Shown here: one piece after another, positions 1 through 64,000 of the stretch
How positions within the stretch are numbered: the first letter of the stretch is position 1
Layout of the letters: each line of letters starts with the position of its first letter
NCBI GenBank assembly: GCA_027364735.1
Contig: DAHXOT010000043.1
Location: forward strand, 1-64,000
DNA from: Hydrotalea sp.
GTDB lineage: Bacteria > Bacteroidota > Bacteroidia > Chitinophagales > Chitinophagaceae
Length of the DNA: 64,000 nt
Reading direction: 5' to 3'
Position numbers and translations under genes: made by a program
The notes under the pieces: model-generated
Database searches by the model: none
The model's input: the letters and a program-made list of their open reading frames with translations, nothing else
What the model was told of the DNA's origin: nothing

Positions 1-30
1 TTTAATCACAACTTCAGCTATTTGTGCCAT
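1..30 (-). CDS. 5' end of an unidentified protein gene, cut by window edge
   Basis: Reading leftwards from an ATG at 30-28 gives ten open codons, MAQIAEVVIK, before the window ends. The short beta-strand-like start would suit a lipoyl-domain acyltransferase among others, but ten residues cannot identify a family. It would be transcribed divergently from the genes to its right. Confidence 0.35.
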   Translation of the reverse strand, partial: MAQIAEVVIK

Positions 31-155
31 TTTTTATTAGTTGCAACTTTACATCAGAAAATAAGAAAGGAACTGATAAATAGAATAGAAATAAGTTAGA
101 CGATTAAAGCCACTGTCCCGTTAATAAAATCCTCTTTGAACTTGAACCCAAAAAA

Positions 156-263
156 ATGAAAACTATGAAAAACTTATTCTTTACTTGGCTATTCGGGGTT
201 AAAAAAATTCCCCAGTTACAACTTGTTTATTGCATTAATAAAACAATGCCTTTAAACAAGTAA
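156..263 (+). CDS. possible 35-residue small protein
   Basis: An ATG at 156 (a second in-frame ATG lies three codons later) opens a 35-codon frame beginning MKTMKNLFFTWLFGVKK. The start is hydrophobic and the end is polar, with no recognised family. A hairpin and T-run follow at 317-353, so a short separate transcript is possible. Nothing else in the first 440 bases looks coding. It could equally be a chance frame in a leader region; there is no homology evidence. Confidence 0.2.
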   Translation: MKTMKNLFFTWLFGVKKIPQLQLVYCINKTMPLNK

Positions 264-316
264 GCCTCCAAAGCTTAGTAAAACAGCCTGATATTTTTGA
301 ACCAATTTTCACTTAA

Positions 317-353
317 CTGATAACCTGAAAACTATCAGCAGGCCGTTTTTTTT
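317..353 (+). terminator. probable intrinsic terminator
   Basis: CTGATA (317-322) pairs with TATCAG (333-338) around a 10-base loop. Seven bases later comes a run of eight T (346-353). It lies between the small frame at 156-263 and the lipoprotein gene at 444. The spacer between stem and T-run makes it imperfect. Confidence 0.45.
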
Positions 354-443
354 CCCGTTTTTTAATCCGTATCCTTTATCTCTATGCAACTGTAATAAAT
401 ATCCTTAGAACTGATAAACTGTAACTCAATAAACCCTATTTTT

Positions 444-2546
444 ATGAAAAGCTCACGAATGATATTACTACCAATTATTCTTAGTGCTTTCATTTCTTGC
501 TCAAAGAAAGTAGATATTATTCCGGCTAATAGTACTACCATAGCAACAACACAAGTTGCCAGTCCGGGTTCAGTTAGTAATATTGGAACACCGTTTATCA
601 TTACCAATGTTAGCAGCAAAATCAATCCGCTTAATCCTAATATTTTACCACTTATTACCTATCATCCAAAAACAAATGCAGGATATGAATTAGTAATGAT
701 TGATAATGGAATATTAAATGGTTCTACTCCTATTAATGCTTTTCATTTTGTTGTGGTAAATCTTGATAACAACTCTTATAAAATTGTAAAAATATTAAAC
801 AGCAGCAATGGAACAGAAGTAACTTCCTCAGTTGGCAGAATTACCAGATACGTTTTTGGAATGGATAAAAAATTATATGTTGCTACCGAAGGTAGTGATG
901 GCGGCGGCGGACATATTATTGAATACGATCCGGATCTACAAACAGCATGGGATTTGGGCAAACCTTTTAAAAATGGAGGAAGATATTTAGATATTTATTC
1001 ATTACAAGTTGGTACCGATAATGCATTATATGGTGGCTCATTTGGTGGCAATGGCGATGTAATGACTTTTAGATACAATTACAATAATAATTTTGAAGTT
1101 GATCAACAACCTTTAGATAATTTTTCGAGATACGTAACTTATATTAGTGGCGATGCTACTTATACGTATGCTTCTTGCGGAGAAAGTAGTTGGAACCTAT
1201 ACGCTATTAACCGCAGTACAAAACAAAAAACATTATTACTTAGCAGCGGTGTAAACAGCAGAATAGAATTAAATACATATACCGATGCACCTTATGCACA
1301 CTTAATTAATACACATTATAAATTACAAAATAATACTGCATCTTCTTTAGGTGCTTACAATACACCTTCTACCAATCAATTAGCCTATTCGCCTTATTCC
1401 ATTAACGATATTTCAAACATCAACATTAATTGGGATAGCTACAATAAAAAATTATCTTACAGTTTAAACTCAGGCGTACAAAATTCAATAACAATTAGCG
1501 ATGTGGTAAACGATACCTACAGAACAGGTGCCGGTGTATGGCTAAATAATAAATTATATATTTCTTCGGCCAACCATTCTTTACTTAGTGCATTAGATAA
1601 TAACAATCATTTTCAATTATTAGGCAATACCGGAATTTCCATTTATAATATTGCTACCGGAAATGCTTCTGATAATAATATTTATATAGGCGGATATCCT
1701 AAAGGAAATTTATACTCCTTCAACACACAACAAACTTGGAATTTAGATGGAAGTAATATAGCAAGCATGTCAACCCCCGCTATTAAACAAACCAATCCAC
1801 AATTTTTAGCAAGAACACAAGATGCCAATGGTACAACAGATCAAGGACCTATGTTTATTGCTTCTTTAGCCGTAACAAAAAATAATTATTTAATTTATTC
1901 TGGAGATAATGATAGAATAACTGCTTCTTCCGGTAGAACTTTAGAAATGGGTTATTACAAAAATGGCAGCTACAATAACATTCAATTATCGGCTTTAGCT
2001 AATTACCAATTTAGCAGTATGTGCTTAACTTACGATAGTTCAAAAGCTATTATAGCCGCTACCAATAGCATGGGAGGTAATGGAAAAATTTATGTATACG
2101 ATCCTGCTTCCAACAGTATTATATCTTCTTTCAACTTTCCTACCAACAATCCCGGAAAAATTATCACTTTTGATAATGATAATATTGCCGGTGTGTATGA
2201 TGATGTTTTGTATTTATTTAATATTAAAACCGGAAATATTAGTTTTAAACAAGCTTTAGGTAACGGACAAAGTATTTTTTCTATTATCAAAACGCCCAAT
2301 AATAAAATTGATATAGTACACATGTATTTACAAGCAACACATTTTAAAGTACTTACTTTTTCATTTACAAAAAATGCCGATAATTATTCTGCCAATTCAA
2401 TATCATCAGGAGAATTTTCAGATGCCGAAAATGATGAAAATACCAAACCTGATAATTTAATTATTGGTAGTCATCCAGAAAATAATTCGTACGATTTATA
2501 TATTGCAGGATTAAAATCGATATACCAAATATCTAATTTACAATAA
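444..2546 (+). CDS. large exported lipoprotein of unknown function
   Basis: The 700-residue product starts with a short lipoprotein signal: charged MKSSR, hydrophobic ILLPIILSAF, then lipobox-like SAFIS-C with Cys19 as the likely lipidated residue. It is therefore probably anchored in the outer or inner membrane facing the periplasm or surface. The mature part is rich in Asn, Ser, Thr, Tyr and Gly, with recurring segments such as LYVATEGSDGGGG, LYGGSFGGNG and IYIGGYPKGNLYS. These look like blades of a beta-propeller (inference from pattern only). No catalytic motif or named family is recognised. It stands alone: a terminator lies upstream and a response regulator gene starts 154 bases downstream. 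Confidence 0.8.
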   Translation: MKSSRMILLPIILSAFISCSKKVDIIPANSTTIATTQVASPGSVSNIGTPFIITNVSSKINPLNPNILPLITYHPKTNAGYELVMIDNGILNGSTPINAFHFVVVNLDNNSYKIVKILNSSNGTEVTSSVGRITRYVFGMDKKLYVATEGSDGGGGHIIEYDPDLQTAWDLGKPFKNGGRYLDIYSLQVGTDNALYGGSFGGNGDVMTFRYNYNNNFEVDQQPLDNFSRYVTYISGDATYTYASCGESSWNLYAINRSTKQKTLLLSSGVNSRIELNTYTDAPYAHLINTHYKLQNNTASSLGAYNTPSTNQLAYSPYSINDISNININWDSYNKKLSYSLNSGVQNSITISDVVNDTYRTGAGVWLNNKLYISSANHSLLSALDNNNHFQLLGNTGISIYNIATGNASDNNIYIGGYPKGNLYSFNTQQTWNLDGSNIASMSTPAIKQTNPQFLARTQDANGTTDQGPMFIASLAVTKNNYLIYSGDNDRITASSGRTLEMGYYKNGSYNNIQLSALANYQFSSMCLTYDSSKAIIAATNSMGGNGKIYVYDPASNSIISSFNFPTNNPGKIITFDNDNIAGVYDDVLYLFNIKTGNISFKQALGNGQSIFSIIKTPNNKIDIVHMYLQATHFKVLTFSFTKNADNYSANSISSGEFSDAENDENTKPDNLIIGSHPENNSYDLYIAGLKSIYQISNLQ

Positions 2547-2700
2547 CCCTTAAAACCCTTAATATGCCACCATTTTATTAACCTACATGCGAAAACTTAT
2601 TTTAAAAGTAGGATACCCCCTAAAATTTGTAACTTTACGTTACAACCTACTGAAGCTGAATTAATGAAATTACTGTTATAAATTATCTTAATTTATTTTT

Positions 2701-3330
2701 ATGAATATCTTGATTGCTGACGATCATAGTGTAGTAAGAAGAGGTTTAAAAACTATTTTAGTAGATGCTTTTCCCAATGCAATAATTGAGGAAGCATCGG
2801 ATGGCATTGAATTATTAAATAAAGCCCTTGAACAAGATTGGAGCATTATTGTTTCGGATATTTCAATGCCCGGCAAAACCGGTATTGAAGTGGTAAAAGA
2901 ACTGAAAGAATTAAAACCCAAACAAAAAGTTTTAATTCTTAGTGTGCATGCAGCCGAACAATATGCGGTACGTACATTAAAAGCAGGTGCCGCCGGATAT
3001 CTTACCAAAGAAAGTGCTCCAGAAGAATTGGTAAAAGCCATTGAACACATTATGGGAGGCAGAAAATACATTACGCCTGAAATTGCAGAAATACTTGTAA
3101 ATATTAATATAGATAACTCGGGGTCAAGGCAACCACATGAAGCATTATCGGATAGAGAATTTGAAGTATTAAAATTAATTGCATCGGGAAAAACTGTATC
3201 TGAAATTGCGGATATATTATCGCTTAGCATTCATACCATTAGCACCTATCGCTCAAGAATATTAGAAAAAATGCAAATGAAAAATAATGCCGAGTTAACT
3301 AAATATGCTATTAGCAATTCGTTGGCATAG
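2701..3330 (+). CDS. NarL/LuxR-family response regulator
   Basis: This 209-residue protein has an N-terminal receiver domain (about 1-120) with acidic pair D7/D8, phospho-acceptor Asp53 in SDISMPG and Lys103 in YLTKES. A C-terminal LuxR-type helix-turn-helix follows (about 146-208), with the DREFEVLKLIASGKTVSEIA core. Proteins of this class are phosphorylated by HisKA_3-type kinases and then bind DNA as dimers. No kinase gene is adjacent. It is the only DNA-binding regulator in the window, so the HisKA_3 kinases 11-15 kb away are candidate partners (inference). A convergent proline dehydrogenase gene lies downstream. Confidence 0.93.
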   Translation: MNILIADDHSVVRRGLKTILVDAFPNAIIEEASDGIELLNKALEQDWSIIVSDISMPGKTGIEVVKELKELKPKQKVLILSVHAAEQYAVRTLKAGAAGYLTKESAPEELVKAIEHIMGGRKYITPEIAEILVNINIDNSGSRQPHEALSDREFEVLKLIASGKTVSEIADILSLSIHTISTYRSRILEKMQMKNNAELTKYAISNSLA

Positions 3331-3616
3331 TTTTGTAACAATTATCGCCACAGGTTTTTCATTGATACTACTATTTGTTTAAACAAATAATTTTTATTTC
3401 TTGCACTCAGTTAATAATTAAAAAATTAAACCCGTTTTATAAATCCTGTATCAATTATTTTAACCGTATCCTTTGAAAATTTTATTGTGAGCAATGTACA
3501 TATTAAAACCGCATGTTAATCAATATCCCAATATCCTAATATCCAATATTCTACACACATTATGCCGGTATTAATATGTACAGCTTTCAATAAATAAATA
3601 ATAAGTGAAATTCTCT

Positions 3617-4804
3617 TTACGCAGTTTTTCTTCTTTTCAACTCTTTTCTAATTAATAATAATTCTCTACCGGTTTGTCCATTAAGACTACTATTTTCTTG
3701 AGCTCTACGCATTAAATAAGGAATTACGTCTCTAATGGGACCAAACGGTAAATACTTACTTACATTACAACCTGCTTTGGCTAAATTAAAAGTAATATTA
3801 TCGCTCATGCCAAAAAGTTGAGAAAAATGTACATGAGGATGATTATAAGGAAGTTGGTATTTCTCTAAAAGTTCTACACCATATAAATTGCTGGTTTCGT
3901 TATGCGAAGCAATAATTACAGAAATATCTGTAACATTACTAATGCAATAGTCGGTTGCCGCATTAAAATCTCTGTCGGTACTTTCTTTATCAGGCTGAAT
4001 GGGCGATTCGTATCCATTTTGAATAGCACGAGCTCTCTCTTTTTCCATATAGGCACCACGTACCAATTTCATTCCTAAAATAAATCCTTGTTCTTTTGCA
4101 ATTCGGTGCGATAAACGTAAAAACCGCAACCTATCATGCCTGTATAATTGAATGGTGTTATAAACAATAGCTTTTTGTTTATTATACTTTTCCATTAGTT
4201 CAATACATAACCTATCTACCGGATCTTGTATCCAAGTTTCTTCGGCATCTATCAGTACACCAACATTTTTTGCAGCAGCTATTGCACAAATTTTATGCAT
4301 TCTCATTTTCACTTTTTCCCATTCTTGCATTTCGGCTTCATGGTCGTGTATACCGCTACGTATGCGTGGAGCTTCATTTAATGTTTGTAATAAACCAAAT
4401 CGGGCTAATCCGGTAATTTTAATGCTAATGAAAGGAATATTGTCTTGAGTAGCTGCATATTCAACAACTTTAATAAACTGATTAGCCACATTCTCAAAAT
4501 TTTCTTCACCTTGCTTTCCTTCAACTGCATAATCTAATATAACCTGAACCTTATATTGCGCAAGCATTTCTACCACATTCGCTGTTTCTTCTAAAGACTC
4601 ACCACCAACAAATTGCTTAAAAATAGTATTCCTAATAATGCCATCAACAGGTAATCCGGTTTTCATAATAAACGGAGTAAGCCTTGTACCAATAGGCACA
4701 AACAAAGGATAATCCATGGTATTAAATAAAAACTTAGATTGTTTCAGTTCCTTATCGGTTTTATATGCAAAAGCATTTTCGGTATTATCAAAAGAAATAT
4801 TCAT
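3617..4804 (-). CDS. proline dehydrogenase
   Basis: This 395-residue stand-alone ProDH is an FAD enzyme that oxidises L-proline to pyrroline-5-carboxylate, the first step of proline catabolism. The family's barrel motifs are visible: SIKITGL near 127-133, DAEETW at 187-192, KLVRGAYMEKER at 246-257 and the substrate-binding tail LPFGPIRDVIPYLMRRAQEN at 352-371. It lacks the P5C dehydrogenase half and DNA-binding domain of PutA, as is usual in Bacteroidota. It is divergent from the dipeptide epimerase gene, with a 192-base shared upstream region. The 286 bases on its 3' side (3331-3616) show only AT-rich sequence with loose AATATCC repeats near 3521-3550. Confidence 0.93.
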   Translation of the reverse strand: MNISFDNTENAFAYKTDKELKQSKFLFNTMDYPLFVPIGTRLTPFIMKTGLPVDGIIRNTIFKQFVGGESLEETANVVEMLAQYKVQVILDYAVEGKQGEENFENVANQFIKVVEYAATQDNIPFISIKITGLARFGLLQTLNEAPRIRSGIHDHEAEMQEWEKVKMRMHKICAIAAAKNVGVLIDAEETWIQDPVDRLCIELMEKYNKQKAIVYNTIQLYRHDRLRFLRLSHRIAKEQGFILGMKLVRGAYMEKERARAIQNGYESPIQPDKESTDRDFNAATDYCISNVTDISVIIASHNETSNLYGVELLEKYQLPYNHPHVHFSQLFGMSDNITFNLAKAGCNVSKYLPFGPIRDVIPYLMRRAQENSSLNGQTGRELLLIRKELKRRKTA

Positions 4805-4996
4805 ATAATTAAAACGTTCGTTATGCGAATATCGTACGCAGCTATTAAAGAAAAAAAAATCAGTTATGCAGCATATGTTAATAGTTTTTTGTCAACTTAT
4901 CCCATTTTATCTCCCAATCAAACTACCTTGCAAAATAACACTCAAAAACTTGCTTATTGCCCATAAAATGCCGCAAGTATTTAAGATATTCGTTCA

Positions 4997-6094
4997 ATGA
5001 AAATCATTTCCACAGAAATTTATAAATATACTATTCCAATGGTGCCGTTTACTATTGCTACCGGCACTATGCAATATGCCCAAAATCTATTCATCAGAAT
5101 TAAAACCGATGAAGGAATAACCGGCATTGGCGAATGTTCTGCTTTTCCAATGATTGTTGGAGAAACGCAAGCCACTTGTTTTGAAATGGCAAAAGATTTT
5201 GCCCAGTTATGGAAAAACAAAAACCCTTTACAGATTGAAGAAAGAATGAATGAATTGGCACTTTTTACTGCCGGTAATTATACGGCAAAAAGTGCTTTTG
5301 ATATGGCATTGTTTGATATTGCAGCAAAAAATGCTCAATTACCGTTATTTGCTTTTTTGGGTGGAAGTAAAAAAATAATTGAAAGCGATTTAACCATTGG
5401 CATTGCCACTCCGCAAGCTATGGCCGAAACAGCTATTTCTTTTCAACAAAATGGCGTAAAAATTATAAAAGTAAAACTTGGTAAAAATGCGAATGAAGAT
5501 GTGGAAAGAATACAACAAATTAGAAAAGCAGTAGGTGATGACATACTAATTAGAATTGATGCCAATCAAGGATGGAATTATGCCGATGCACTGTATGTAC
5601 TGCAACATTTAGAACCCTATGGCATTGAGTTTTGTGAGCAACCAATGAGGAAATATAATGATGATTTTTTACCTCAACTTTGCCAATTATCTCCTATCCC
5701 TATTATGGCAGATGAAAGTGTATTTACCCATTTTGATGCAGAAAGAATTATAAAAAATAAAGCAACACACTACATTAATATTAAGTTTGCTAAAAGTGGC
5801 GGTATTGCCGAAGCTCGTACAATTAATACAGTTGCCGAACAAAATAATATACCCTGCATGATGGGTGGCATGTTAGAAAGCAGAGTAGCACTAACAGCTA
5901 AAGTACACTTTGCAATGGCTAATGATAATATTCGATTTTACGATTTAGATACTTGCCTATTGGGGCATTTAACAGATCCGGTAATTGGCGGCGTAACGTA
6001 CAATAGAATGAATTTAGAATTAACCGATGCTATAGGAATTGGTGCCGATGTAGATGATGATTATTTAAAAAAATTAGAAAGTATTACCTTATAA
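4997..6094 (+). CDS. dipeptide epimerase (L-Ala-D/L-Glu epimerase type)
   Basis: This 365-residue enolase-superfamily protein has the full muconate lactonizing subgroup signature. The Lys pair is K158-V-K160, the metal ligands are D188 (RIDANQGW), E214 (EFCEQP) and D239 (ADES), and the second catalytic Lys is K263 (INIKFAK). The late motif D316-L-D318 matches the DxD that binds the dipeptide ammonium group in L-Ala-D/L-Glu epimerases, which favours peptidoglycan-peptide recycling over other superfamily reactions. Exact dipeptide preference cannot be read from sequence. It is first gene of a tight run: the VOC gene starts three bases after its stop. Confidence 0.9.
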   Translation: MKIISTEIYKYTIPMVPFTIATGTMQYAQNLFIRIKTDEGITGIGECSAFPMIVGETQATCFEMAKDFAQLWKNKNPLQIEERMNELALFTAGNYTAKSAFDMALFDIAAKNAQLPLFAFLGGSKKIIESDLTIGIATPQAMAETAISFQQNGVKIIKVKLGKNANEDVERIQQIRKAVGDDILIRIDANQGWNYADALYVLQHLEPYGIEFCEQPMRKYNDDFLPQLCQLSPIPIMADESVFTHFDAERIIKNKATHYINIKFAKSGGIAEARTINTVAEQNNIPCMMGGMLESRVALTAKVHFAMANDNIRFYDLDTCLLGHLTDPVIGGVTYNRMNLELTDAIGIGADVDDDYLKKLESITL

Positions 6095-6097
6095 AAT

Positions 6098-6508
6098 ATG
6101 CTTGTGAAAAAGAAATTAGCACATATTGCTTTGTTGGTTAATGATTATGATGAAGCAATTGAATTTTATACAAACAAATTAGGATTTACACTGGTAGAGG
6201 ACACCCTATTATCGGCAGATAAAAGATGGGTTTTAATTGCACCGGATGCATCAAACGAAACCTGTTTACTACTTGCAAAAGCCACTACCGAACAACAAAA
6301 AAGTAGTATTGGCAATCAATCGGGAGGCAGGGTATTTCTATTTCTTTATACCGATAATTTTGAAAGGGATTTTAATAGGCTGTTACAACATAATATAAAA
6401 ATTATACGCCAGCCAGTTACCGAAATATACGGCACTGTAGCGGTTTTTGAAGATATTTATGGCAATGCATGGGACTTAATACAACCTGCCAATAAAGCCA
6501 ACCAATAA
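6098..6508 (+). CDS. VOC-superfamily (glyoxalase/dioxygenase-like) protein
   Basis: This 136-residue protein is a single vicinal-oxygen-chelate module: beta-strand KLAHIALLVNDYDEAIEFY at the start, and VFEDIYGNAWDLIQP at the end. His9 and the late Glu117 sit where metal ligands are usual. Family members include glyoxalase I, extradiol dioxygenases and antibiotic-binding proteins, so the substrate is unknown. It begins three bases after the dipeptide epimerase stop, suggesting co-transcription and possibly related metabolism (inference). Confidence 0.85.
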   Translation: MLVKKKLAHIALLVNDYDEAIEFYTNKLGFTLVEDTLLSADKRWVLIAPDASNETCLLLAKATTEQQKSSIGNQSGGRVFLFLYTDNFERDFNRLLQHNIKIIRQPVTEIYGTVAVFEDIYGNAWDLIQPANKANQ

Positions 6509-6525
6509 AATAAATTAAAGTAATT

Positions 6526-7050
6526 ATGAAAGGAAAAAAAGTTAGCGAAAGTATTACCGTAATGAATGAAATAGTATTGCCTAATGATACCAATACGTAC
6601 GGTAATTTAATGGGTGGCCGATTAATGTATTGGATGGATATTGCAGCAGGTGTTACTGCAATGAGGCATAGCCAATCGCCGGTTGTTACCGCCAGCGTAG
6701 ATAATATTAGTTTTAAAACGCCCATTAAACAAGGGAATATTGTACATATTGAAGCACATATTACTCGCTCGTTCAATACCTCAATGGAAATTTATATGAA
6801 AGTGTTTGGAGAAGATAATTTACATCAGTACAAATACGAAAGCAATGAAGCCTTTTTTACTTTTGTTGCATTAGATCCCAACGGAAACCCAAAACCTGTT
6901 CCGGAAGTAATTCCTGAAACTGAAAAAGAAATAAAACTTTTTAATGGTGCTTTGCAAAGAAGACAATTACGCTTAATTCTCAGTGGCAAATTACAACCGC
7001 ATGATGCAGATGAATTAAAGTCATTATTTTTTTCTAAAGATGATGTGTAG
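6526..7050 (+). CDS. acyl-CoA thioesterase, hotdog fold
   Basis: This 174-residue protein belongs to the YciA/ACOT acyl-CoA hydrolase group. The family signature reads NDTNTYGNLMGGRLMYWMD (20-38), with Asn27, the GG pair at 30-31 and the catalytic-type Asp38. It is followed by VVTASVDNISFKTPIKQGN (53-71). It releases free fatty acid from acyl-CoA in the cytoplasm. It is third in the operon, 17 bases after the VOC gene, and ends just before the convergent acyltransferase gene at 7059. Chain-length preference is not evident. Confidence 0.92.
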   Translation: MKGKKVSESITVMNEIVLPNDTNTYGNLMGGRLMYWMDIAAGVTAMRHSQSPVVTASVDNISFKTPIKQGNIVHIEAHITRSFNTSMEIYMKVFGEDNLHQYKYESNEAFFTFVALDPNGNPKPVPEVIPETEKEIKLFNGALQRRQLRLILSGKLQPHDADELKSLFFSKDDV

Positions 7051-7058
7051 CTATTCAT

Positions 7059-7826
7059 TTATTTATCAAACACATTGGTTAAATGATGTTTGCCTTTGAG
7101 CATAAATTTTTTGCTTTGCTCAATGGCATCCATTACCTGATCTAAAATATCATCTACACCGGCAGAATAATCAATAATCATTGGTTCTTTAAATCGGATA
7201 CTTAATAAAGAACCTCTTTTTTTAAAACTCAATCCTTTTTTATTAAATGCCCGCCAAAATCCGTTGATAACAACCGGTATTACAATTGGCTGATTGTTTT
7301 TAATAATGTGGGCTGTACCCTTGCGGCCCGGAGCAAAAGGCTTGGTAGTGCCTTGCGGAAAAGTTATTACCCAACTTTTATCTAAGGCTTTATCAATTTT
7401 GTAGGTATCTGTTTTATCTAATTCTCTTTTTACATCTTTCCCATCGGCACGCCAAGTTCTTTTTACCGTAACAGCACCTGCTAATTTAAAAACCCGACTA
7501 ATAAAATTTCCATTCATAGTTTCTTCTGCAGCTACAAAATATAAATTGGTAAAGGGATTTAGTAAATAATAAGGTAATCCTAATCTATTTTTCTTTCTCC
7601 ACTTAATAGCACAAAAAATATGTATAAAAGTAATTACATCGGCAAAATAGGTTTGATGATTGCTTACAAATAATACATTGCTTTTGGGCAAATTTTTTAA
7701 ATGCTCGGTTCCTTCAATTCTAATTTTATTGATAAGTGCTAATCCCGGATAAGTAAATACTCCAACCACAGCATACAAAACTGTGCGTACAACTTTTATA
7801 TGTTTTAGTCGTTCGGCTACATTCAT
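7059..7826 (-). CDS. PlsC-like 1-acyl-glycerol-3-phosphate acyltransferase
   Basis: This 255-residue product starts at MNVAERLKHI; an upstream in-frame ATG at 7901 would add 25 poorly fitting residues and run into the divergent promoter region. An LPLAT domain carries NHQTYFAD, the block I acyltransferase His-Asp motif. There are five residues between His and Asp here, rather than the usual four. The block III equivalent is FPQGTTKPFAPGRKG. One or two N-terminal hydrophobic stretches (VLYAVVGVFTYPGLALI) suggest membrane association. The likely role is phosphatidic acid synthesis. The acceptor is inferred from family. Confidence 0.85.
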   Translation of the reverse strand: MNVAERLKHIKVVRTVLYAVVGVFTYPGLALINKIRIEGTEHLKNLPKSNVLFVSNHQTYFADVITFIHIFCAIKWRKKNRLGLPYYLLNPFTNLYFVAAEETMNGNFISRVFKLAGAVTVKRTWRADGKDVKRELDKTDTYKIDKALDKSWVITFPQGTTKPFAPGRKGTAHIIKNNQPIVIPVVINGFWRAFNKKGLSFKKRGSLLSIRFKEPMIIDYSAGVDDILDQVMDAIEQSKKFMLKGKHHLTNVFDK

Positions 7827-7957
7827 TAGGCAGTTAGTTTTGGCAACAATATTTGGCGAATATAAACAAATTAAACATTCTGTTAAAAATGAAAAATTCA
7901 TTCAAAAACTTATGTAACTTTCTATCATCGGTATCTTTATTATTCAACACATTTATT

Positions 7958-8668
7958 ATGAAATATATTTTTGTATTCCTTTTTTTTGCGGGCAGTTTAT
8001 GGGTTAATGCACAACAAAATGCAGTACAACAAAAAACTATTACAGTTACCGGTAATGCCGAGTTAGAAATTGCTCCCAATGAAATTGATGTGCAAGTTAA
8101 CTTACGAGAATACACTAAAAAGAATGGCGAAAAAGTAGCTATTGAAACAATAAAAAATAATTTCTTAACTGCTTGTAAAAGTATTGGTTTAACCGATAAA
8201 GAAATTAGCGTACAAAGCTATCAGGGATTTGATAGTAATTATTGGCTATACAGAAAAAATAAAAAACAAACTCCGAATATGAATGCCGGAATTAGTTATT
8301 GGATACAAGTTAATACGGCAGCCAAAGTTGAATCTATCATCAATATTTTGGATGATGAAGCAACCGAGAATTTTTTTATTGCCAAAGTTTCGCATAACAA
8401 CATCAATGAGTTTAAAAAACAATTGAAAATGGAAGCCATACAAGCCGCCAAAACCAAAGCAATTTATTTGGCCGAAGCTATTAACGAGCATGTTGGCGAA
8501 GCTATTACTATTACCGAACCTACTGAAACAGATAATTATCCTCGCCCCTATTATGCTGCAGCAATGTATAAATCGTCCACACCCAATACCAATGCCGATG
8601 CTTTAGCCATAGATTTTAAAAAAATAAAATTAGCTTATACGGTAACAGTTGTTTTTGCACTGAAATAA
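7958..8668 (+). CDS. SIMPL (DUF541) domain exported protein
   Basis: The start is taken at MKYIFVFLFFAGSLWVNAQ, a good Sec signal peptide ending VNAQ. An upstream in-frame ATG at 7853 would bury this signal. The 236-residue product continues with KTITVTGNAELEIAPNEIDV, the hallmark opening of SIMPL domains, and ends with a predicted beta-strand AYTVTVVFAL. Family members are periplasmic and of poorly known function; some are linked to stress protection. It is divergent from the acyltransferase gene, with TAACTTTC near 7915 as a possible -7 promoter box. Confidence 0.9.
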   Translation: MKYIFVFLFFAGSLWVNAQQNAVQQKTITVTGNAELEIAPNEIDVQVNLREYTKKNGEKVAIETIKNNFLTACKSIGLTDKEISVQSYQGFDSNYWLYRKNKKQTPNMNAGISYWIQVNTAAKVESIINILDDEATENFFIAKVSHNNINEFKKQLKMEAIQAAKTKAIYLAEAINEHVGEAITITEPTETDNYPRPYYAAAMYKSSTPNTNADALAIDFKKIKLAYTVTVVFALK

Positions 8669-8905
8669 ATTGTTGATTAATATAACAGCAATTGGCTTTT
8701 TCCCCCGATTATTATTGCTATTTAGCCTAATTGTTAAAAATCATTATTTACAGCCAAAATAATGCGTATATTTCTATTTTACTGAATCTATCTACCGATC
8801 TACTGAAAAAAAATTTAATTAAGAACAATAGGTATACTGAACAATTAACTGTTCTACTGTAATACTATTAAGTACCACTGCTTACTGTATTTTAAAAATA
8901 TATTT
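8669..8905. other. 237-bp gap before the signalling island
   Basis: AT-rich intergenic region between two plus-strand genes. It has several loose TACTGA/CTACTG words between about 8780 and 8890 and probably holds the promoter of the histidine kinase gene at 8906. I see no coding frame, tRNA or strong hairpin in it. Confidence 0.5.
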
Positions 8906-10987
8906 ATGCTTACGGGGTTTAATAAAAAAATATTACTGCTGTTTATTATCCTAACTACTGGTGTAATTTTAGCCGGCATTGCTACTTACAAAACCCAGCA
9001 AAATGTAAAAGATACAGAAGCATGGGTAACCCGCACTGATAAAGTTATTACCGAAACCAAAGAAGTAATAACAAGTTTAAAAGATATTGTATTAGCTGCA
9101 AGAGGATTTGTTATTACAGGCAATTCTTTATTCATTAAGCCGTTACATACAACCAAAACCAAACTTTATACACACCTTCAAAATTTAAATAATCTTACTG
9201 CAGATAATTCAACTCAAACAGCAAAAATAGATTCATTAAAAAAGTTAATTATTATTCGCAGTAATTTTTCGGATAGCGTTATTCAATTAAGAAAAGAAAA
9301 AGGATTTGCAATTGCTAAAAAGAAATTTTCTACCATTAATGGAGAGCATTATTTAGAAGAAATTCTGCAACTGCATAATGAAATTATTACTACAGAAAAT
9401 GACTTATTAACAACCAGAAAACTGGCTAATACCAAAAGTTACCAATATTTTATTCTATCGTTTTACTTATTATTGGCGGGTATATTATTGTTACTAACCA
9501 TTGCCGTTTTTATTGTGTGGCAAAATAATTTGATAAGAAATAAAATTGAAACTCAATTAATGGAGTACAAATCCTTTTTCAATAACAATAATGATTTATG
9601 CATAGTTGCCAATAATAATGGATATTTTGAAACTGTTAACCAACAACTTGAAACCACTTTAGGCTATACGCAAAAGGAAATAACAGCAACTCCTTTTATA
9701 ACATTTTTGCACTCAGATGATGTTGCCGCTTCAATGGAAAGATATAAAAATTATCAAGTAGCTCATAAAAATAAACCAACAACTATCAACCGTTATAGAA
9801 AAAAAGATGGAAGCTATGTATGGATTGAATGGCGATCAATACCCAATACTATTACCGGAAAAATTTATGCCATTGGGAGAAATATTACTGAAAGAAAACA
9901 AATAGATGAAATTTTACAAAATACGTTAAAAGATTTGGCGAATTATAAATATGCTTTAAACGAATCTTCCATTATAGCAATTACCGATGCTAATGGAAAC
10001 ATGCAACATGTAAATGATAATTTTTGCACTATTTCCAAATTCAACAGAGAAGAATTGATTGGACAAAACATGCGGATTGTGAACTCGGGCTATCACAACA
10101 AAGAATTTTTTAGCCATTTATGGCATACCATTTTAAAAGGTGAAATATGGAAAGGAGAAATACGAGATTATACAAAAGATAAGTCCATTTTTTGGGTATA
10201 TACCGTTATTGTGCCTTTGCAAGATGATACCCATACTACCCAACAATATATAGCCATTATGACCGACTTTACTGCCCGAAAAGAAGCAGAATTTCAGTTA
10301 GATTATTTGAATAAAGAATTACAATCTTTTAGTTATTCGGTATCACACGATTTGCGAGCTCCATTAAGAGGTATTATGGGTTTTACTTCCATATTGGAAG
10401 AAGAATATGCCGCCAAATTAGATGATGAAGCCAAACGCATTACGCATGTTATTAAAAATAATGCAACAAGAATGGGAATTTTAATAGACGATTTACTTGC
10501 ATTCTCTCGCCTTGGCAGGCAACCGGTTAGTAAAAGAATTTTTTCTACAAATACCTTAGTGAAAGAAATAATTGAAGAACAAACCAGAGAAAATACCCAC
10601 AACAGTATTGAATGGCAAATACAAACATTACCCCCAAGTTTTGGCGATATTAGTTTAATGCGGCAAGTATGGATTAACCTTATATCGAATGCCATAAAAT
10701 ATTCGGGTAATAACAATCATCCCACAATTGAAATAGGAAGCTTTAGGCAAAATAATAAGTGGGTATTTTTTATACGAGATAATGGCGTTGGCTTTGATGA
10801 AAAGTATAAAGAAAAATTATTTAAAGTATTTCAACGTTTACACGCCAGCAATGAGTTTGAAGGAACCGGCATTGGACTTGCCATTGTTGCAAAAATTATT
10901 ACCAACCATGGCGGAGAAGTATGGGCAGAGGGAGCAATAAATAAAGGTGCTACTTTTTATTTCACTATACCGGATAACCAAAACTAA
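8906..10987 (+). CDS. CHASE3-PAS-PAS sensor histidine kinase
   Basis: This 693-residue membrane kinase has TM1 at about 8-26 and a CHASE3 extracytoplasmic sensor at about 30-178, containing AARGFVITGNSLFI. TM2 is at about 181-205. Two PAS domains follow (about 220-333, closing with GRNITERK, and about 345-460, closing with MTDFTARKE). HisKA has the phospho-acceptor His481 in SHDLRAPL. HATPase_c shows WINLISNAIKYSG, DNGVGFD and GTGIGLAI. The kinase core resembles the Cph1/bacteriophytochrome class that pairs with Rcp1-like single receivers, and exactly such a gene starts five bases downstream. The ligand is unknown. It is the first gene of the plus-strand half of the mirrored signalling island. 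Confidence 0.93.
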   Translation: MLTGFNKKILLLFIILTTGVILAGIATYKTQQNVKDTEAWVTRTDKVITETKEVITSLKDIVLAARGFVITGNSLFIKPLHTTKTKLYTHLQNLNNLTADNSTQTAKIDSLKKLIIIRSNFSDSVIQLRKEKGFAIAKKKFSTINGEHYLEEILQLHNEIITTENDLLTTRKLANTKSYQYFILSFYLLLAGILLLLTIAVFIVWQNNLIRNKIETQLMEYKSFFNNNNDLCIVANNNGYFETVNQQLETTLGYTQKEITATPFITFLHSDDVAASMERYKNYQVAHKNKPTTINRYRKKDGSYVWIEWRSIPNTITGKIYAIGRNITERKQIDEILQNTLKDLANYKYALNESSIIAITDANGNMQHVNDNFCTISKFNREELIGQNMRIVNSGYHNKEFFSHLWHTILKGEIWKGEIRDYTKDKSIFWVYTVIVPLQDDTHTTQQYIAIMTDFTARKEAEFQLDYLNKELQSFSYSVSHDLRAPLRGIMGFTSILEEEYAAKLDDEAKRITHVIKNNATRMGILIDDLLAFSRLGRQPVSKRIFSTNTLVKEIIEEQTRENTHNSIEWQIQTLPPSFGDISLMRQVWINLISNAIKYSGNNNHPTIEIGSFRQNNKWVFFIRDNGVGFDEKYKEKLFKVFQRLHASNEFEGTGIGLAIVAKIITNHGGEVWAEGAINKGATFYFTIPDNQN

Positions 10988-10992
10988 ATTAT

Positions 10993-11436
10993 ATGATTAC
11001 AGAAAATTTAATTGATGTATTGTTGGTAGAAGATAATAATGATGATGCCGAATTAACTATTAGAGAATTAAAGAAATATCATCTTGCCAATAATTTGCAT
11101 CATGTAAAAGATGGTGAAGAAGCATTGAAATTTATTTTTGATAATAAAGATGCGAATGGCAACTATTTATTAAAAATGCCTAAACTAATATTACTCGATA
11201 TTAAAATGCCGAAAATAAACGGTATTGAATTGTTAGAAAAACTAAAGCAAGATGACCGCACTAAATTAATACCGGTTGTAATTCTTACCTCTTCAAAAGA
11301 AGATCCCGATATTAAACGATGTTACGAGTTGGGAGCCAACAGTTACATTGTAAAACCGGTACATTTTTCCAGCTTCGCCGAATCAATTAAAAATATTGGT
11401 TTATACTGGATACTATTAAATCAATCACCTATTTAA
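10993..11436 (+). CDS. single-domain response regulator (Rcp1-like)
   Basis: This 147-residue protein is a lone receiver domain. Acidic residues are E13/D14, phospho-acceptor is Asp69 in LLDIKMP, switch Thr99 is in ILTSS and Lys121 is in YIVKPV. There is no output domain, so it probably passes phosphate onward or regulates by protein contact, as Rcp1 does for Cph1. It lies five bases after the CHASE3 kinase and nine before the next receiver-kinase gene, so all three are likely one transcript. Confidence 0.93.
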   Translation: MITENLIDVLLVEDNNDDAELTIRELKKYHLANNLHHVKDGEEALKFIFDNKDANGNYLLKMPKLILLDIKMPKINGIELLEKLKQDDRTKLIPVVILTSSKEDPDIKRCYELGANSYIVKPVHFSSFAESIKNIGLYWILLNQSPI

Positions 11437-11445
11437 CCAAACAGT

Positions 11446-11772
11446 ATGGAAACAACTATAAAAGTATTATTACTAGAGGATAATGCAACCGATGCAGATA
11501 TTGTTGAAATGCTTTTAAAAAAAGAAATGCCAAAATGCGAAATAAAATGCATTATGCACCAACACGAGTATATAGAAGAACTAAACAATTTTAAACCCGA
11601 TATTATTTTAGCCGATTATGCCTTACCGCAGTTTACTGCAATAGAAGCATTAGAAATATTGCATCAAAAAAAAAATAGCAATACCATTAATAGTTATTTC
11701 GGGCGTAATTTCAGAAGATTTTGCTTTGTATATTACAAAATTGGGTGCTGCCGACTATATTTTAAAAGATAG
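11446..11772 (+). CDS. N-terminal receiver fragment of a frameshifted REC-PAS-kinase
   Basis: The first 75 or so codons form the front of a receiver domain: LLLEDNATDAD with E11/D12, and phospho-acceptor Asp57 in ILADYALP. After a run of ten A at 11666-11675 the frame turns to unrelated residues and stops at 11772. Dropping one A restores HQKKIAIPLIVISG and joins without a stop to the frame continuing at 11726 onward. The joined product would be 489 residues, close to the 486-residue paralogue at 13713-15173. The break may be a sequencing error, a true mutation, or a site of slippage. Confidence 0.75.
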   Translation: METTIKVLLLEDNATDADIVEMLLKKEMPKCEIKCIMHQHEYIEELNNFKPDIILADYALPQFTAIEALEILHQKKNSNTINSYFGRNFRRFCFVYYKIGCCRLYFKR

Positions 11773-12916
11773 AATAATTAGGTTGCCTGCCGCAATTCAA
11801 TCGGCATTAGAAAAACAACATTTAGAAAACGATAAAATTAAAGCACAAGAAAATTTATTGCAAAGCGAAAAAAAATATAGAAACCTTTTTGAACGAAATT
11901 TAGCCGGCATTTATCAGGCAACCACAAAAGGAGAAATAATTACCTGTAACGATGCATTTATTAATTTACTTGGATTTCCATCTTTAAAACAATTAAAAGA
12001 AGAAAACATTAATTTATTTGCATTTACCAATAAAAACAGTATCGATTTTTTAGGAAAATTATTTAAAAATAGAAGTTTAAATAACCTGGAAATAGAATTG
12101 ATTAATAAAAAAGGAGAAATAGTATACGCCATTGAAAATTGCACTTTACAATATAATACCACTACAGATGAACCAATTATTGAAGGCATTTTATTAGATA
12201 TTACAGAACGCAAAAAAACTGATACCGAATTAGAAAAATCATATAAAGCTATCCGAAAATTAACCAACCACCTTCAAAATATGCGAGAAGAAGAACGCAT
12301 AACTGCTTCGAAGGAAATACACGATGAAATTGGGAATGCACTAACAATTATAAAATCGCATATAACATGGCTGCAAAAAAATTTAACTCCGCAAAATGAT
12401 GAAGTGATAGATAGAATTAGCAAACTACATAGTTTAGTTAATAGTACCATACTATCGGTTAAACAAATAACCGCTAAACTTCATCCGGGTATTTTAGATA
12501 CGCTTGGCATTATTGCTGCAATAGACTGGCAAATTAAGAAGTTTGAAAAATCCTCCAATATCCGTACTAATTTTAAAGTTACCGAATCTGTTAACCCAGA
12601 ATTACCCAAGAAAATAAAAAATATTTTATTCAGAATTTTAGAAGAATCACTTTATACAGTTGCAAGTCGTTTGTATGCAAAAACCGTCAACATTCTATTA
12701 GAAATCACACCCACTAAAATTCTATTAGAAATACAGGACGATGGCATAGGATTTATAGAAAGCGATGTACCCAAAGAAGTAACATTAAGCATATTAAATA
12801 TGAATGAAATGATTACCACTATTGGCGGCCATTTTTTTATTTCCGGAAAACCCGGTAAAGGAACCATTATAGAAGTAACTATTTCAACAAACCAAGAATT
12901 AATGAACGAAAATTAA
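11726..12916 (+). CDS. PAS-HisKA_3 kinase part of the frameshifted gene, degenerate ATPase
   Basis: The open frame starts within the end of the receiver domain (LGAADYILKDRI), so the listed ATG is probably not the native start. A PAS domain (about 48-163, ending LDITERKK) is followed by HisKA_3 with His199 in ASKEIHDEIGNAL. In the ATPase-like domain the N-box reads EESLYTVASRLYA, where active relatives have E-x-L-x-N-V-x-K; the Mg-binding Asn is Thr here. The G1 motif DDGIGF remains, but the G2 glycines are lost (TLSILNMNEM against GIGLKNIRSR in the paralogue). It may lack kinase activity and act as phosphatase or phosphotransfer partner, or be decaying. Confidence 0.8.
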   Translation: MYITKLGAADYILKDRIIRLPAAIQSALEKQHLENDKIKAQENLLQSEKKYRNLFERNLAGIYQATTKGEIITCNDAFINLLGFPSLKQLKEENINLFAFTNKNSIDFLGKLFKNRSLNNLEIELINKKGEIVYAIENCTLQYNTTTDEPIIEGILLDITERKKTDTELEKSYKAIRKLTNHLQNMREEERITASKEIHDEIGNALTIIKSHITWLQKNLTPQNDEVIDRISKLHSLVNSTILSVKQITAKLHPGILDTLGIIAAIDWQIKKFEKSSNIRTNFKVTESVNPELPKKIKNILFRILEESLYTVASRLYAKTVNILLEITPTKILLEIQDDGIGFIESDVPKEVTLSILNMNEMITTIGGHFFISGKPGKGTIIEVTISTNQELMNEN

Positions 12917-13008
12917 TTTGATTAAAAAAATAAAGAGAAGCTTCACTTATCAGTCTATAAAAATTAAACTCAGTTACAGAATAAATTGCAATAAAGTAAG
13001 CTGCTATC

Positions 13009-13018
13009 TTACATTTGC
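13009..13018 (+). promoter_or_regulatory. probable Bacteroidota-type promoter of the HAD phosphatase gene
   Basis: TTACATTTGC contains the -7 consensus TAnnTTTG of the Bacteroidota primary sigma factor. A TTG lies about 21 bases upstream (12986-12988), consistent with the -33 element. The HAD gene ATG follows 17 bases after the box. Confidence 0.55.
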
Positions 13019-13035
13019 ATCCTTAATTATAGTGC

Positions 13036-13698
13036 ATGCAACTGAATACGGTAATTTTTGATATGGATGGTTTATTAATTGACAGTGAACCTTTATGGCA
13101 AGAAGCAGCCACAGAAGTTTTTAAAAATTATGGCATTAACTTAACCGAGCAGCAAATGAATACTACCACCGGATTAAGAACACAAGAATATGTACAATGG
13201 TGGTTTGGCTATTATGGCATTGGTAATGAAGAATTAGCTAAAGCCGAAAATAAAATAGTGCAATATGTTGTAAATAATATTGAGCGAAAAGGAAAAATAA
13301 TGCCCGGCGTACAATATATTTTCGATTTTTTTAAAAAGAAAAAATTTAAAATAGGCATTGCATCTTCCTCGCCAAGGGAGTTAATAGATATTATTATAGA
13401 TTTAATAGAAGTAAGAAGATATATACATGCTATTGCATCGGCCGAAAAATTGGCTTATGGCAAACCGCATCCGCAAGTTTTTATAGATTGTGCCGAAAAG
13501 CTAGGCAGCAATGCATTTGAATGTATTTGTTTTGAAGATAGTTTTAACGGAACAATTGCCGCTAAAGCTGCAAGAATGAAATGTGTAGTAGTACCACATC
13601 ATGCTCAAATGAAAGATGAACGATGGGCAATTGCCGATTTAAAATTATCATCTCTTCAAAATTTTGGCGAGCTACATTTTAATTTAATTAATGGATAG
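13036..13698 (+). CDS. HAD-family sugar phosphatase (HxpB/YniC-like)
   Basis: This 220-residue HAD-IA/beta-phosphoglucomutase-like enzyme has nucleophile Asp9 and general acid Asp11 in IFDMDGLLIDSEPLW. Motif II is IASSSP, the motif III Lys is in KLAYGKPHPQ, and the motif IV acid is in CFEDSFNG. A helical cap with QWWFGYYG sits after motif I. The closest known group is E. coli HxpB (hexitol or 2-deoxyglucose 6-phosphatase), but cap residues vary widely and the substrate is inferred only. It has its own promoter and sits between the two convergent halves of the signalling island. Confidence 0.85.
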   Translation: MQLNTVIFDMDGLLIDSEPLWQEAATEVFKNYGINLTEQQMNTTTGLRTQEYVQWWFGYYGIGNEELAKAENKIVQYVVNNIERKGKIMPGVQYIFDFFKKKKFKIGIASSSPRELIDIIIDLIEVRRYIHAIASAEKLAYGKPHPQVFIDCAEKLGSNAFECICFEDSFNGTIAAKAARMKCVVVPHHAQMKDERWAIADLKLSSLQNFGELHFNLING

Positions 13699-13712
13699 CA
13701 ACCTTTCAATTA

Positions 13713-15173
13713 TTAAAACTCAGTAGAAGCTCCATTTTGAATATTTATTTTTAATGTACACCCTTCACCCGGTAAAGAAACAATCTGCATTTTGCCATTA
13801 TAAAATTCAACCCTGCTTCTAATATTTTTTAAACCAATTCCATTTTTCTTTTCAGCCATATCGAAACCTACACCATCATCAGTAACAGTTAAAAAAATTA
13901 TTCCTTCTTTTTCACTTAATGTAATGGTTACATTTTTTGCTTTAGCATATTTATGTACGTTATTTAATTGCTCTTGTACAATTCGGTAAAGCATTAATTC
14001 TTTTTTAGCATCTATTTTGTTTTGTTCATCTATCTCATACAGTAATTCTACTTTTACACCATCCCCAATATACATTCTGGAAATAAGCGTATTTAATGCA
14101 TTGTGTAATCCAAAATCGGCTAAAGAGGGTGGCACCAACGAGTGCGATAATGTACGTATTTCATTAATAGCATCATTAATAATTTCATACGCACTTAGCA
14201 ATAGCTCTTCCTTTTTTTCATCCTCTTTTTTTCGTGCCATGCCCAAAAATATTTTGGCACTGGTAAGTAGCTGATTAATGTTATCGTGCAATTCTTTTCC
14301 TAATTCATGCCTTTCTTTTTCTTGTGTATCAATAATCGTTTCGGTAATTATTTTTTGTTGTGTAATTTTTTGTTCATTTAATTGTTGTTCAAGCAGTGTA
14401 CGTTCTGTTACATCTGTCATAGAACCCACTATTTTAAGCGGATTTCCTGTAGTATCGTACACAATAAATCCTCTATCATATACATATTTATAGCTACTAT
14501 CCGCACATTGAAAACGATAGGTTTCTTCCCAGTTTTCTGTTTTCGATTCGAGGCAATGTTTAAGTTTTTGCAATACCCTTTCTCTATCCTCCCAATGTAA
14601 ATGGTCTTTTTTCCAATGTCCTTCATAAGTAAGTACTTGTTCAGTATAACCAAAATTATTAATGATGCCCATGCCCCATCTTCCTTTTTGTGTTTTAAAA
14701 TCCCATTCCCAAATAGTATCCTGTGTGGCTTTATGTATTAACTCGTACCGTTCATTACTTTCTCTCAAATTTTCCATTATTTTTTTTCGTTCTATACTGT
14801 AATGAATTGTTTTCTCTAACATTTTATAATCGTATTCTCCCTTTACCAAATAATCTTGTGCACCAAGGGTGATAGCTTCGGTTGCAATATGAATATTAGA
14901 TAACCCCGACAATACAATTATGGGTGTTTGCGGTAACACTTTATTTACAGAAATAACAGAATTAATACCGGTACTATCCGGAAGGGTTAAATCGAGTAAA
15001 ACTAAATTGATATTGTTATTGGTATTGATGATGCTATTAACATCTGCCATTCCTTGGGCTCTAACAATATTGTCTATTGCCAATTGTGTCATCTCTAAAT
15101 ATTCTTGCAATAAAATAAAATCGCCAAGATTATCTTCTACCACTAGAATATGGAGCAAATTATTTTCTTTCAT
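13713..15173 (-). CDS. REC-PAS-HisKA_3 hybrid sensor kinase
   Basis: This 486-residue cytoplasmic protein starts with a receiver domain (1-125): E13/D14, Asp61 in VLLDLTLPD and Lys111 in YLVKGE. A PAS domain follows (about 140-258; WEWDFKTQKGRWG and VGSMTDVTER). A HisKA_3 dimerisation segment has His296 in GKELHDNINQLL. The HATPase is intact: EQLNNVHKYAKA, DDGVGFD and GIGLKNIRSR. HisKA_3 kinases normally phosphorylate NarL-type regulators; none is adjacent, but one lies at 2701-3330. It is downstream of a receiver gene by 11 bases and is the intact paralogue of the frameshifted gene at 11446-12916. Confidence 0.92.
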   Translation of the reverse strand: MKENNLLHILVVEDNLGDFILLQEYLEMTQLAIDNIVRAQGMADVNSIINTNNNINLVLLDLTLPDSTGINSVISVNKVLPQTPIIVLSGLSNIHIATEAITLGAQDYLVKGEYDYKMLEKTIHYSIERKKIMENLRESNERYELIHKATQDTIWEWDFKTQKGRWGMGIINNFGYTEQVLTYEGHWKKDHLHWEDRERVLQKLKHCLESKTENWEETYRFQCADSSYKYVYDRGFIVYDTTGNPLKIVGSMTDVTERTLLEQQLNEQKITQQKIITETIIDTQEKERHELGKELHDNINQLLTSAKIFLGMARKKEDEKKEELLLSAYEIINDAINEIRTLSHSLVPPSLADFGLHNALNTLISRMYIGDGVKVELLYEIDEQNKIDAKKELMLYRIVQEQLNNVHKYAKAKNVTITLSEKEGIIFLTVTDDGVGFDMAEKKNGIGLKNIRSRVEFYNGKMQIVSLPGEGCTLKINIQNGASTEF

Positions 15174-15184
15174 TATTCAGATTT

Positions 15185-15628
15185 TTAATTGCTTATATGA
15201 CCGGGTAATTGCACAATACTGCTCCAAAAATCTTCAACCACTTTTAATACTTCTCTAAACTTTTCAAAATCTATAGGTTTGCTTATGTAGCAGTTGGCAT
15301 AATGGTTATACGCGTCTACAATATCTTCTCCCGACGAAGAGGTAGTAAGCATTATAACAGGTATTGACTTAAGTTTATTATCACTCTTTATTTCGGCAAG
15401 TACTTCTTTGCCATCTATTTTTGGCAAATTAATGTCTAAAAAAATAATATCGGGTGTAGTAACATCGGCAAAATACTTTTGTTTATGCAAATACAATAAA
15501 GCTTCTTCACCATCTTTTACTACATATACATTTTTAATTGCTTTAGTTTGTTTAATTGCTTCTAACGTTAATACAATATCGCCTTCATTATCTTCTACTA
15601 ATAATATATTTATCGTATCATTTTTCAT
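15185..15628 (-). CDS. single-domain response regulator
   Basis: A lone receiver of 147 residues: E12/D13 in VEDNEGD, Asp65 in FLDINLPK, switch Thr95/Thr96 and Lys117 in YISKPI. It is closely similar to the receiver encoded at 15907-16341 (shared VEDNEGDIVL, FLDIN-PK and VIMLTTSSS), pointing to a local duplication. It has no output domain and is probably a phosphorelay intermediate between the CHASE3 kinase and the REC-PAS kinase that follows after 11 bases. Confidence 0.93.
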   Translation of the reverse strand: MKNDTINILLVEDNEGDIVLTLEAIKQTKAIKNVYVVKDGEEALLYLHKQKYFADVTTPDIIFLDINLPKIDGKEVLAEIKSDNKLKSIPVIMLTTSSSGEDIVDAYNHYANCYISKPIDFEKFREVLKVVEDFWSSIVQLPGHISN

Positions 15629-15906
15629 ACTACATAATTTGAAATGAGAAAATAGGTTTGCATTTATTCTCTTTTTAATAATTGAATCAGATGCTTTTAT
15701 TACAATACTGAAGTATTCCTTTATTTTTTCTTTTGCATTTTATATACTACGCTTTTAAAAAGAGCATGAGCATATACTTGAAAAAGCAAAAAATACGGAA
15801 TAGTATGTATCATTTTATTTCTGATTTTTTAAAGAAGTTATCTATTAAGTTCAGAAAATGAATAATGAAAAGTTTGATTAATGATATGGTGTATTGTATA
15901 GTAACA
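15629..15906. other. 278-bp gap between the two duplicated receivers
   Basis: AT-rich sequence with no supported coding frame on either strand. AATACT-GA-AGTATT near 15703-15716 is a small perfect inverted repeat that could be an operator or part of a hairpin. The region may hold a separate promoter for the downstream receiver and kinase genes on the minus strand. Confidence 0.4.
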
Positions 15907-16341
15907 TTATTTGCTGGGTAATTTTGCAATACTTACCCAAAAATTTTCAATTTTTTGTATCACTTCTATAAATTGCTCCATACCAACGGGTTTGGTTATA
16001 AAACAATTGGCATGATTTTCATAAGAATATTTGATATCTCTTTCCGACGAGGAAGTGGTAAGCATAATAACCGGTATTACTTTTAATAATTCATCTTCCT
16101 TCATTTTAATCAACACTTCAAACCCATTTACTTTTGGCATATTAATATCTAAAAATACCAAATCGGGTAGTGTATCTTTTGTTAGATTATGACTTGAGTT
16201 ATATAAATAATTTAATGCTTCTTCCCCATCTCTCGCTACCACTACATCGTTAATAATTTTTATATCGCCTAAAGCTTCTCTTGCCAATACAATATCTCCT
16301 TCATTATCTTCTACCAAAAGAATATTAATATTTTTTGACAT
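15907..16341 (-). CDS. single-domain response regulator
   Basis: A 144-residue lone receiver: E11/D12 in VEDNEGD, Asp65 in FLDINMPK, Thr95/Thr96 and Lys117 in FITKPV. It starts eight bases after the stop of the upstream CHASE3 kinase gene, so it is the likely first phosphate acceptor of that kinase. It is a close paralogue of the receiver at 15185-15628 and a more distant one of that at 10993-11436. Confidence 0.93.
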   Translation of the reverse strand: MSKNINILLVEDNEGDIVLAREALGDIKIINDVVVARDGEEALNYLYNSSHNLTKDTLPDLVFLDINMPKVNGFEVLIKMKEDELLKVIPVIMLTTSSSERDIKYSYENHANCFITKPVGMEQFIEVIQKIENFWVSIAKLPSK

Positions 16342-16349
16342 AATTTATA

Positions 16350-18788
16350 TTATTTAGAATTTTCGTTTTGAATTTTAATTTTTTTAGAAATGGTAAAATA
16401 AAAAGTACTTCCTTCATTCAGTTTCGACTCAACCCATATTCTTCCGCCATGCCTTTCTACTATTTTTTTGGCAATGGCTAACCCTATACCCGTCCCCGAA
16501 TAATTTTCTTTACTCTGCAACCGCTGAAAAATAATAAATATTTTTTCGAAATATTTGGGGTCTATGCCCATTCCATTATCTTTTATGCAAAACTGCCATT
16601 CGGTATTTTTTTCTTCAACACTAACATCAACAATTGGCTGTTTGTCTGCACTTTTGTATTTAATGGCATTGCTAATAAGATTCTGGAAAAGTTGTACTAA
16701 CTGACTTCTGTTGCCAATAAGCGTAGGCAAATGAGCTATTGTTATACTACAGTTGTTTTCTGTAATGATTGATAATAAATTTTGATGCACTTCGAGTAAC
16801 ACTTCATCACAATCAACTTTTTGCATTATTTGGGTTTTGGCATTAAGCCGTGAGAATGACAATAAATCTAAAATTAGTCTTTTCATTCGCTCTGCACCAT
16901 CAACAGCAAAGTGAATATAACTACGGCCTTTTTCATCTAACACGTCATAATATTTAAGTTTTAATAAACCTAAAAAACTACTTACCATACGCAAAGGCTC
17001 TTGTAAATCGTGGCTGGCTACATAAGCAAATCTTTCTAACTCTTCGTTCGATGCAGCCAATTCTTCCACTTTTGTATTCAGTGCATGATTAACGTTTATA
17101 ACTTCTTCCTCAATTTGTTTTCGTTTGGTAATATCGGTTGAAAGAATAAATAAACCTTCAGGAACGGGTTGAATGCTTAAATCGTACCACTCAGTTGAGC
17201 CATCGGGGAAAGTAAATTTATTTTCCATACGATGCGGTGTACGATCTGTCATACATTGTTGAAGTATTTTAAACATTTCTGTATTTTCTATTCCCGGATA
17301 TTTTTCCATCATGGTAAATCCTAATAATTCTTCCGAGTTATATTTACTTTGCTCGGCTACAGAATTGTTTACAAAAATGTACCGCCAATCGAACCCAATA
17401 ATTTGTATGCCTTCGAGCATATTTTGTAATAAAAAGTGATACTTCTTTTCTTGCTCAATTACTATTTGTACTTTTTCTTCAACTATTTTTTCTAAACTGC
17501 TGTTAATTAAAATAAGTTTCTTTTCGGCAATATTACGTGCTCGAATGTTTTTATAAATGATAATAAACACGGTAAGTAATAGTACAAACAAAATAATTTT
17601 AAACAATAAAATAATTTTATTTATACTTGAAACAACTTTAGTATTTGCTCTTGCTCTAATAGCAAGCAACCTATATTCATCCGCTTCAATGTGTTTAATA
17701 ACCAACCTAATATTATCGGTAATTACCTTGCCATTATAATGTAATGCATTTGTTGAACCATAGACAAAATTGTGACCGGCTCTTATGGCAATAATTAGTT
17801 TACGGGTTTCTATACTTTGGTTTAACAAGGCAGTTAAACTATCTACTCTTATCAATTGAGTAGGATTATCGCTTACCAGTTGTTTTAATTGCTTAATAGC
17901 AATAGTAATATTTTTGTTGGCTTCAATATAGGGCGATAAAAACAAGGAATCTCCGGTAATGATATATCCTCTCGAACCGGTTTCAATATCAATTGCCCCA
18001 ATAAGTATTTGATTGGTTTTTAATAATACTTCATTGGTATGTTCAATCCCCTTTTCCGAAGAGATAATAGAGCTATTGTTTTTACCTATTCCATGAAAAA
18101 TAGAAATAACCAATAAAGAGATAATTGCAAAAAAGAAGAAAATTTTTTGTTGAAAATGATAGTTAATATATGCAAATGGCTTACTATAAAATACACCAAC
18201 ACATAGAATAATTAATAATATAACGGTTACCAGTCTAATACTTTCAGAATCCGATATAAAACTAAAATTAATGTTAAATATAATATTAATTAAAACCATG
18301 AACAAAGGAAATATAAAAGCCACTATTAAAACATGTAAAATAAAGTGAAACTTTTTTTTATTGATAAGTAAAAAAATAATACCCAGAATGGTACAGCAAT
18401 AAGCTGCAAAAGCACTCATACTACTAAACAACCATGTTTGCCATGTTAGATTTACTATTGCCAACTTTGTAAAATCATTTGTTCCTATAGTAAGTAAAAT
18501 ATATTGAACCAATATAAAAAAACTAATACCAAAAATTAAAATTGCCAAAAAAGTAAAAAAATATTTTTTGAATGTAGTAAGCGTTGGTGTATTTACTATA
18601 AGCAAAGCAATACTTGCAAGAAAAAGACATAAAGCAGTATTAAATTTAAGTACATAATGCTGCATTTGCCATGCTGTAAAATGGGTATATAAATTAAAGA
18701 AATATCCTATTAAAGTTAAGGCAGATATAGCTATGGTAATACTTGCAGCAGCAAGGGGAATATTTTTTTTTACAAGAGGGTTAATCAT
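16350..18788 (-). CDS. multi-TM CHASE3 sensor histidine kinase
   Basis: This 812-residue kinase has an unusually long membrane front: about seven hydrophobic helices between residues 10 and 232. A CHASE3-like extracytoplasmic segment follows (about 240-385, with GAIDIETGSRGYIITGDSLF) and a further TM at about 391-412. A coiled segment (415-450), a PAS domain (about 443-557, ending STDITKRK), HisKA with His593 in ASHDLQEPLR, and HATPase_c (LISNAIKYKSAD, DNGMGIDPKY, GTGIGLAI) follow. The kinase core is of the Cph1-like class. Compared with the kinase at 8906 it has one PAS fewer and an extra MASE-like membrane module. It is first gene of the minus-strand half of the island. Confidence 0.92.
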   Translation of the reverse strand: MINPLVKKNIPLAAASITIAISALTLIGYFFNLYTHFTAWQMQHYVLKFNTALCLFLASIALLIVNTPTLTTFKKYFFTFLAILIFGISFFILVQYILLTIGTNDFTKLAIVNLTWQTWLFSSMSAFAAYCCTILGIIFLLINKKKFHFILHVLIVAFIFPLFMVLINIIFNINFSFISDSESIRLVTVILLIILCVGVFYSKPFAYINYHFQQKIFFFFAIISLLVISIFHGIGKNNSSIISSEKGIEHTNEVLLKTNQILIGAIDIETGSRGYIITGDSLFLSPYIEANKNITIAIKQLKQLVSDNPTQLIRVDSLTALLNQSIETRKLIIAIRAGHNFVYGSTNALHYNGKVITDNIRLVIKHIEADEYRLLAIRARANTKVVSSINKIILLFKIILFVLLLTVFIIIYKNIRARNIAEKKLILINSSLEKIVEEKVQIVIEQEKKYHFLLQNMLEGIQIIGFDWRYIFVNNSVAEQSKYNSEELLGFTMMEKYPGIENTEMFKILQQCMTDRTPHRMENKFTFPDGSTEWYDLSIQPVPEGLFILSTDITKRKQIEEEVINVNHALNTKVEELAASNEELERFAYVASHDLQEPLRMVSSFLGLLKLKYYDVLDEKGRSYIHFAVDGAERMKRLILDLLSFSRLNAKTQIMQKVDCDEVLLEVHQNLLSIITENNCSITIAHLPTLIGNRSQLVQLFQNLISNAIKYKSADKQPIVDVSVEEKNTEWQFCIKDNGMGIDPKYFEKIFIIFQRLQSKENYSGTGIGLAIAKKIVERHGGRIWVESKLNEGSTFYFTISKKIKIQNENSK

Positions 18789-18902
18789 AGCCGAAAGTTT
18801 TTAAAAGAAGGATATTTTAACCAGTCAATTTTTACATTAGCCATTCTTTATAATACCAAAAAATAAATAGACTACTGCTAAAGTTACAACATATACTATT
18901 AA

Positions 18903-18932
18903 AAATTAAATTAAATTAAATTAAATTAAATT
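18903..18932. repeat. tandem AAATT pentamer, six copies
   Basis: Six perfect consecutive copies of AAATT (TTAAA in another phase) lie 115 bases upstream of the start codon of the multi-TM kinase gene and downstream of the rpsA terminator. It is a simple-sequence tract able to vary in length by slippage. Its place in the upstream region could affect promoter geometry (inference). Confidence 0.85.
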
Positions 18933-19003
18933 AAACTTAACTGAGCTTAATTGGCATTATTCATTACTCAAAAATGCGAGGCAAAATTGGTGCATGCCTA
19001 TAA

Positions 19004-19035
19004 AAAAAAGTCTCACTTTCCAGTGAGACTTTTTT
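19004..19035. terminator. bidirectional intrinsic terminator after rpsA
   Basis: AGTCTCACT (19009-19017) and AGTGAGACT (19022-19030) form a perfect 9-bp stem around TTCC, with A-runs on the left and T-runs on the right extending the pairing. On the minus strand it lies about 20 bases past the rpsA stop. Confidence 0.9.
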
Positions 19036-19054
19036 CTTTCGTATGAAGAAGGTA

Positions 19055-20956
19055 TTATTTGTCGTCGTTCTCGTCTTCCTTCAATTTTGCTTTAATTTCA
19101 GCCAACGCACCTAAATCGCCTAAAGTTGCTTTTTCAACTTTATTTTGAATATTTTTCACGGCTTTTTTAGTTTTTTCGGCTTCTGTTCTTGCTTCTTTTT
19201 TAGCAGCTTCTTTTACTTCAGCTTGAGCTTGTTCCCATATTCTGCTATGGCTTAGCACAATACGTTTTTCATTGCGATCGAACTCAATAACAACAAACTG
19301 TGTAGTTTCATCGGCAGTAACTGCTTTACCATCTTCCTTAGCCAAATGGCGATTAGGAGCAAACCCTTCTAAACCATATTGCAGTTGAACCAATGCCCCT
19401 TTATCGTCTCTGCGGGTTACAGTTCCTTCATGCACAGTACCAATAGCAAAAGTATCTTCCAATGCATTCCAAGGATCTTCTTCTAATTGTTTATGGCCTA
19501 ATTGTAATTTGCGATTTTCTTTATCAATTCCTAAGATGATAATATCAATTTGCTCGCCAACTTTTGTATATTCTGAAGGATGATTAAAGCGTTTTAACCA
19601 ACTTAAATCGCTAATATGAATCATACCACCAATTCCGGCTTCCAACTCAACAAATACACCATAAGGCGTGATATTTTTTACCAATCCTTTGTGTTTACTT
19701 GCTTCTGGGAAACGATTTTCAATAGTGCTCCAAGGATCTTCAGTCATTTTCTTAATAGATAAACTCATTTTGCGAGCATCCTTATCAAGCGTTACAACTT
19801 TAGCTGCATGTTCGTCGCCTAATTTAAAAAATTCTTTTGCATTAATAGGTGTATTAGCCCAAGTAATTTCACTTACGTGAACCAAACCTTCAACACCGGG
19901 TTGAATTTCTAAGAATGCACCATAATCTTCAATATTTACCACTTTACCTTTCACTACTTCACCTTCGGCTAAACCTGTAGGTAATACATCCCAAGGATGT
20001 GGTGTTAATTGTTTTAAACCAAGACTGATACGTTTTTTATCATCATCAAAGTCTAACACAACTACTTGTAATTTTTGATCCATTTTTACCACTTCACTTG
20101 GGTGCGAAATTCTACCCCAAGAAATATCGGTAATGTATAATAAACCATCTAATCCACCTAAATCCATAAATGCACCAAAGTCTGTAATATTTTTTACTGT
20201 ACCTTCTAATACTTGACCTTTCTCTAATTTAGAGATAATTTCGGCACGTTGTGCTTCAATATCACTTTCAATTAAAGCTTTGTGAGATACAACGGCATTT
20301 TTAATGGTTTCATTAATTTTAACCACTTTAAATTCCATTGTTTTACCAACAAACTGATCGTAATCTGTAACAGGTTTAACATCAATTTGAGAGCCCGGTA
20401 AAAAGGTTTCCATTCCAAAAACATCTACAATTAAGCCACCTTTTGTTTTGCTGGTAACAAATCCGGTAACAACTTCACCTGTTTTATGAATTTCAACAAT
20501 TCTTTCCCAAGCACGATGAATGCGAGCTTGTTTACGGCTAAGGTGTAAATGTCCGTTTCTGTCTTCTTTTTCAACCACCAATACTTCAACAATATCACCA
20601 ATTTTTAATCCCGGAATATCACGAAACTCGTTTAATGAAATAAGTCCATCACTTTTAAAGCCAATGTTAATTACCACATCGGTTTTAGTTAAGGCAACTA
20701 CATCTCCTTTTAAAATTTCGCCATCGGCAATACTTACAAAAGTGTTTTCGTAAACACTATCGTATTTAATTTTTTCTTCGGCACTGTACAAACTAACATT
20801 ACGTTTGTCAACACTCCAGTCAAAATCATCATGAGCTGTTTCAATAACAGGCTCGGCAACAGGTTCATTTGTTATCGCAGTAACTACTTCTGCAACTTCG
20901 GTTGCAGCAGCATTTTCCTGAGCATCTGCGTTTAATTGTTTGTTAATTAATATCAT
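19055..20956 (-). CDS. rpsA: 30S ribosomal protein S1
   Basis: The product is S1, which binds mRNA and helps the 30S subunit load it. Six S1/OB repeats are recognisable, for example GEILKGDVVALTKTDVVIN, GQVLEGTVKNITDFGAFMDL and GLVKNITPYGVFVELEAG. An acidic N-terminal tail (about 60 residues, Glu/Ala rich) and a charged Ala/Lys/Glu coiled tail flank them. The start is placed at MILINKQLNADAQEN (633 residues), because the upstream in-frame ATG at 20989 falls inside the promoter box at 20985-20995. S1 has special weight in Bacteroidota, which mostly do not use Shine-Dalgarno pairing. It is monocistronic, with its own promoter and terminator. Confidence 0.95.
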   Translation of the reverse strand: MILINKQLNADAQENAAATEVAEVVTAITNEPVAEPVIETAHDDFDWSVDKRNVSLYSAEEKIKYDSVYENTFVSIADGEILKGDVVALTKTDVVINIGFKSDGLISLNEFRDIPGLKIGDIVEVLVVEKEDRNGHLHLSRKQARIHRAWERIVEIHKTGEVVTGFVTSKTKGGLIVDVFGMETFLPGSQIDVKPVTDYDQFVGKTMEFKVVKINETIKNAVVSHKALIESDIEAQRAEIISKLEKGQVLEGTVKNITDFGAFMDLGGLDGLLYITDISWGRISHPSEVVKMDQKLQVVVLDFDDDKKRISLGLKQLTPHPWDVLPTGLAEGEVVKGKVVNIEDYGAFLEIQPGVEGLVHVSEITWANTPINAKEFFKLGDEHAAKVVTLDKDARKMSLSIKKMTEDPWSTIENRFPEASKHKGLVKNITPYGVFVELEAGIGGMIHISDLSWLKRFNHPSEYTKVGEQIDIIILGIDKENRKLQLGHKQLEEDPWNALEDTFAIGTVHEGTVTRRDDKGALVQLQYGLEGFAPNRHLAKEDGKAVTADETTQFVVIEFDRNEKRIVLSHSRIWEQAQAEVKEAAKKEARTEAEKTKKAVKNIQNKVEKATLGDLGALAEIKAKLKEDENDDK

Positions 20957-20984
20957 AAAAATTCCCGAGGGTTTTATTCGGGGT

Positions 20985-20995
20985 GGCAAAGGTAA
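20985..20995 (-). promoter_or_regulatory. promoter -7 box of rpsA
   Basis: On the minus strand the sequence is TTACCTTTGCC, matching TAnnTTTG. The same 11-mer recurs upstream of fusA and rpsL, and a near copy upstream of rpsJ and yidC. It ends about 28 bases before the chosen start codon. I do not see a matching TTG at the -33 distance here. Confidence 0.65.
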
Positions 20996-21200
20996 GGTTT
21001 CCGTATTTAAGAAGTATTTTTTTACAAAAAAAATAAGGTTTTTTCAAGCTGATACTCCATAATACTTTCAACCAAGTTGATTAAATATTGGTCATCCACT
21101 TTAGCTATCATCAGTATTTAATTTAACAATTTGGTTTAAATTTTAACTTACCAATATTAATAGTAATAACTATATTAGTTGTCTAAAACTTCACTTGTAT

Positions 21201-21491
21201 ATGAAAAAAATTTTCACCTTGCTGTTAGCTATTGCTTGTTTAGTTACAGTAACTTTTGCACAAACAAAAAAAGACGATAAATCGAAAGGTAAAGAACCTG
21301 TAAAAAAGGAAGCTGCCAAAACAAATATGGCAAAACCGGATGATGCAAAGCATTTAAAAAAAGATGGCACTCCGGATAAGCGATTTAAAGAAAATAAAGA
21401 AGAAAAACAAGAACACAAACATTTAAAAAAAGATGGCACTCCCGATATGCGTTATAAAGAAAATAAGGGAGAAGGAAAGAAAAAAAGTTAA
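21201..21491 (+). CDS. small secreted lysine-rich repeat protein
   Basis: This 96-residue product starts MKKIFTLLLAIACLVTVTFAQ, a clear Sec signal peptide. An in-frame ATG two codons earlier is less likely. The mature part is highly basic and Lys/Glu/Asp rich, and contains two copies of the motif KHLKKDGTPDxRxKENK, about 27 residues apart. No enzymatic motif is visible. Similar short proteins built from this motif occur in Bacteroidota (recollection, not checked), with unknown function. It is a single gene ending in a bidirectional terminator shared with the convergent flavoprotein gene. Confidence 0.85.
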   Translation: MKKIFTLLLAIACLVTVTFAQTKKDDKSKGKEPVKKEAAKTNMAKPDDAKHLKKDGTPDKRFKENKEEKQEHKHLKKDGTPDMRYKENKGEGKKKS

Positions 21492-21495
21492 CAAT

Positions 21496-21525
21496 AAAAA
21501 AGCAGAATCAAAATTCTGCTTTTTT
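21496..21525. terminator. bidirectional intrinsic terminator
   Basis: AGCAGAAT (21501-21508) pairs with ATTCTGCT (21513-21520) around CAAA, flanked by A5 and T5. It serves the small secreted protein gene on the plus strand and overlaps the stop codon of the flavoprotein gene on the minus strand. Confidence 0.9.
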
Positions 21526-22765
21526 ATTGCATGGATATTTCGGAAATATTTTTTGCGGCAATCCAAGCGGTAGTCCATGCATTTTGAAAGTTAAATCCGC
21601 CGGTAATTCCATCAATATTTAATACTTCTCCTGCAAAAAAAAGATGCTTCATTTTTTTACTTTGCATGGTATTTACATCAATTTCGTTTACAACAATTCC
21701 ACCACAGGTAACAAACTCTTCTTTAAACGTAGTTTTACCATTTACCTTCAACTCTTGTGCTGTAAGATTTTTTATTAATAGATATTGCTGTTTGGAAGTA
21801 AGTTCAGCCCATCGAATATTTTCATCAATAAAACTTTGTTGTAATAAATATTGCCATAACCTATTGGGCAGTTGAAATGGATTGGCATAACCCATTTTTT
21901 TGGTTGCTGAATTTATACGAAGTGTATGCCATTCTTCATGTAAGCTATTTTCGTTTTTATTACCTAACCAATTAACTACAATCACAAACTGATACTTCTT
22001 TTCATTCAATTCTTTGGCGGCAAAAGCAGATAGTTTTAAAATTACCGGACCACTTAAACCCCAATGCGTTAGTAGAATAGCACCTTGCTGTTGCAATTTT
22101 GTTCCGGCTATTTTTACAGCAACATTATTAACGCTAATGCCCATTAATTGGGTAATGCCTGCATTAGGAATATTAAATGAAAATAAAGAAGGTATCGGTT
22201 CGTCAATGGTATGCCCTATTTTTTTAAGCCAATCAAATTGTATTGATTTAGGATAACCTCCTGTAGCAATACATAAAAAATGGGCAGTAATAGTGGTAGC
22301 GTTGGATGTAATTATTGAAAATTCAGTTTCGTACTGTTGTATTTCAATTACTTCGCAGTTTACTCTCAACTCAATAGCATGTTTATTTATTTCGTTTAAA
22401 AAACAATCAATAATTGTTTGAGATGAATTGGTTGAAGGGAACATTCTTCCATCCGGTTCTGCTTTTAAAATAATATTTCTTTCTTTAAACCACTGGATAG
22501 TATGCTTTGGATTAAATTGATGAAAAGCCTTTCTCAAGAATTGTTGCCCTCGTGGATATTTCTTAGCTAACTCCTCAATATCAAAACAATCATTGGTAAC
22601 ATTGCATCTTCCTCCACCGCTAATTTTTACTTTGCTTAAAACCTTACTTGTTTTTTCTATAATAATAATTTTTAATGAAGGATTTATTGCAGCAGCATTG
22701 ATTGCACAAAAAAAACCGGCTGCACCACCGCCAATAACAAGTAATGTTTTCTGATTATTCATCAT
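21524..22765 (-). CDS. BaiN/HI0933-family FAD-dependent oxidoreductase
   Basis: This 413-residue flavoprotein has an N-terminal Rossmann FAD motif VIGGGAAGFFCAINAA followed by the acidic strand end IIIIEK. Next comes the family's SGGGRCNVTND motif (about 50-60). The C-terminal FAD contact is FFAGEVLNIDGITGGFNFQ (about 375-395). Members (YhiN, HI0933, BaiN) are annotated as aminoacetone oxidase-like or bile-acid reductases, but most are uncharacterised, so the substrate is not assigned. It is 29 bases downstream of map on the same strand, but a hairpin separates them. In many relatives alpha-operon ribosomal genes would follow map instead. Confidence 0.88.
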   Translation of the reverse strand: MMNNQKTLLVIGGGAAGFFCAINAAAINPSLKIIIIEKTSKVLSKVKISGGGRCNVTNDCFDIEELAKKYPRGQQFLRKAFHQFNPKHTIQWFKERNIILKAEPDGRMFPSTNSSQTIIDCFLNEINKHAIELRVNCEVIEIQQYETEFSIITSNATTITAHFLCIATGGYPKSIQFDWLKKIGHTIDEPIPSLFSFNIPNAGITQLMGISVNNVAVKIAGTKLQQQGAILLTHWGLSGPVILKLSAFAAKELNEKKYQFVIVVNWLGNKNENSLHEEWHTLRINSATKKMGYANPFQLPNRLWQYLLQQSFIDENIRWAELTSKQQYLLIKNLTAQELKVNGKTTFKEEFVTCGGIVVNEIDVNTMQSKKMKHLFFAGEVLNIDGITGGFNFQNAWTTAWIAAKNISEISMQ

Positions 22766-22777
22766 TCAAAAATAAAA

Positions 22778-22796
22778 AAGCCCCAATAAAGGGCTT
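22778..22796 (-). terminator. intrinsic terminator after map
   Basis: On the plus strand AAGCCC (22778-22783) pairs with GGGCTT (22791-22796) around a 7-base loop. Reading leftwards, the stem is followed by T6 (complement of 22774-22779). It overlaps the map stop codon. Confidence 0.75.
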
Positions 22797-23598
22797 AATA
22801 ATATTTTGTATTTAAATTAGGATTCAACTTTTCTGCAGCTTCAATAATACTATAGTCGGATAAGATTAAAGCTTTATCTTTTTTAACGCAAACATCATGT
22901 TCAAAATGTACCGATGGTTTTCCATCGGCAGTTTTTACAGTCCACCCATCTTTATCGGTATACACTTCTTTTTTACCTAAGTTAATCATTGGTTCAATGG
23001 CTATAACTAAATTTTCTTTCAGCTTTGGACCATTGCCTCGTTTGCCATAATTCGGCACTTGTGGGTCTTCGTGCAATGATCTTCCTAACCCATGCCCTAC
23101 CAATTCCCTTACTACACCATACCCATATTTTTTTTCGGTATGCTCTTGTATGGCAGATGCAATATCGCCCACTCTATTCCCAACAATCGCTTTTTCAATA
23201 CCTTTATACAAGCTCTCTTTAGTTGCTTTCACTAATTGCAAAACTTCATCGTTTACTTCTCCTAAAATAAAAGTATATGCATGATCGCCATGCCATCCAT
23301 TTAAAATAACACCCATATCGATAGAAACAATATCACCCTCTTTTAAAGCAATATTATTAGGAAATCCGTGTACTACCACATCATTAATACTTGCACAAAC
23401 ATTATGCGGATATCCATGATAATTATAAAACGAAGGAATAGCTTTATGATCTTGCACAAAGGTTTTACATAATGTATCAATTTGAATAGTGGCAACTCCG
23501 GGTTGAAGCATTTTTGCCACTTCGGCAAGTGTTTTACTTACCAATAAGGCGGCTTCTTTCATTAATGCAATTTCCGTTTCTGTTTTATAATAAATCAT
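22795..23598 (-). CDS. map: type I methionine aminopeptidase
   Basis: This 267-residue enzyme removes the initiator methionine from nascent proteins. All five metal ligands are present at the family positions: Asp94 (SIDMG), Asp105 (WHGDHAY), His169 (VGHGLGR), Glu202 (AIEPM) and Glu233 (HFEHDV), with His78 in VVVHGF. The start is set at MIYYKTETEIALMK, the usual N-terminus. In-frame ATGs at 23616 and 23673 would place the start in or near the secY terminator hairpin. It lies downstream of secY in the usual spc order but beyond a terminator. Confidence 0.95.
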   Translation of the reverse strand: MIYYKTETEIALMKEAALLVSKTLAEVAKMLQPGVATIQIDTLCKTFVQDHKAIPSFYNYHGYPHNVCASINDVVVHGFPNNIALKEGDIVSIDMGVILNGWHGDHAYTFILGEVNDEVLQLVKATKESLYKGIEKAIVGNRVGDIASAIQEHTEKKYGYGVVRELVGHGLGRSLHEDPQVPNYGKRGNGPKLKENLVIAIEPMINLGKKEVYTDKDGWTVKTADGKPSVHFEHDVCVKKDKALILSDYSIIEAAEKLNPNLNTKYY

Positions 23599-23620
23599 AT
23601 TATTACGGCGTGTCATCTTT

Positions 23621-23653
23621 AAAAAAAACCTGTTGGTGTTAATTCCAACAGGT
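23621..23653 (-). terminator. intrinsic terminator between secY and map
   Basis: ACCTGTTGG (23628-23636) and CCAACAGGT (23645-23653) make a perfect 9-bp stem around TGTTAATT. On the minus strand it is followed by a T-run (complement of A8 at 23621-23628). It lies 23-30 bases upstream of the map start, so map is either attenuated from secY or has its own weak promoter. Confidence 0.85.
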
Positions 23654-23678
23654 CGATAAATTTCAATAAACAAATATT

Positions 23679-25031
23679 TTATAACGCACTAGTTGGCATG
23701 GTAGTTTGGCGACCTTGAATTCTGCCGCTATTCATTAACCCATCGTATTGACGCATTAACAAATAAGTTTCAATTTGTTGCAAAGTATCTAATACCACTC
23801 CCACCATAATTAGTAAAGAAGTTCCTCCAAAAAATGTACTAAATGCTTGTGTTACACCTAAGCGTTGAGCAAAGCCCGGCATAATACCCACAATGGCTAA
23901 AAAAATGGCACCAGGCAAGGTTATTTTATCCATTATTGAACCAATATAATCTGCTGTAGGCTGACCAGGTTTTACACCCGGAATAAATCCATTATTACGT
24001 TTTAAATCTTCAGCAATTTGTTTTGGATTAAATATTAAAGCAGTATATAAAAAAGTAAATCCAATAACCATTACAGAATAAATTAACATATACCAAGCAT
24101 TACTATGGTCATTAAAAATTCTAACAACACCTTTGGCAGAATCTAAATTGGTAAAAGAAACTAAGGTTGGCAAAAACATAATTGCTTGAGCAAATATAAT
24201 TGGCATTACTCCGGCACTATTTACTTTTACAGGCAAAAATTGGCGAGCGCCACCAAATTGCCTATTTCCAATAATTTGTTTAGCATAATTTACCGGAATT
24301 TTTCGGAGTCCTTGCACTAAAATAATTAAACCTAAAATAATGGCAACTAAAATGGCAATTTCAATTAAGAAAATTAATAATCCACCACCGGCTTTTTGAC
24401 TTTTAGCACCAAATTCTTGTAATAAAGATTGTGGTAATCGGCCTAAAATACCCACCATAATAATAATAGAAGTACCATTTCCTAATCCTTTATCCTGAAT
24501 TCTTTCACCCAACCACATTACAAATAATGTACCTGCAGTTAAAGTTACAATAGTAGTAAAGGAAAAGAGTGTTCTATCTAATAAAATAGCTTGAGCATAA
24601 CCACCTTGCGGATTGGTTAAATATTGTAAATAAGCTCCGGCCTGAAAGGCAGTAACAATAATAGTTAAGTACCTTGTCCATTGATTAATTTTTTTTCTGC
24701 CGCTCTCACCCTCTTTTTGAATTTTTTGAAACTGAGGAATAAGAATAGTCATCAACTGCATAAAAATAGATGCAGAAATGTATGGCATAATACCTAATGC
24801 AAAAATAGAAGCTTGCGTAAATGCACCACCCGCAAACGTATCGAATAATCCTAATAATCCTGTTCTCGATGCACTTAATTTAGCCTGATCTAATTGATTG
24901 GGATCTATACCTGGCAATACAATGTGAGTACCAACCCGATATACCAATATCAAGGCAAGCGTAACAACAATTTTTTGACGCAATTCTTCAATTGCCCAGA
25001 TATTTTTAATGGTTTGAATAAGTTTTTTCAC
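23679..25031 (-). CDS. secY: protein translocase subunit SecY
   Basis: This 450-residue SecY is the channel of the Sec translocon in the inner membrane. About ten TM helices are visible. Typical signatures are the N-terminal RQKIVVTLALILVYRVGTHI, the plug-region GLLGLFDTFAGGAFTQASIFALGIMPYISASI split over residues about 50-85, and RKIPVNYAKQ (cytoplasmic loop C4). The C-terminal part has NNGFIPGVKPG. It follows rplO by 78 bases, the usual spc-operon position, with a hairpin in between. Confidence 0.97.
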   Translation of the reverse strand: MKKLIQTIKNIWAIEELRQKIVVTLALILVYRVGTHIVLPGIDPNQLDQAKLSASRTGLLGLFDTFAGGAFTQASIFALGIMPYISASIFMQLMTILIPQFQKIQKEGESGRKKINQWTRYLTIIVTAFQAGAYLQYLTNPQGGYAQAILLDRTLFSFTTIVTLTAGTLFVMWLGERIQDKGLGNGTSIIIMVGILGRLPQSLLQEFGAKSQKAGGGLLIFLIEIAILVAIILGLIILVQGLRKIPVNYAKQIIGNRQFGGARQFLPVKVNSAGVMPIIFAQAIMFLPTLVSFTNLDSAKGVVRIFNDHSNAWYMLIYSVMVIGFTFLYTALIFNPKQIAEDLKRNNGFIPGVKPGQPTADYIGSIMDKITLPGAIFLAIVGIMPGFAQRLGVTQAFSTFFGGTSLLIMVGVVLDTLQQIETYLLMRQYDGLMNSGRIQGRQTTMPTSAL

Positions 25032-25068
25032 TTGATAATTCGATTGATAGTGTTATTTCCTTTAAACT

Positions 25069-25093
25069 AAAAAAGACGCATTATAAATGCGTC
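25069..25093 (-). terminator. terminator-like hairpin between rplO and secY
   Basis: GACGCAT (25075-25081) pairs with ATGCGTC (25087-25093) around TATAA. On the minus strand the stem is followed by T6 (complement of A6 at 25069-25074). Its position inside the spc operon suggests partial termination, lowering secY relative to ribosomal proteins. Confidence 0.7.
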
Positions 25094-25109
25094 CGGCAAG
25101 TTACATTAA

Positions 25110-25559
25110 TTACTTAACAATTTCAACGCTACCACCTACTGCTTCAATTGCTTCTTTAGCTTTTCCACTTATTGCGTTTACTTTAAAACTAAGTTTAGAT
25201 TTTAATTCGCCTGTTGCTAATATTTTTACTTTATCTGTTTTGCCAATCAATCCATTGATATAGAGATTTTCTACACTAAATTCAGCAAAACTATATTTTT
25301 CTTGTAGTTGATCAATTTGCCCAAGATTAAAAACCTTAAACTGAATTTTATTATTATTGGTAAAGCCACGTTTTGGAATTCGGCGTTGAATAGGCATTTG
25401 ACCACCTTCGTGTGCATTTTTACGTTGATATCCGGCACGGCTTTGGCCTCCTTTATTACCTTTTGTTGATGTACCACCTTTACCGGATGCTTCACCACGA
25501 CCTAATCTTTTTTGCTTTTTAGTTGAACCTTCTGCAGGTTTTAAAGTGTGTAGTTTCAT
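25110..25559 (-). CDS. rplO: 50S ribosomal protein L15
   Basis: This 149-residue L15 binds 23S rRNA late in 50S assembly. The basic Gly-rich N-terminal extension (LKPAEGSTKKQKRLGRGEAS, GGQSRAGYQRKNAHEGGQ) and the globular C-terminal half (SAISGKAKEAIEAVGGSVEI) are typical. Length is normal for the family. It is 110 bases downstream of rpmD and upstream of secY. Confidence 0.97.
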   Translation of the reverse strand: MKLHTLKPAEGSTKKQKRLGRGEASGKGGTSTKGNKGGQSRAGYQRKNAHEGGQMPIQRRIPKRGFTNNNKIQFKVFNLGQIDQLQEKYSFAEFSVENLYINGLIGKTDKVKILATGELKSKLSFKVNAISGKAKEAIEAVGGSVEIVK

Positions 25560-25669
25560 TTAAATTGATTTTAAACTTTCGGGGAATCACCCCTCGCATA
25601 TTAATAAAACAATAAATGCTGAATGTGGCTAAACACCATAACCATTCAACATTTATGTAAACCTATATT

Positions 25670-25852
25670 TTAAGCTAATTTTTCAACTTTTACTAAATGG
25701 CTCACTTTATTAACCATTCCTAAAATTTGAGGAGTAGCTTCTACTTCTTTAGTTGAATGTAATTTAGTTAACCCTAAAGCTTTTAAAGTTTGCTTTTGAC
25801 GTTCTGATCTATCAATACCACTTTTAACTTGTGTTATCTTAATTTTTGCCAT
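25670..25852 (-). CDS. rpmD: 50S ribosomal protein L30
   Basis: The short 60-residue L30 reads MAKIKITQVKSGIDRSERQK at the start, then LKALGLTKLHSTKEVEATPQ. A second ATG two codons upstream (25858) is possible, but the chosen start matches the family. It lies between rpsE (64 bases) and rplO (110 bases), the standard order. L30 is lost in some bacterial lineages; it is present here. Confidence 0.95.
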   Translation of the reverse strand: MAKIKITQVKSGIDRSERQKQTLKALGLTKLHSTKEVEATPQILGMVNKVSHLVKVEKLA

Positions 25853-25916
25853 TGTCATTCAATTTGAAATTGATTCATTTGTAATTTGAAATAGTATATT
25901 TCAAAAACAAATTATC

Positions 25917-26438
25917 TTATCCGTTAAATACTTTGCTTAATTTAATATTTCTGGTTTTAGCAACTTGTATTGGCTCTCTTAACTGTGTTAATGCTTTAAT
26001 AGTTGCTTTAACCACATTATGAGGATTAGCCGAACCTAAACTTTTTGCTAAAACATCGGTTACACCTGCACTTTCTAAAACTGCACGCATACTGCCTCCT
26101 GCAATAACACCGGCTCCATGTGCTGCTGGTTTTATTAATACTTTTGCTGCTCCTGCTTTTGATAATTGTTCGTGAGGTATAGTTCCATGCATTACAGGAA
26201 CTTTTACTAAGTTCTTTTTAGCATCTTCAATGCCTTTAGTAATTGCTTCCTGAACTTCTTTGGCTTTTCCTAAACCTTGCCCAACAACTCCGGCAGAATT
26301 TCCCACTACTACTAATGCAGAGAAACTAAAAGTACGTCCACCTTTTGTTGTTTTAACAACACGATTAATGGCAACAACTTTTTCTTTTAACTCAACATCA
26401 CCGCCGGCTTTAATTTTATTTTCTGTTATTTTAGACAT
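25917..26438 (-). CDS. rpsE: 30S ribosomal protein S5
   Basis: This 173-residue S5 contributes to the mRNA entry site and decoding accuracy. It has the N-terminal double-stranded RNA-binding fold ([20 protein letters not shown]) with the loop [22 protein letters not shown]-terminal S5 domain follows ([20 protein letters not shown] and [18 protein letters not shown]). It lies 31 bases downstream of rplR. Confidence 0.97.
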
Positions 26439-26469
26439 TTTATCAGTTTAAATTTCAGTTTTGAAATTA

Positions 26470-26823
26470 TTAGAATTGTAGTCCCCCTTCTCTTGCACCA
26501 TCAGCAACGCTTTTTACACGACCATGATATAAATTACCACCTCTATCAAAAACACATGTGGTAATTCCTAATTCAATTGCTTTTCTGGCAATTAAATTAC
26601 CTACCAATTTTGCTTTTTCTATTTTAGTTACTTTTTGTACAGCAATCTCTTTATTGGTAGAAGCAGCAGCGGCAAGGGTAAGCCCATTTACATCATCTAT
26701 AAGCTGTGCATAAATTTCGGCATTGCTTCTAAAAACAGAAAGGCGTGGTTTAATGGCTGTTCCAGCCACTTTGCTACGAATTCTGTATCGTATTTTTTGC
26801 CTTTGTACTAATTTACTATTCAT
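26470..26823 (-). CDS. rplR: 50S ribosomal protein L18
   Basis: This 117-residue L18 binds 5S rRNA with L5. The basic start ([20 protein letters not shown]) and the conserved [18 protein letters not shown] and [17 protein letters not shown] segments identify it. It follows rplF by 53 bases and precedes rpsE by 31, in the usual spc order. Confidence 0.97.
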
Positions 26824-26876
26824 ACATTTTTATTTATTACTTCCGATTCTGCCGGAAGCTTCATTCAGTTTATTTA

Positions 26877-27431
26877 TTATTTTCCGGCTGCTTTACCTGC
26901 TTTTCTTCTTAATATTTCATTTGAATATTTAACACCTTTGCCTTTGTATGGTTCTGGTTTACGCAAGCCTCTTAATTTAGCAGCTACTTGTCCCAATAAT
27001 TGCTTATCAACTCCTTCTAATATTATTTTAGGATTTTGTCCTTTTTCTGTTGCGGTAGCTACTTTTAATTCTTTAGGAATTTCAAAGATGATATTATGAG
27101 AATATCCTAATGAAAGATCTAAAATATTTCCTTGGTTAGCTGCTTTAAACCCTACCCCTACTAATTCTAATTCTTTTTTATACCCATCAGTAACGCCTTT
27201 AACTAAGTTATTAACTAATGCGCGATATAACCCATGCATGGCACGATGACGAATTTGGTCGGTTGGGCGATTAAACACAACTTCATCGTTCTTAACTTCT
27301 ACTTTAATATCACGATCAATAACTTGTTTTAATTCGCCTTTAGGGCCTTTTACAGTTATTACATTATCGCTTCCAACTGTTACTGTAACGCCTTTTGGAA
27401 GAATTACAGGTTGTTTACCAATACGAGACAT
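26877..27431 (-). CDS. rplF: 50S ribosomal protein L6
   Basis: This 184-residue L6 has two tandem alpha/beta repeats. It starts MSRIGKQPVILPKGVTVTVG, contains RALVNNLVKGVTDGYKKELE and ends with the conserved RKPEPYKGKGVKYSNEILRR. It sits near the GTPase-associated region of the 50S subunit. The gap from rpsH is 80 bases and holds a GACCGGTC palindrome (27467-27474) of unknown meaning. Confidence 0.97.
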   Translation of the reverse strand: MSRIGKQPVILPKGVTVTVGSDNVITVKGPKGELKQVIDRDIKVEVKNDEVVFNRPTDQIRHRAMHGLYRALVNNLVKGVTDGYKKELELVGVGFKAANQGNILDLSLGYSHNIIFEIPKELKVATATEKGQNPKIILEGVDKQLLGQVAAKLRGLRKPEPYKGKGVKYSNEILRRKAGKAAGK

Positions 27432-27511
27432 ACAAATATATTTTTAATTCTTAGTAATTTTCAGACCGGTCAGCAGTGTATGTACGGCTTAATGTATCTG
27501 AAAAAAAATTG

Positions 27512-27910
27512 TTAGCTTATAAAACAAAGCACTTCACCACCAACGTTTTGAGCTTTTGCTTGTTTATCGGTTAATACTCCTTTTGAAGTACTGATAATAG
27601 CTACACCCAATCCATTAATAACTCGCTTCATATCGGCTGGTTTAGCATATTGGCGTAAACCCGGACGACTAATTCTTTCTAAATTACGAATAGCAGGTTG
27701 TTTGGTAGATGGATCGTATTTTAAGGCTATTTTGATTAAGCCTTGTTTATTATCATCTTCAAACTTATATTTCAAAATGTAACCTTGCTCGTATAAGATT
27801 TCAGTAATTCTTTTCTTCAAGTTTGAAGCAGGAATCTCAACTAGTCTATGACCAGCCATTTGAGCATTACGAACCCTTGTTAAAAAGTCTGCAATAGGAT
27901 CAGTTACCAT
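27512..27910 (-). CDS. rpsH: 30S ribosomal protein S8
   Basis: This 132-residue S8 binds the central domain of 16S rRNA and in other bacteria represses the spc operon. It starts VTDPIADFLTRVRNAQMAGH and ends with the hallmark KGVLTDKQAKAQNVGGEVLC. It lies 71 bases after rpsN. Whether it regulates this operon cannot be judged; no S8-site mimic was identified by eye. Confidence 0.97.
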   Translation of the reverse strand: MVTDPIADFLTRVRNAQMAGHRLVEIPASNLKKRITEILYEQGYILKYKFEDDNKQGLIKIALKYDPSTKQPAIRNLERISRPGLRQYAKPADMKRVINGLGVAIISTSKGVLTDKQAKAQNVGGEVLCFIS

Positions 27911-27981
27911 GTTTATTTTAATTAATTCAGTTCAAAATTTTGTTTCTATGCATCTCCATAATGGAGAAGTTATAGTAAAAA

Positions 27982-28251
27982 TTACCAGCTTGCTTTTTTT
28001 ACACCCGGAATTTTACCTTCTAAAGCCATATCTCTGAAAGTAACTCTTGAGAGACCAAAAAACCTCATATAACCTTTAGGACGCCCGGTTAATTGGCAAC
28101 GATTTTTTAGTCGAACAGGAGAAGCATTTTTAGGAAGTTTATCTAAAGCAGCAACATCACCTGCAGCTTTTAATGCAGCACGCTTTTCTGCAAATTTTTC
28201 AACTAATGCTTTACGCTTAGTTTGTCTGGCTACTACTGATTTTTTTGCCAT
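27982..28251 (-). CDS. rpsN: 30S ribosomal protein S14 (zinc-free type)
   Basis: This 89-residue S14 has a single Cys in [19 protein letters not shown] and lacks the CxxC pairs of the short zinc-binding form, so it is the C-minus long type. The C-terminal [20 protein letters not shown] is typical. It is followed by rpsH and lies 11 bases after rplE. Confidence 0.96.
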
Positions 28252-28262
28252 GTGATATACGA

Positions 28263-28838
28263 TTAGTTATTATCTTTTTTAATATTTTTAAAAGGCATAC
28301 CTAATTCTTTTAATAATTCGTATGCTTCTTCGTTTGTTTGAGCTGTAGTAACGAATGTAATATCCATTCCGGTAATTTTATTTACTTTATCAATATCAAT
28401 TTCCGGAAAAATAATTTGTTCAGTTACACCTAATGTATAATTACCACGTCCATCAAAAGCTTTATCGCTAATTCCTTTAAAATCTCTTACACGAGGTAAT
28501 GCAACTGATACCAATCTATCTAAAAATTCATACATTTTTTCGCCGCGTAAAGTTACTCGGGCTCCAATTGGCATTCCTTTACGAAGTTTAAAGTTAGAAA
28601 TGTCTTTTTTAGAAAAAGTAGGTACTGCTTTTTGTCCGGTAATTTGTTCTAATTCGGCTACAGCAATATCTACCAATTTTTTGTCGGTAACAGCTCCATT
28701 AACTCCACGGTTAATAGCAATTTTTTCTAACTTAGGTGCTTGCATAATAGATTTGTATGCAAACTTTTTTACCAATGCAGGTACAACTTCATTTTTGTAC
28801 TTATCTGCTAATCTTGGAGTGTATTTTATAGTACTCAT
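28263..28838 (-). CDS. rplE: 50S ribosomal protein L5
   Basis: This 191-residue L5 binds 5S rRNA in the central protuberance. Family segments visible are [40 protein letters not shown] and GITEQ-like [16 protein letters not shown]. Its ATG overlaps the rplX stop codon by one base (TAATG), suggesting translational coupling. Confidence 0.97.
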
Positions 28839-29176
28839 TACTTAATAGCCTCCCCTGATTTTTTTGATACAAGAACTAATTTTCCATTTTCTCTGGTGCG
28901 TTTTACTTTAGTAGCAGCACCTGCTTTAGCATCCCATAACTGCACATTACTGATGTTAATAGGAGCTTCTATTTTTACAATACCACCTTTAGTGTTTTGA
29001 GCACTTGGTTTAGTATGTTTAGTAACTATGTTTACTCCTTCAACAACTACACGGCCTTTATCTACTATAACTTCCAACACCTTACGAGGCTTCTTTAAGT
29101 CTTTATCATCACCGGCAATTACCACAACTGTGTCACCTTTTTTGATGTTGAATTTGGGTTTAAATCTGTTACTCAT
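28838..29176 (-). CDS. rplX: 50S ribosomal protein L24
   Basis: This 112-residue L24 is an early 50S assembly initiator with a KOW motif: [20 protein letters not shown]. It continues [19 protein letters not shown] and [17 protein letters not shown]. It is 92 bases after rplN and overlaps rplE by one base. Confidence 0.97.
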
Positions 29177-29268
29177 TGTTTGTAACGTTTTATCTTTATT
29201 CCTGATTAGGATTTTTTATATACAACTATTGTTCTACTATCAGCTATTGCTGTATTTATCGGTTGTAC

Positions 29269-29637
29269 TTATAGCACTTCCGGAGCTAAAGAAATAATTT
29301 TCATATATCCTTTATCACGCAATTCTCTGGCAACCGGCCCAAAGATACGTGTACCTCTAGGTTCGTCGGCATTGTTTAGTAATACCACTGCATTATCATC
29401 AAAACGAATGTATGATCCGTCTTTTCTGCGCAATTTGTTGGTAGTACGCACAATTACTGCTTTAGATACAGTTCCTTTTTTAATACCACCGGCAGGAATG
29501 GCATCCTTTACTGTAACAACAATTTTGTCACCAATTTTAGCATAGTCCTGACCACTATTACCTAATACTTTAATACAAAGTACTTCTTTGGCTCCACTGT
29601 TATCAGCTACATTTAATCTGCTTTCTTGCTGAATCAT
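29269..29637 (-). CDS. rplN: 50S ribosomal protein L14
   Basis: This 122-residue L14 begins [20 protein letters not shown] and contains the family signature [20 protein letters not shown] and [20 protein letters not shown]. It contributes to intersubunit bridges and is a target of silencing factor RsfS in other bacteria. The length is exactly that expected. It lies 55 bases after rpsQ. Confidence 0.98.
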
Positions 29638-29692
29638 CTTAATTAATTTTTCAGTTCTTTGAACTATTTTTTCTAATTGTAAAACAGCGGAA

Positions 29693-29950
29693 TTATTTCG
29701 CTTTTTCTACTATTTCAACCAATCTCCAACGTTTTGTTTTACTCATGGGGCGAGTTTCCATAATTTTTACTACATCGCCAATACCACCTTCATTTTTTTC
29801 GTCATGAGCATGGAATTTGGTAGTTTTTTTAACGAACTTACCATAGATGGGGTGTTTTACTTTTCTTTCAACAGCTACTGTAATGGTTTTTTCCATTTTA
29901 TCGCTAGTAACTACACCAATTCTTGTTTTACGCAAATTTCTTTCAGCCAT
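29693..29950 (-). CDS. rpsQ: 30S ribosomal protein S17
   Basis: This 85-residue OB-fold S17 starts [20 protein letters not shown] and includes [20 protein letters not shown] and [20 protein letters not shown]. It binds 16S rRNA 5' domain early in assembly. It follows rpmC by 21 bases. Confidence 0.97.
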
Positions 29951-29971
29951 TGTTTGCTTTTTATTTAGTTA

Positions 29972-30181
29972 TTAAGCCAACTTTCTTTTTTGTAATTCCG
30001 TTTGTATACGGGCAATATCTTTTCTCACACCACGAATAGTCATTGGATTTTCCAATGGTGAAATAGCATGAGCAAACTCCAATTTTTTTAATCGAAGTTT
30101 ATCTTCCTGAATACGTGCATGTAAATCACTATCAGTTAAATCTTTTAAGCCCTTATTAAAATCATGTTTCTTATTAGCCAT
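29972..30181 (-). CDS. rpmC: 50S ribosomal protein L29
   Basis: A 69-residue two-helix protein at the exit-tunnel rim near L23. It shows DLTDSDLHARIQEDKLRLKK and the C-terminal NPMTIRGVRKDIARIQTELQ. It lies 18 bases after rplP and 21 before rpsQ, the conserved S10-operon position. Confidence 0.96.
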   Translation of the reverse strand: MANKKHDFNKGLKDLTDSDLHARIQEDKLRLKKLEFAHAISPLENPMTIRGVRKDIARIQTELQKRKLA

Positions 30182-30199
30182 TGCAATTATTTTTTTAAA

Positions 30200-30619
30200 T
30201 TATGCTTGCAAATCTCTTCTTACAACAAATTTTGTTTTAATAGGTAGTTTTTGAGCACCTAAGTCTAATGCTTGTTTTGCTACTTCTTCACTAACCCCAT
30301 CCAATTCAAACAAAATACGACCCGGTTCTACCACAGCAGCCCAAAATTCGGGATTACCTTTACCTTTACCCATTCTCACTTCAAGTGGTTTACGAGTAAT
30401 AATTTTGTCGGGGAATATTCTAATCCACACATTTCCTTCACGCTTCATAGCACGTGTAATGCTTTGACGAGCAGCTTCAATTTGGCGATTGGTTAACCAT
30501 ATAGGTTCTAAAGCTTTTAAAGCATACGAACCAAAAGAAATGGTAGTGCCACGCTTTGCTACTCCGCGTATACGGCCTTTTTGCTGTTTTCTGTGTTTAC
30601 TTCTTTTAGGTTGTAACAT
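30200..30619 (-). CDS. rplP: 50S ribosomal protein L16
   Basis: This 139-residue L16 helps position tRNA at the A site. It starts [20 protein letters not shown] and carries the [20 protein letters not shown] and [20 protein letters not shown] signatures. The gene is 26 bases after rpsC. Confidence 0.98.
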
Positions 30620-30645
30620 TATAATTCAATTTGACAATTCGAAAA

Positions 30646-31431
30646 TTAGTTTCTTCTATCACCTCTTCCACCGCTATTTCTTCTATCTCCACCACCTCTA
30701 CGGTCATCTCTTCTATCACCACTTCCTCTTTCATCTCTTCTTTCTCTTCTATCGCTTACATCACTTTTTCCGCCTACAAAGTTGGGATTTAATTCGCGTT
30801 TTCCTAATACTTCGCCTTTACAAATCCATACTTTAATACCAATTTTTCCATATACTGTAAGTGAATAAACAGATGCATAATCAATATCCATTCTTAGTGT
30901 ATGTAAAGGAACACGACCTTGCTTTATTTCTTCGGTACGAGCAATTTCGGCACCTCCTAAACGGCCACTAACTTTCACTTTAATTCCTTCGGCACCCATA
31001 CGAAGTGTTGAAGCAATTGCCATTTTAATGGCTCTTTTATAATTAATTCTATTCTCAATTTGTCTGGCAATGGTATCGCCTACTATGTTAGCATCTAATT
31101 CTGGTCGACGTATTTCGAGGATGTTGATTTGAACATCATCTTTTCCTGTTAATTTTTTTAATTCTTCTTTAATACGATCAACTTCGTTACCGCCTTTACC
31201 AATGATGATACCCGGTTTACTTGTATGAATGGTAACTATTAATTTACCTAATGTACGTTCTATAACAATTTTTGCAATGCCGCCTTTATTAATACGTGCA
31301 TTGAGGTAAGTACGGATTTTGTTGTCCTCAATCAACTTGGTGGCAAAATCTTTTTTGCTACCATACCAGTTACTGTCCCATCCGCGGATGATACCTAACC
31401 TGTTACCAATTGGATTTGCTTTCTGACCCAT
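30646..31431 (-). CDS. rpsC: 30S ribosomal protein S3 with basic-acidic tail
   Basis: This 261-residue S3 binds mRNA at the entry channel. It starts [20 protein letters not shown], has a KH domain around [20 protein letters not shown] and a C-terminal S3 domain ending [20 protein letters not shown]. After about residue 222 the normal protein gives way to a tail of some 40 residues made almost only of Arg, Asp, Gly, Ser and Asn in DRR/GGDRR-like units. Such tails occur in Bacteroidota S3 (from memory), but this one is strikingly repetitive. It is 13 bases after rplV. Confidence 0.97.
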
Positions 31432-31444
31432 ATTATGGTTTCAA

Positions 31445-31789
31445 TTAATTTTTAGAATCTACAATTAATGTTACATGGTTGCTGCGCTTTCTAACCCTAT
31501 AGCCTCTGCCTTGAGGTGCAGGTCGCATACGTTTTAAAACGCGTCCTCCATCTACAAAAACAGTTTTTACAATTAAGTTGCTATCGGCTGCACTATTTCC
31601 ATTATTTTTTTGTTCCCAGTTATTGATAGCACTTTTTAATAATTTAGCCAACGGGGTAGCATTATGCTGAGGATGATGTTCTAATATTGCCAAAGCTTTT
31701 TCTACTTCCATTCCTCTAATAACATCAGCCAATAAACGCATTTTGCGTGGGCCTGTTGGATAATTGTTCAGTTTTGCTACTGCTTCCAT
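31445..31789 (-). CDS. rplV: 50S ribosomal protein L22
   Basis: This 114-residue L22 lines the exit tunnel with its long beta-hairpin. Visible segments are [36 protein letters not shown] and the loop [20 protein letters not shown]. It follows rpsS by 78 bases, a gap filled by a heptamer repeat. Confidence 0.97.
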
Positions 31790-31800
31790 TTTTTATTAAG

Positions 31801-31833
31801 TTTTGAGTTTTGAGTTTTGAGTTTTGAGTTTTG
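31801..31833. repeat. tandem TTTTGAG heptamer
   Basis: Four perfect copies of TTTTGAG plus a partial fifth fill the gap between rpsS and rplV. This simple-sequence tract could vary in length by slippage. On the transcript it reads CTCAAAA repeats, just upstream of the rplV start. Confidence 0.85.
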
Positions 31834-31867
31834 TTTTAAAACTTTTTACATCAAACTCTAACTTTTT

Positions 31868-32137
31868 TTATTGTTTAGTTCCTGAATGTCCTTTAAAATT
31901 TCTTGTTGGTGCAAATTCACCTAACTTATGGCCTACCATAAATTCTGTAACATATACAGGAATAAATTTATTCCCATTATGCACTGCAAAAGTATGACCC
32001 ACGAAATCGGGAGTAATGGTACTTCTGCGGCTCCATGTTTTAATTACACTTTTTTTAGCTTTACCATCATTAATGGCAGTTACTTTTTCATCTAAATTAT
32101 GATCTACGTAAGGACCTTTTTTAATCGAACGACCCAT
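31868..32137 (-). CDS. rpsS: 30S ribosomal protein S19
   Basis: This 89-residue S19 in the 30S head starts [19 protein letters not shown] and includes [20 protein letters not shown] and [15 protein letters not shown]. It lies 110 bases after rplB. That gap contains repeated TTTGTGATT words but no coding frame. Confidence 0.98.
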
Positions 32138-32247
32138 GGTTATTTTTGTTTGTGATTTGTGATTTTGGATTTTTCCTTAATCATTCATCTTGTGTTTATT
32201 TGTTCCTTTTACTTTACTGTTGGAACCATTTTAACGCTTTTTATTAA

Positions 32248-33087
32248 TTACAAAGTAAGCTTCTTACCATCTCTTCTTTGAATAATCAGTTTATCGCTTC
32301 CTTTGCCTTTTGTTCTTGTTTTTTCTCCTTTAGCATATTTGCCGGTTCTGCTACGAGGATGACCTCCGGAAGCTTTACCTTCACCTCCACCCATTGGATG
32401 ATCAACCGGATTCATTGCTACACCACGAGTACGAGGACGAATTCCTTTCCAGCGATTAACCCCGGCTTTACCAGCCATTTCCAAATTATGATCGCTATTA
32501 GATACAACTCCAACAGTTGCAAAACAATTGATCAATACTTTTCTTAATTCGCCGGAAGGCATTTTTATAACGGCATATTTTTCTTCTTTACCAGTTAATT
32601 GTGCCGACGCACCTGCACTTCTAGCTAATTTTGCGCCATGACCATGTTGCATTTCAATATTATGAATCATGGTACCCAAAGGCATAAATTTTAATTGCAA
32701 AGCATTCCCTATTTCAGGAGCAATATCATTTCCAGACATTACTTTATTACCCACTTGCAAGCCTTGTGGTGCAAGAATATATCTTTTCTCACCATCAGCA
32801 TATTGCAATAAAGCTATAAATGCTGTACGGTTTGGATCGTATTCAATAGATAAAACAGTTGCTTCAATGTTGTGCTTATCACGCTTGAAATCTATAATAC
32901 GATAATGCTTTTTATGACCACCGCCAATATAACGCATAGAACGACGGCCTTGAGCATTACGTCCACCTGATTTTTTAACAGGTTCTAACAAACTTTTTTC
33001 GGGTTGGTTAGTTGTAATTTCAGCATAAGCATTGCCAATTCTCCAGCGTGTGCCGGCTGTCATTGGTTTGTACTTTTTTAATGCCAT
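32248..33087 (-). CDS. rplB: 50S ribosomal protein L2
   Basis: This 279-residue L2 lies close to the peptidyl transferase centre. It starts [20 protein letters not shown] and holds [20 protein letters not shown] and the near-invariant [19 protein letters not shown] loop (about 222-240). Length is typical. It follows rplW by 47 bases. Confidence 0.98.
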
Positions 33088-33134
33088 TTTCTTTCTTTTT
33101 TTGCGAAATTTTCAGCTTCGCTAACTATAAATTA

Positions 33135-33434
33135 TTAAATATTTGCGTATAAATCTATTGTTTCGCCTTCGGCTACTGTAACAAAAGCTTTTTTATATGC
33201 GGGCTTTTGACCTTTAATAAAACCAGCTTTGGTATAACGTGTTTTATTTTTTCCTGGGGCTACAGCAGTATTTACTTCCACAACACTAACACCATAAAAA
33301 TTCTCTACTGCTTTCTTTATTTCTAATTTATTAGCCTTACGATTTACCTTAAAAGCATATTTTCTTAACTTTTCTTGTTGTTGATTTGCTTTTTCGGTTA
33401 AAATTGGCTTGATTAAAATTTCACTCAGTTTCAT
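33135..33434 (-). CDS. rplW: 50S ribosomal protein L23
   Basis: This 99-residue L23 at the tunnel exit docks trigger factor and SRP. It opens LSEILIKPILTEKANQQQEK and continues KYAFKVNRKANKLEIKKAVE and FYGVSVVEVNTAVAPGKNK. It is 27 bases after rplD. Confidence 0.97.
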   Translation of the reverse strand: MKLSEILIKPILTEKANQQQEKLRKYAFKVNRKANKLEIKKAVENFYGVSVVEVNTAVAPGKNKTRYTKAGFIKGQKPAYKKAFVTVAEGETIDLYANI

Positions 33435-33461
33435 TGTATATTATAGTTGAAACGTTTTTAA

Positions 33462-34097
33462 TTAAGCTTCTACAGCTTCATTTTCTGCAAATATTTTGGC
33501 AGCATTTTCAGTTAATACCAAAACATCTGCATTTACAATTTCATAAGTATTGATATCTGCCAATAAAGTGCTGTCAATGTTTGGAACATTGCGTGTACTT
33601 AAATACAAATTATCGTTATACTCAGGGATGATTAATAAAGCCTTTTTATCTGCAAGATGTAAGTTTTGCATTACACTTACAATTTCTTTGGTTTTAGGTG
33701 CAGCTAAACTTATATCTTCTATTACAAAAATTGCTGCATCTTTAGCTTTATAACTTAAAGCAGAAATTTTTGCCAAATCCTTTACTTTTCTATTTAACTT
33801 AAAATTGTAGCCATGTGGTTTAGGCCCAAAAACAGTACCACCACCTTTATATAAAGGGTTACGAATATTACCTTTACGAGAGCCTCCTGTACCTTTTTGT
33901 TTGTGTAACTTACGACTTGCCCCATGCACTTCGGCACGAGTTTTTACTTTATGCGTTCCTTGACGCCCAGCAGCTAAATATTGTTTTACAGCAAGATAAA
34001 TCACATGATCATTTGGTTCAATACCAAATATTTCTTGTGGCAATTCTACTGTTCTGCCGGTTTTTTCACCTTGTATATTTAAAACATCTACTTGCAT
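33462..34097 (-). CDS. rplD: 50S ribosomal protein L4
   Basis: This 211-residue L4 contacts 23S rRNA and the exit tunnel; in E. coli it also represses the S10 operon. The tunnel loop is GASRKLHKQKGTGGSRKGNI and GGGTVFGPKPHGYNFKLNRK, and the C-terminal part has NVPNIDSTLLADINTYEIVN. It lies 21 bases after rplC. It is a candidate regulator of the structured gap upstream of rplC (inference). Confidence 0.97.
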   Translation of the reverse strand: MQVDVLNIQGEKTGRTVELPQEIFGIEPNDHVIYLAVKQYLAAGRQGTHKVKTRAEVHGASRKLHKQKGTGGSRKGNIRNPLYKGGGTVFGPKPHGYNFKLNRKVKDLAKISALSYKAKDAAIFVIEDISLAAPKTKEIVSVMQNLHLADKKALLIIPEYNDNLYLSTRNVPNIDSTLLADINTYEIVNADVLVLTENAAKIFAENEAVEA

Positions 34098-34118
34098 CTT
34101 CTTTCAATTAAAGTTTAA

Positions 34119-34736
34119 TTACTTCTGGATTAATACTATTGAACCATTATGACCTGGTACAGAACCACTAATAAGAATATAGTTTTTTTCAGGAAAAATT
34201 TTTACAACTTTCAGTCCTTTCATTTTAACCCTATCTCCACCCATACGCCCGGCCATTCTCATTCCTTTGAAAACACGGCTTGCATCAGAAGAGTTACCGA
34301 TTGAACCAGGTGCTCTTTGACGATCGTGTTGTCCATGAGATTGAGCTCCAACACCAGAGAAACCATGACGTTTAACAACTCCCTGAAAACCTTTACCCTT
34401 GGTAGTTCCTATTACTTCAACTTTTTCTCCTTCAGAAAAAATATCAACAGTAATAGTTTCTCCTAAAGTTTTTTCTATAGAATAGTTGCGGAATTCTTTA
34501 ACGAATTTTTTTGGAGAAGTTTGTGCTTTAGCGAAGTGATTAATTTCAGCTTGAGTAGAATGTTTTTCTTTTTTATCGCTGAATGCTAATTGAAGTGCAC
34601 CGTAACCATCAGAGTCTTTTGTTTTAACCTGAGTTACTACATTTGGACCAGCTTCAATAATAGTTACTGCAGTTTGTTTACCATCTGCAGCAAATATGCT
34701 GGTCATACCAATTTTTTTACCAATTATACCTTTCAT
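34119..34736 (-). CDS. rplC: 50S ribosomal protein L3
   Basis: This 205-residue L3 is an early assembly protein near the peptidyl transferase centre. It starts [20 protein letters not shown] and contains [19 protein letters not shown] and [20 protein letters not shown]. Unlike its neighbours it is far (271 bases) from the preceding gene, rpsJ. A short hairpin ends only a few bases before its ATG. Confidence 0.98.
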
Positions 34737-35007
34737 CTTTTCGCGGTTTATGCCCGCTGAGGTTTAAAGGACATTACACAGATGAAGTGTAATTCAATCC
34801 TTGTTTGCTGACGACCTTTTCCGTTGTTTTCACTTACAAAATGAAATGGGAAGTACCGACAGTAAACAAACCTCGAAGGGCTTGTTTATATGTTTACTCA
34901 ATTTGTTAATTTGAGCAATTGATTTTATTTAGAGCTCTTTTTTCAACCACTGTATGTGATGATTGAGAGATAAATTATTTTTAAGAACTAATTTGCTTAA
35001 TGTTTAA
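34737..35007 (-). promoter_or_regulatory. candidate structured leader between rpsJ and rplC
   Basis: This 271-base gap is the longest in the S10-spc run and has no coding frame I can support. On the transcript strand several stems are visible. AAACAAGCC/GGTTTGTTT (plus coordinates 34879-34887 with 34864-34872) closes a CTTCGA loop. GTAAACA/TGTTTAC (34891-34897 with 34862-34868) overlaps and competes with it. ATTACAC/GTGTAAT is at 34773-34779 with 34787-34793. GCGG/CCGC (34743-34746 with 34754-34757) ends six bases before the rplC ATG. Competing stems next to a start codon suit an autoregulatory ribosomal-protein leader. It could instead hold a second promoter or a small RNA. Confidence 0.45.
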
Positions 35008-35313
35008 TTAAGCTTTAATTTCAACTTCCACTCCCGATGGCAAATCTAATTTGCTTAAAGCATCTACAGTTCTTGAAGAAGAAGTATAAATATCTAATAA
35101 TCGCTTATGCGTACACAATTGAAATTGTTCTCTACTTTTTTTATTCACATGTGGCGAACGAAGTACAGTAAAAATTCTTTTATGTGTTGGTAGAGGAATT
35201 GGACCTGTAACAACAGCGCCTGTACTACGAACGGTTTTTACAATTTTTTCAGCTGACTTGTCAACTAAATTGTGATCGTAAGACTGTAATTTTATTCTAA
35301 TTCTTTGAGACAT
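35008..35313 (-). CDS. rpsJ: 30S ribosomal protein S10
   Basis: This 101-residue S10 begins [20 protein letters not shown] and includes [20 protein letters not shown] and [20 protein letters not shown]. In E. coli it also acts as NusE in antitermination. It normally follows fusA or tuf closely; here a plus-strand gene separates it from fusA, and it has its own promoter box. Confidence 0.98.
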
Positions 35314-35339
35314 AGATTAAGCCAATTTTCCGATTGGGG

Positions 35340-35351
35340 TTGCAAAGGTAA
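35340..35351 (-). promoter_or_regulatory. promoter of rpsJ and the S10-spc cluster
   Basis: On the minus strand TTACCTTTGCAA contains TAnnTTTG, and a TTG lies exactly 20 bases upstream of TACCTTTG, fitting the -33/-7 Bacteroidota promoter. It ends about 27 bases before the rpsJ ATG. Confidence 0.75.
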
Positions 35352-35533
35352 GGGGCTATACTTAAATGGGCAAGAAAAAGAAAAGAAATTTTTGAAAAAA
35401 CTCATTCATTTTTAAAATATTTCTCAAAAACCGGCTAAAACTCACACTAAAGCCATTCTTAGCATCGTTTTGAACAAAAAAATACAGGCATATCTATTTA
35501 CAAATAAGTATTTTTCCAAAGAAATAAAATATT

Positions 35534-36931
35534 GTGACATCATTAATAACGAATATTTACAGCAAAAGTCCGCTTATCATTCAAAATCTGCTAATTTCTG
35601 CATACGGCTATCACTGGCAGAAAAGACGATTTGGCGGAATTTTCCCATACGAGTATCATTGGGCTAAAGAACGAGAATTTTTTAGCAAAGCAGAATGGAA
35701 AGAATATCAAAATGCAGAGATGGAACAATTGTTACAACATGCCTATAAAAATGTGCCCTTTTATAAAGAAAAATTTACAAACCATGGCTTAACTGCTGCC
35801 GACCTGCAAAATATTGATATTGATCACCTTCATTTGTTACCCATTACTTTAAAAGATGAAGTGAGAAAATATGGAAAAACAAGTTTACTTTCTCTTAATA
35901 AAGATCCAAAAGGCAATTTTTTCTCCTCCAGCGGAAGTACAGGAACACCTGTAGAAATATATTACTCACACAAAATGCATCAAAAATGGTTTGCATTATA
36001 TGAGGCAAGGGTAAGAAATTGGGCTGGGGTAAACAAAAATATGTGGAGAGGAATGATTGGCGGAAGAAGAATAATTACCACTTCAAAAAATATTGCCCCT
36101 TTTTACAGGTATAATTTTTTTGAGAAACAAATTTATTTTTCAGCTTATCATATTGGTCCGGCTACAATTACAGACTACGCCAAAGCTTTTAAAAAATATC
36201 CTATCACTTATATGACAGGTTATGCAATGAGCAATTTCTTTTTAGCAAAATTATTCAACGAAAAAAATATTTCTATTCCTCCATTAAAAGCTATCATTAC
36301 TTCTAGTGAAAAACTTACTGATGAAATGAGAACAACCTTCTCAAAAGTGTATGGCTGTAAAACGTACGATTCGTGGAGTGGCATGGAATACTGTGGTTTA
36401 ATTTCGGAATGTGAACATGGAAGTTTACATATTAACCCCGACGTTGGCATTATTGAAGTATTAAATGATGCCATGCAGCCGGTTAAAGAAAATGAAATAG
36501 GCACTATTTATTGTACCGGATTTTTAAATTACGATCAGCCACTTATACGATATAAAATTGGAGATAGTATTATTTTAAGCAATACCAGCTGTACTTGTGG
36601 CAGAAGTATGCCCATTGTAAAAGAAATTATAGGAAGAACAGAAGATATTGTATATGGAAAAGATGGAAGACGGATGGTAAGATTTCATGGCATATTTGTC
36701 GGGTTGAATGCCATTAAAATGTCGCAAGTAATTCAAGAAAATATCGAAACAATTCTTATAAAAGTAGTAGTAGATGGTTTATTAAAAAGCAAAGACAAGG
36801 AATTGATTATTGCCAGAATAAAATCGCAATTAGGAGAAATAAATGTTCACATAGAAGAAGTTTCACATATTCCACTTTCTGCCAATGGAAAATTTAAAGC
36901 GGTAATTTCTACAATACAAACGCCTCACTAA
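35534..36931 (+). CDS. phenylacetate-CoA ligase/CapK-family adenylate-forming enzyme
   Basis: This 465-residue protein starts at a GTG (35534); no in-frame ATG precedes the conserved region. It has the nucleotide-binding signature SSSGSTGTPVEIYYS (about 134-148). DSWSGMEYCGLISECEHGSL follows, resembling the metal/aryl-binding region of the family, then GTIYCTGFLNYDQPLIRYKIGDS. The C-terminal lid domain has CTCGRSMPIVKEIIGRTEDI. PaaK activates phenylacetate, whereas CapK-like members sit in polysaccharide clusters, so the substrate is open. It lies alone on the plus strand between fusA and rpsJ, an unexpected place. Its stop codon is inside the terminator stem. Confidence 0.88.
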   Translation: MTSLITNIYSKSPLIIQNLLISAYGYHWQKRRFGGIFPYEYHWAKEREFFSKAEWKEYQNAEMEQLLQHAYKNVPFYKEKFTNHGLTAADLQNIDIDHLHLLPITLKDEVRKYGKTSLLSLNKDPKGNFFSSSGSTGTPVEIYYSHKMHQKWFALYEARVRNWAGVNKNMWRGMIGGRRIITTSKNIAPFYRYNFFEKQIYFSAYHIGPATITDYAKAFKKYPITYMTGYAMSNFFLAKLFNEKNISIPPLKAIITSSEKLTDEMRTTFSKVYGCKTYDSWSGMEYCGLISECEHGSLHINPDVGIIEVLNDAMQPVKENEIGTIYCTGFLNYDQPLIRYKIGDSIILSNTSCTCGRSMPIVKEIIGRTEDIVYGKDGRRMVRFHGIFVGLNAIKMSQVIQENIETILIKVVVDGLLKSKDKELIIARIKSQLGEINVHIEEVSHIPLSANGKFKAVISTIQTPH

Positions 36932-36947
36932 CAAGTTAATGAGGCGT
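36920..36947. terminator. bidirectional terminator-like hairpin between CapK-like gene and fusA
   Basis: ACGCCTCA (36920-36927) pairs with TGAGGCGT (36940-36947), with further partial pairing inside. It covers the stop of the plus-strand gene and lies 27 bases past the fusA stop. T-runs on either side are weak. Confidence 0.6.
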
Positions 36948-36973
36948 AAGATTTTAGTTGCTATTCCACTATA

Positions 36974-39124
36974 TTAATCTTCTATTTTCACTTTTCCTTT
37001 ACTTTTTGCAATTACTTCTTCAGCTATGTTATTAGGAGCTGGATTGTAATGAGAAAATTCCATGGTAGAAGTTGCACGACCTGATGATAAAGAACGCAAT
37101 TGAGTTACATAACCAAACATTTCACTTAATGGAACTTTTGCTTTAATAACTTGCGCATTACCGCGTGTATCCATTCCTTCTAACATACCACGACGGCGGT
37201 TTAAATCGCCTGTAACATCACCCATATACTGATCCGGAGTTACCACTTCCACTTTCATAATAGGCTCTAATAAAACTGGTTTAGCTTTTCTACCTGCTTC
37301 ACGGAAACCTGATTTTGCACATAGTTCAAAAGACATTGAATCGGAGTCAACTTGGTGAAAACTTCCATCAAATACTCTTACTTTCATACTAACGATAGGA
37401 TAAGCAGCCAATACCCCAGTACCCATACTTGCTTCAAATCCTTTTTGAATTGCAGGAATAAATTCACGTGGAATAGAGCCTCCAAAAATATCATTCACAA
37501 ATTGGAAAGATTTTCCCGGATTTTCAGTCATCCATTCCTTATCTGCAGGACCAATAGAGAATTGAATATCGGCAAATTTACCACGACCACCCGATTGTTT
37601 CTTTAATACTTCTCTATGCTCAATAGTTTGAGTAAATGCTTCTTTATACGCAACTTGAGGATTACCTTGATTAACCTCTACTTTAAACTCACGGCGCATA
37701 CGATCTACAATAATTTCAAGATGCAATTCACCCATTCCTGAAAGAATTGTTTGTCCTGTATCTTCATCACTTTTTACACGCAAAGTAGGATCTTCTTCTA
37801 CCAATTTTGCAATAGCCATACCCATTTTATCAACATCGGCTTGAGTTTTTGGCTCAACTGCTACAGAAATTACAGGCTCAGGAATAAACATATTTTCTAA
37901 TACTATTGGATGATTTTCATCGCACAAAGTATCGCCAGTTTTAATTTCTTTAAATCCAACAGCTGCTGCAATATCGCCGGCTTCAATAAAATCAATTGGG
38001 TTTTGTTTATTGGCAAACATTTTCATAATACGGCTAATACGCTCATTTTTTCCACTGCGCATATTTTTAACATACGATCCTGCATCTAAATGACCGGAAT
38101 AACAACGGAAGAATGCCAAGCGACCAACAAACGGATCTGTCATAATTTTAAATGCCAATGCAGCAAACGGAGCTTTAGCATCTGCTTTTCGTGTAATAGG
38201 CTCTCCACTATCAGGGTCTGTTCCTACCGTATCTTCAATATCAATAGGAGAAGGTAAGTAACGGCAAACAGCATCTAAAGCGGTTTGCACACCTTTATTT
38301 TTAAACGAAGAACCACACATCATTGGAACAATACTTAAATCGATTGTTGCTTTACGTATAGCTTCGTGAACTTCTTCTTCAGAAATTGTATTCGGATCGT
38401 CAAAGAATTTTTCTAATAATTTATCATCATATTCAGCAACAGCTTCAATTAAGTTTTGTCTCCACTCATTTGCTTCTTCTATCATATCTTCCGGAACAGG
38501 AATTTCATCAAAGGTCATTCCTTCTGTTTCCATATGCCAGATAATTCCTTTCATTTTAATCAAATCAACTACTCCGGTAAAATTATCTTCAGCACCAATT
38601 GGCAATTGAAGCGGAACGGCTTTAGCACCCAGCATTTCTTTAACTTGTGCAACCACCATTAAAAAGTCGGCACCGGCACGATCCATTTTATTTACAAATC
38701 CAATACGAGGAACTTTATAACGGTTTGCTTGACGCCAAACAGTTTCAGATTGAGGTTCTACACCATCAACGGCAGAGAACAATGCAATTAAACCATCCAA
38801 AACACGCATAGAACGTTCTACTTCTACGGTAAAATCAACGTGTCCCGGAGTATCAATAATGTTGAAATAATATTTTTTTGTATCAGGAGTTGGTTTACCT
38901 AATACTGTAGGAAAATTCCACTGACAACTAACAGCTGCAGATGTGATAGTAATACCTCTCTCTTTTTCTTGCTCCATCCAATCGGTAGTGGCAGCGCCAT
39001 CATGCACTTCTCCAATTTTATGAATCATACCTGTATAACGTAAAATACGTTCTGTAGTAGTGGTTTTTCCCGCATCTATGTGGGCAGCAATACCAAAATT
39101 GCGTTGAAACTTCAAATCAGCCAT
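36974..39124 (-). CDS. fusA: elongation factor G
   Basis: This 716-residue translational GTPase drives tRNA-mRNA translocation. The G domain has G1 [15 protein letters not shown] (about 14-28), the switch [10 protein letters not shown] and the [10 protein letters not shown] motif. Domain IV has the [18 protein letters not shown] region, and the C-terminus ends [17 protein letters not shown]-like. It has its own promoter, and a strong terminator separates it from rpsG, so it is transcribed apart from rpsL-rpsG. Confidence 0.97.
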
Positions 39125-39155
39125 AACAAAAATTGTGTTTTAAATTTTTTCGAGC

Positions 39156-39166
39156 GGCAAAGGTAA
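39156..39166 (-). promoter_or_regulatory. promoter -7 box of fusA
   Basis: TTACCTTTGCC on the minus strand, identical to the boxes at rpsA and rpsL, ends 32 bases before the fusA ATG. No TTG is seen at the usual -33 distance. Confidence 0.65.
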
Positions 39167-39285
39167 GGATTTACTCTAATGAAAAAGATGGAAGCTAATA
39201 TTTAATTGATATGGGGAAAAATTATTGCTATAAAACTTTAACTTTTCGAGGATAACTTGAAAAATTGAAGCTGATAAACCTTTAC

Positions 39286-39321
39286 AAAAAAAGGCTCTGC
39301 AAAAATGCAGAACCTTTTTTT
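39286..39321. terminator. strong terminator between rpsG and fusA
   Basis: AAAAAAAGG-c-TCTGCA (39286-39301) pairs with TGCAGA-a-CCTTTTTTT (39306-39321) around AAAA, one mismatch in a 16-bp arm. It lies 18 bases past the rpsG stop and works in both orientations. Confidence 0.9.
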
Positions 39322-39338
39322 AATTTATTTAGCTCTTT

Positions 39339-39806
39339 TTAAATTTTAAAGTGCGCAAATGCTTTGTTGGCTTCAGCCATGCGATGTGTATCTTCTTTCT
39401 TTTTAAATGCACCACCCTCTCCTTTACTTGCTGCAATTATTTCATTTGCTAATTTATCGGCCATTGTTTTGCCATTTCTTTCACGGCTATATCGAACTAA
39501 CCATTTAATGCTTAATGAAATTTTTCTATCGGCACGTACTTCCGAAGGAATTTGAAAAGTAGCTCCTCCAATTCTGCGGCTTCTAACTTCAACAGCAGGA
39601 GTTACGTTAGATAAAGCTTTTTTCCAAACTTCATATCCATCTTCACCAGTTATTTTACTAACCTTATCAACAGCATCATAAAAAATAGTAATAGCTGTAC
39701 TTTTTTTACCTTGCCACATAATGTTGTTTACAAAACGGGTTACCAATTTATCGTTAAAACGACCATCGGGAGCTAAAGGTAATTTTTTGGCTTGTGCTTT
39801 ACGCAT
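39339..39806 (-). CDS. rpsG: 30S ribosomal protein S7
   Basis: This 155-residue S7 organises the 30S head. It starts MRKAQAKKLPLAPDGRFNDK and contains ALSNVTPAVEVRSRRIGGAT and KWLVRYSRERNGKTMADKLA. It lies 31 bases after rpsL and is co-transcribed with it; the operon ends here at a terminator. Confidence 0.98.
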   Translation of the reverse strand: MRKAQAKKLPLAPDGRFNDKLVTRFVNNIMWQGKKSTAITIFYDAVDKVSKITGEDGYEVWKKALSNVTPAVEVRSRRIGGATFQIPSEVRADRKISLSIKWLVRYSRERNGKTMADKLANEIIAASKGEGGAFKKKEDTHRMAEANKAFAHFKI

Positions 39807-39837
39807 GATCTATATATTAATTAGTACTTTTAAATTA

Positions 39838-40218
39838 TTATTTCTTTGCTTTTTCCTTTTTTGTACCATATTTAGAACGACTTTTCTTTCTGTCTTTTAC
39901 TCCGGCAGTATCTAAACTACCGCGAACAATATGATAACGAACACCTGGTAAATCTTTTACACGACCTCCACGGATTAATACAATAGAGTGTTCTTGCAAA
40001 TTATGACCTTCACCCGGAATGTAGGCAATTACTTCTACCTTATTGGTTAAACGTACTTTAGCTACTTTACGTAAAGCCGAATTTGGCTTTTTAGGCGTTG
40101 TTGTGTACACTCTTGTACAAACACCACGACGCTGAGGGCAAGCATCTAATGCTCTTGATTTGCTTTTAGCCCTAATGATTTCGCGGCCTTTTCTTACTAA
40201 CTGCTGAATAGTAGGCAT
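39838..40218 (-). CDS. rpsL: 30S ribosomal protein S12
   Basis: This 126-residue S12 monitors decoding. The start [20 protein letters not shown] is chosen; an in-frame ATG 15 codons upstream runs through the promoter box. The loop [18 protein letters not shown] has the ordinary Lys at the position altered in streptomycin-resistant mutants, and [13 protein letters not shown] is standard. First gene of the rpsL-rpsG pair. Confidence 0.98.
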
Positions 40219-40244
40219 TCTGCTTTTTTTAATTTTTTTCGGAC

Positions 40245-40255
40245 GGCAAAGGTAA
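40245..40255 (-). promoter_or_regulatory. promoter of rpsL-rpsG
   Basis: TTACCTTTGCC on the minus strand, with a TTG exactly 20 bases upstream of TACCTTTG. It ends 26 bases before the rpsL ATG. This is the best full-length match to the Bacteroidota promoter in the window, together with rpsJ. Confidence 0.78.
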
Positions 40256-40368
40256 TAGCACAAAAACGAAAAAACAAAAAAATAACTTCTATTTTTCGAA
40301 TTTTACAAATATTCATCTAAATAAAGGTGATACTACAGCATTTTAATTACTGTTTTTCAGGCTTTTAT

Positions 40369-41436
40369 TTACACACGCACCATCCAACCTCGTTTATCCT
40401 CTTCGGTGCAGGAACGTATTGCGTCTAATTTATTTTTTAAAGTTTTAGCAATATTTGCTTTTGCTGTATCGAACTCCATTATTATTTCTTTGTATCTAAG
40501 CTCTTTAATTAAAGCTACGGTAGCTGCTGTTCCGCTTCCAAATACTTCAGAAAGTAATCCTTTATGGAAGGCATCTACCAGTTCATCAATATTAATTTTT
40601 CTTTGTTCTACTTCAATTTGTAATTCTTCTTGCATTAAAGTAATTAAAGTCTTGCGGGTAACTCCATCCAATATTGTTCCTTCTTCTAATGAAGGAGTAA
40701 TTGCTTTGCCATTAATTATAAAAAAAACATTCATCATGCCCACTTCTTGTAACCATTTATGCTCAACTGCATCGGTCCATAATACTTGATCGTACCCAAG
40801 ATTTTTAGCCTCTTTTGCGGCAATTAAACTTCCTCCATAATTTCCTGCATTTTTTGCAAACCCTACTCCACCCGGAGCTGCTCTGGTATATTTCTCTTCT
40901 ACAAATATTTTCATTGGAGCAGCGAAATATGGACCAGCAGGACTTAAAATAATCATGAATTTATATGTATCTGATGCCTTTACGCCCAACTGACAATCGG
41001 TTGAAAACATAAATGGTCGAATGTATAAAGAATGATCAGGTTTATCGGGAATCCAGTTTATATCTAACGCAATAAGCTGTTTCATTCCTTCAATAAATAT
41101 TTCTTCCGGAATCGATGGCATACACATTCTTTCTGCAGAAATATTAAATCGTTGCCAATTATCATAAGGTCGGAAAATAAAAGCACTTTCATTATTTACT
41201 TTAAAGGCTTTAATTCCCTCAAAAATTGCTTGGCCATAATGCAAAGCCATTAAAGAGGGTTCTATTAACATGGGTTGATATGGTTTTATTTCAACAGTTT
41301 TCCATTCTCCATTTTCATAATTTGCCTCTAACATGTGATCTGTAAAATATTTTCCGAAAGCAAGATTATTGAAATCCATTTCATTCAATTTGCTTTTTTC
41401 AGCCTTAGTAACCTTAATTTCTGTTGCCGCTATCAT
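40369..41436 (-). CDS. ilvE: branched-chain amino acid aminotransferase
   Basis: This 355-residue PLP enzyme transfers amino groups between glutamate and branched-chain 2-oxo acids. The PLP Lys is Lys195 in GFAKNAGNYGGSL. The N-terminal part has LHYGQAIFEGIKAFKV, where the Tyr and the substrate-shuttling loop lie, and IRPFMFSTD. The C-terminal PLP phosphate-binding loop is FGSGTAATVALIKEL. The long N-terminus resembles eukaryotic-type BCATs. It is monocistronic, divergent from the 41511 gene. Confidence 0.95.
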   Translation of the reverse strand: MIAATEIKVTKAEKSKLNEMDFNNLAFGKYFTDHMLEANYENGEWKTVEIKPYQPMLIEPSLMALHYGQAIFEGIKAFKVNNESAFIFRPYDNWQRFNISAERMCMPSIPEEIFIEGMKQLIALDINWIPDKPDHSLYIRPFMFSTDCQLGVKASDTYKFMIILSPAGPYFAAPMKIFVEEKYTRAAPGGVGFAKNAGNYGGSLIAAKEAKNLGYDQVLWTDAVEHKWLQEVGMMNVFFIINGKAITPSLEEGTILDGVTRKTLITLMQEELQIEVEQRKINIDELVDAFHKGLLSEVFGSGTAATVALIKELRYKEIIMEFDTAKANIAKTLKNKLDAIRSCTEEDKRGWMVRV

Positions 41437-41510
41437 AACTTTTCATTTACTTTTGATTACAAAGAAACGGAAAAAAAGAAAGCTAACAATTGTTAACGTT
41501 TATTTATATT

Positions 41511-42032
41511 ATGAGTTTTGAAAAACTAATATTACCCGATTTTATATTGGCATCTATTTATAAAAACAATATTGTTTTAGTACAGAATGATTCAAAAACT
41601 GCACAAGTAAAAAACCAAAAAAATACACTGGAAAAAAAATGGTATTTAGGTGAAAATAAAAAAAAGGTATTTATTGCCGTACAAGATGAATCGGCTGTTT
41701 TTTTAAGAGATGAATGGTTGCAGTTTTTAAGCAGCATATTAACCGCTTGCCATTTAAATATTGGCGATGTGGCAATTGTAAATATGGCTAATTTCAAAAT
41801 ACCGTATAAAGAAGCAGTTGAAGCTTTGCAACCTAACTATTTTATTTTATTTGATATTAATATACAACAATTTCAACTGCCTTTTATTGTACAAGAATAT
41901 CATGTGCAACAATTTAATCAGGCTCAATTTTTATTATCGGCATCACTAAATAAAATGCAAAGCAATACGCCGGAAGCAAAATTAGAAAAAACCAAACTAT
42001 GGACCGGCTTAAAGAAAATGTTTGGTATTTAA
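41511..42032 (+). CDS. conserved hypothetical, possible HolD (pol III psi)-like protein
   Basis: The start is set at MSFEKLILPDFILASIYKNN; an ATG seven codons upstream is less likely. The 173-residue product has no named domain I can be sure of. The middle and C-terminal parts (FLSSILTACHLNIGDVAIVN, LQPNYFILFDI, FLLSASLNKM, TKLWTGLKKMFGI) follow the order of strands and helices in uracil-DNA-glycosylase-like folds. That fold includes the DNA polymerase III psi subunit, and no glycosylase active-site motif is visible. It precedes rdgB by 72 bases on the same strand. A nucleotide or DNA-maintenance role is inference. Confidence 0.7.
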   Translation: MSFEKLILPDFILASIYKNNIVLVQNDSKTAQVKNQKNTLEKKWYLGENKKKVFIAVQDESAVFLRDEWLQFLSSILTACHLNIGDVAIVNMANFKIPYKEAVEALQPNYFILFDINIQQFQLPFIVQEYHVQQFNQAQFLLSASLNKMQSNTPEAKLEKTKLWTGLKKMFGI

Positions 42033-42104
42033 TTTCTGTATCACCATAATTTATTTTGATGCAGAAAAAGTATTTACAAAAACCCTTCATCATACAATTT
42101 CAAA

Positions 42105-42695
42105 ATGAATACAACACTCATTTTTGCTACCAACAATCCACATAAAGTAGAGGAAATAAGAACTGTTTTAAAAAAGAGTTTTACCATTATTACCTTACAA
42201 GAAGCAGGAATTAATATAGATATTCCTGAACCGCATAATACCCTTGAAGCCAATGCCTCAAAAAAATCAAAAACAATTTTTAAACTTACACAACAAAATT
42301 GTTTTAGCGAGGATACCGGTTTAGAAGTTGTTGCACTTAATGGAGAGCCTGGCGTTAACAGTGCACGCTATGCAGGAGAAGAAAGAAATTTTGAAAATAA
42401 TATAGAAAAACTTTTAAATAATCTTAAAGAAAACGTACATAGAAATGCTCAATTTAGAACAATCATTTCCTTAATTATTAACGGAAATGAATTTTTGTTT
42501 GAAGGCATTTGTAAAGGAAGAATTGCAGAAAATAAAAAAGGTGAAAATGGATTTGGATATGATGCCATTTTTATACCAGATGGTTCGAATAAAACATTTG
42601 CAGAAATGGAAATGGAAGAAAAAAATTTATATAGCCATAGAAAAAAAGCAACCGATAAACTTATTCAATTTTTAAGCAATTATGGAAAGAATTAA
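42105..42695 (+). CDS. rdgB: RdgB/HAM1-type non-canonical purine NTP pyrophosphatase
   Basis: This 196-residue enzyme hydrolyses dITP, XTP and ITP to monophosphates and so cleans the nucleotide pool. Family motifs are FATNNPHKVEEIR (8-20), SEDTGLEVVALNGEPGVNSA with the catalytic/metal acids, ARYAGE, and ENGFGYDAIF near 145. The C-terminal SHRKKATDKLIQF holds the Ser-His-Arg base-binding residues. It overlaps the next gene by 14 bases. Confidence 0.95.
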   Translation: MNTTLIFATNNPHKVEEIRTVLKKSFTIITLQEAGINIDIPEPHNTLEANASKKSKTIFKLTQQNCFSEDTGLEVVALNGEPGVNSARYAGEERNFENNIEKLLNNLKENVHRNAQFRTIISLIINGNEFLFEGICKGRIAENKKGENGFGYDAIFIPDGSNKTFAEMEMEEKNLYSHRKKATDKLIQFLSNYGKN

Positions 42696-43113
42696 AATAA
42701 ACTTACCCGAACAATTCAACTTCTCAACACAAATTAGGGTTAGAATTACAGATATAAATTACGGCGGACATGTAGGCAACGATTCATTTTTATCCATCAT
42801 TCACGAAGCAAGACTTCGGTTTTTGCAACATTTTGGATATTCGGAAATGAATGTAGAAGGTATTGCTTTAATTATGGCCGATGTGGCCATTGAATATAAA
42901 AAAGAATTAAAGTATAGCGATTTAATTTTTATTGAAGTAGCTGCCAATGGTTTTGATAAATTAGGGTTTGATATTTTTTATAAATTAGAAATAGAAAGTA
43001 ATGAAAAAAGAATAATAGCAGCAAAAGCAAAAACAGGAATGATGTGTTTTGATTACAGTAATAACAAAAGAGTAACTACTCCTGAAATATTAATTAAAAA
43101 ACTATCTATTTAA
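42682..43113 (+). CDS. hotdog-fold acyl-CoA thioesterase (4-HBT-like)
   Basis: This 143-residue protein has the 4-hydroxybenzoyl-CoA thioesterase-type motif RITDINYGGHVGNDSFL, with likely catalytic Asp24, His30 and Asn33. ALIMADVAIEYKKELKYSD follows. It is distinct from the ACOT-type enzyme at 6526. It overlaps rdgB by 14 bases, so translation is probably coupled. The acyl substrate is unknown. Confidence 0.87.
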   Translation: MERIKINLPEQFNFSTQIRVRITDINYGGHVGNDSFLSIIHEARLRFLQHFGYSEMNVEGIALIMADVAIEYKKELKYSDLIFIEVAANGFDKLGFDIFYKLEIESNEKRIIAAKAKTGMMCFDYSNNKRVTTPEILIKKLSI

Positions 43114-43838
43114 CTATTCCAAATTTTCCAATTTTCTTCTGCCTGAAATACCAACATTGCATACCCATTTTGTATAATGGCATTTTGCTGTTTTCCTAAA
43201 TACAAAAATTTTGTTTCAGTGGGGTTATACACCAAATCGAACAAATAATGCTGATTGGATAGATACTGATAAGGCAGGTTGGGAAATTCATTAACATTAG
43301 GATAAGTTCCTAACGGTGATGTATTGATGATAATAGTATATTCATTTATCAGTTGTTCATCTAATTCGGTGTAAAGCAATCTATTTTCAGTTTTTGTTCT
43401 TGATACAAACCGATAAGAAATATTTAATTTTTGTAACACAAACGCTACTGCCGAAGATGCACCACCCGTTCCAAGAATTAGAGCTTTTTTATGATGAGGT
43501 TGCAAATGCGGGGTAAACGATTTTTCAAATCCAATAATATCAGTATTATAGCCTGTTAATTTTCCATCTGCTACCTTTACACAATTACAGGCTTTCATAC
43601 TTTGTACATCAGAGGAACTTTGGTTTAAATACGAAAGAATATCACGCTTGTAAGGAATAGTTACTGCTAACCCTCTTAGATTTTTTTTACTTAAAATAGT
43701 AGGCAATAAAGAAATATTTTCGATAGAAAAGTTTACAAATTCGCAATCAAGTATCTTTTCTTTTATAAACTTCTCATCAAAAAATTTCTTTGAAAAAGAA
43801 TGTGATAATGGGTATCCTATTAAACCATATAATTTCAT
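43110..43838 (-). CDS. aroE: shikimate dehydrogenase
   Basis: This 242-residue enzyme reduces 3-dehydroshikimate to shikimate with NADPH in aromatic amino acid synthesis. Substrate site: LIGYPLSHSFSKKFF (6-20). The catalytic Lys64 is in VTIPYKRDI and Asp100 in YNTDIIGF. NADP Rossmann loop: LGTGGASSAVAFVL. Length is at the short end for the family. It converges with the thioesterase gene, overlapping its stop by four bases. Confidence 0.95.
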   Translation of the reverse strand: MKLYGLIGYPLSHSFSKKFFDEKFIKEKILDCEFVNFSIENISLLPTILSKKNLRGLAVTIPYKRDILSYLNQSSSDVQSMKACNCVKVADGKLTGYNTDIIGFEKSFTPHLQPHHKKALILGTGGASSAVAFVLQKLNISYRFVSRTKTENRLLYTELDEQLINEYTIIINTSPLGTYPNVNEFPNLPYQYLSNQHYLFDLVYNPTETKFLYLGKQQNAIIQNGYAMLVFQAEENWKIWNS

Positions 43839-43909
43839 AGCAAAATTGAGGTAATTCTTGAATTGAAATACTGTTCAAGCATATCTTTCAACAACAACTC
43901 ATCAAATAT

Positions 43910-44671
43910 TTATTTATTAAGATATAAATGAAAAGTATCTCCACGCAAACCCACACGCATAGATTCTAATGGCAATACTTCCGATGGTGCAATATTTCCT
44001 AAATTAACATTGCAACTTAATAATTCAAGAAAATATAATTGCTGTGCTTTTTGAGGAGCTTCCCAAATAATTTTTTCGCCTGGTATTTGCGTAAGAATTT
44101 CTTCAACCAATCCTTGGCGAACTTCGCCACTATCTCTGTAAATACCTACATTACCTGCTTCTCTGGCTTCGGCTATTACATAAGATGCTCCGGCCGATAA
44201 TTCTGCTCGCATTAACTCAACCCATTTATACGGCGGCATAATATTTTTTGCATCTTTACTTCCTACTTCACTTAAAATGGTAGCATATTGGGTAAGTTTT
44301 TCAATATATCCGCATTTTTCGGAATGAGGTATGGTAATAGAACCATCGCTTACTTCCATATAATTAACACCAAAATCTTTACAAATAGCTATATAATCGT
44401 CAATTTGATTTCGAATTAAAAAAGCTTCAAATAATGTTCCTCCAAAATAAATTGGCATACCATAATTACGATACACATTTATTTTTTCACTTAAATTAGG
44501 TGTAACATAAGAGGTTCCAAAACCTAATTTAACTATATCTACATGCGGGCCGGCGACTTCTAAAAAATTTTTTACTTCATTAATGCTAAGTCCCTTATCC
44601 ATTACCATTGTAATTCCGTGATTTCTTGGTTTCTGAGTACGAGTTGGAATTTGAGTTAAATTAAAATTCAT
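43910..44671 (-). CDS. comA: phosphosulfolactate synthase (ComA/YitD) homologue
   Basis: This 253-residue protein starts at MNFNLTQIPTRTQKPRNHG; an in-frame ATG at 44710 lies upstream of the promoter box. ComA adds sulfite to phosphoenolpyruvate, giving (R)-2-phospho-3-sulfolactate, first step of one coenzyme M pathway and of sulfolactate synthesis. Barrel motifs are TMVMDKGLS, VDIVKLGFGTSYV, NYMEVSDGSITIPHSEK, ASYVIAEAREAGNVGIYRDS and CNVNLGNIAPSEVLPLESMR. No ComB, ComC or other sulfonate gene is adjacent. In Bacteroidota a link to sulfonate metabolism, perhaps sulfonolipids, is possible but unproven. Confidence 0.88.
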   Translation of the reverse strand: MNFNLTQIPTRTQKPRNHGITMVMDKGLSINEVKNFLEVAGPHVDIVKLGFGTSYVTPNLSEKINVYRNYGMPIYFGGTLFEAFLIRNQIDDYIAICKDFGVNYMEVSDGSITIPHSEKCGYIEKLTQYATILSEVGSKDAKNIMPPYKWVELMRAELSAGASYVIAEAREAGNVGIYRDSGEVRQGLVEEILTQIPGEKIIWEAPQKAQQLYFLELLSCNVNLGNIAPSEVLPLESMRVGLRGDTFHLYLNK

Positions 44672-44690
44672 CTTAAGGTTTTTAAACGCA

Positions 44691-44700
44691 GCAAAAGTAA
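44691..44700 (-). promoter_or_regulatory. possible promoter -7 box of comA
   Basis: TTACTTTTGC on the minus strand contains TAnnTTTG and ends 19 bases before the chosen ATG. It supports the inner start codon. Confidence 0.5.
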
Positions 44701-44754
44701 TGTAATTCAAAATACTGATTGTGACTTAAATAACATGAGCAGCGATATGTTGTG

Positions 44755-46245
44755 TTAAATTTTTTTTCCTTTTTTACATTGTGCTATAATATCTACTACC
44801 TGACTATTTTGTAAAATAGATGGATTAATTTCTATAAATTTTTTAAGTAGTTTAGGCGATTTTGTCATAGCATTTTCGAATTGCAATAAAGCTTCTTTTG
44901 ATTTTCCTAATAAAAATAAAATTGCACTATAATAAAACAAAAAAATTGCTTTTTTACCATCGGTAGCATAAATAGCTGCCAATGTTTGTTCTGCAGCTTC
45001 TTCAAAATATGCTGCTTTTAATAGGCAACGAATTAAAGCTTCCCAACCCGATGCATTTCGAGGTTTTAAACGAACTACATTTCCAAAATAAATAATTGCT
45101 TCTTTAAAGTGAGCAATATTCATTTTACACTCTCCCATTGCCAAATTATACTCTATTACATTTCGGCTGATGCGCAGTGCATTTTCCAAATTTTTAATTG
45201 CTTGCTGCCACTGTTTTTCTTGCATATAGGTTGTGGCAATTTTATAATGAAGTTTACTATCTTCAGGGCTTAGATGTACTGCTTTTTTATAATGAAATCT
45301 TGCTTGAGCGTAGTTTTCCAAGCGATGATAACAATGCCCTATTGCTTCGTAAATAACATCTTCGGGTCTTGAAAGTTCCAATACTTTATCTAATACTTCA
45401 ATAGCATCTTTGTATTTTCTCAGTCGCAAATAAGCATCGCCCATGTTGCGGTATGCGTAATCAAATTTTTCATCTATTGCAACAGCATATTGATATGCAT
45501 CTATTGATTTTTCGTACAGTTTTAATCCTTGATAAGCTGCACCTAAATTAAACCAAGCAATTTCATTGTAAGGGTATTCGTTAATGATGTTGTTATGTAT
45601 TTTTATACTTTCTTCATTTCGCCCTGTAAAATCAGTCCAAAAACATATTTTATATAATGCTTCTTCATTAGTAGGTTCTTCTTGCAATATCCAAACTAAG
45701 CAATCAAAAACTTTATCAAATTCTTCATAATCATCGTATACATCGGCTAATTCAAATAAAAGATCTACTTTTTCTTCACCTTCAAAAAGCTGTAAAGCAT
45801 CTTTCAATAAATCAACTGCTTTTTGCTGCTGATCTAATGCCAAATATGCATCTGTTTTTAATATGTACAAATTAATATCCGAGCTGTCAAATAATTCGGC
45901 AGTTTCTAAAACTTCTAAAGCTTTATCATATTTTCTGGTAGCTAAAAGAATATCGGCTTTTTTAATCATTAATTGAGAAGAATATGGAAACAATTGTAAG
46001 GCAATTTCGCAAGCTGTATATGCTTCAGTTAAATCATCTTTATCATCAAAATAGTCAATAATACGTTCAAAGGCTTCCTCTTCAAGAAAAGAGTACTGCC
46101 TGCCCAACTTTAAATTTTGGTATTGTTTTATTAACTCTTCTAACTCTTCCCTGCCTTCTTGTTGGTACGAATTTTCTTTAATTACATGGATTAGTTTATC
46201 CAAATTAACCGAAAAAAGAAAAAAAAACAAGTTTTCAGGCAACAT
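44755..46245 (-). CDS. tetratricopeptide repeat protein
   Basis: This 496-residue protein is nearly all TPR: roughly eleven 34-residue helix pairs are recognisable. Examples are AWFNLGAAYQGLKLYEKSID, AYRNMGDAYLRLRKYKDAIE, AIGHCYHRLENYAQARFHYK and YNLAMGECKMNIAHFKEAII. There is no signal peptide that clearly fits; the hydrophobic start LPENLFFFLFSVNLDKL is ambiguous. Such proteins are scaffolds for protein assembly. No partner is evident: neighbours are comA (same strand, downstream) and a small divergent gene. Confidence 0.85.
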   Translation of the reverse strand: MLPENLFFFLFSVNLDKLIHVIKENSYQQEGREELEELIKQYQNLKLGRQYSFLEEEAFERIIDYFDDKDDLTEAYTACEIALQLFPYSSQLMIKKADILLATRKYDKALEVLETAELFDSSDINLYILKTDAYLALDQQQKAVDLLKDALQLFEGEEKVDLLFELADVYDDYEEFDKVFDCLVWILQEEPTNEEALYKICFWTDFTGRNEESIKIHNNIINEYPYNEIAWFNLGAAYQGLKLYEKSIDAYQYAVAIDEKFDYAYRNMGDAYLRLRKYKDAIEVLDKVLELSRPEDVIYEAIGHCYHRLENYAQARFHYKKAVHLSPEDSKLHYKIATTYMQEKQWQQAIKNLENALRISRNVIEYNLAMGECKMNIAHFKEAIIYFGNVVRLKPRNASGWEALIRCLLKAAYFEEAAEQTLAAIYATDGKKAIFLFYYSAILFLLGKSKEALLQFENAMTKSPKLLKKFIEINPSILQNSQVVDIIAQCKKGKKI

Positions 46246-46315
46246 TTTTAACTGTTTACAGTATCATAACTTAGAAAATTGTTAAATTATTCAGAAATAC
46301 CTTAATTTTGAGTCA

Positions 46316-46663
46316 ATGTTTAAGTCAATTAAATTTTCTAAGATAGCTTTTGCCTTGTTGCTTATTTTAGCAACCGAAGCTGCTATTGCTGCTATTTCTT
46401 CCGGAATTTCGGATGAAAGAAATAAAAACAGCAAATATTCTTTGAGAATTTTAAGCAGATATTCTCATAAATTTATTCCGCTTGGCACTTTAAAAGCAGA
46501 TTTATTACTTTCCGGCTCTCAAATTGTTTCTCAGAATAAAATTTCGGGAGGATCTGATTTAAACTCTCTTCTACAATTTTATCATGGAAATACTACGTAC
46601 AGTTTTCCTTATAAGTTTAAAATAAGGGTTCCTAAATTTAAAACTCCTTCTCGCAATAATTAA
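46316..46663 (+). CDS. small exported protein of unknown function
   Basis: This 115-residue product starts with an amphipathic-basic segment and a hydrophobic stretch, FALLLILATEAAIAAISSG, that looks like a signal peptide or anchor. The rest is basic and Ser/Leu rich, with no family recognised. It is transcribed from the gap upstream of the TPR gene and stops eight bases before the convergent GLPGLI-like gene. Confidence 0.6.
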   Translation: MFKSIKFSKIAFALLLILATEAAIAAISSGISDERNKNSKYSLRILSRYSHKFIPLGTLKADLLLSGSQIVSQNKISGGSDLNSLLQFYHGNTTYSFPYKFKIRVPKFKTPSRNN

Positions 46664-46671
46664 ATCGGGTA

Positions 46672-47307
46672 TTAGTTGGGTATTAATCTATATCCTTCTG
46701 TAGGCACATCGAATACATGAATGGGAATAGGATTAAAATTAATTTTAGTGGCTACATATTGTATTGTATTTAATTTATTATCGGTTGTTTGAAAAGCCAA
46801 AATTAATCCGGGTACATCTTTAAAAACATATTCATATTCCTTTACAGATGGGATAATAGAGGGCACATAAAACACCGTGTATAAGTTTTTATTCCCAGTA
46901 TTTATTTCTACTTTTTTACATTCATATCCCAATATGTTTTTTGTTTCTGACTGAAATTTAAGCTCCAGCGAATCGAATTTTTTATTGGCTTCTACCCATT
47001 CTTTCGTATTTAGCCTATTAATGAATTTGTTATTCCCAAATTCTCTAAGTACCACAGCTTCCTTTAACGATTTATCAAAAAATGTTGTTTGCTTGAATGC
47101 AGGACTCACCAAATCTATCCTAACATTATTTGCTTTTATATATACTGTTTCAGAACTTAATTTCAGTGTTTCGTGTAAATCAGAATCGTCAGCACTTATT
47201 AAATTAATAGCATAATTAATAGTACATTCTGCCACTGTTCTTTGCTGTGCATGTATTGCAATTGTAAAAACAATCAATAAAAAAATAGTGAGTAATACTT
47301 TCTTCAT
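46672..47307 (-). CDS. GLPGLI/DUF4412-like exported protein
   Basis: This 211-residue protein begins with signal peptide KKVLLTIFLLIVFTIAIHAQ. The mature part has ETKNILGYECKKVEI and VFKDVPGLILAFQT, the latter matching the GLPGLI-type core of a Bacteroidota family of unknown function. The late strand YVATKINFNPIPIHVFDVP also fits. It is probably periplasmic or outer-membrane associated. It lies downstream of yidC but beyond a terminator. Confidence 0.8.
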   Translation of the reverse strand: MKKVLLTIFLLIVFTIAIHAQQRTVAECTINYAINLISADDSDLHETLKLSSETVYIKANNVRIDLVSPAFKQTTFFDKSLKEAVVLREFGNNKFINRLNTKEWVEANKKFDSLELKFQSETKNILGYECKKVEINTGNKNLYTVFYVPSIIPSVKEYEYVFKDVPGLILAFQTTDNKLNTIQYVATKINFNPIPIHVFDVPTEGYRLIPN

Positions 47308-47347
47308 TCAACGTTTTATATTACTGTAAACTTAAGGTAATTAGCAT

Positions 47348-47370
47348 AAAAAATCCCGTTTTAAACGGGA
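47348..47370 (-). terminator. intrinsic terminator after yidC
   Basis: TCCCGTT (47354-47360) pairs with AACGGGA (47364-47370), loop TTA; read leftwards the stem is followed by T6 (complement of 47348-47353). It lies 26 bases past the yidC stop. Confidence 0.85.
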
Positions 47371-47395
47371 CTTTTATTTAATATTTTCTACAACT

Positions 47396-49249
47396 TTATT
47401 TTTTATTTTGCTGCGTTTTATTTTTCATATCCTGAACTTTTTTTTGAGATTCCATTACTTGCTCATAACGTTCAGCCCATTTACTTTTTTTCTTTGGCTG
47501 CTTTCTTTTTTCATCAATTTTTGCCAAAATTTTATCATGATCAATAATATATTTCTGAATTACAAATTGCTGAATAATAGTTAACGTATTAGATACTGTA
47601 TAATACCATGTTAATGCTGCCGGTAGTCTGTTAAAAATAAATAACATCATAAATGGAAAGATATAAGGCATATATTTCATTGCAGGATTATCTTGGGTTG
47701 GTGTCATAGACATGTTATAAATAGATAGTACAAACTGGCCTGCAATTGCCAATATGGTAAATAAGCTGATATGATCGCCAAAACCAGGAATAGTAAAGGG
47801 CAAATGTGCTATGGAATCGTATACCGATAAATCTTTTGCCCAAAGAAAAGCATGCCCACGAACTGCAATATTAGAATTAAAGAAACTATACAATGCAACA
47901 AATATGGGTAACTGAACCAATGCCGGAATACAACCACCTAAAGGATATACACCTGCTTCTCTAAACAACTTCATTTGTTCCATAGCAAAGCCTTGCTGAT
48001 CGGCTCCAAATTTTGCTTTTAAAGTATCTAATTCAGGCCGCATCACTTTCATTTTAGCACCGCTTAAATAACTACTATATGTTAATGGAGAAGTAATTAA
48101 ACGAATGAAAATGGTTAATAACATAATAGCCCATCCCAAATTACTTACCATACCGGTAAGAAAATGAAATACAGGCATGATAATGTATTTATTAACCGGA
48201 CGAACAAAGGCATACATATCTCTTCCCAAGTTTACAATACGATCCATTTCCGGAGCTGCGCCTTTTAAAATGGTATAATCATTGGGCCCATAAAATAATT
48301 GTAAAGGAATAGAAACAGATGCAGCCGGTGTAATTTTCATTTGCAATGCAGCTTCCACTTCAGATAAAGTAGTAGTAGAATCTGTTTTTCTTGCCCAAGA
48401 AACTTGTCCGCCTTCAAAACCTGCTTTTTTAGCAATTAAAGTAGTATTGAAGAATTGTTGTACAACACTTATCCATTGTACGGGTTTTTCAAACTTTTTC
48501 TCTGTTTTTGCTGAAATGTAATCAAATTCATTTCCTTCAGAAAAACAAATATTACTCATTTGTCTTTCATATTGTACAGATTGCTCATGTTGTTGCGGTT
48601 CCGATTTCCAAATAAAATTTAAAGAATTTCCGCTCAATAATTTATCGGCGCCAACTAAATTAATATCCCAATCAATCACATAACTATCTTTTCTAATAGT
48701 ATATTGATGTGAGATTGATTTACCGGTAGCAGAATCATTAATAGTAAAACTAATGCTCTGAGAACTATCCGAATTTTTAATTACAACTGAAGGTGTAAAA
48801 AATAAATTATTAATTGAGGTAGCATTATTATTTGCCGTATTAATACTGTATGCTAAATCATCATTGGCATTGCCTAATTCAACAGGTTTACCATCGAATG
48901 AATGATATTTTTTTAACTGAACCGATCTAACTCGCCCTCCTTTAGTAGAGAATATGACTTTAATTACATCATTTTCAACAGTTATTAATTGCTCGGTTCC
49001 TAAGGCAGCATGAGTAAAATTTCCTGCAGCAGAAATTTTAACAACCGAATCTCTTTTTAACGAATCTATTCTTGCTGCTACAGAATCTGTTGGTTTTATT
49101 CTTGCTGCATTTACCAAAGCAATAGAATCTTCTTTATGTTTTTGTAAGTTAATATATGCCTGCTGCTGTTTATTGGTAAACCAAAAAAAAGCAACAAATA
49201 ATATTCCTAATAACACAAACCCGATTACGGAATTTTTATCCAAATTCAT
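47396..49249 (-). CDS. yidC: membrane protein insertase YidC
   Basis: This 617-residue insertase has the N-terminal TM (SVIGFVLLGILFVAFFWFTN), a large periplasmic beta domain (about 80-350), and the conserved C-terminal core. In that core are LGWAIMLLTIFIRLITSPLT, the substrate-groove Arg, GGCIPALVQLPIFVALYSFF and the final helices. The basic tail (KKKSKWAERYEQVMESQKK) may contact ribosomes. Its promoter box is at 49268. In many Bacteroidota yidC follows pyrG directly; here a plus-strand DUF4407 gene lies between. Confidence 0.96.
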   Translation of the reverse strand: MNLDKNSVIGFVLLGILFVAFFWFTNKQQQAYINLQKHKEDSIALVNAARIKPTDSVAARIDSLKRDSVVKISAAGNFTHAALGTEQLITVENDVIKVIFSTKGGRVRSVQLKKYHSFDGKPVELGNANDDLAYSINTANNNATSINNLFFTPSVVIKNSDSSQSISFTINDSATGKSISHQYTIRKDSYVIDWDINLVGADKLLSGNSLNFIWKSEPQQHEQSVQYERQMSNICFSEGNEFDYISAKTEKKFEKPVQWISVVQQFFNTTLIAKKAGFEGGQVSWARKTDSTTTLSEVEAALQMKITPAASVSIPLQLFYGPNDYTILKGAAPEMDRIVNLGRDMYAFVRPVNKYIIMPVFHFLTGMVSNLGWAIMLLTIFIRLITSPLTYSSYLSGAKMKVMRPELDTLKAKFGADQQGFAMEQMKLFREAGVYPLGGCIPALVQLPIFVALYSFFNSNIAVRGHAFLWAKDLSVYDSIAHLPFTIPGFGDHISLFTILAIAGQFVLSIYNMSMTPTQDNPAMKYMPYIFPFMMLFIFNRLPAALTWYYTVSNTLTIIQQFVIQKYIIDHDKILAKIDEKRKQPKKKSKWAERYEQVMESQKKVQDMKNKTQQNKK

Positions 49250-49267
49250 AATTTACATTTATTGAGC

Positions 49268-49277
49268 GGCAAAGGTA
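49268..49277 (-). promoter_or_regulatory. promoter of yidC
   Basis: TACCTTTGCC on the minus strand with a TTTG 18 bases upstream. It ends 18 bases before the yidC ATG. Confidence 0.65.
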
Positions 49278-49493
49278 GGGATTGAAAGTTGATTGCAAAT
49301 TCTGAATTTTACATTTAACTTAAATAACATATAAGCAGGTACAACTGCATTACTTTCCTAAAACAAACCGCTTATATATAATATTGTCCTTTGGGCTTTT
49401 TAACTTTCTTACACCAAAATTTTATATTTCCTTTATAGCGTTTTTACTTCAACCGGTTCCAACTTCTACCCATTTATTATTTAATATTTTTTT

Positions 49494-50684
49494 ATGAAAG
49501 AAAGTTTTAACAGCTTATCTCAAAGAGAAAATTATGCTGTAACCAAATGGAATAAATTTTTATGGTGGTTGGCAACTGCAGAAAAAGAATTATTACAAGA
49601 TTGTGTAATTGACCGAAACCGGTATGCAATTATTGGCACAACTGTTTTAGGCACATGGCTTTTTGCTACAATTGCATGGGGATACTTTTTTAATATTGCA
49701 ACACATACCATTCTTGCCTCTATACTATTGGGAATTTTTATGGGAGGAATGATTTTAATAATTGATAGAGCATTAATAAAAGGCATTAGCAAGTGGAATA
49801 AAAACAAATTTTTACCCTTAGCTTTTAGAGGCATATTGGCTATTGCTATTGGCACATTTATGGCACAACCTGCTTTATTGTATTTGTTCGATAAAGAAAT
49901 TCATGTACAAATATCTTTAGATAACGAACAAAAGAAAAAAGAAAAATTAGTACAAATAGCCACTGTTTATGCTACCGAAAAAAAAGAGCTCATCGATAAA
50001 AAAATAATACTACAACAGCAAATTGATGAGAGATATAAAACAATGATTGCTGCAAGAAATAATTTTATTGCAGAAGCCGATGGAACCGGCGGCACAAAAA
50101 AAATTGGTTTAAAAGATATTGCTTTAGCTAAACAAAAAGAATATGAACATAGTGCAATGGAATATCAAAATATAGTTACCACTACATTACCACAATTAAG
50201 AACTATTGATAGTACATTAAATGCCATTGCCATAGCAACCAACCAAGAACAAATATTATTTACCACTTTATTAAATGATGGATTTTTAACAAGAATTGAG
50301 GCTTTAAACAATTTACTAAAAACCAATACTGCCTTACAGTTTAGATATTATTTATTGGTTTTTATTTTATTAATGATAGAACTAATGCCCGTACTCTCTA
50401 AAACTATTTTGCCTGCAGGTACTTATGAAGAAAAAGTGCTGTTACGCGAAAAATTAGAAAAAACATTGGTTCAAGAAAATATACAGCATGAACAAGAATT
50501 AAAAGAATTGTATAACCAACTATCTACCCAACAAAATAAAGATTCTTTACAACAATTTTTTGCAGAAATAACCAAACAAAAAAAAGAAAAAATTCAGCAA
50601 GAATTAAATGAACCCGATTTAAAAACTATTGATCAAAGTTGGAATAACATAAAAAGAAGTATGCTATTGAAAGAGGAAATATAA
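49494..50684 (+). CDS. DUF4407 membrane protein
   Basis: This 396-residue protein has a DUF4407 front: WNKFLWWLATAEKELLQDCV, then four hydrophobic helices at about 46-67, 72-92, 108-130 and, after a long insertion, 282-300. Between the third and fourth lies a coiled-coil region of about 140 residues (KKKEKLVQIATVYATEKKEL onward), and the C-terminus is a second charged coil. The family is widespread in Bacteroidota and has no known function; topology suggests a membrane-anchored coiled-coil scaffold. It is a lone plus-strand gene between yidC and pyrG, ending in a hairpin. Confidence 0.85.
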   Translation: MKESFNSLSQRENYAVTKWNKFLWWLATAEKELLQDCVIDRNRYAIIGTTVLGTWLFATIAWGYFFNIATHTILASILLGIFMGGMILIIDRALIKGISKWNKNKFLPLAFRGILAIAIGTFMAQPALLYLFDKEIHVQISLDNEQKKKEKLVQIATVYATEKKELIDKKIILQQQIDERYKTMIAARNNFIAEADGTGGTKKIGLKDIALAKQKEYEHSAMEYQNIVTTTLPQLRTIDSTLNAIAIATNQEQILFTTLLNDGFLTRIEALNNLLKTNTALQFRYYLLVFILLMIELMPVLSKTILPAGTYEEKVLLREKLEKTLVQENIQHEQELKELYNQLSTQQNKDSLQQFFAEITKQKKEKIQQELNEPDLKTIDQSWNNIKRSMLLKEEI

Positions 50685-50686
50685 AA

Positions 50687-50711
50687 CCCAAAAGCAATAT
50701 TTGCTTCTGGG
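50687..50711. terminator. bidirectional terminator between DUF4407 and pyrG
   Basis: CCCAAAAGCAA (50687-50697) and TTGCTTCTGGG (50701-50711) form an 11-bp arm with one mismatch and loop TAT. It lies just after the DUF4407 stop and 20 bases past the convergent pyrG stop. Confidence 0.75.
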
Positions 50712-50730
50712 CTTGTATTATGTTGAAGCC

Positions 50731-52398
<1,668 letters not shown>

Positions 52399-52669
52399 TT
52401 ATTAAAATAAAATATTATTTAATCAGCTTAAATACTACTAATCAACTGTTGTTGCATTGCACACCAATACTGCCAAAGCATTATTCAACATAATTCTTAT
52501 GTGCAAAACTAAAACGACCTTAAAGAGAATGGAAAAATTAAGTAACTCTCGGAGGTCGTACAAACCTACAGTAATTTTTTATTTTACAAAAATTGGTTTC
52601 GCAATTCAACTAAGTTTTTATAAAACTGTTAATTTGAGGTGCAAATCTTTACAACCAAATATTTCAATC

Positions 52670-53545
52670 ATGAAAAAAATACTTTTACTATCCGCAGCAG
52701 CTTTTATTACGGCAACATTATTAAGCTATACCATAAAAAATCCAAAACCTACATTATATAGTGCCAATTGCTACAATAGCTGCTTTACTATAGAAACCAA
52801 AAAAATGATTGAGTTAGATGCTGCTAAACCGGGTTTTACTTTATTACATCCCAACCCAAAAAAAATTATATTTAATAATCCTTTGGGGAAAATGATTCAA
52901 TATCCTACTTCCGATGGAACAAATGCGCAAGGTTATTTTATTCCATCTGCAACAAAAAGTAATAAGTGGCTAATTGTAATTCAAGAATGGTGGGGCTTAA
53001 ATGATAATATTAAACACGAAGCCGATACTTTTTATAAAGAATTAGGCAATATAAATGTTATTGCTGTTGATATGTACGATGGTAAGGTGGCAACTGTGCC
53101 GGATAGTGCTATGAAAATAATGCGCAATGCCGATCCGGCAAGATTAGAAAATATTATAAAAGGTGCCATTACTTTGGCCGGTAAAGATGCAAAAATTTAC
53201 ACCTTAGGCTGGTGCTTTGGAGGCGGTTGGAGTTTACAAGCAAGTATACTTGCAGGAAATAATGCAGCAGGATGTGTAATGTATTATGGCAGACCTGAGG
53301 AAAATATAGACCGCTTAAAAACAATTCACTGCGATGTTATTGGCTTTTTTGGAAATAAAGATCAAGGAATTACACCCGATGTAGTAAACCGCTTTGAAAA
53401 AAACATGAAAGAAGCTAAAAAAAATATGATGATTTACAGGTACGATGCAGGACATGGATTTGCTAATCCATCTAACCCAAGTTTTAATAAAGAAGCTACC
53501 GAAGATGCTCATCAAAAAGCAATTGCTTTTCTAAAAAAAAATTAA
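52670..53545 (+). CDS. exported dienelactone hydrolase-family protein
   Basis: The start is MKKILLLSAAAFITATLLSY, giving a signal peptide; the longer in-frame opening from 52457 has no coding character. The 291-residue product has an alpha/beta hydrolase fold with the DLH triad: Cys182 in GWCFGGGWS, Asp231 in GNKDQGI and His262 in DAGHGFANP, plus Glu106 in QEWWG that contacts the Cys in DLH. Classical DLH is cytoplasmic and opens dienelactones; exported relatives have unknown substrates. No aromatic-degradation genes are nearby. Confidence 0.87.
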   Translation: MKKILLLSAAAFITATLLSYTIKNPKPTLYSANCYNSCFTIETKKMIELDAAKPGFTLLHPNPKKIIFNNPLGKMIQYPTSDGTNAQGYFIPSATKSNKWLIVIQEWWGLNDNIKHEADTFYKELGNINVIAVDMYDGKVATVPDSAMKIMRNADPARLENIIKGAITLAGKDAKIYTLGWCFGGGWSLQASILAGNNAAGCVMYYGRPEENIDRLKTIHCDVIGFFGNKDQGITPDVVNRFEKNMKEAKKNMMIYRYDAGHGFANPSNPSFNKEATEDAHQKAIAFLKKN

Positions 53546-53638
53546 TGAGTAATGTGTAATTTTTTAACTTACGATTAGTGTTAATAGCTTAACCGAAGTT
53601 TGTACTTTTATATATCATCTTTATCTTAAAAGAATTAT

Positions 53639-54133
53639 ATGAAAATTACCTACCTCTCGGCATTATTAACACTAAGCATTTTAAGTTGTACGAATGAAAA
53701 CAAAAAACTACAATCGCAAATTGATAGTTTACAAGTTCAATTAAATAAAACTTACAAACCTGGCTTTGGAGAATTTATGAGTAGCATTCAAGTGCATCAC
53801 GAAAAACTTTGGTTTGCCGGACAAAATAAAAACTGGAAATTAGCCGATTTTGAAATTCATGAATTAGAAGAAGCTTTACAAGGTATTCAAGAATATTGTA
53901 AAGACAGGCCTGAAACCAAATCAATAGCTATGATAAATGCCGTGATAGATAGTGTACAAAAAACTATTCAACAAAAAAACATATTGGCATTTAATAATAG
54001 CTTTATTGCTTTAACCAATACTTGTAATGAATGCCATCAAGCAACGCAACATGAATTTAATTTAATACAGCTTCCTACAACACCGCCATTTTCTAATCAA
54101 ACTTTTAAAGAAAAAAATAGCTTACATATTTAA
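53639..54133 (+). CDS. probable monohaem cytochrome-like lipoprotein
   Basis: This 164-residue protein opens with a lipoprotein signal, lipobox LSILS-C, Cys17 lipidated. A short coiled coil follows (KKLQSQIDSLQVQL). Three or four helices come next, then a haem-binding CNECH motif at 129-133 (Cys129, Cys132, His133). A late CxxCH after a helical bundle recalls cytochrome c', though the family is not certain. It would sit on the periplasmic face and could carry electrons or bind a gas ligand. It follows the dienelactone hydrolase gene by 93 bases. Confidence 0.75.
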   Translation: MKITYLSALLTLSILSCTNENKKLQSQIDSLQVQLNKTYKPGFGEFMSSIQVHHEKLWFAGQNKNWKLADFEIHELEEALQGIQEYCKDRPETKSIAMINAVIDSVQKTIQQKNILAFNNSFIALTNTCNECHQATQHEFNLIQLPTTPPFSNQTFKEKNSLHI

Positions 54134-54139
54134 TGCAAA

Positions 54140-54171
54140 AAGCGAGGCAGATTGAATAATTTGCCTCGCTT
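54140..54171. terminator. bidirectional intrinsic terminator
   Basis: AAGCGAGGCA (54140-54149) pairs perfectly with TGCCTCGCTT (54162-54171) around a 12-base loop. It lies between the convergent cytochrome-like and GH13 genes. Confidence 0.85.
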
Positions 54172-54187
54172 AATATTATTAATAACG

Positions 54188-55954
54188 CTATTTAATTTTT
54201 ATTACTATTGCCTGATACGGCTGTAAAGAAATAGTTCCGTTGTTATTTACGAAAGAATGATAGTTATTTATCAATGGTGTGTCTACTATATTCAATCCCG
54301 ATGGAATATGCCAGTCAACTTTATCTTTACTAAAGTTTAATACTACCAATATCATATCATTACCATCGCCTCTGGTATACGCATAAATTTTTTCGTTGTA
54401 CTTATCTAACAAAATATATTTACCATAAACTAATATTTTATTATTCTTTCGAAGCTGAACAGCCTTTTTAAAATAATTTAAACAAGAACTAGTATCGGCT
54501 TCTTCGGCAGCAACATTTACAGTTGTATAATTAGGATTTACTTTTAGCCATGGTTTGCCTGTTGTAAAACCTGCATTAGCAGTAGCATTCCACTGAAAAG
54601 GAGTACGACCATTATCTCTTCCCGAAATTTTTTGAGCGTCTAAAAATGCTTTTACATCTTCTCCTTTATTTTTTATAAGCTGATAGTGATTAATAGTTTC
54701 TATATCGTTATAATCTTCAATTTTATCGAACTTAATATTATTCATTCCTAATTCATCACCAAAATAATAATACGGTGTTGCTCTCATTGTAAGCAAAAAG
54801 GTAGTAAGCATTTTAGAAGAAACTTCTCTAAACTGAGGAGCATCGTTACCCCAACGAGTAACCATACGTGGCTGATCGTGATTTCCTAAATAAATAGTTC
54901 CCCAACCTTTATTGGCAAAAACGCTATCCCATTTGCTGTATATTTCTTTAAAGCCTACTAATTTATAACCGCCTGGTTCGGGTGTTTTAAATTTTCCCGG
55001 AACATATCCATAATTTACTCCATCAAAATGGTATAACATATTTAGCTCATGCCTGTCTTCATCTACAAAATTGTGTGCAGTTTCAATGGTTACACCAGCT
55101 CCTTCTGCAACACTCATTACATTGTGTTTACTCAAAACTTCTTTGTTCATTTCTTTTAAATAATCGTGTAAATGCGGACCATTGGCATAATAAGTAACAA
55201 AGTCGCCGTTATATTCTTTGGGCAATTCGGGAAAACTGGTGTCTTTAGAAATAAAAGGAATTACATCCATTCTAAAGCCATCAATTCCTTTATCAAACCA
55301 AAAGTTCATCATGTCAAAAATTTCTTTACGTAGTTTAGGATTTTCCCAATTCAAATCGGGTTGGCGGCGAGAAAAATAATGTAAATAATAGGCATTGGTA
55401 GTAGAATCGTACATCCAAGCATCGGCATTTACATCAAAAAAGCTCCATCTTTTTGCAGGTTTTCCTTTTTCGGCAGGCCACCAATGATAATAATCTCTGT
55501 ATGGATTAGTGCGAGAACTGCGAGATTGTTTAAACCATTCGTGTTCGTTACTGCTGTGATTGGCTACTAAATCTAACACCAATTTTATTCCTCTTTCATG
55601 CATGCCTTTTAATAGCATATCAAAATCTTGCATTGTTCCAAACTCTTTCATAATCCCTTTATAATCGCTAATATCATAGCCATTATCGGCATTGGGAGAA
55701 GAGAAAATTGGGTTTAACCAAACAACATCTATTCCTAAACTTTTTATATAATCTAACTTAGAAATAATTCCTTTTAAATCTCCTACTCCATCGCCATCAC
55801 TATCTTTAAAACTACGCGGATAAATTTGATATACTACTGCTTCTTTCCACCATTGATGATTAGCAGAATCGGAAACATTTTGGGGAGTAGGTTTATTGGC
55901 ACACGACATAAAAAAAAGCATAAAAATGGGTATGCTTAAAAAATATTTTTTCAT
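54188..55954 (-). CDS. GH13-family alpha-glucosidase lipoprotein
   Basis: This 588-residue glycosidase has lipobox FFMS-C (Cys18), so it is probably on the outer membrane or in the periplasm. The GH13 regions are LVLDLVANHSS (125-135), DGFRMDVIPF with nucleophile Asp230, MSVAEGAG with acid/base Glu284, and YLGNHDQPR with Asp360. The QIYPRSFKDSDGDGVGDLKG opening is typical of oligo-1,6-glucosidase, trehalose-cleaving and sucrose-isomerising subfamilies. Substrate is an alpha-glucoside, exact linkage open. No SusC/SusD pair is near, so it is not part of a visible polysaccharide locus. TAACTTTATAG near 55980 may be its promoter. Confidence 0.92.
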   Translation of the reverse strand: MKKYFLSIPIFMLFFMSCANKPTPQNVSDSANHQWWKEAVVYQIYPRSFKDSDGDGVGDLKGIISKLDYIKSLGIDVVWLNPIFSSPNADNGYDISDYKGIMKEFGTMQDFDMLLKGMHERGIKLVLDLVANHSSNEHEWFKQSRSSRTNPYRDYYHWWPAEKGKPAKRWSFFDVNADAWMYDSTTNAYYLHYFSRRQPDLNWENPKLRKEIFDMMNFWFDKGIDGFRMDVIPFISKDTSFPELPKEYNGDFVTYYANGPHLHDYLKEMNKEVLSKHNVMSVAEGAGVTIETAHNFVDEDRHELNMLYHFDGVNYGYVPGKFKTPEPGGYKLVGFKEIYSKWDSVFANKGWGTIYLGNHDQPRMVTRWGNDAPQFREVSSKMLTTFLLTMRATPYYYFGDELGMNNIKFDKIEDYNDIETINHYQLIKNKGEDVKAFLDAQKISGRDNGRTPFQWNATANAGFTTGKPWLKVNPNYTTVNVAAEEADTSSCLNYFKKAVQLRKNNKILVYGKYILLDKYNEKIYAYTRGDGNDMILVVLNFSKDKVDWHIPSGLNIVDTPLINNYHSFVNNNGTISLQPYQAIVIKIK

Positions 55955-56042
55955 ACAATAACTTTATTTAAGCTATAAAGTTACTTACTGTAATTTGAAA
56001 ACAAATAAATAAAAAACTACTGTAAGAAAATAGAAGTTAGTA

Positions 56043-58559
56043 TTAGAAAGAAACTCTAAAACTACCGAATATGCCAAAGTTATTTTGAGCAACACCCAAT
56101 GGAGTTTGTTGTGGCGAAACTCTCCAAACTAAATCTATTCTAAAGAATTTAAAAATATTATCAACTCCGGTACCTACTTCACAATAAAATTTTCCATCTA
56201 AAGAATTGAATGGATAATTGCCAACAAAATTGAGTTGTTTATTTTCATTACTTAAAGTACCCGAAACACCTTTCACATTCCAGAATTGACGAAATTTCCA
56301 TTTTCGAGTAAGCGGAATATATCGAAATAAACCATTGCCTATGTTATGTTCAATATTAAATCCCCAATATTGATCACTTAAATACTCGAATCGGTTCATT
56401 AAATTAAATGCATATTTATTATAATAAAACAATTCGTTACCCGGATGAATTTCTAATAATTGGTAAGGAAGTGTTCCATAAATTTTACCTGCAAAAAGGT
56501 TATAATAAATACTTCCATAAGGAGGAATTTTTAGAAAGTCGGATATAGAAAAATCGGCCTTATTGTATGTGTAATTACTATTGGCAATGCCGGGAAATCC
56601 ATGCGTAAGATTTAGTTGCACTATAGGATACACACTTCTTAAACTTTTTCTACTAAAGTTTTCCGATACGGTTCTTTCTAAATAAGCAAACCTAATTTTT
56701 AAGGTTGTTTCAAAAGTATTAAAAGGATTGGCATTGCTTGCTGTTGTAAATAATTCTTTACCCGGCAAATTAAGCAAAGCATTGTACTGCTTACTACTTA
56801 CCGATAATCCAAAACCTAATCCTTTATAGGTTTCTGCATAATATTCTATTTTTTTTTCTTCTAAATTTTGGTATTTAAAAGGAATATTTGGTCTGCGAAA
56901 AATAGTAGCGAAAATATTATCAGTACCTAATTGATCGGTATACATTTGGCCATTATCTAAATCGTTTCTATACTGTAATCGAATATAGCTCCAAGGTGTT
57001 CTATTAAATTCGTAACGAACTTCCGCTTTTCCTTTAAACCTATTATCGAATGTGCCATAAGCAAGATAGGTGTTAAAGTACCAGTGCTTATCAAAATCTT
57101 TATTAGTTGAAAAATCGAAACGCATTCTAGGACCTTCATACACATTTCCACTAAGCCAATAATACCAAGGACCTATACGAAAATTGCCAATATCTTTTAC
57201 GCCTCGTGTTATAAATTCTATTTTATCTCTATAGCCTACATACACAGGATTTTTTTCTAAAGTATCTAATAATATATATACCGTTTTTTCGGTTTTGCTT
57301 AATTCTTCGTGTCGATTCTTTTGCCAAAACGAATCGGATAAGTTTAAAGAATTGGGCAAAACATCTACCTGCTCGGCTTTTTTAGCTTCATCTAATTTTT
57401 GTACAATAGAAGAATCGTTTAATAATACATTTTTATAGGTAGAAGTTTTTCGGCCTTTAAGGGCAATTTTCGATTTGCCCAGCGGTGAAATATCTGCAAT
57501 AAATTTATCTTTATACAAAAACCAAACAGAATCGTTAATTGGTTTAAATTCCTGAATCATAGATAAGCCGCTAATAAAATTAATATTAGCATCTACCGAT
57601 GGACGCATTGTAATTTTTTGAATAGAAAAAGTAGTATCGTGTATCCAGCAATCTCCTTCAAATACATTTTGTCCTTTTCGCTTTGGTGTAAACCGAAGAT
57701 GCACAAATCGTTTTTTACTGATATACTGTGTATCTAATAATTTAAAATTATAGTAACTACTTCCATAATCATTAAAAGGACTAACAAATTGCTTATCAAA
57801 AACCGGAATAAAATTATTGTACACATTAATGTTTTGATACAGCCCGCCTAATTGCTTAACTAAACTTTCATTATCAATACCATTGGTTCTAGCAGCTTTT
57901 ATTATTTCTCTAACTCTATGAGGATTTTTTTGATAATAATAATCCGATAAGGTTTCGGTGAGGTAAGCCGGTAAAAAAGGTTTATCTTCAGAAGTAGAAT
58001 CAATATAATTAAATACAAAATCAAGTGGCTTTAATAATCTATTTTGTTCTACTTTTTTATTAATATTTTCAATATCTAATTCAAGCCTATTATAAATTTC
58101 ATACGAAAAATTGTCCCAATGTTCTTTATTATGCAATGCTTTATATTTCATAATTCTTTTCCAAAACCACAATGCTCTATTGTATTTTACTCGAACAACT
58201 GCTTCGTTTACCGGAGGCAAAACATCTAATTTAATTATCAAGGAAAGAGAATCTTTAGAATGAAGAAGCGGAATAAATACATCTTTATATCCAACATTAG
58301 AAATTCTTAAAGTATCATCCTTGTACCATTTATCTAATATAAAAGCAAATTTTCCGGCAGTATCTGTAACCATTCCAAATTTACTACGCGTAAACATTAT
58401 TGATGCAAATTGAATTGGCTCATCGCTTTGTCTATCTTTAATTATACCGGTAATTATTTTTTGTTGGGCATGTATATTATTAAAATGTAGCAATCCAATA
58501 AAGAAAATAAAAAAACATATCTTATACTTTACAAACTTCTCCATCATATCTTGTTGCAT
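56043..58559 (-). CDS. DUF5686 outer-membrane protein with CarboxypepD_reg-like domain
   Basis: This 838-residue protein has a signal peptide (VKYKICFFIFFIGLLHFNNIHAQQ; the true start may be the ATG at 58544). An Ig-like carboxypeptidase-regulatory domain follows (about 35-115: IITGIIKDRQSDEPIQFASI). A long DUF5686 region covers about 120-440. The rest is a run of amphipathic beta strands ending SFRVSF, the C-terminal Phe typical of outer-membrane barrels. Its function is not established. It lies downstream of the BamA/TamA-like gene by 150 bases, on the same strand. Confidence 0.88.
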   Translation of the reverse strand: MQQDMMEKFVKYKICFFIFFIGLLHFNNIHAQQKIITGIIKDRQSDEPIQFASIMFTRSKFGMVTDTAGKFAFILDKWYKDDTLRISNVGYKDVFIPLLHSKDSLSLIIKLDVLPPVNEAVVRVKYNRALWFWKRIMKYKALHNKEHWDNFSYEIYNRLELDIENINKKVEQNRLLKPLDFVFNYIDSTSEDKPFLPAYLTETLSDYYYQKNPHRVREIIKAARTNGIDNESLVKQLGGLYQNINVYNNFIPVFDKQFVSPFNDYGSSYYNFKLLDTQYISKKRFVHLRFTPKRKGQNVFEGDCWIHDTTFSIQKITMRPSVDANINFISGLSMIQEFKPINDSVWFLYKDKFIADISPLGKSKIALKGRKTSTYKNVLLNDSSIVQKLDEAKKAEQVDVLPNSLNLSDSFWQKNRHEELSKTEKTVYILLDTLEKNPVYVGYRDKIEFITRGVKDIGNFRIGPWYYWLSGNVYEGPRMRFDFSTNKDFDKHWYFNTYLAYGTFDNRFKGKAEVRYEFNRTPWSYIRLQYRNDLDNGQMYTDQLGTDNIFATIFRRPNIPFKYQNLEEKKIEYYAETYKGLGFGLSVSSKQYNALLNLPGKELFTTASNANPFNTFETTLKIRFAYLERTVSENFSRKSLRSVYPIVQLNLTHGFPGIANSNYTYNKADFSISDFLKIPPYGSIYYNLFAGKIYGTLPYQLLEIHPGNELFYYNKYAFNLMNRFEYLSDQYWGFNIEHNIGNGLFRYIPLTRKWKFRQFWNVKGVSGTLSNENKQLNFVGNYPFNSLDGKFYCEVGTGVDNIFKFFRIDLVWRVSPQQTPLGVAQNNFGIFGSFRVSF

Positions 58560-58709
58560 GTTTAACTAAAGCACTTAATTACAAATAGAACTTCTTTTAT
58601 AAGAAGAAAATACAATGCTCGGCTTATTTAACATTATTATTACAGATGCTTATTTGCCGCAAAAGGTTTGCCAATGTTTAAAAAAAATATTGCAGAATAT
58701 TAAAAACAA

Positions 58710-59951
58710 CTAAAATACTTCTCCTAAGTTTACAAAAAATCCTCTAGAATCTTTTTCACCAAACCCATAATCAATACAAAGATTGGTACCTGAATATTTG
58801 TTTAGTTTTATTCTAATACCTAATCCATAACCGGCTTTTACATTATTAAATTCTTTAGATAAATCGGAAGAAAAATATTGAAAATTGGCAAATACTACTC
58901 CGCCCAATAATCCATTCCGAGATATGCCAAATCGATATTCATTTTCAAAATAAAACATATCTCTACCTCTATATCTTCCTTGAATATATCCTCTTCCCGA
59001 ATTATATTGATCATCCCATCCGGTACTTGGCAATAATAAATATGGAGGAGATTTTTTACTCATGGTAGTCCATCCTAATCCCCAAAATGCCAATATGTTT
59101 TTAGAGTTTTCAGGGAAATGTGTATAGGTTCTCATATCAACTAATAAAGACGACCAATTGGCATCACTGCCTAAAGATGTTAAACTCGATCTATACACCA
59201 TATTATAGTACCATCCTTTATCGGGATTAATTTGATTGGTGCGAGAATCGTACAAAAATCTAAGTGTTGGTCCTGAAGCCAATTCAGTTGTTCCTAATTT
59301 ATTGGTTAACACCCGAGCAACATTTCTTCGCAAAGAGTCAATTGCTTCAATATTCCAAAACTGATCATAAAAATATCCAATACCGGCATACACATTTTTG
59401 GCTACTGAGAACATAACTGTTTGATGAAATTTTAATCCCGAAAAATTAATTGTATAACCTGTATTGGCATTAGAATCCGATGCAAGAATTAACCCCCTAA
59501 CACCCAAACCATATATATCGGAAGGGTATTGAATAAATCTACAATCGGTGATAAAGTTTATTTTATTGTTTTTTGTCCATATATTAATAATTAATGGTAC
59601 AATACTTTGCTCATATTGCGAGTAAGTAAAACTGGTACTGATACTAGATATTTTTTGGTCGGGTGCCGTACCATTATAAAATGCAGCATTACCACTAACT
59701 ATACCCGCAAAACCGGTTTGCAATGTATATCCTAATGCAGGAACATAAGAAAAAAGATATTTACCGGGTTTGGCTTCTTCATTATTTTCTACTGTATTTT
59801 TATGAGCTGCAGAATTGTGTTTAAATACATCTCTTAAATCTCTTTCGCTGGCACTTACAGTTGCAACATTGGATGCTGTATCCAATTGACAAAACACCTC
59901 ATTTGCTACAATGAAAAAAAATAGAAAAAGAAAAAAACGCTGTATACCCAA
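58710..59951 (-). CDS. BamA/TamA-family outer-membrane barrel
   Basis: This 413-residue protein starts with signal peptide GIQRFFLFLFFFIVANEVFC. After an 80-residue linker it is all beta-barrel: KYLFSYVPALGYTLQTGFAG, GYIQGRYRGRDMFYFENEYR (the RGRY-like strand of surface-antigen barrels) and a C-terminal FVNLGEVF. It has no POTRA repeats, so it cannot be full BamA and is one of the short patatin- or Omp85-like relatives of unknown cargo. It is upstream of the DUF5686 barrel. Confidence 0.85.
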   Translation of the reverse strand: MGIQRFFLFLFFFIVANEVFCQLDTASNVATVSASERDLRDVFKHNSAAHKNTVENNEEAKPGKYLFSYVPALGYTLQTGFAGIVSGNAAFYNGTAPDQKISSISTSFTYSQYEQSIVPLIINIWTKNNKINFITDCRFIQYPSDIYGLGVRGLILASDSNANTGYTINFSGLKFHQTVMFSVAKNVYAGIGYFYDQFWNIEAIDSLRRNVARVLTNKLGTTELASGPTLRFLYDSRTNQINPDKGWYYNMVYRSSLTSLGSDANWSSLLVDMRTYTHFPENSKNILAFWGLGWTTMSKKSPPYLLLPSTGWDDQYNSGRGYIQGRYRGRDMFYFENEYRFGISRNGLLGGVVFANFQYFSSDLSKEFNNVKAGYGLGIRIKLNKYSGTNLCIDYGFGEKDSRGFFVNLGEVF

Positions 59952-60012
59952 GATAAAATAATTTTTCGAATAGATGATGCAATTATTAAGCTATGTGCAA
60001 TTAAAGGATATT

Positions 60013-60813
60013 TTACATATCCGTTAATATTTTTTTATAGCTAACAGTTATTCCTTTTATTAAGGAAGAACTAAAACCTTGATGTTCCATTTCGTTTAAA
60101 CCGGCAATTGTGCATCCTTTTGGTGTAGTAACCTTATCAATTTCTTGTTCAGGATGTGTTTTTCTAAGTAATAATAAATCTGCGGCTCCTTTAGCTGTTT
60201 GTGCAGCAATTAAAGAAGCAGTTGCAGCATTAAATCCTATTTCAATTCCGGCCTGAATATCTGCTCGTATAAACCGTAAGGCAAATGCAGTACCACTGGC
60301 TGCTAAAACAGTAGCTGCATCCATTAATTTTTCTTCAATAAATACCGTTTTGCCTAATTGATTGAATAAATCTTTTACATAACTCATTTGATTTTCGTTA
60401 GCATTATAACTGCAAATGCATGTCATACTTTGCTGTATAGCAATGGCAGTATTTGGCATGGCTCTGAATATGGAGAACGATTCGTTCAAAACCTCTTGAA
60501 TATCTTTAATCCAAATTCCGGTAGCAACACTAATTAATACATGTTTTTTTGCATCGAGCGATGGTTTAATATCAATTAAAACTTCTCTTAACTGAAAAGG
60601 TTTAATTGCCAGAAAAATATAATCGGCAAATGCAACAGCTTCGTGGTTGTTACTACTAACTACAATACCTCTTTCGGCCAATTTATCTAAGGTTGAGATA
60701 TTTCTTTTGGTAATAATAATTTGTTCGGGTTTAATAAAATTACTTTCTATTAAACCTTCGGCTATAGCTGTTCCTAAATTACCTCCGCCAATAATGGCAA
60801 TTTTTTTATTCAT
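60013..60813 (-). CDS. proC: pyrroline-5-carboxylate reductase
   Basis: This 266-residue enzyme makes L-proline from P5C with NAD(P)H, the last biosynthetic step. The dinucleotide loop is IAIIGGGNLGTAIAEGLI (4-21), with FLAIKPFQL in the first domain. The C-terminal dimer domain has the signature AASGTAFALRFIRADIQAGIEIG-type helix and KVTTPKGCTIAGLNEMEHQG. It lies 15 bases downstream of hldD, likely in the same transcript. The catabolic counterpart, proline dehydrogenase, is at 3617. Confidence 0.95.
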   Translation of the reverse strand: MNKKIAIIGGGNLGTAIAEGLIESNFIKPEQIIITKRNISTLDKLAERGIVVSSNNHEAVAFADYIFLAIKPFQLREVLIDIKPSLDAKKHVLISVATGIWIKDIQEVLNESFSIFRAMPNTAIAIQQSMTCICSYNANENQMSYVKDLFNQLGKTVFIEEKLMDAATVLAASGTAFALRFIRADIQAGIEIGFNAATASLIAAQTAKGAADLLLLRKTHPEQEIDKVTTPKGCTIAGLNEMEHQGFSSSLIKGITVSYKKILTDM

Positions 60814-60828
60814 ATTTTTTACTGATGA

Positions 60829-61845
60829 TTAAAAATAGTGTAACTGTTTTAAATAATTTCTAACATACTCATCAACACCTTGTTCTAAGGTATAAAACGA
60901 TTGAGTATATCCGGCATCACGCAATTTTTGCATATTGGCTTCTGTGAAATATTGATATTTATCTCTAATGTCTTCCGGCATATCAACAAATACAATATTC
61001 GGTTGTAAATCTAATCCTTTAAATGTTGCAACAGCTAAATCGTAAAAACTTCTTGCTTTTCCTGTACCTAAATTATAAAGACCATTATGTTCCATTTTCC
61101 ATTGCTTATTAAACATTAACTCATACATCCAAAACATCACTTTCACCAAATCCTTTACATATACAAAATCGCGTAATTGTTCACCATCTTTAAAATCCGG
61201 TCGGTGGCTTTTAAACAGTTTTACTACTCCATCTTTTTTAATTTGATTGAAAGAATGCCAAATTACACTTGCCATTCGAGCTTTATGATATTCATTAGGC
61301 CCATAAATATTAAAAAACTTTAAGCCCGTCCAATAAGGTGGATGCGAAGTTTGCATCAGAGCCCATTTATCAAATTCATTTTTACTAATACCATAAGGGT
61401 TAAGAGGTTGTAATTTAAAAGGCAATTCGTGCGAATCATCATACCCAAATTCGCCGGCACCATAGGTTGCAGCAGATGAAGCATAAATAAGCGGAATAAC
61501 TTTTTCTGTACAATAATTCCAAATATTTTTCGAGTATTGTACATTAAGTTCTTCGTGAACTGCATAATTAAATTCGGTAGTATCGGTTCTTGCTCCTAAA
61601 TGTATTACAGCTTTTACCAATGGCTCTTTTTCTTTAAGCCACTGAAATAAATGATATCGTTCTACAATTTGTATAAATTTTTTCGATTCCCAATTTTTCC
61701 TTTTTCCCTCAACGCCAAAATCATCTACTAAAATTAAATTTTCAAATCCATTATCATTTAAAAATTGAACCATGCACGAGCCAATAAAACCCGCAGCACC
61801 TGTAACAATAATTACTTGTTGATTAGTTATGGATGATTGGTTCAT
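60829..61845 (-). CDS. hldD: ADP-L-glycero-D-manno-heptose 6-epimerase
   Basis: This 338-residue short-chain dehydrogenase-fold epimerase makes the heptose donor for lipopolysaccharide core. The NADP loop is [18 protein letters not shown] (12-29), then [14 protein letters not shown]. The catalytic Ser/Tyr/Lys lie in YASSAATYG and [11 protein letters not shown], and [12 protein letters not shown] is typical of HldD. Its start overlaps the end of purL by 23 bases. Symbol rfaD is also used. Confidence 0.93.
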
Positions 61846-64000
61846 TTTGCTTATTAATTATTTTTTCAATAGCTGTATCATATTTTTCTTTCCACTCAGT
61901 TATAGTACCCCAATTATGGTTATTTACTGTAACTGCCAATGCAGTAACAGTTCCTAATACCGTATAATTGATTGCTGCATCTGTTAATTTAGCAATTAAA
62001 TTTTTCGTATCCTGTTTTTTTACCGTAACTACCACCCTGCCTTGTGCTTCGCCAAACCAAAAAGCATCCTTTCTGTAACCGGTTGTATCGGCTGTAATAT
62101 CAAATCCAAGATCACGATTAAATCCTTTCTCCAACAGCGTTACAATCAATCCGCCTTCGCTGATATCGTGGGCCGACTGAATTAATTTTTGTTTGATGAT
62201 TGATGAAACAAATTGTTGCATTTGATATTCTTCATCCAAATTAAAATAAGGTGCCGTAGAATATTCAACTCCTTTTATTTTATGCAAATATTCCGATGAG
62301 CCTATATCATTTTGCTGTGCACCAATCAATACAATCACATCGCCTGCTTCTTTAAAATCTAATGTCATTCTATTTTCAAAATCATCTAAAATACCTACCA
62401 TTCCAATTGTTGGTGTTGGATAAACTGCCCCTTCGGGATGTTGATTATAAAAGCTTACATTACCTCCCGTAACAGGAGTATTAAATTTTTTACAGGCTTC
62501 CCCCATTCCGGTTACAGCTTTTACAAACTGATAATATACTTCGGGATTATAAGGATTTCCGAAATTTAAACAATTGGTAACTCCAATTGGCTCAGCACCG
62601 CTGCAAACAATATTACGTGCTGCTTCGGCAACAGCCATCATTGCACCTTTTTGAGGATCGGCAAAAACATACCGACTATTACAATCGGTTGTAATTGCCA
62701 AAGCTTTTCCTGTTCCTTTTGCTAATACAACAGACGCATCGCTTGGGCTATTGGTACTTGTATTAGCAGCACCTACCATACTATCGTACTGAACCGTAAC
62801 CCATCTTTTGCTGGCGATATTGGGGATTTGAATAATTTTTTCGGCTGTATTTTTTAATTCTACTTCGTTTACAATATCCTCCACATCCAACATCTTAAAA
62901 TCAGCAATCAGCGATAAATATTTTGGTTCAGTGTATTCTCTTGTGTATTGAGGAGCTCCTCCACCTAAAACCAATTCTTCTGCCGGAATAGCGGCTTCTA
63001 ATTCGCCATTCATATAAAAATGCAAAATACCATCATCGGTAACTTCTCCTATTTCACTGCAAGGCAAATCCCATTTTTCAAATATTTTTAATACAATAGC
63101 TTCTTTGCCTTTTTGCACACAAATTAACATTCGTTCTTGGCTCTCACTTAATAACAATTCCCATGCTTTCATGTTTTTTTGGCGTGTGGGCACTTTATCC
63201 AAATCAATACGCATACCCACACCTCCTTTTGCACTCATTTCTGCAGTACTGCAAATAATACCTGCCGCACCCATATCTTGCATACCAATAATGGTATCTG
63301 TTTCTGCCAATTCCAAACAAGCTTCTAATAATTTTTTTTCTTGAAAAGGATCTCCAACTTGTACTGCCGGCAAATCTTCTGTACTTTCTTCCGTAATGTT
63401 GGCCGATGCAAAAGAAGCACCGCCAATACCATCTTTCCCTGTAGCACTTCCTACAAAAAAAATAGGATTACCTACTCCTTTTGCCGTAGCACTAATCATT
63501 TTTTTTGCTTCCATTATGCCCACACTCATGGCATTTACCAAAGGATTGGTATGGTAACAATCTTCAAAATAAATTTCTCCACCAACAGTTGGTACGCCAA
63601 AACAATTGCCATAATGTCCAATACCATGTACCACACCTGCTAATAACCAACGGGTTTTTACATCGTTTAAATTACCAAACCGCAAACTATTTAACGAGGC
63701 TATTGGCCTTGCACCCATAGTAAAAATATCTCGCTGTATACCTCCAACTCCTGTTGCTGCACCCTGAAAAGGCTCAATAGCACTGGGATGATTGTGCGAT
63801 TCAATTTTAAATACCACACCAAATCCATTACCCATATCCATCAATCCTGCATTTTCTTCTCCGGCTGCCACCAACATTCTGCCTCCATTACGGGGCAAGG
63901 TTTTAAGCCATTTAATAGAGTTTTTATAGCTGCAATGCTCGCTCCACATACCACTAAATGCACATAATTCAGTAAAATTGGGGGTACGACCGAGTTTTTG
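61823..64000 (-). CDS. purL: phosphoribosylformylglycinamidine synthase PurL, 5' end missing
   Basis: 725 codons are visible; the frame stays open to the right edge ([17 protein letters not shown] precedes the first ATG in view at 63949), so the gene starts outside. It is the ATP-dependent FGAM synthetase of purine synthesis, short form without a glutaminase domain, needing PurQ and PurS partners. Motifs: the [11 protein letters not shown] active-site loop, [20 protein letters not shown], and the second-half [19 protein letters not shown]-type repeat. [12 protein letters not shown] and AHDISEGGL lie further on. hldD overlaps its end. Confidence 0.95.

Follow-up and report, generated by a model that had tools for sequence, protein, structure and literature searches.

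A conserved RNA element of two modules between rpsJ and rplC in Chitinophagaceae, a candidate ribosomal protein leader

Why does a ribosomal protein operon of otherwise closely spaced genes keep a long gap after its rpsJ? We addressed this in a Hydrotalea genome of 2.77 Mb in 54 contigs, using a 64,000 nt stretch of one contig (the window; DAHXOT010000043.1, assembly GCA_027364735.1). Ranked by L3 sequence, its nearest relatives among named genomes belong to Chitinophagaceae, with Sediminibacterium at the top, in a collection from which very near records may be missing. S10, L3 and L4 are supported by Pfam matches (Table 1); names for the remaining genes in the cluster were assigned by us. On the minus strand, 271 nt separate the end of rpsJ (35008) from the start of rplC (34736). 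Between rpmC and rplC the cluster has eight other gaps, of 13-110 nt. Short spacing elsewhere in the cluster had already been described in the initial annotation, with a slightly different range (11-110 bases).

The gap had also been described as structured and non-coding, and it is. Its transcript strand folds at -57.3 kcal/mol (z = -3.71), with one of 200 shuffled sequences as good, and the opposite strand has a z of -2.20 (six of 200). All three forward frames contain stops. No intrinsic terminator was seen when the gap was searched for one.

Promoters in Bacteroidota follow the pattern TTG-N17-23-TAnnTTTG. Of 134 genomes, 122 have the pattern before rpsJ, against 3.0 in shuffled sequences; in the window it lies at 35343-35373. 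Within the gap it was found once in 142 genomes with 1.0 expected from shuffles, not above chance, and a promoter of the gap's own was dropped from consideration. As the pattern lies before rpsJ and not in the gap, the element appears to be intercistronic rather than a 5' leader. It is probably transcribed as part of the rpsJ mRNA, judging from these pattern matches.

Table 1. Features of the rpsJ-rplC region, in window coordinates.
Feature	Position	Strand	Basis or description
Bacteroidota-type promoter (TTG-N-TACCTTTG) upstream of rpsJ	35343..35373	-	Pattern match; ends ~30 nt before the rpsJ start
rpsJ (S10 = NusE)	35008..35313	-	ORF and Pfam PF00338
boxA-like element AGTTCTTAA (M1)	34981..34989	-	AG[TC]TCTT in 107/142 gaps
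M1 hairpin	34927..34975	-	Outer stem AUUU/AAAU, internal loop AU/CUCU, inner stem CUCU/AGAG
M2, large conserved domain (P1, P3, P4, P5; alternative P2)	34743..34890	-	Model R1 and covariation
P1 hairpin UAAACAAGCC / GGUUUGUUUA	34863..34890	-	97.8% of cells paired
P2 5' strand GAGGUUU	34868..34874	-	Overlaps P1 3' strand; duplex and conformer energies
P3 hairpin	34808..34862	-	Stem P3a (CUGUCG/CGUCAG), internal loop GUAC/AAGGU, stem P3b (UUCC/GGAA), tip
P4 hairpin	34767..34802	-	Stem AAGGA/UCCUU, internal loop round conserved UUGA, upper stem variable in sequence
P2 3' strand AAACCUC	34759..34765	-	Duplex and conformer energies
P5 hairpin GCGG/CCGC (GCGGGCATAAACCGC)	34743..34757	-	Six nt before the rplC start codon
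rplC (L3), first gene 3' of the element	34119..34736	-	ORF and Pfam PF00297
rplD (L4), likeliest ligand source	33462..34097	-	ORF and Pfam PF00573; ligand role by precedent

Two modules upstream of rplC

To place the gap among its relatives, we surveyed 147 Chitinophagaceae genomes. The gap DNA matched 94 of them (blastn, E <= 0.001), and a core of about 45 nt keeps 82-93% identity even where little else aligns. rplC was located in 143 genomes, and 142 gaps were read; one further locus, interrupted by a contig start, was left out. The gaps are 65-495 nt long, 103 being at least 200 nt and 39 being 65-188 nt. The element is folded and conserved in cis before rplC. It is composed of two modules, M1 and M2, with M2 lying between M1 and the rplC start.

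The structure of M2 was set by hand, and pairs were counted on MAFFT alignments not fitted to that structure. For alignment A1 we took 74 of the 103 long gaps. The other 29 were left out as divergent (seven: L084, L105, L131, L136, L139, L144, L153), for a length above 200 nt (14) or by our choice (eight: L050, L054, L074, L085, L100, L104, L108, L157). All but L131, L136, L139, L144 and L153 later matched the M2 model R1. In A1, 88.2% of cells are paired (79.8 when shuffled), 23 of 37 pairs changed on both sides (14.6) with 285 such cells (87.7), and the covariation score is 0.312 (0.161). On none of the four counts did any of 500 shuffles do as well, and sliding the partners by one column lowers the score to 0.096-0.119. 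The initial annotation had suggested looking for covariation in relatives; the stems are conserved and do covary, M1 likewise scoring above every shuffle (see below).

Most of the structural evidence for M2 is supplied by P3a and P4. Both sides change in six of the seven P3a pairs, with variants such as CUGUUG/CAACAG, CCUUCA/UGAAGG and CUACUG/CAGUAG, and 95.4% of the cells are paired; the figure for P3b is 99.7%. The internal loop of P3 is near-invariant and its tip variable. In P4 the three lower pairs are always formed (100%), the two outermost in 70.3% of cells. The upper stem is 82.6% paired, and all seven of its pairs change on both sides. GUAC, AAAAGGU, GGAUUGA and UGUC vary little or not at all across the 74 gaps, as would be expected of a bound site, and M2 tip lengths vary freely. 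RNAalifold, run on the first alignment, recovered P3 only.

P1 corresponds to the AAACAAGCC/GGTTTGTTT stem with a CTTCGA loop of the initial annotation. It is nearly invariant, with one pair changing from A-U to U-A in five of the 74 sequences, and because it hardly varies it adds little covariation. P1 pairs GGUUUGUUU with AAACAAGCC. The same GGUUU can instead pair with an AAACC about 100 nt downstream to form P2 (GAGGTTT/AAACCTC), which would enclose P3 and P4 in a three-way junction. Cognate P2 duplexes, computed for 94 of the 96 M2-bearing sequences, average -8.5 kcal/mol against -7.0 for swapped, non-cognate pairs, a modest support for P2 that is partly phylogenetic and may be inflated by shared ancestry. 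Energies of the two conformers differ little: in the 81 of 96 sequences computed, P2 minus P1 has a mean of -0.46 kcal/mol (sd 2.04, range -5.2 to 5.4), with P2 the lower in 51. This makes P2 a better alternative to P1 than the GTAAACA/TGTTTAC stem that had been proposed as the competitor. That stem is in the sequence (34891-34897 with 34862-34868). Both of its halves are kept in only three of the 96 M2-bearing gaps, our own and those of two relatives, and we dropped it as a competing stem.

P5, six bases away from the rplC ATG, is the GC hairpin noted before. In 74 of the 96 sequences the last 32 nt contain a hairpin of 4 bp or more (shuffles: mean 36.4, maximum 47). As aligned in A1, 49.8% of P5 cells pair, so either the register shifts or P5 is missing in some sequences.

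M1, overlooked in the initial annotation yet more widespread than the part noted there, consists of a boxA-like element and a hairpin whose internal loop is AU/CKCU. In long gaps, our own among them, it precedes M2. In scans that demand pairing the hairpin was found in 128 of 142 gaps (97 of 103 long, 31 of 39 short) against 10.7 in shuffles. As these scans demand pairing, their pair tallies prove nothing, and it is the excess over shuffles and the alignment-based counts that do. For the latter, 61 long-gap sequences (A2) and 24 of another type (A3) were hand-picked from 136 anchored sequences before counting; one mis-anchored A2 row (L063) was kept. The covariation score is 0.462 in A2 (0.216 when shuffled) and 0.525 in A3 (0.264), with no shuffle as high in either. 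An excess is unclear for pairs changed on both sides in A2 (6 against 5.2, with 120 of 500 shuffles as high) and for further pair types in A3 (241 of 500 as high). In 30 of the 31 short gaps with M1, CKCU starts 18-28 nt before the rplC ATG, and 68 nt before it in the remaining one. Most gaps without M2 hold letters like AGTTCTTTAA and, shortly before the ATG, a hairpin such as GGCUAAUCCCG...CGGGCGCUUAGC.

The boxA-like motif AG[TC]TCTT far exceeds its frequency in shuffles (mean 5.8 gaps, maximum 11), and mostly lies 40-55 nt before CKCU. Our own site meets the boxA core GYTCTT and departs from the γ-proteobacterial consensus GYTCTTTAANA at the third T of the run. Among the 107 motif-bearing gaps, 15 have AGTTCTTTAA. 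The rRNA leaders of the family depart from the γ-proteobacterial consensus too: AAGTTCTTTGAAAG is found in the rRNA leader of six of ten genomes. AAGTTCTT followed by TGAAAG lies 117-158 nt before 16S rRNA in six of the ten family genomes with a 16S match; the four without the motif are weak absences, as the 16S start was guessed where the pattern failed.

Distribution in Chitinophagaceae and beyond

Model R1 detected M2 in 98 of the 142 family genomes at E < 1e-6. Of these, 74 form the seed of R1 and match by construction; L137 matches at 1.2e-5. The operon thus works without M2, as the module is missing from 43-44 of the 142. Searches with stricter filters, in which weak matches are lost, found R1 in 60 of 298 genomes of the order and eight of 296 of the phylum, every match inside Chitinophagaceae and always as a single copy. 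rplC starts at the 3' end of the match, within a few nt, in all 33 loci checked. R1 also matches 27 of 80 named loci, among them loci of Sediminibacterium, Hydrotalea, Flavihumibacter, Terrimonas, Gynurincola, Flavisolibacter, Paracnuella and Puia. It was found in none of three Chitinophaga loci, four Ferruginibacter loci or the 29 loci L258-L286 (59-66% L3 identity, taken as outside the family).

M1 is more widespread than M2. In another family of the order (f8) all five gaps have the hairpin, 17-18 nt before the rplC ATG. Among 33 gaps from other families of the order one match was found, 200 nt away, and it is probably due to chance (0.34 expected in all); two more loci of the order had no rpsJ in reach. 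In the named loci M1 is present in 48 of 50 from the family set and in none of 22 outside it. From this distribution we infer that M2 arose later than M1.

Five family genomes (L131, L136, L139, L144 and L153) have long gaps of 216-249 nt with no M2. By scan M1 is present in all except L139, and by eye the five have another insert in common, starting GGGCGCTTGRCT.

Control of rplC and the candidate ligand

The explanation we favor, and hold to be probable, is that the gap is an intercistronic ribosomal protein leader, or operator, gating rplC and the later genes, whichever ligand it binds. Its position, the conserved loops and, in short gaps, the closeness of M1 to the rplC start fit a translational operator. 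The initial annotation had read the gap as an autoregulatory leader with competing stems; a conserved, covarying element linked to rplC speaks for the leader, while the competing stem it named falls away. With conservation, covariation, the link to rplC, and neither a promoter pattern above chance nor a terminator detected in the gap, it is likely, as that annotation proposed, that a leader-like element follows rpsJ, unlike the leader of E. coli, which precedes it.

Under the favored explanation a single transcript begun before rpsJ would take in rpsJ, the element, rplC, rplD and the genes beyond, as the promoter pattern suggests. When ribosomal proteins are in excess of rRNA, a product of the operon, most likely L4, would bind the conserved internal loops. 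The bound protein could shift the balance between P1 and P2 or lock P5 near the rplC start. Initiation at rplC and the coupled downstream genes would then fall, and S10, translated before the element, would escape. NusB-S10 on the boxA-like element may in addition couple this control to transcription elongation. A defined, covarying element after rpsJ is a concrete target, and leads one to expect S10 to be uncoupled from the operon's other genes. Its M1 is a short hairpin suited to binding assays, and the element raises the question of how a second domain is added to a leader.

L4 is our tentative choice of ligand, a possibility drawn by analogy. Eckert and Weinberg hold that, where a leader of the same operon has an established ligand in another lineage, this ligand is the best guess (PMC7247131), and L4 regulates the operon in E. 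coli. The S10 leader there acts by L4-dependent attenuation and translational control (PMC10931766). Like it, the present element is structured, non-coding and placed in the same operon before genes that include rplD. Unlike it, the element does not precede rpsJ, and folding the E. coli leader and inspecting it by eye established no common fold. The same leader could instead respond to L3 or another protein of the operon, for example L2, L22, L23 or S3, a less likely part of the favored explanation. rplC directly follows every copy checked (33/33), as would suit L3; however, the ligand of a multi-gene operon in E. coli or B. subtilis is mostly not encoded by the next gene (PMC7247131).

It is also conceivable, if unlikely, that the gap is mainly a Nus-factor site, at which NusB and S10 (NusE) bind boxA and control elongation into the operon, the hairpins being accessory. 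NusB with S10 binds boxA, and the boxA-like motif just downstream of the S10 gene is suggestive of such binding. The motif is in 107 of 142 gaps and its core recurs in the rRNA leaders of six of ten genomes. NusE autoregulation through boxA has been proposed for some γ-proteobacteria, and in three γ-proteobacterial genera rpsJ itself has a predicted boxA (PMC5725501). However, AG[TC]TCTT is missing from 35 of the 142 gaps and the looser G[CT]TCTT[TA] from 21, all five f8 gaps with the M1 hairpin are without G[CT]TCTT, our own site departs from the γ-proteobacterial consensus, and the conserved loops of M1 and M2 would be left unexplained. The element resembles the boxA/NusB-NusE sites of rRNA leaders and suhB in its GTTCTT core and in adjoining the NusE gene. 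It differs from those described in PMC5725501 in lying between rpsJ and rplC, in being joined to a conserved hairpin and in its consensus tail.

A combination of the two is more doubtful still: NusB-S10 would read the boxA-like element and L4 would read M1 and a bistable M2. If true, this two-input RNA would compare the supply of both subunits and gate the remaining S10-spc genes, and M2 would be a riboregulator particular to the family, set between the target and an operator of wider distribution.

That the spacer is a processing or stability element, cut by an endonuclease so that the mRNAs of rpsJ and of rplC and downstream genes decay separately, we regard as improbable. Hairpins between cistrons and freely varying tip lengths would suit it; the conserved internal loops, and M1 near the rplC start in short gaps, point instead to protein binding at initiation. 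Least of all do we expect a separate small RNA, a promoter region or an unannotated short gene, the finding that the initial annotation had set against a leader: a forward frame is open over more than 60% of 35 of the 103 long gaps when no start codon is required, but the promoter pattern is at chance level, no terminator was seen, our own forward frames all have stops, and the length changes and compensatory changes fit an RNA and not a protein.

The favored leader was compared with known families, including by the Rfam search that the initial annotation had recommended. At the gathering score, Rfam 15 has no match in the window or in eight further loci, and with E permitted up to 10 the matches are weak and far below the cut-offs. 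No description of the element was found among the matches listed from open-access papers. We consider it a new candidate for a known type of leader, set apart by its location downstream of rpsJ, its bipartite build and the boxA-like element; the GUCCY-hairpin motif of Bacteroidetes and Proteobacteria, which has no Rfam number (PMC2864571), lies outside this comparison. The Bacteroidota leaders reported by Eckert and Weinberg in 2020 (L13, S4, S15, S16) are of the same kind and from the same phylum; none among the entries matched in that paper regulates rplC in Bacteroidota, and the L4 entry among them is from Archaeoglobi (PMC7247131). The S10 motif of Peptostreptococcaceae is likewise a candidate leader for the S10 operon, in another phylum and, unlike the present element, in the rpsJ 5' UTR (PMC11109978).

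The element has the conserved, covarying structure of ribosomal protein leaders and their place in cis before a ribosomal protein gene (33/33), apparently outside the 5' UTR. Some known E. coli operators are intercistronic too, for example those of S7 between rpsL and rpsG and of S8 at rplE. Like these, the site lies inside an operon and spares the upstream gene; the S7 and S8 operators belong to other operons and other proteins. We know of no boxA-like element or two-module build in them. S8 retroregulation appears as a cited reference in PMC2864571.

Mimicry of rRNA was set aside. To the eye GUAC...AAAAGG and GGAAAAGGUC...GGGAUUGA resemble 23S domain I, where an L4/L24 site lies. Run over E. 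coli 23S and the rRNA loci of two relatives, R1 yielded 12 weak matches, all of them in the relatives. The best two (E 0.026 and 0.23) are at 4584-4742 of L160, beyond the end of the 23S match. Two others fall within the 23S of the two relatives, at a shared position (E 3.7 and 4.5); matches inside rRNA genes are chance-like. A scan for the AU/CKCU loop found it in neither E. coli 23S nor seven relatives' rRNA loci, and at one place in E. coli 16S.

Further observations in the window and in related genomes

Between fusA and rpsJ the window encodes a 465-amino-acid ORF on the opposite strand, 35534-36931 (+), with no Pfam family at E 0.001. Its SSGSTGTP resembles an AMP-binding motif. In the genomes G113 and G140 the bacterial 23S model matches the 23S rRNA in pieces with breaks, which would fit a gene interrupted by inserts or divergent stretches.

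Outside the family, seven loci (L259, L260, L261, L264, L281, L284 and L286) have no rpsJ upstream of rplC within the 1500 nt fetched, and the gene order before rplC may differ there. They are from five Pedobacter, one Sphingobacterium and one Sphingobacteriales MAG. By eye, the gap of Flavobacterium alvei (L277) contains a Bacteroidota promoter core, TACTTTTG, and its rplC may have its own transcription start, unlike in Chitinophagaceae. In Maribacter and other Flavobacteriaceae (L273, L278, L285) a different common sequence fills the rpsJ-rplC gap, again by eye. It includes ACATGTCC.GAGCTGCGTGC.AGGGAAAAACGGTAA in two of the three, with a looser version in L278, so a separate leader may occupy this position in Flavobacteriaceae. 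Lewinella (L266) and Phaeodactylibacter (L268), with gaps of 149 and 185 nt, have AGATACTAGG in common by eye, perhaps another leader type.
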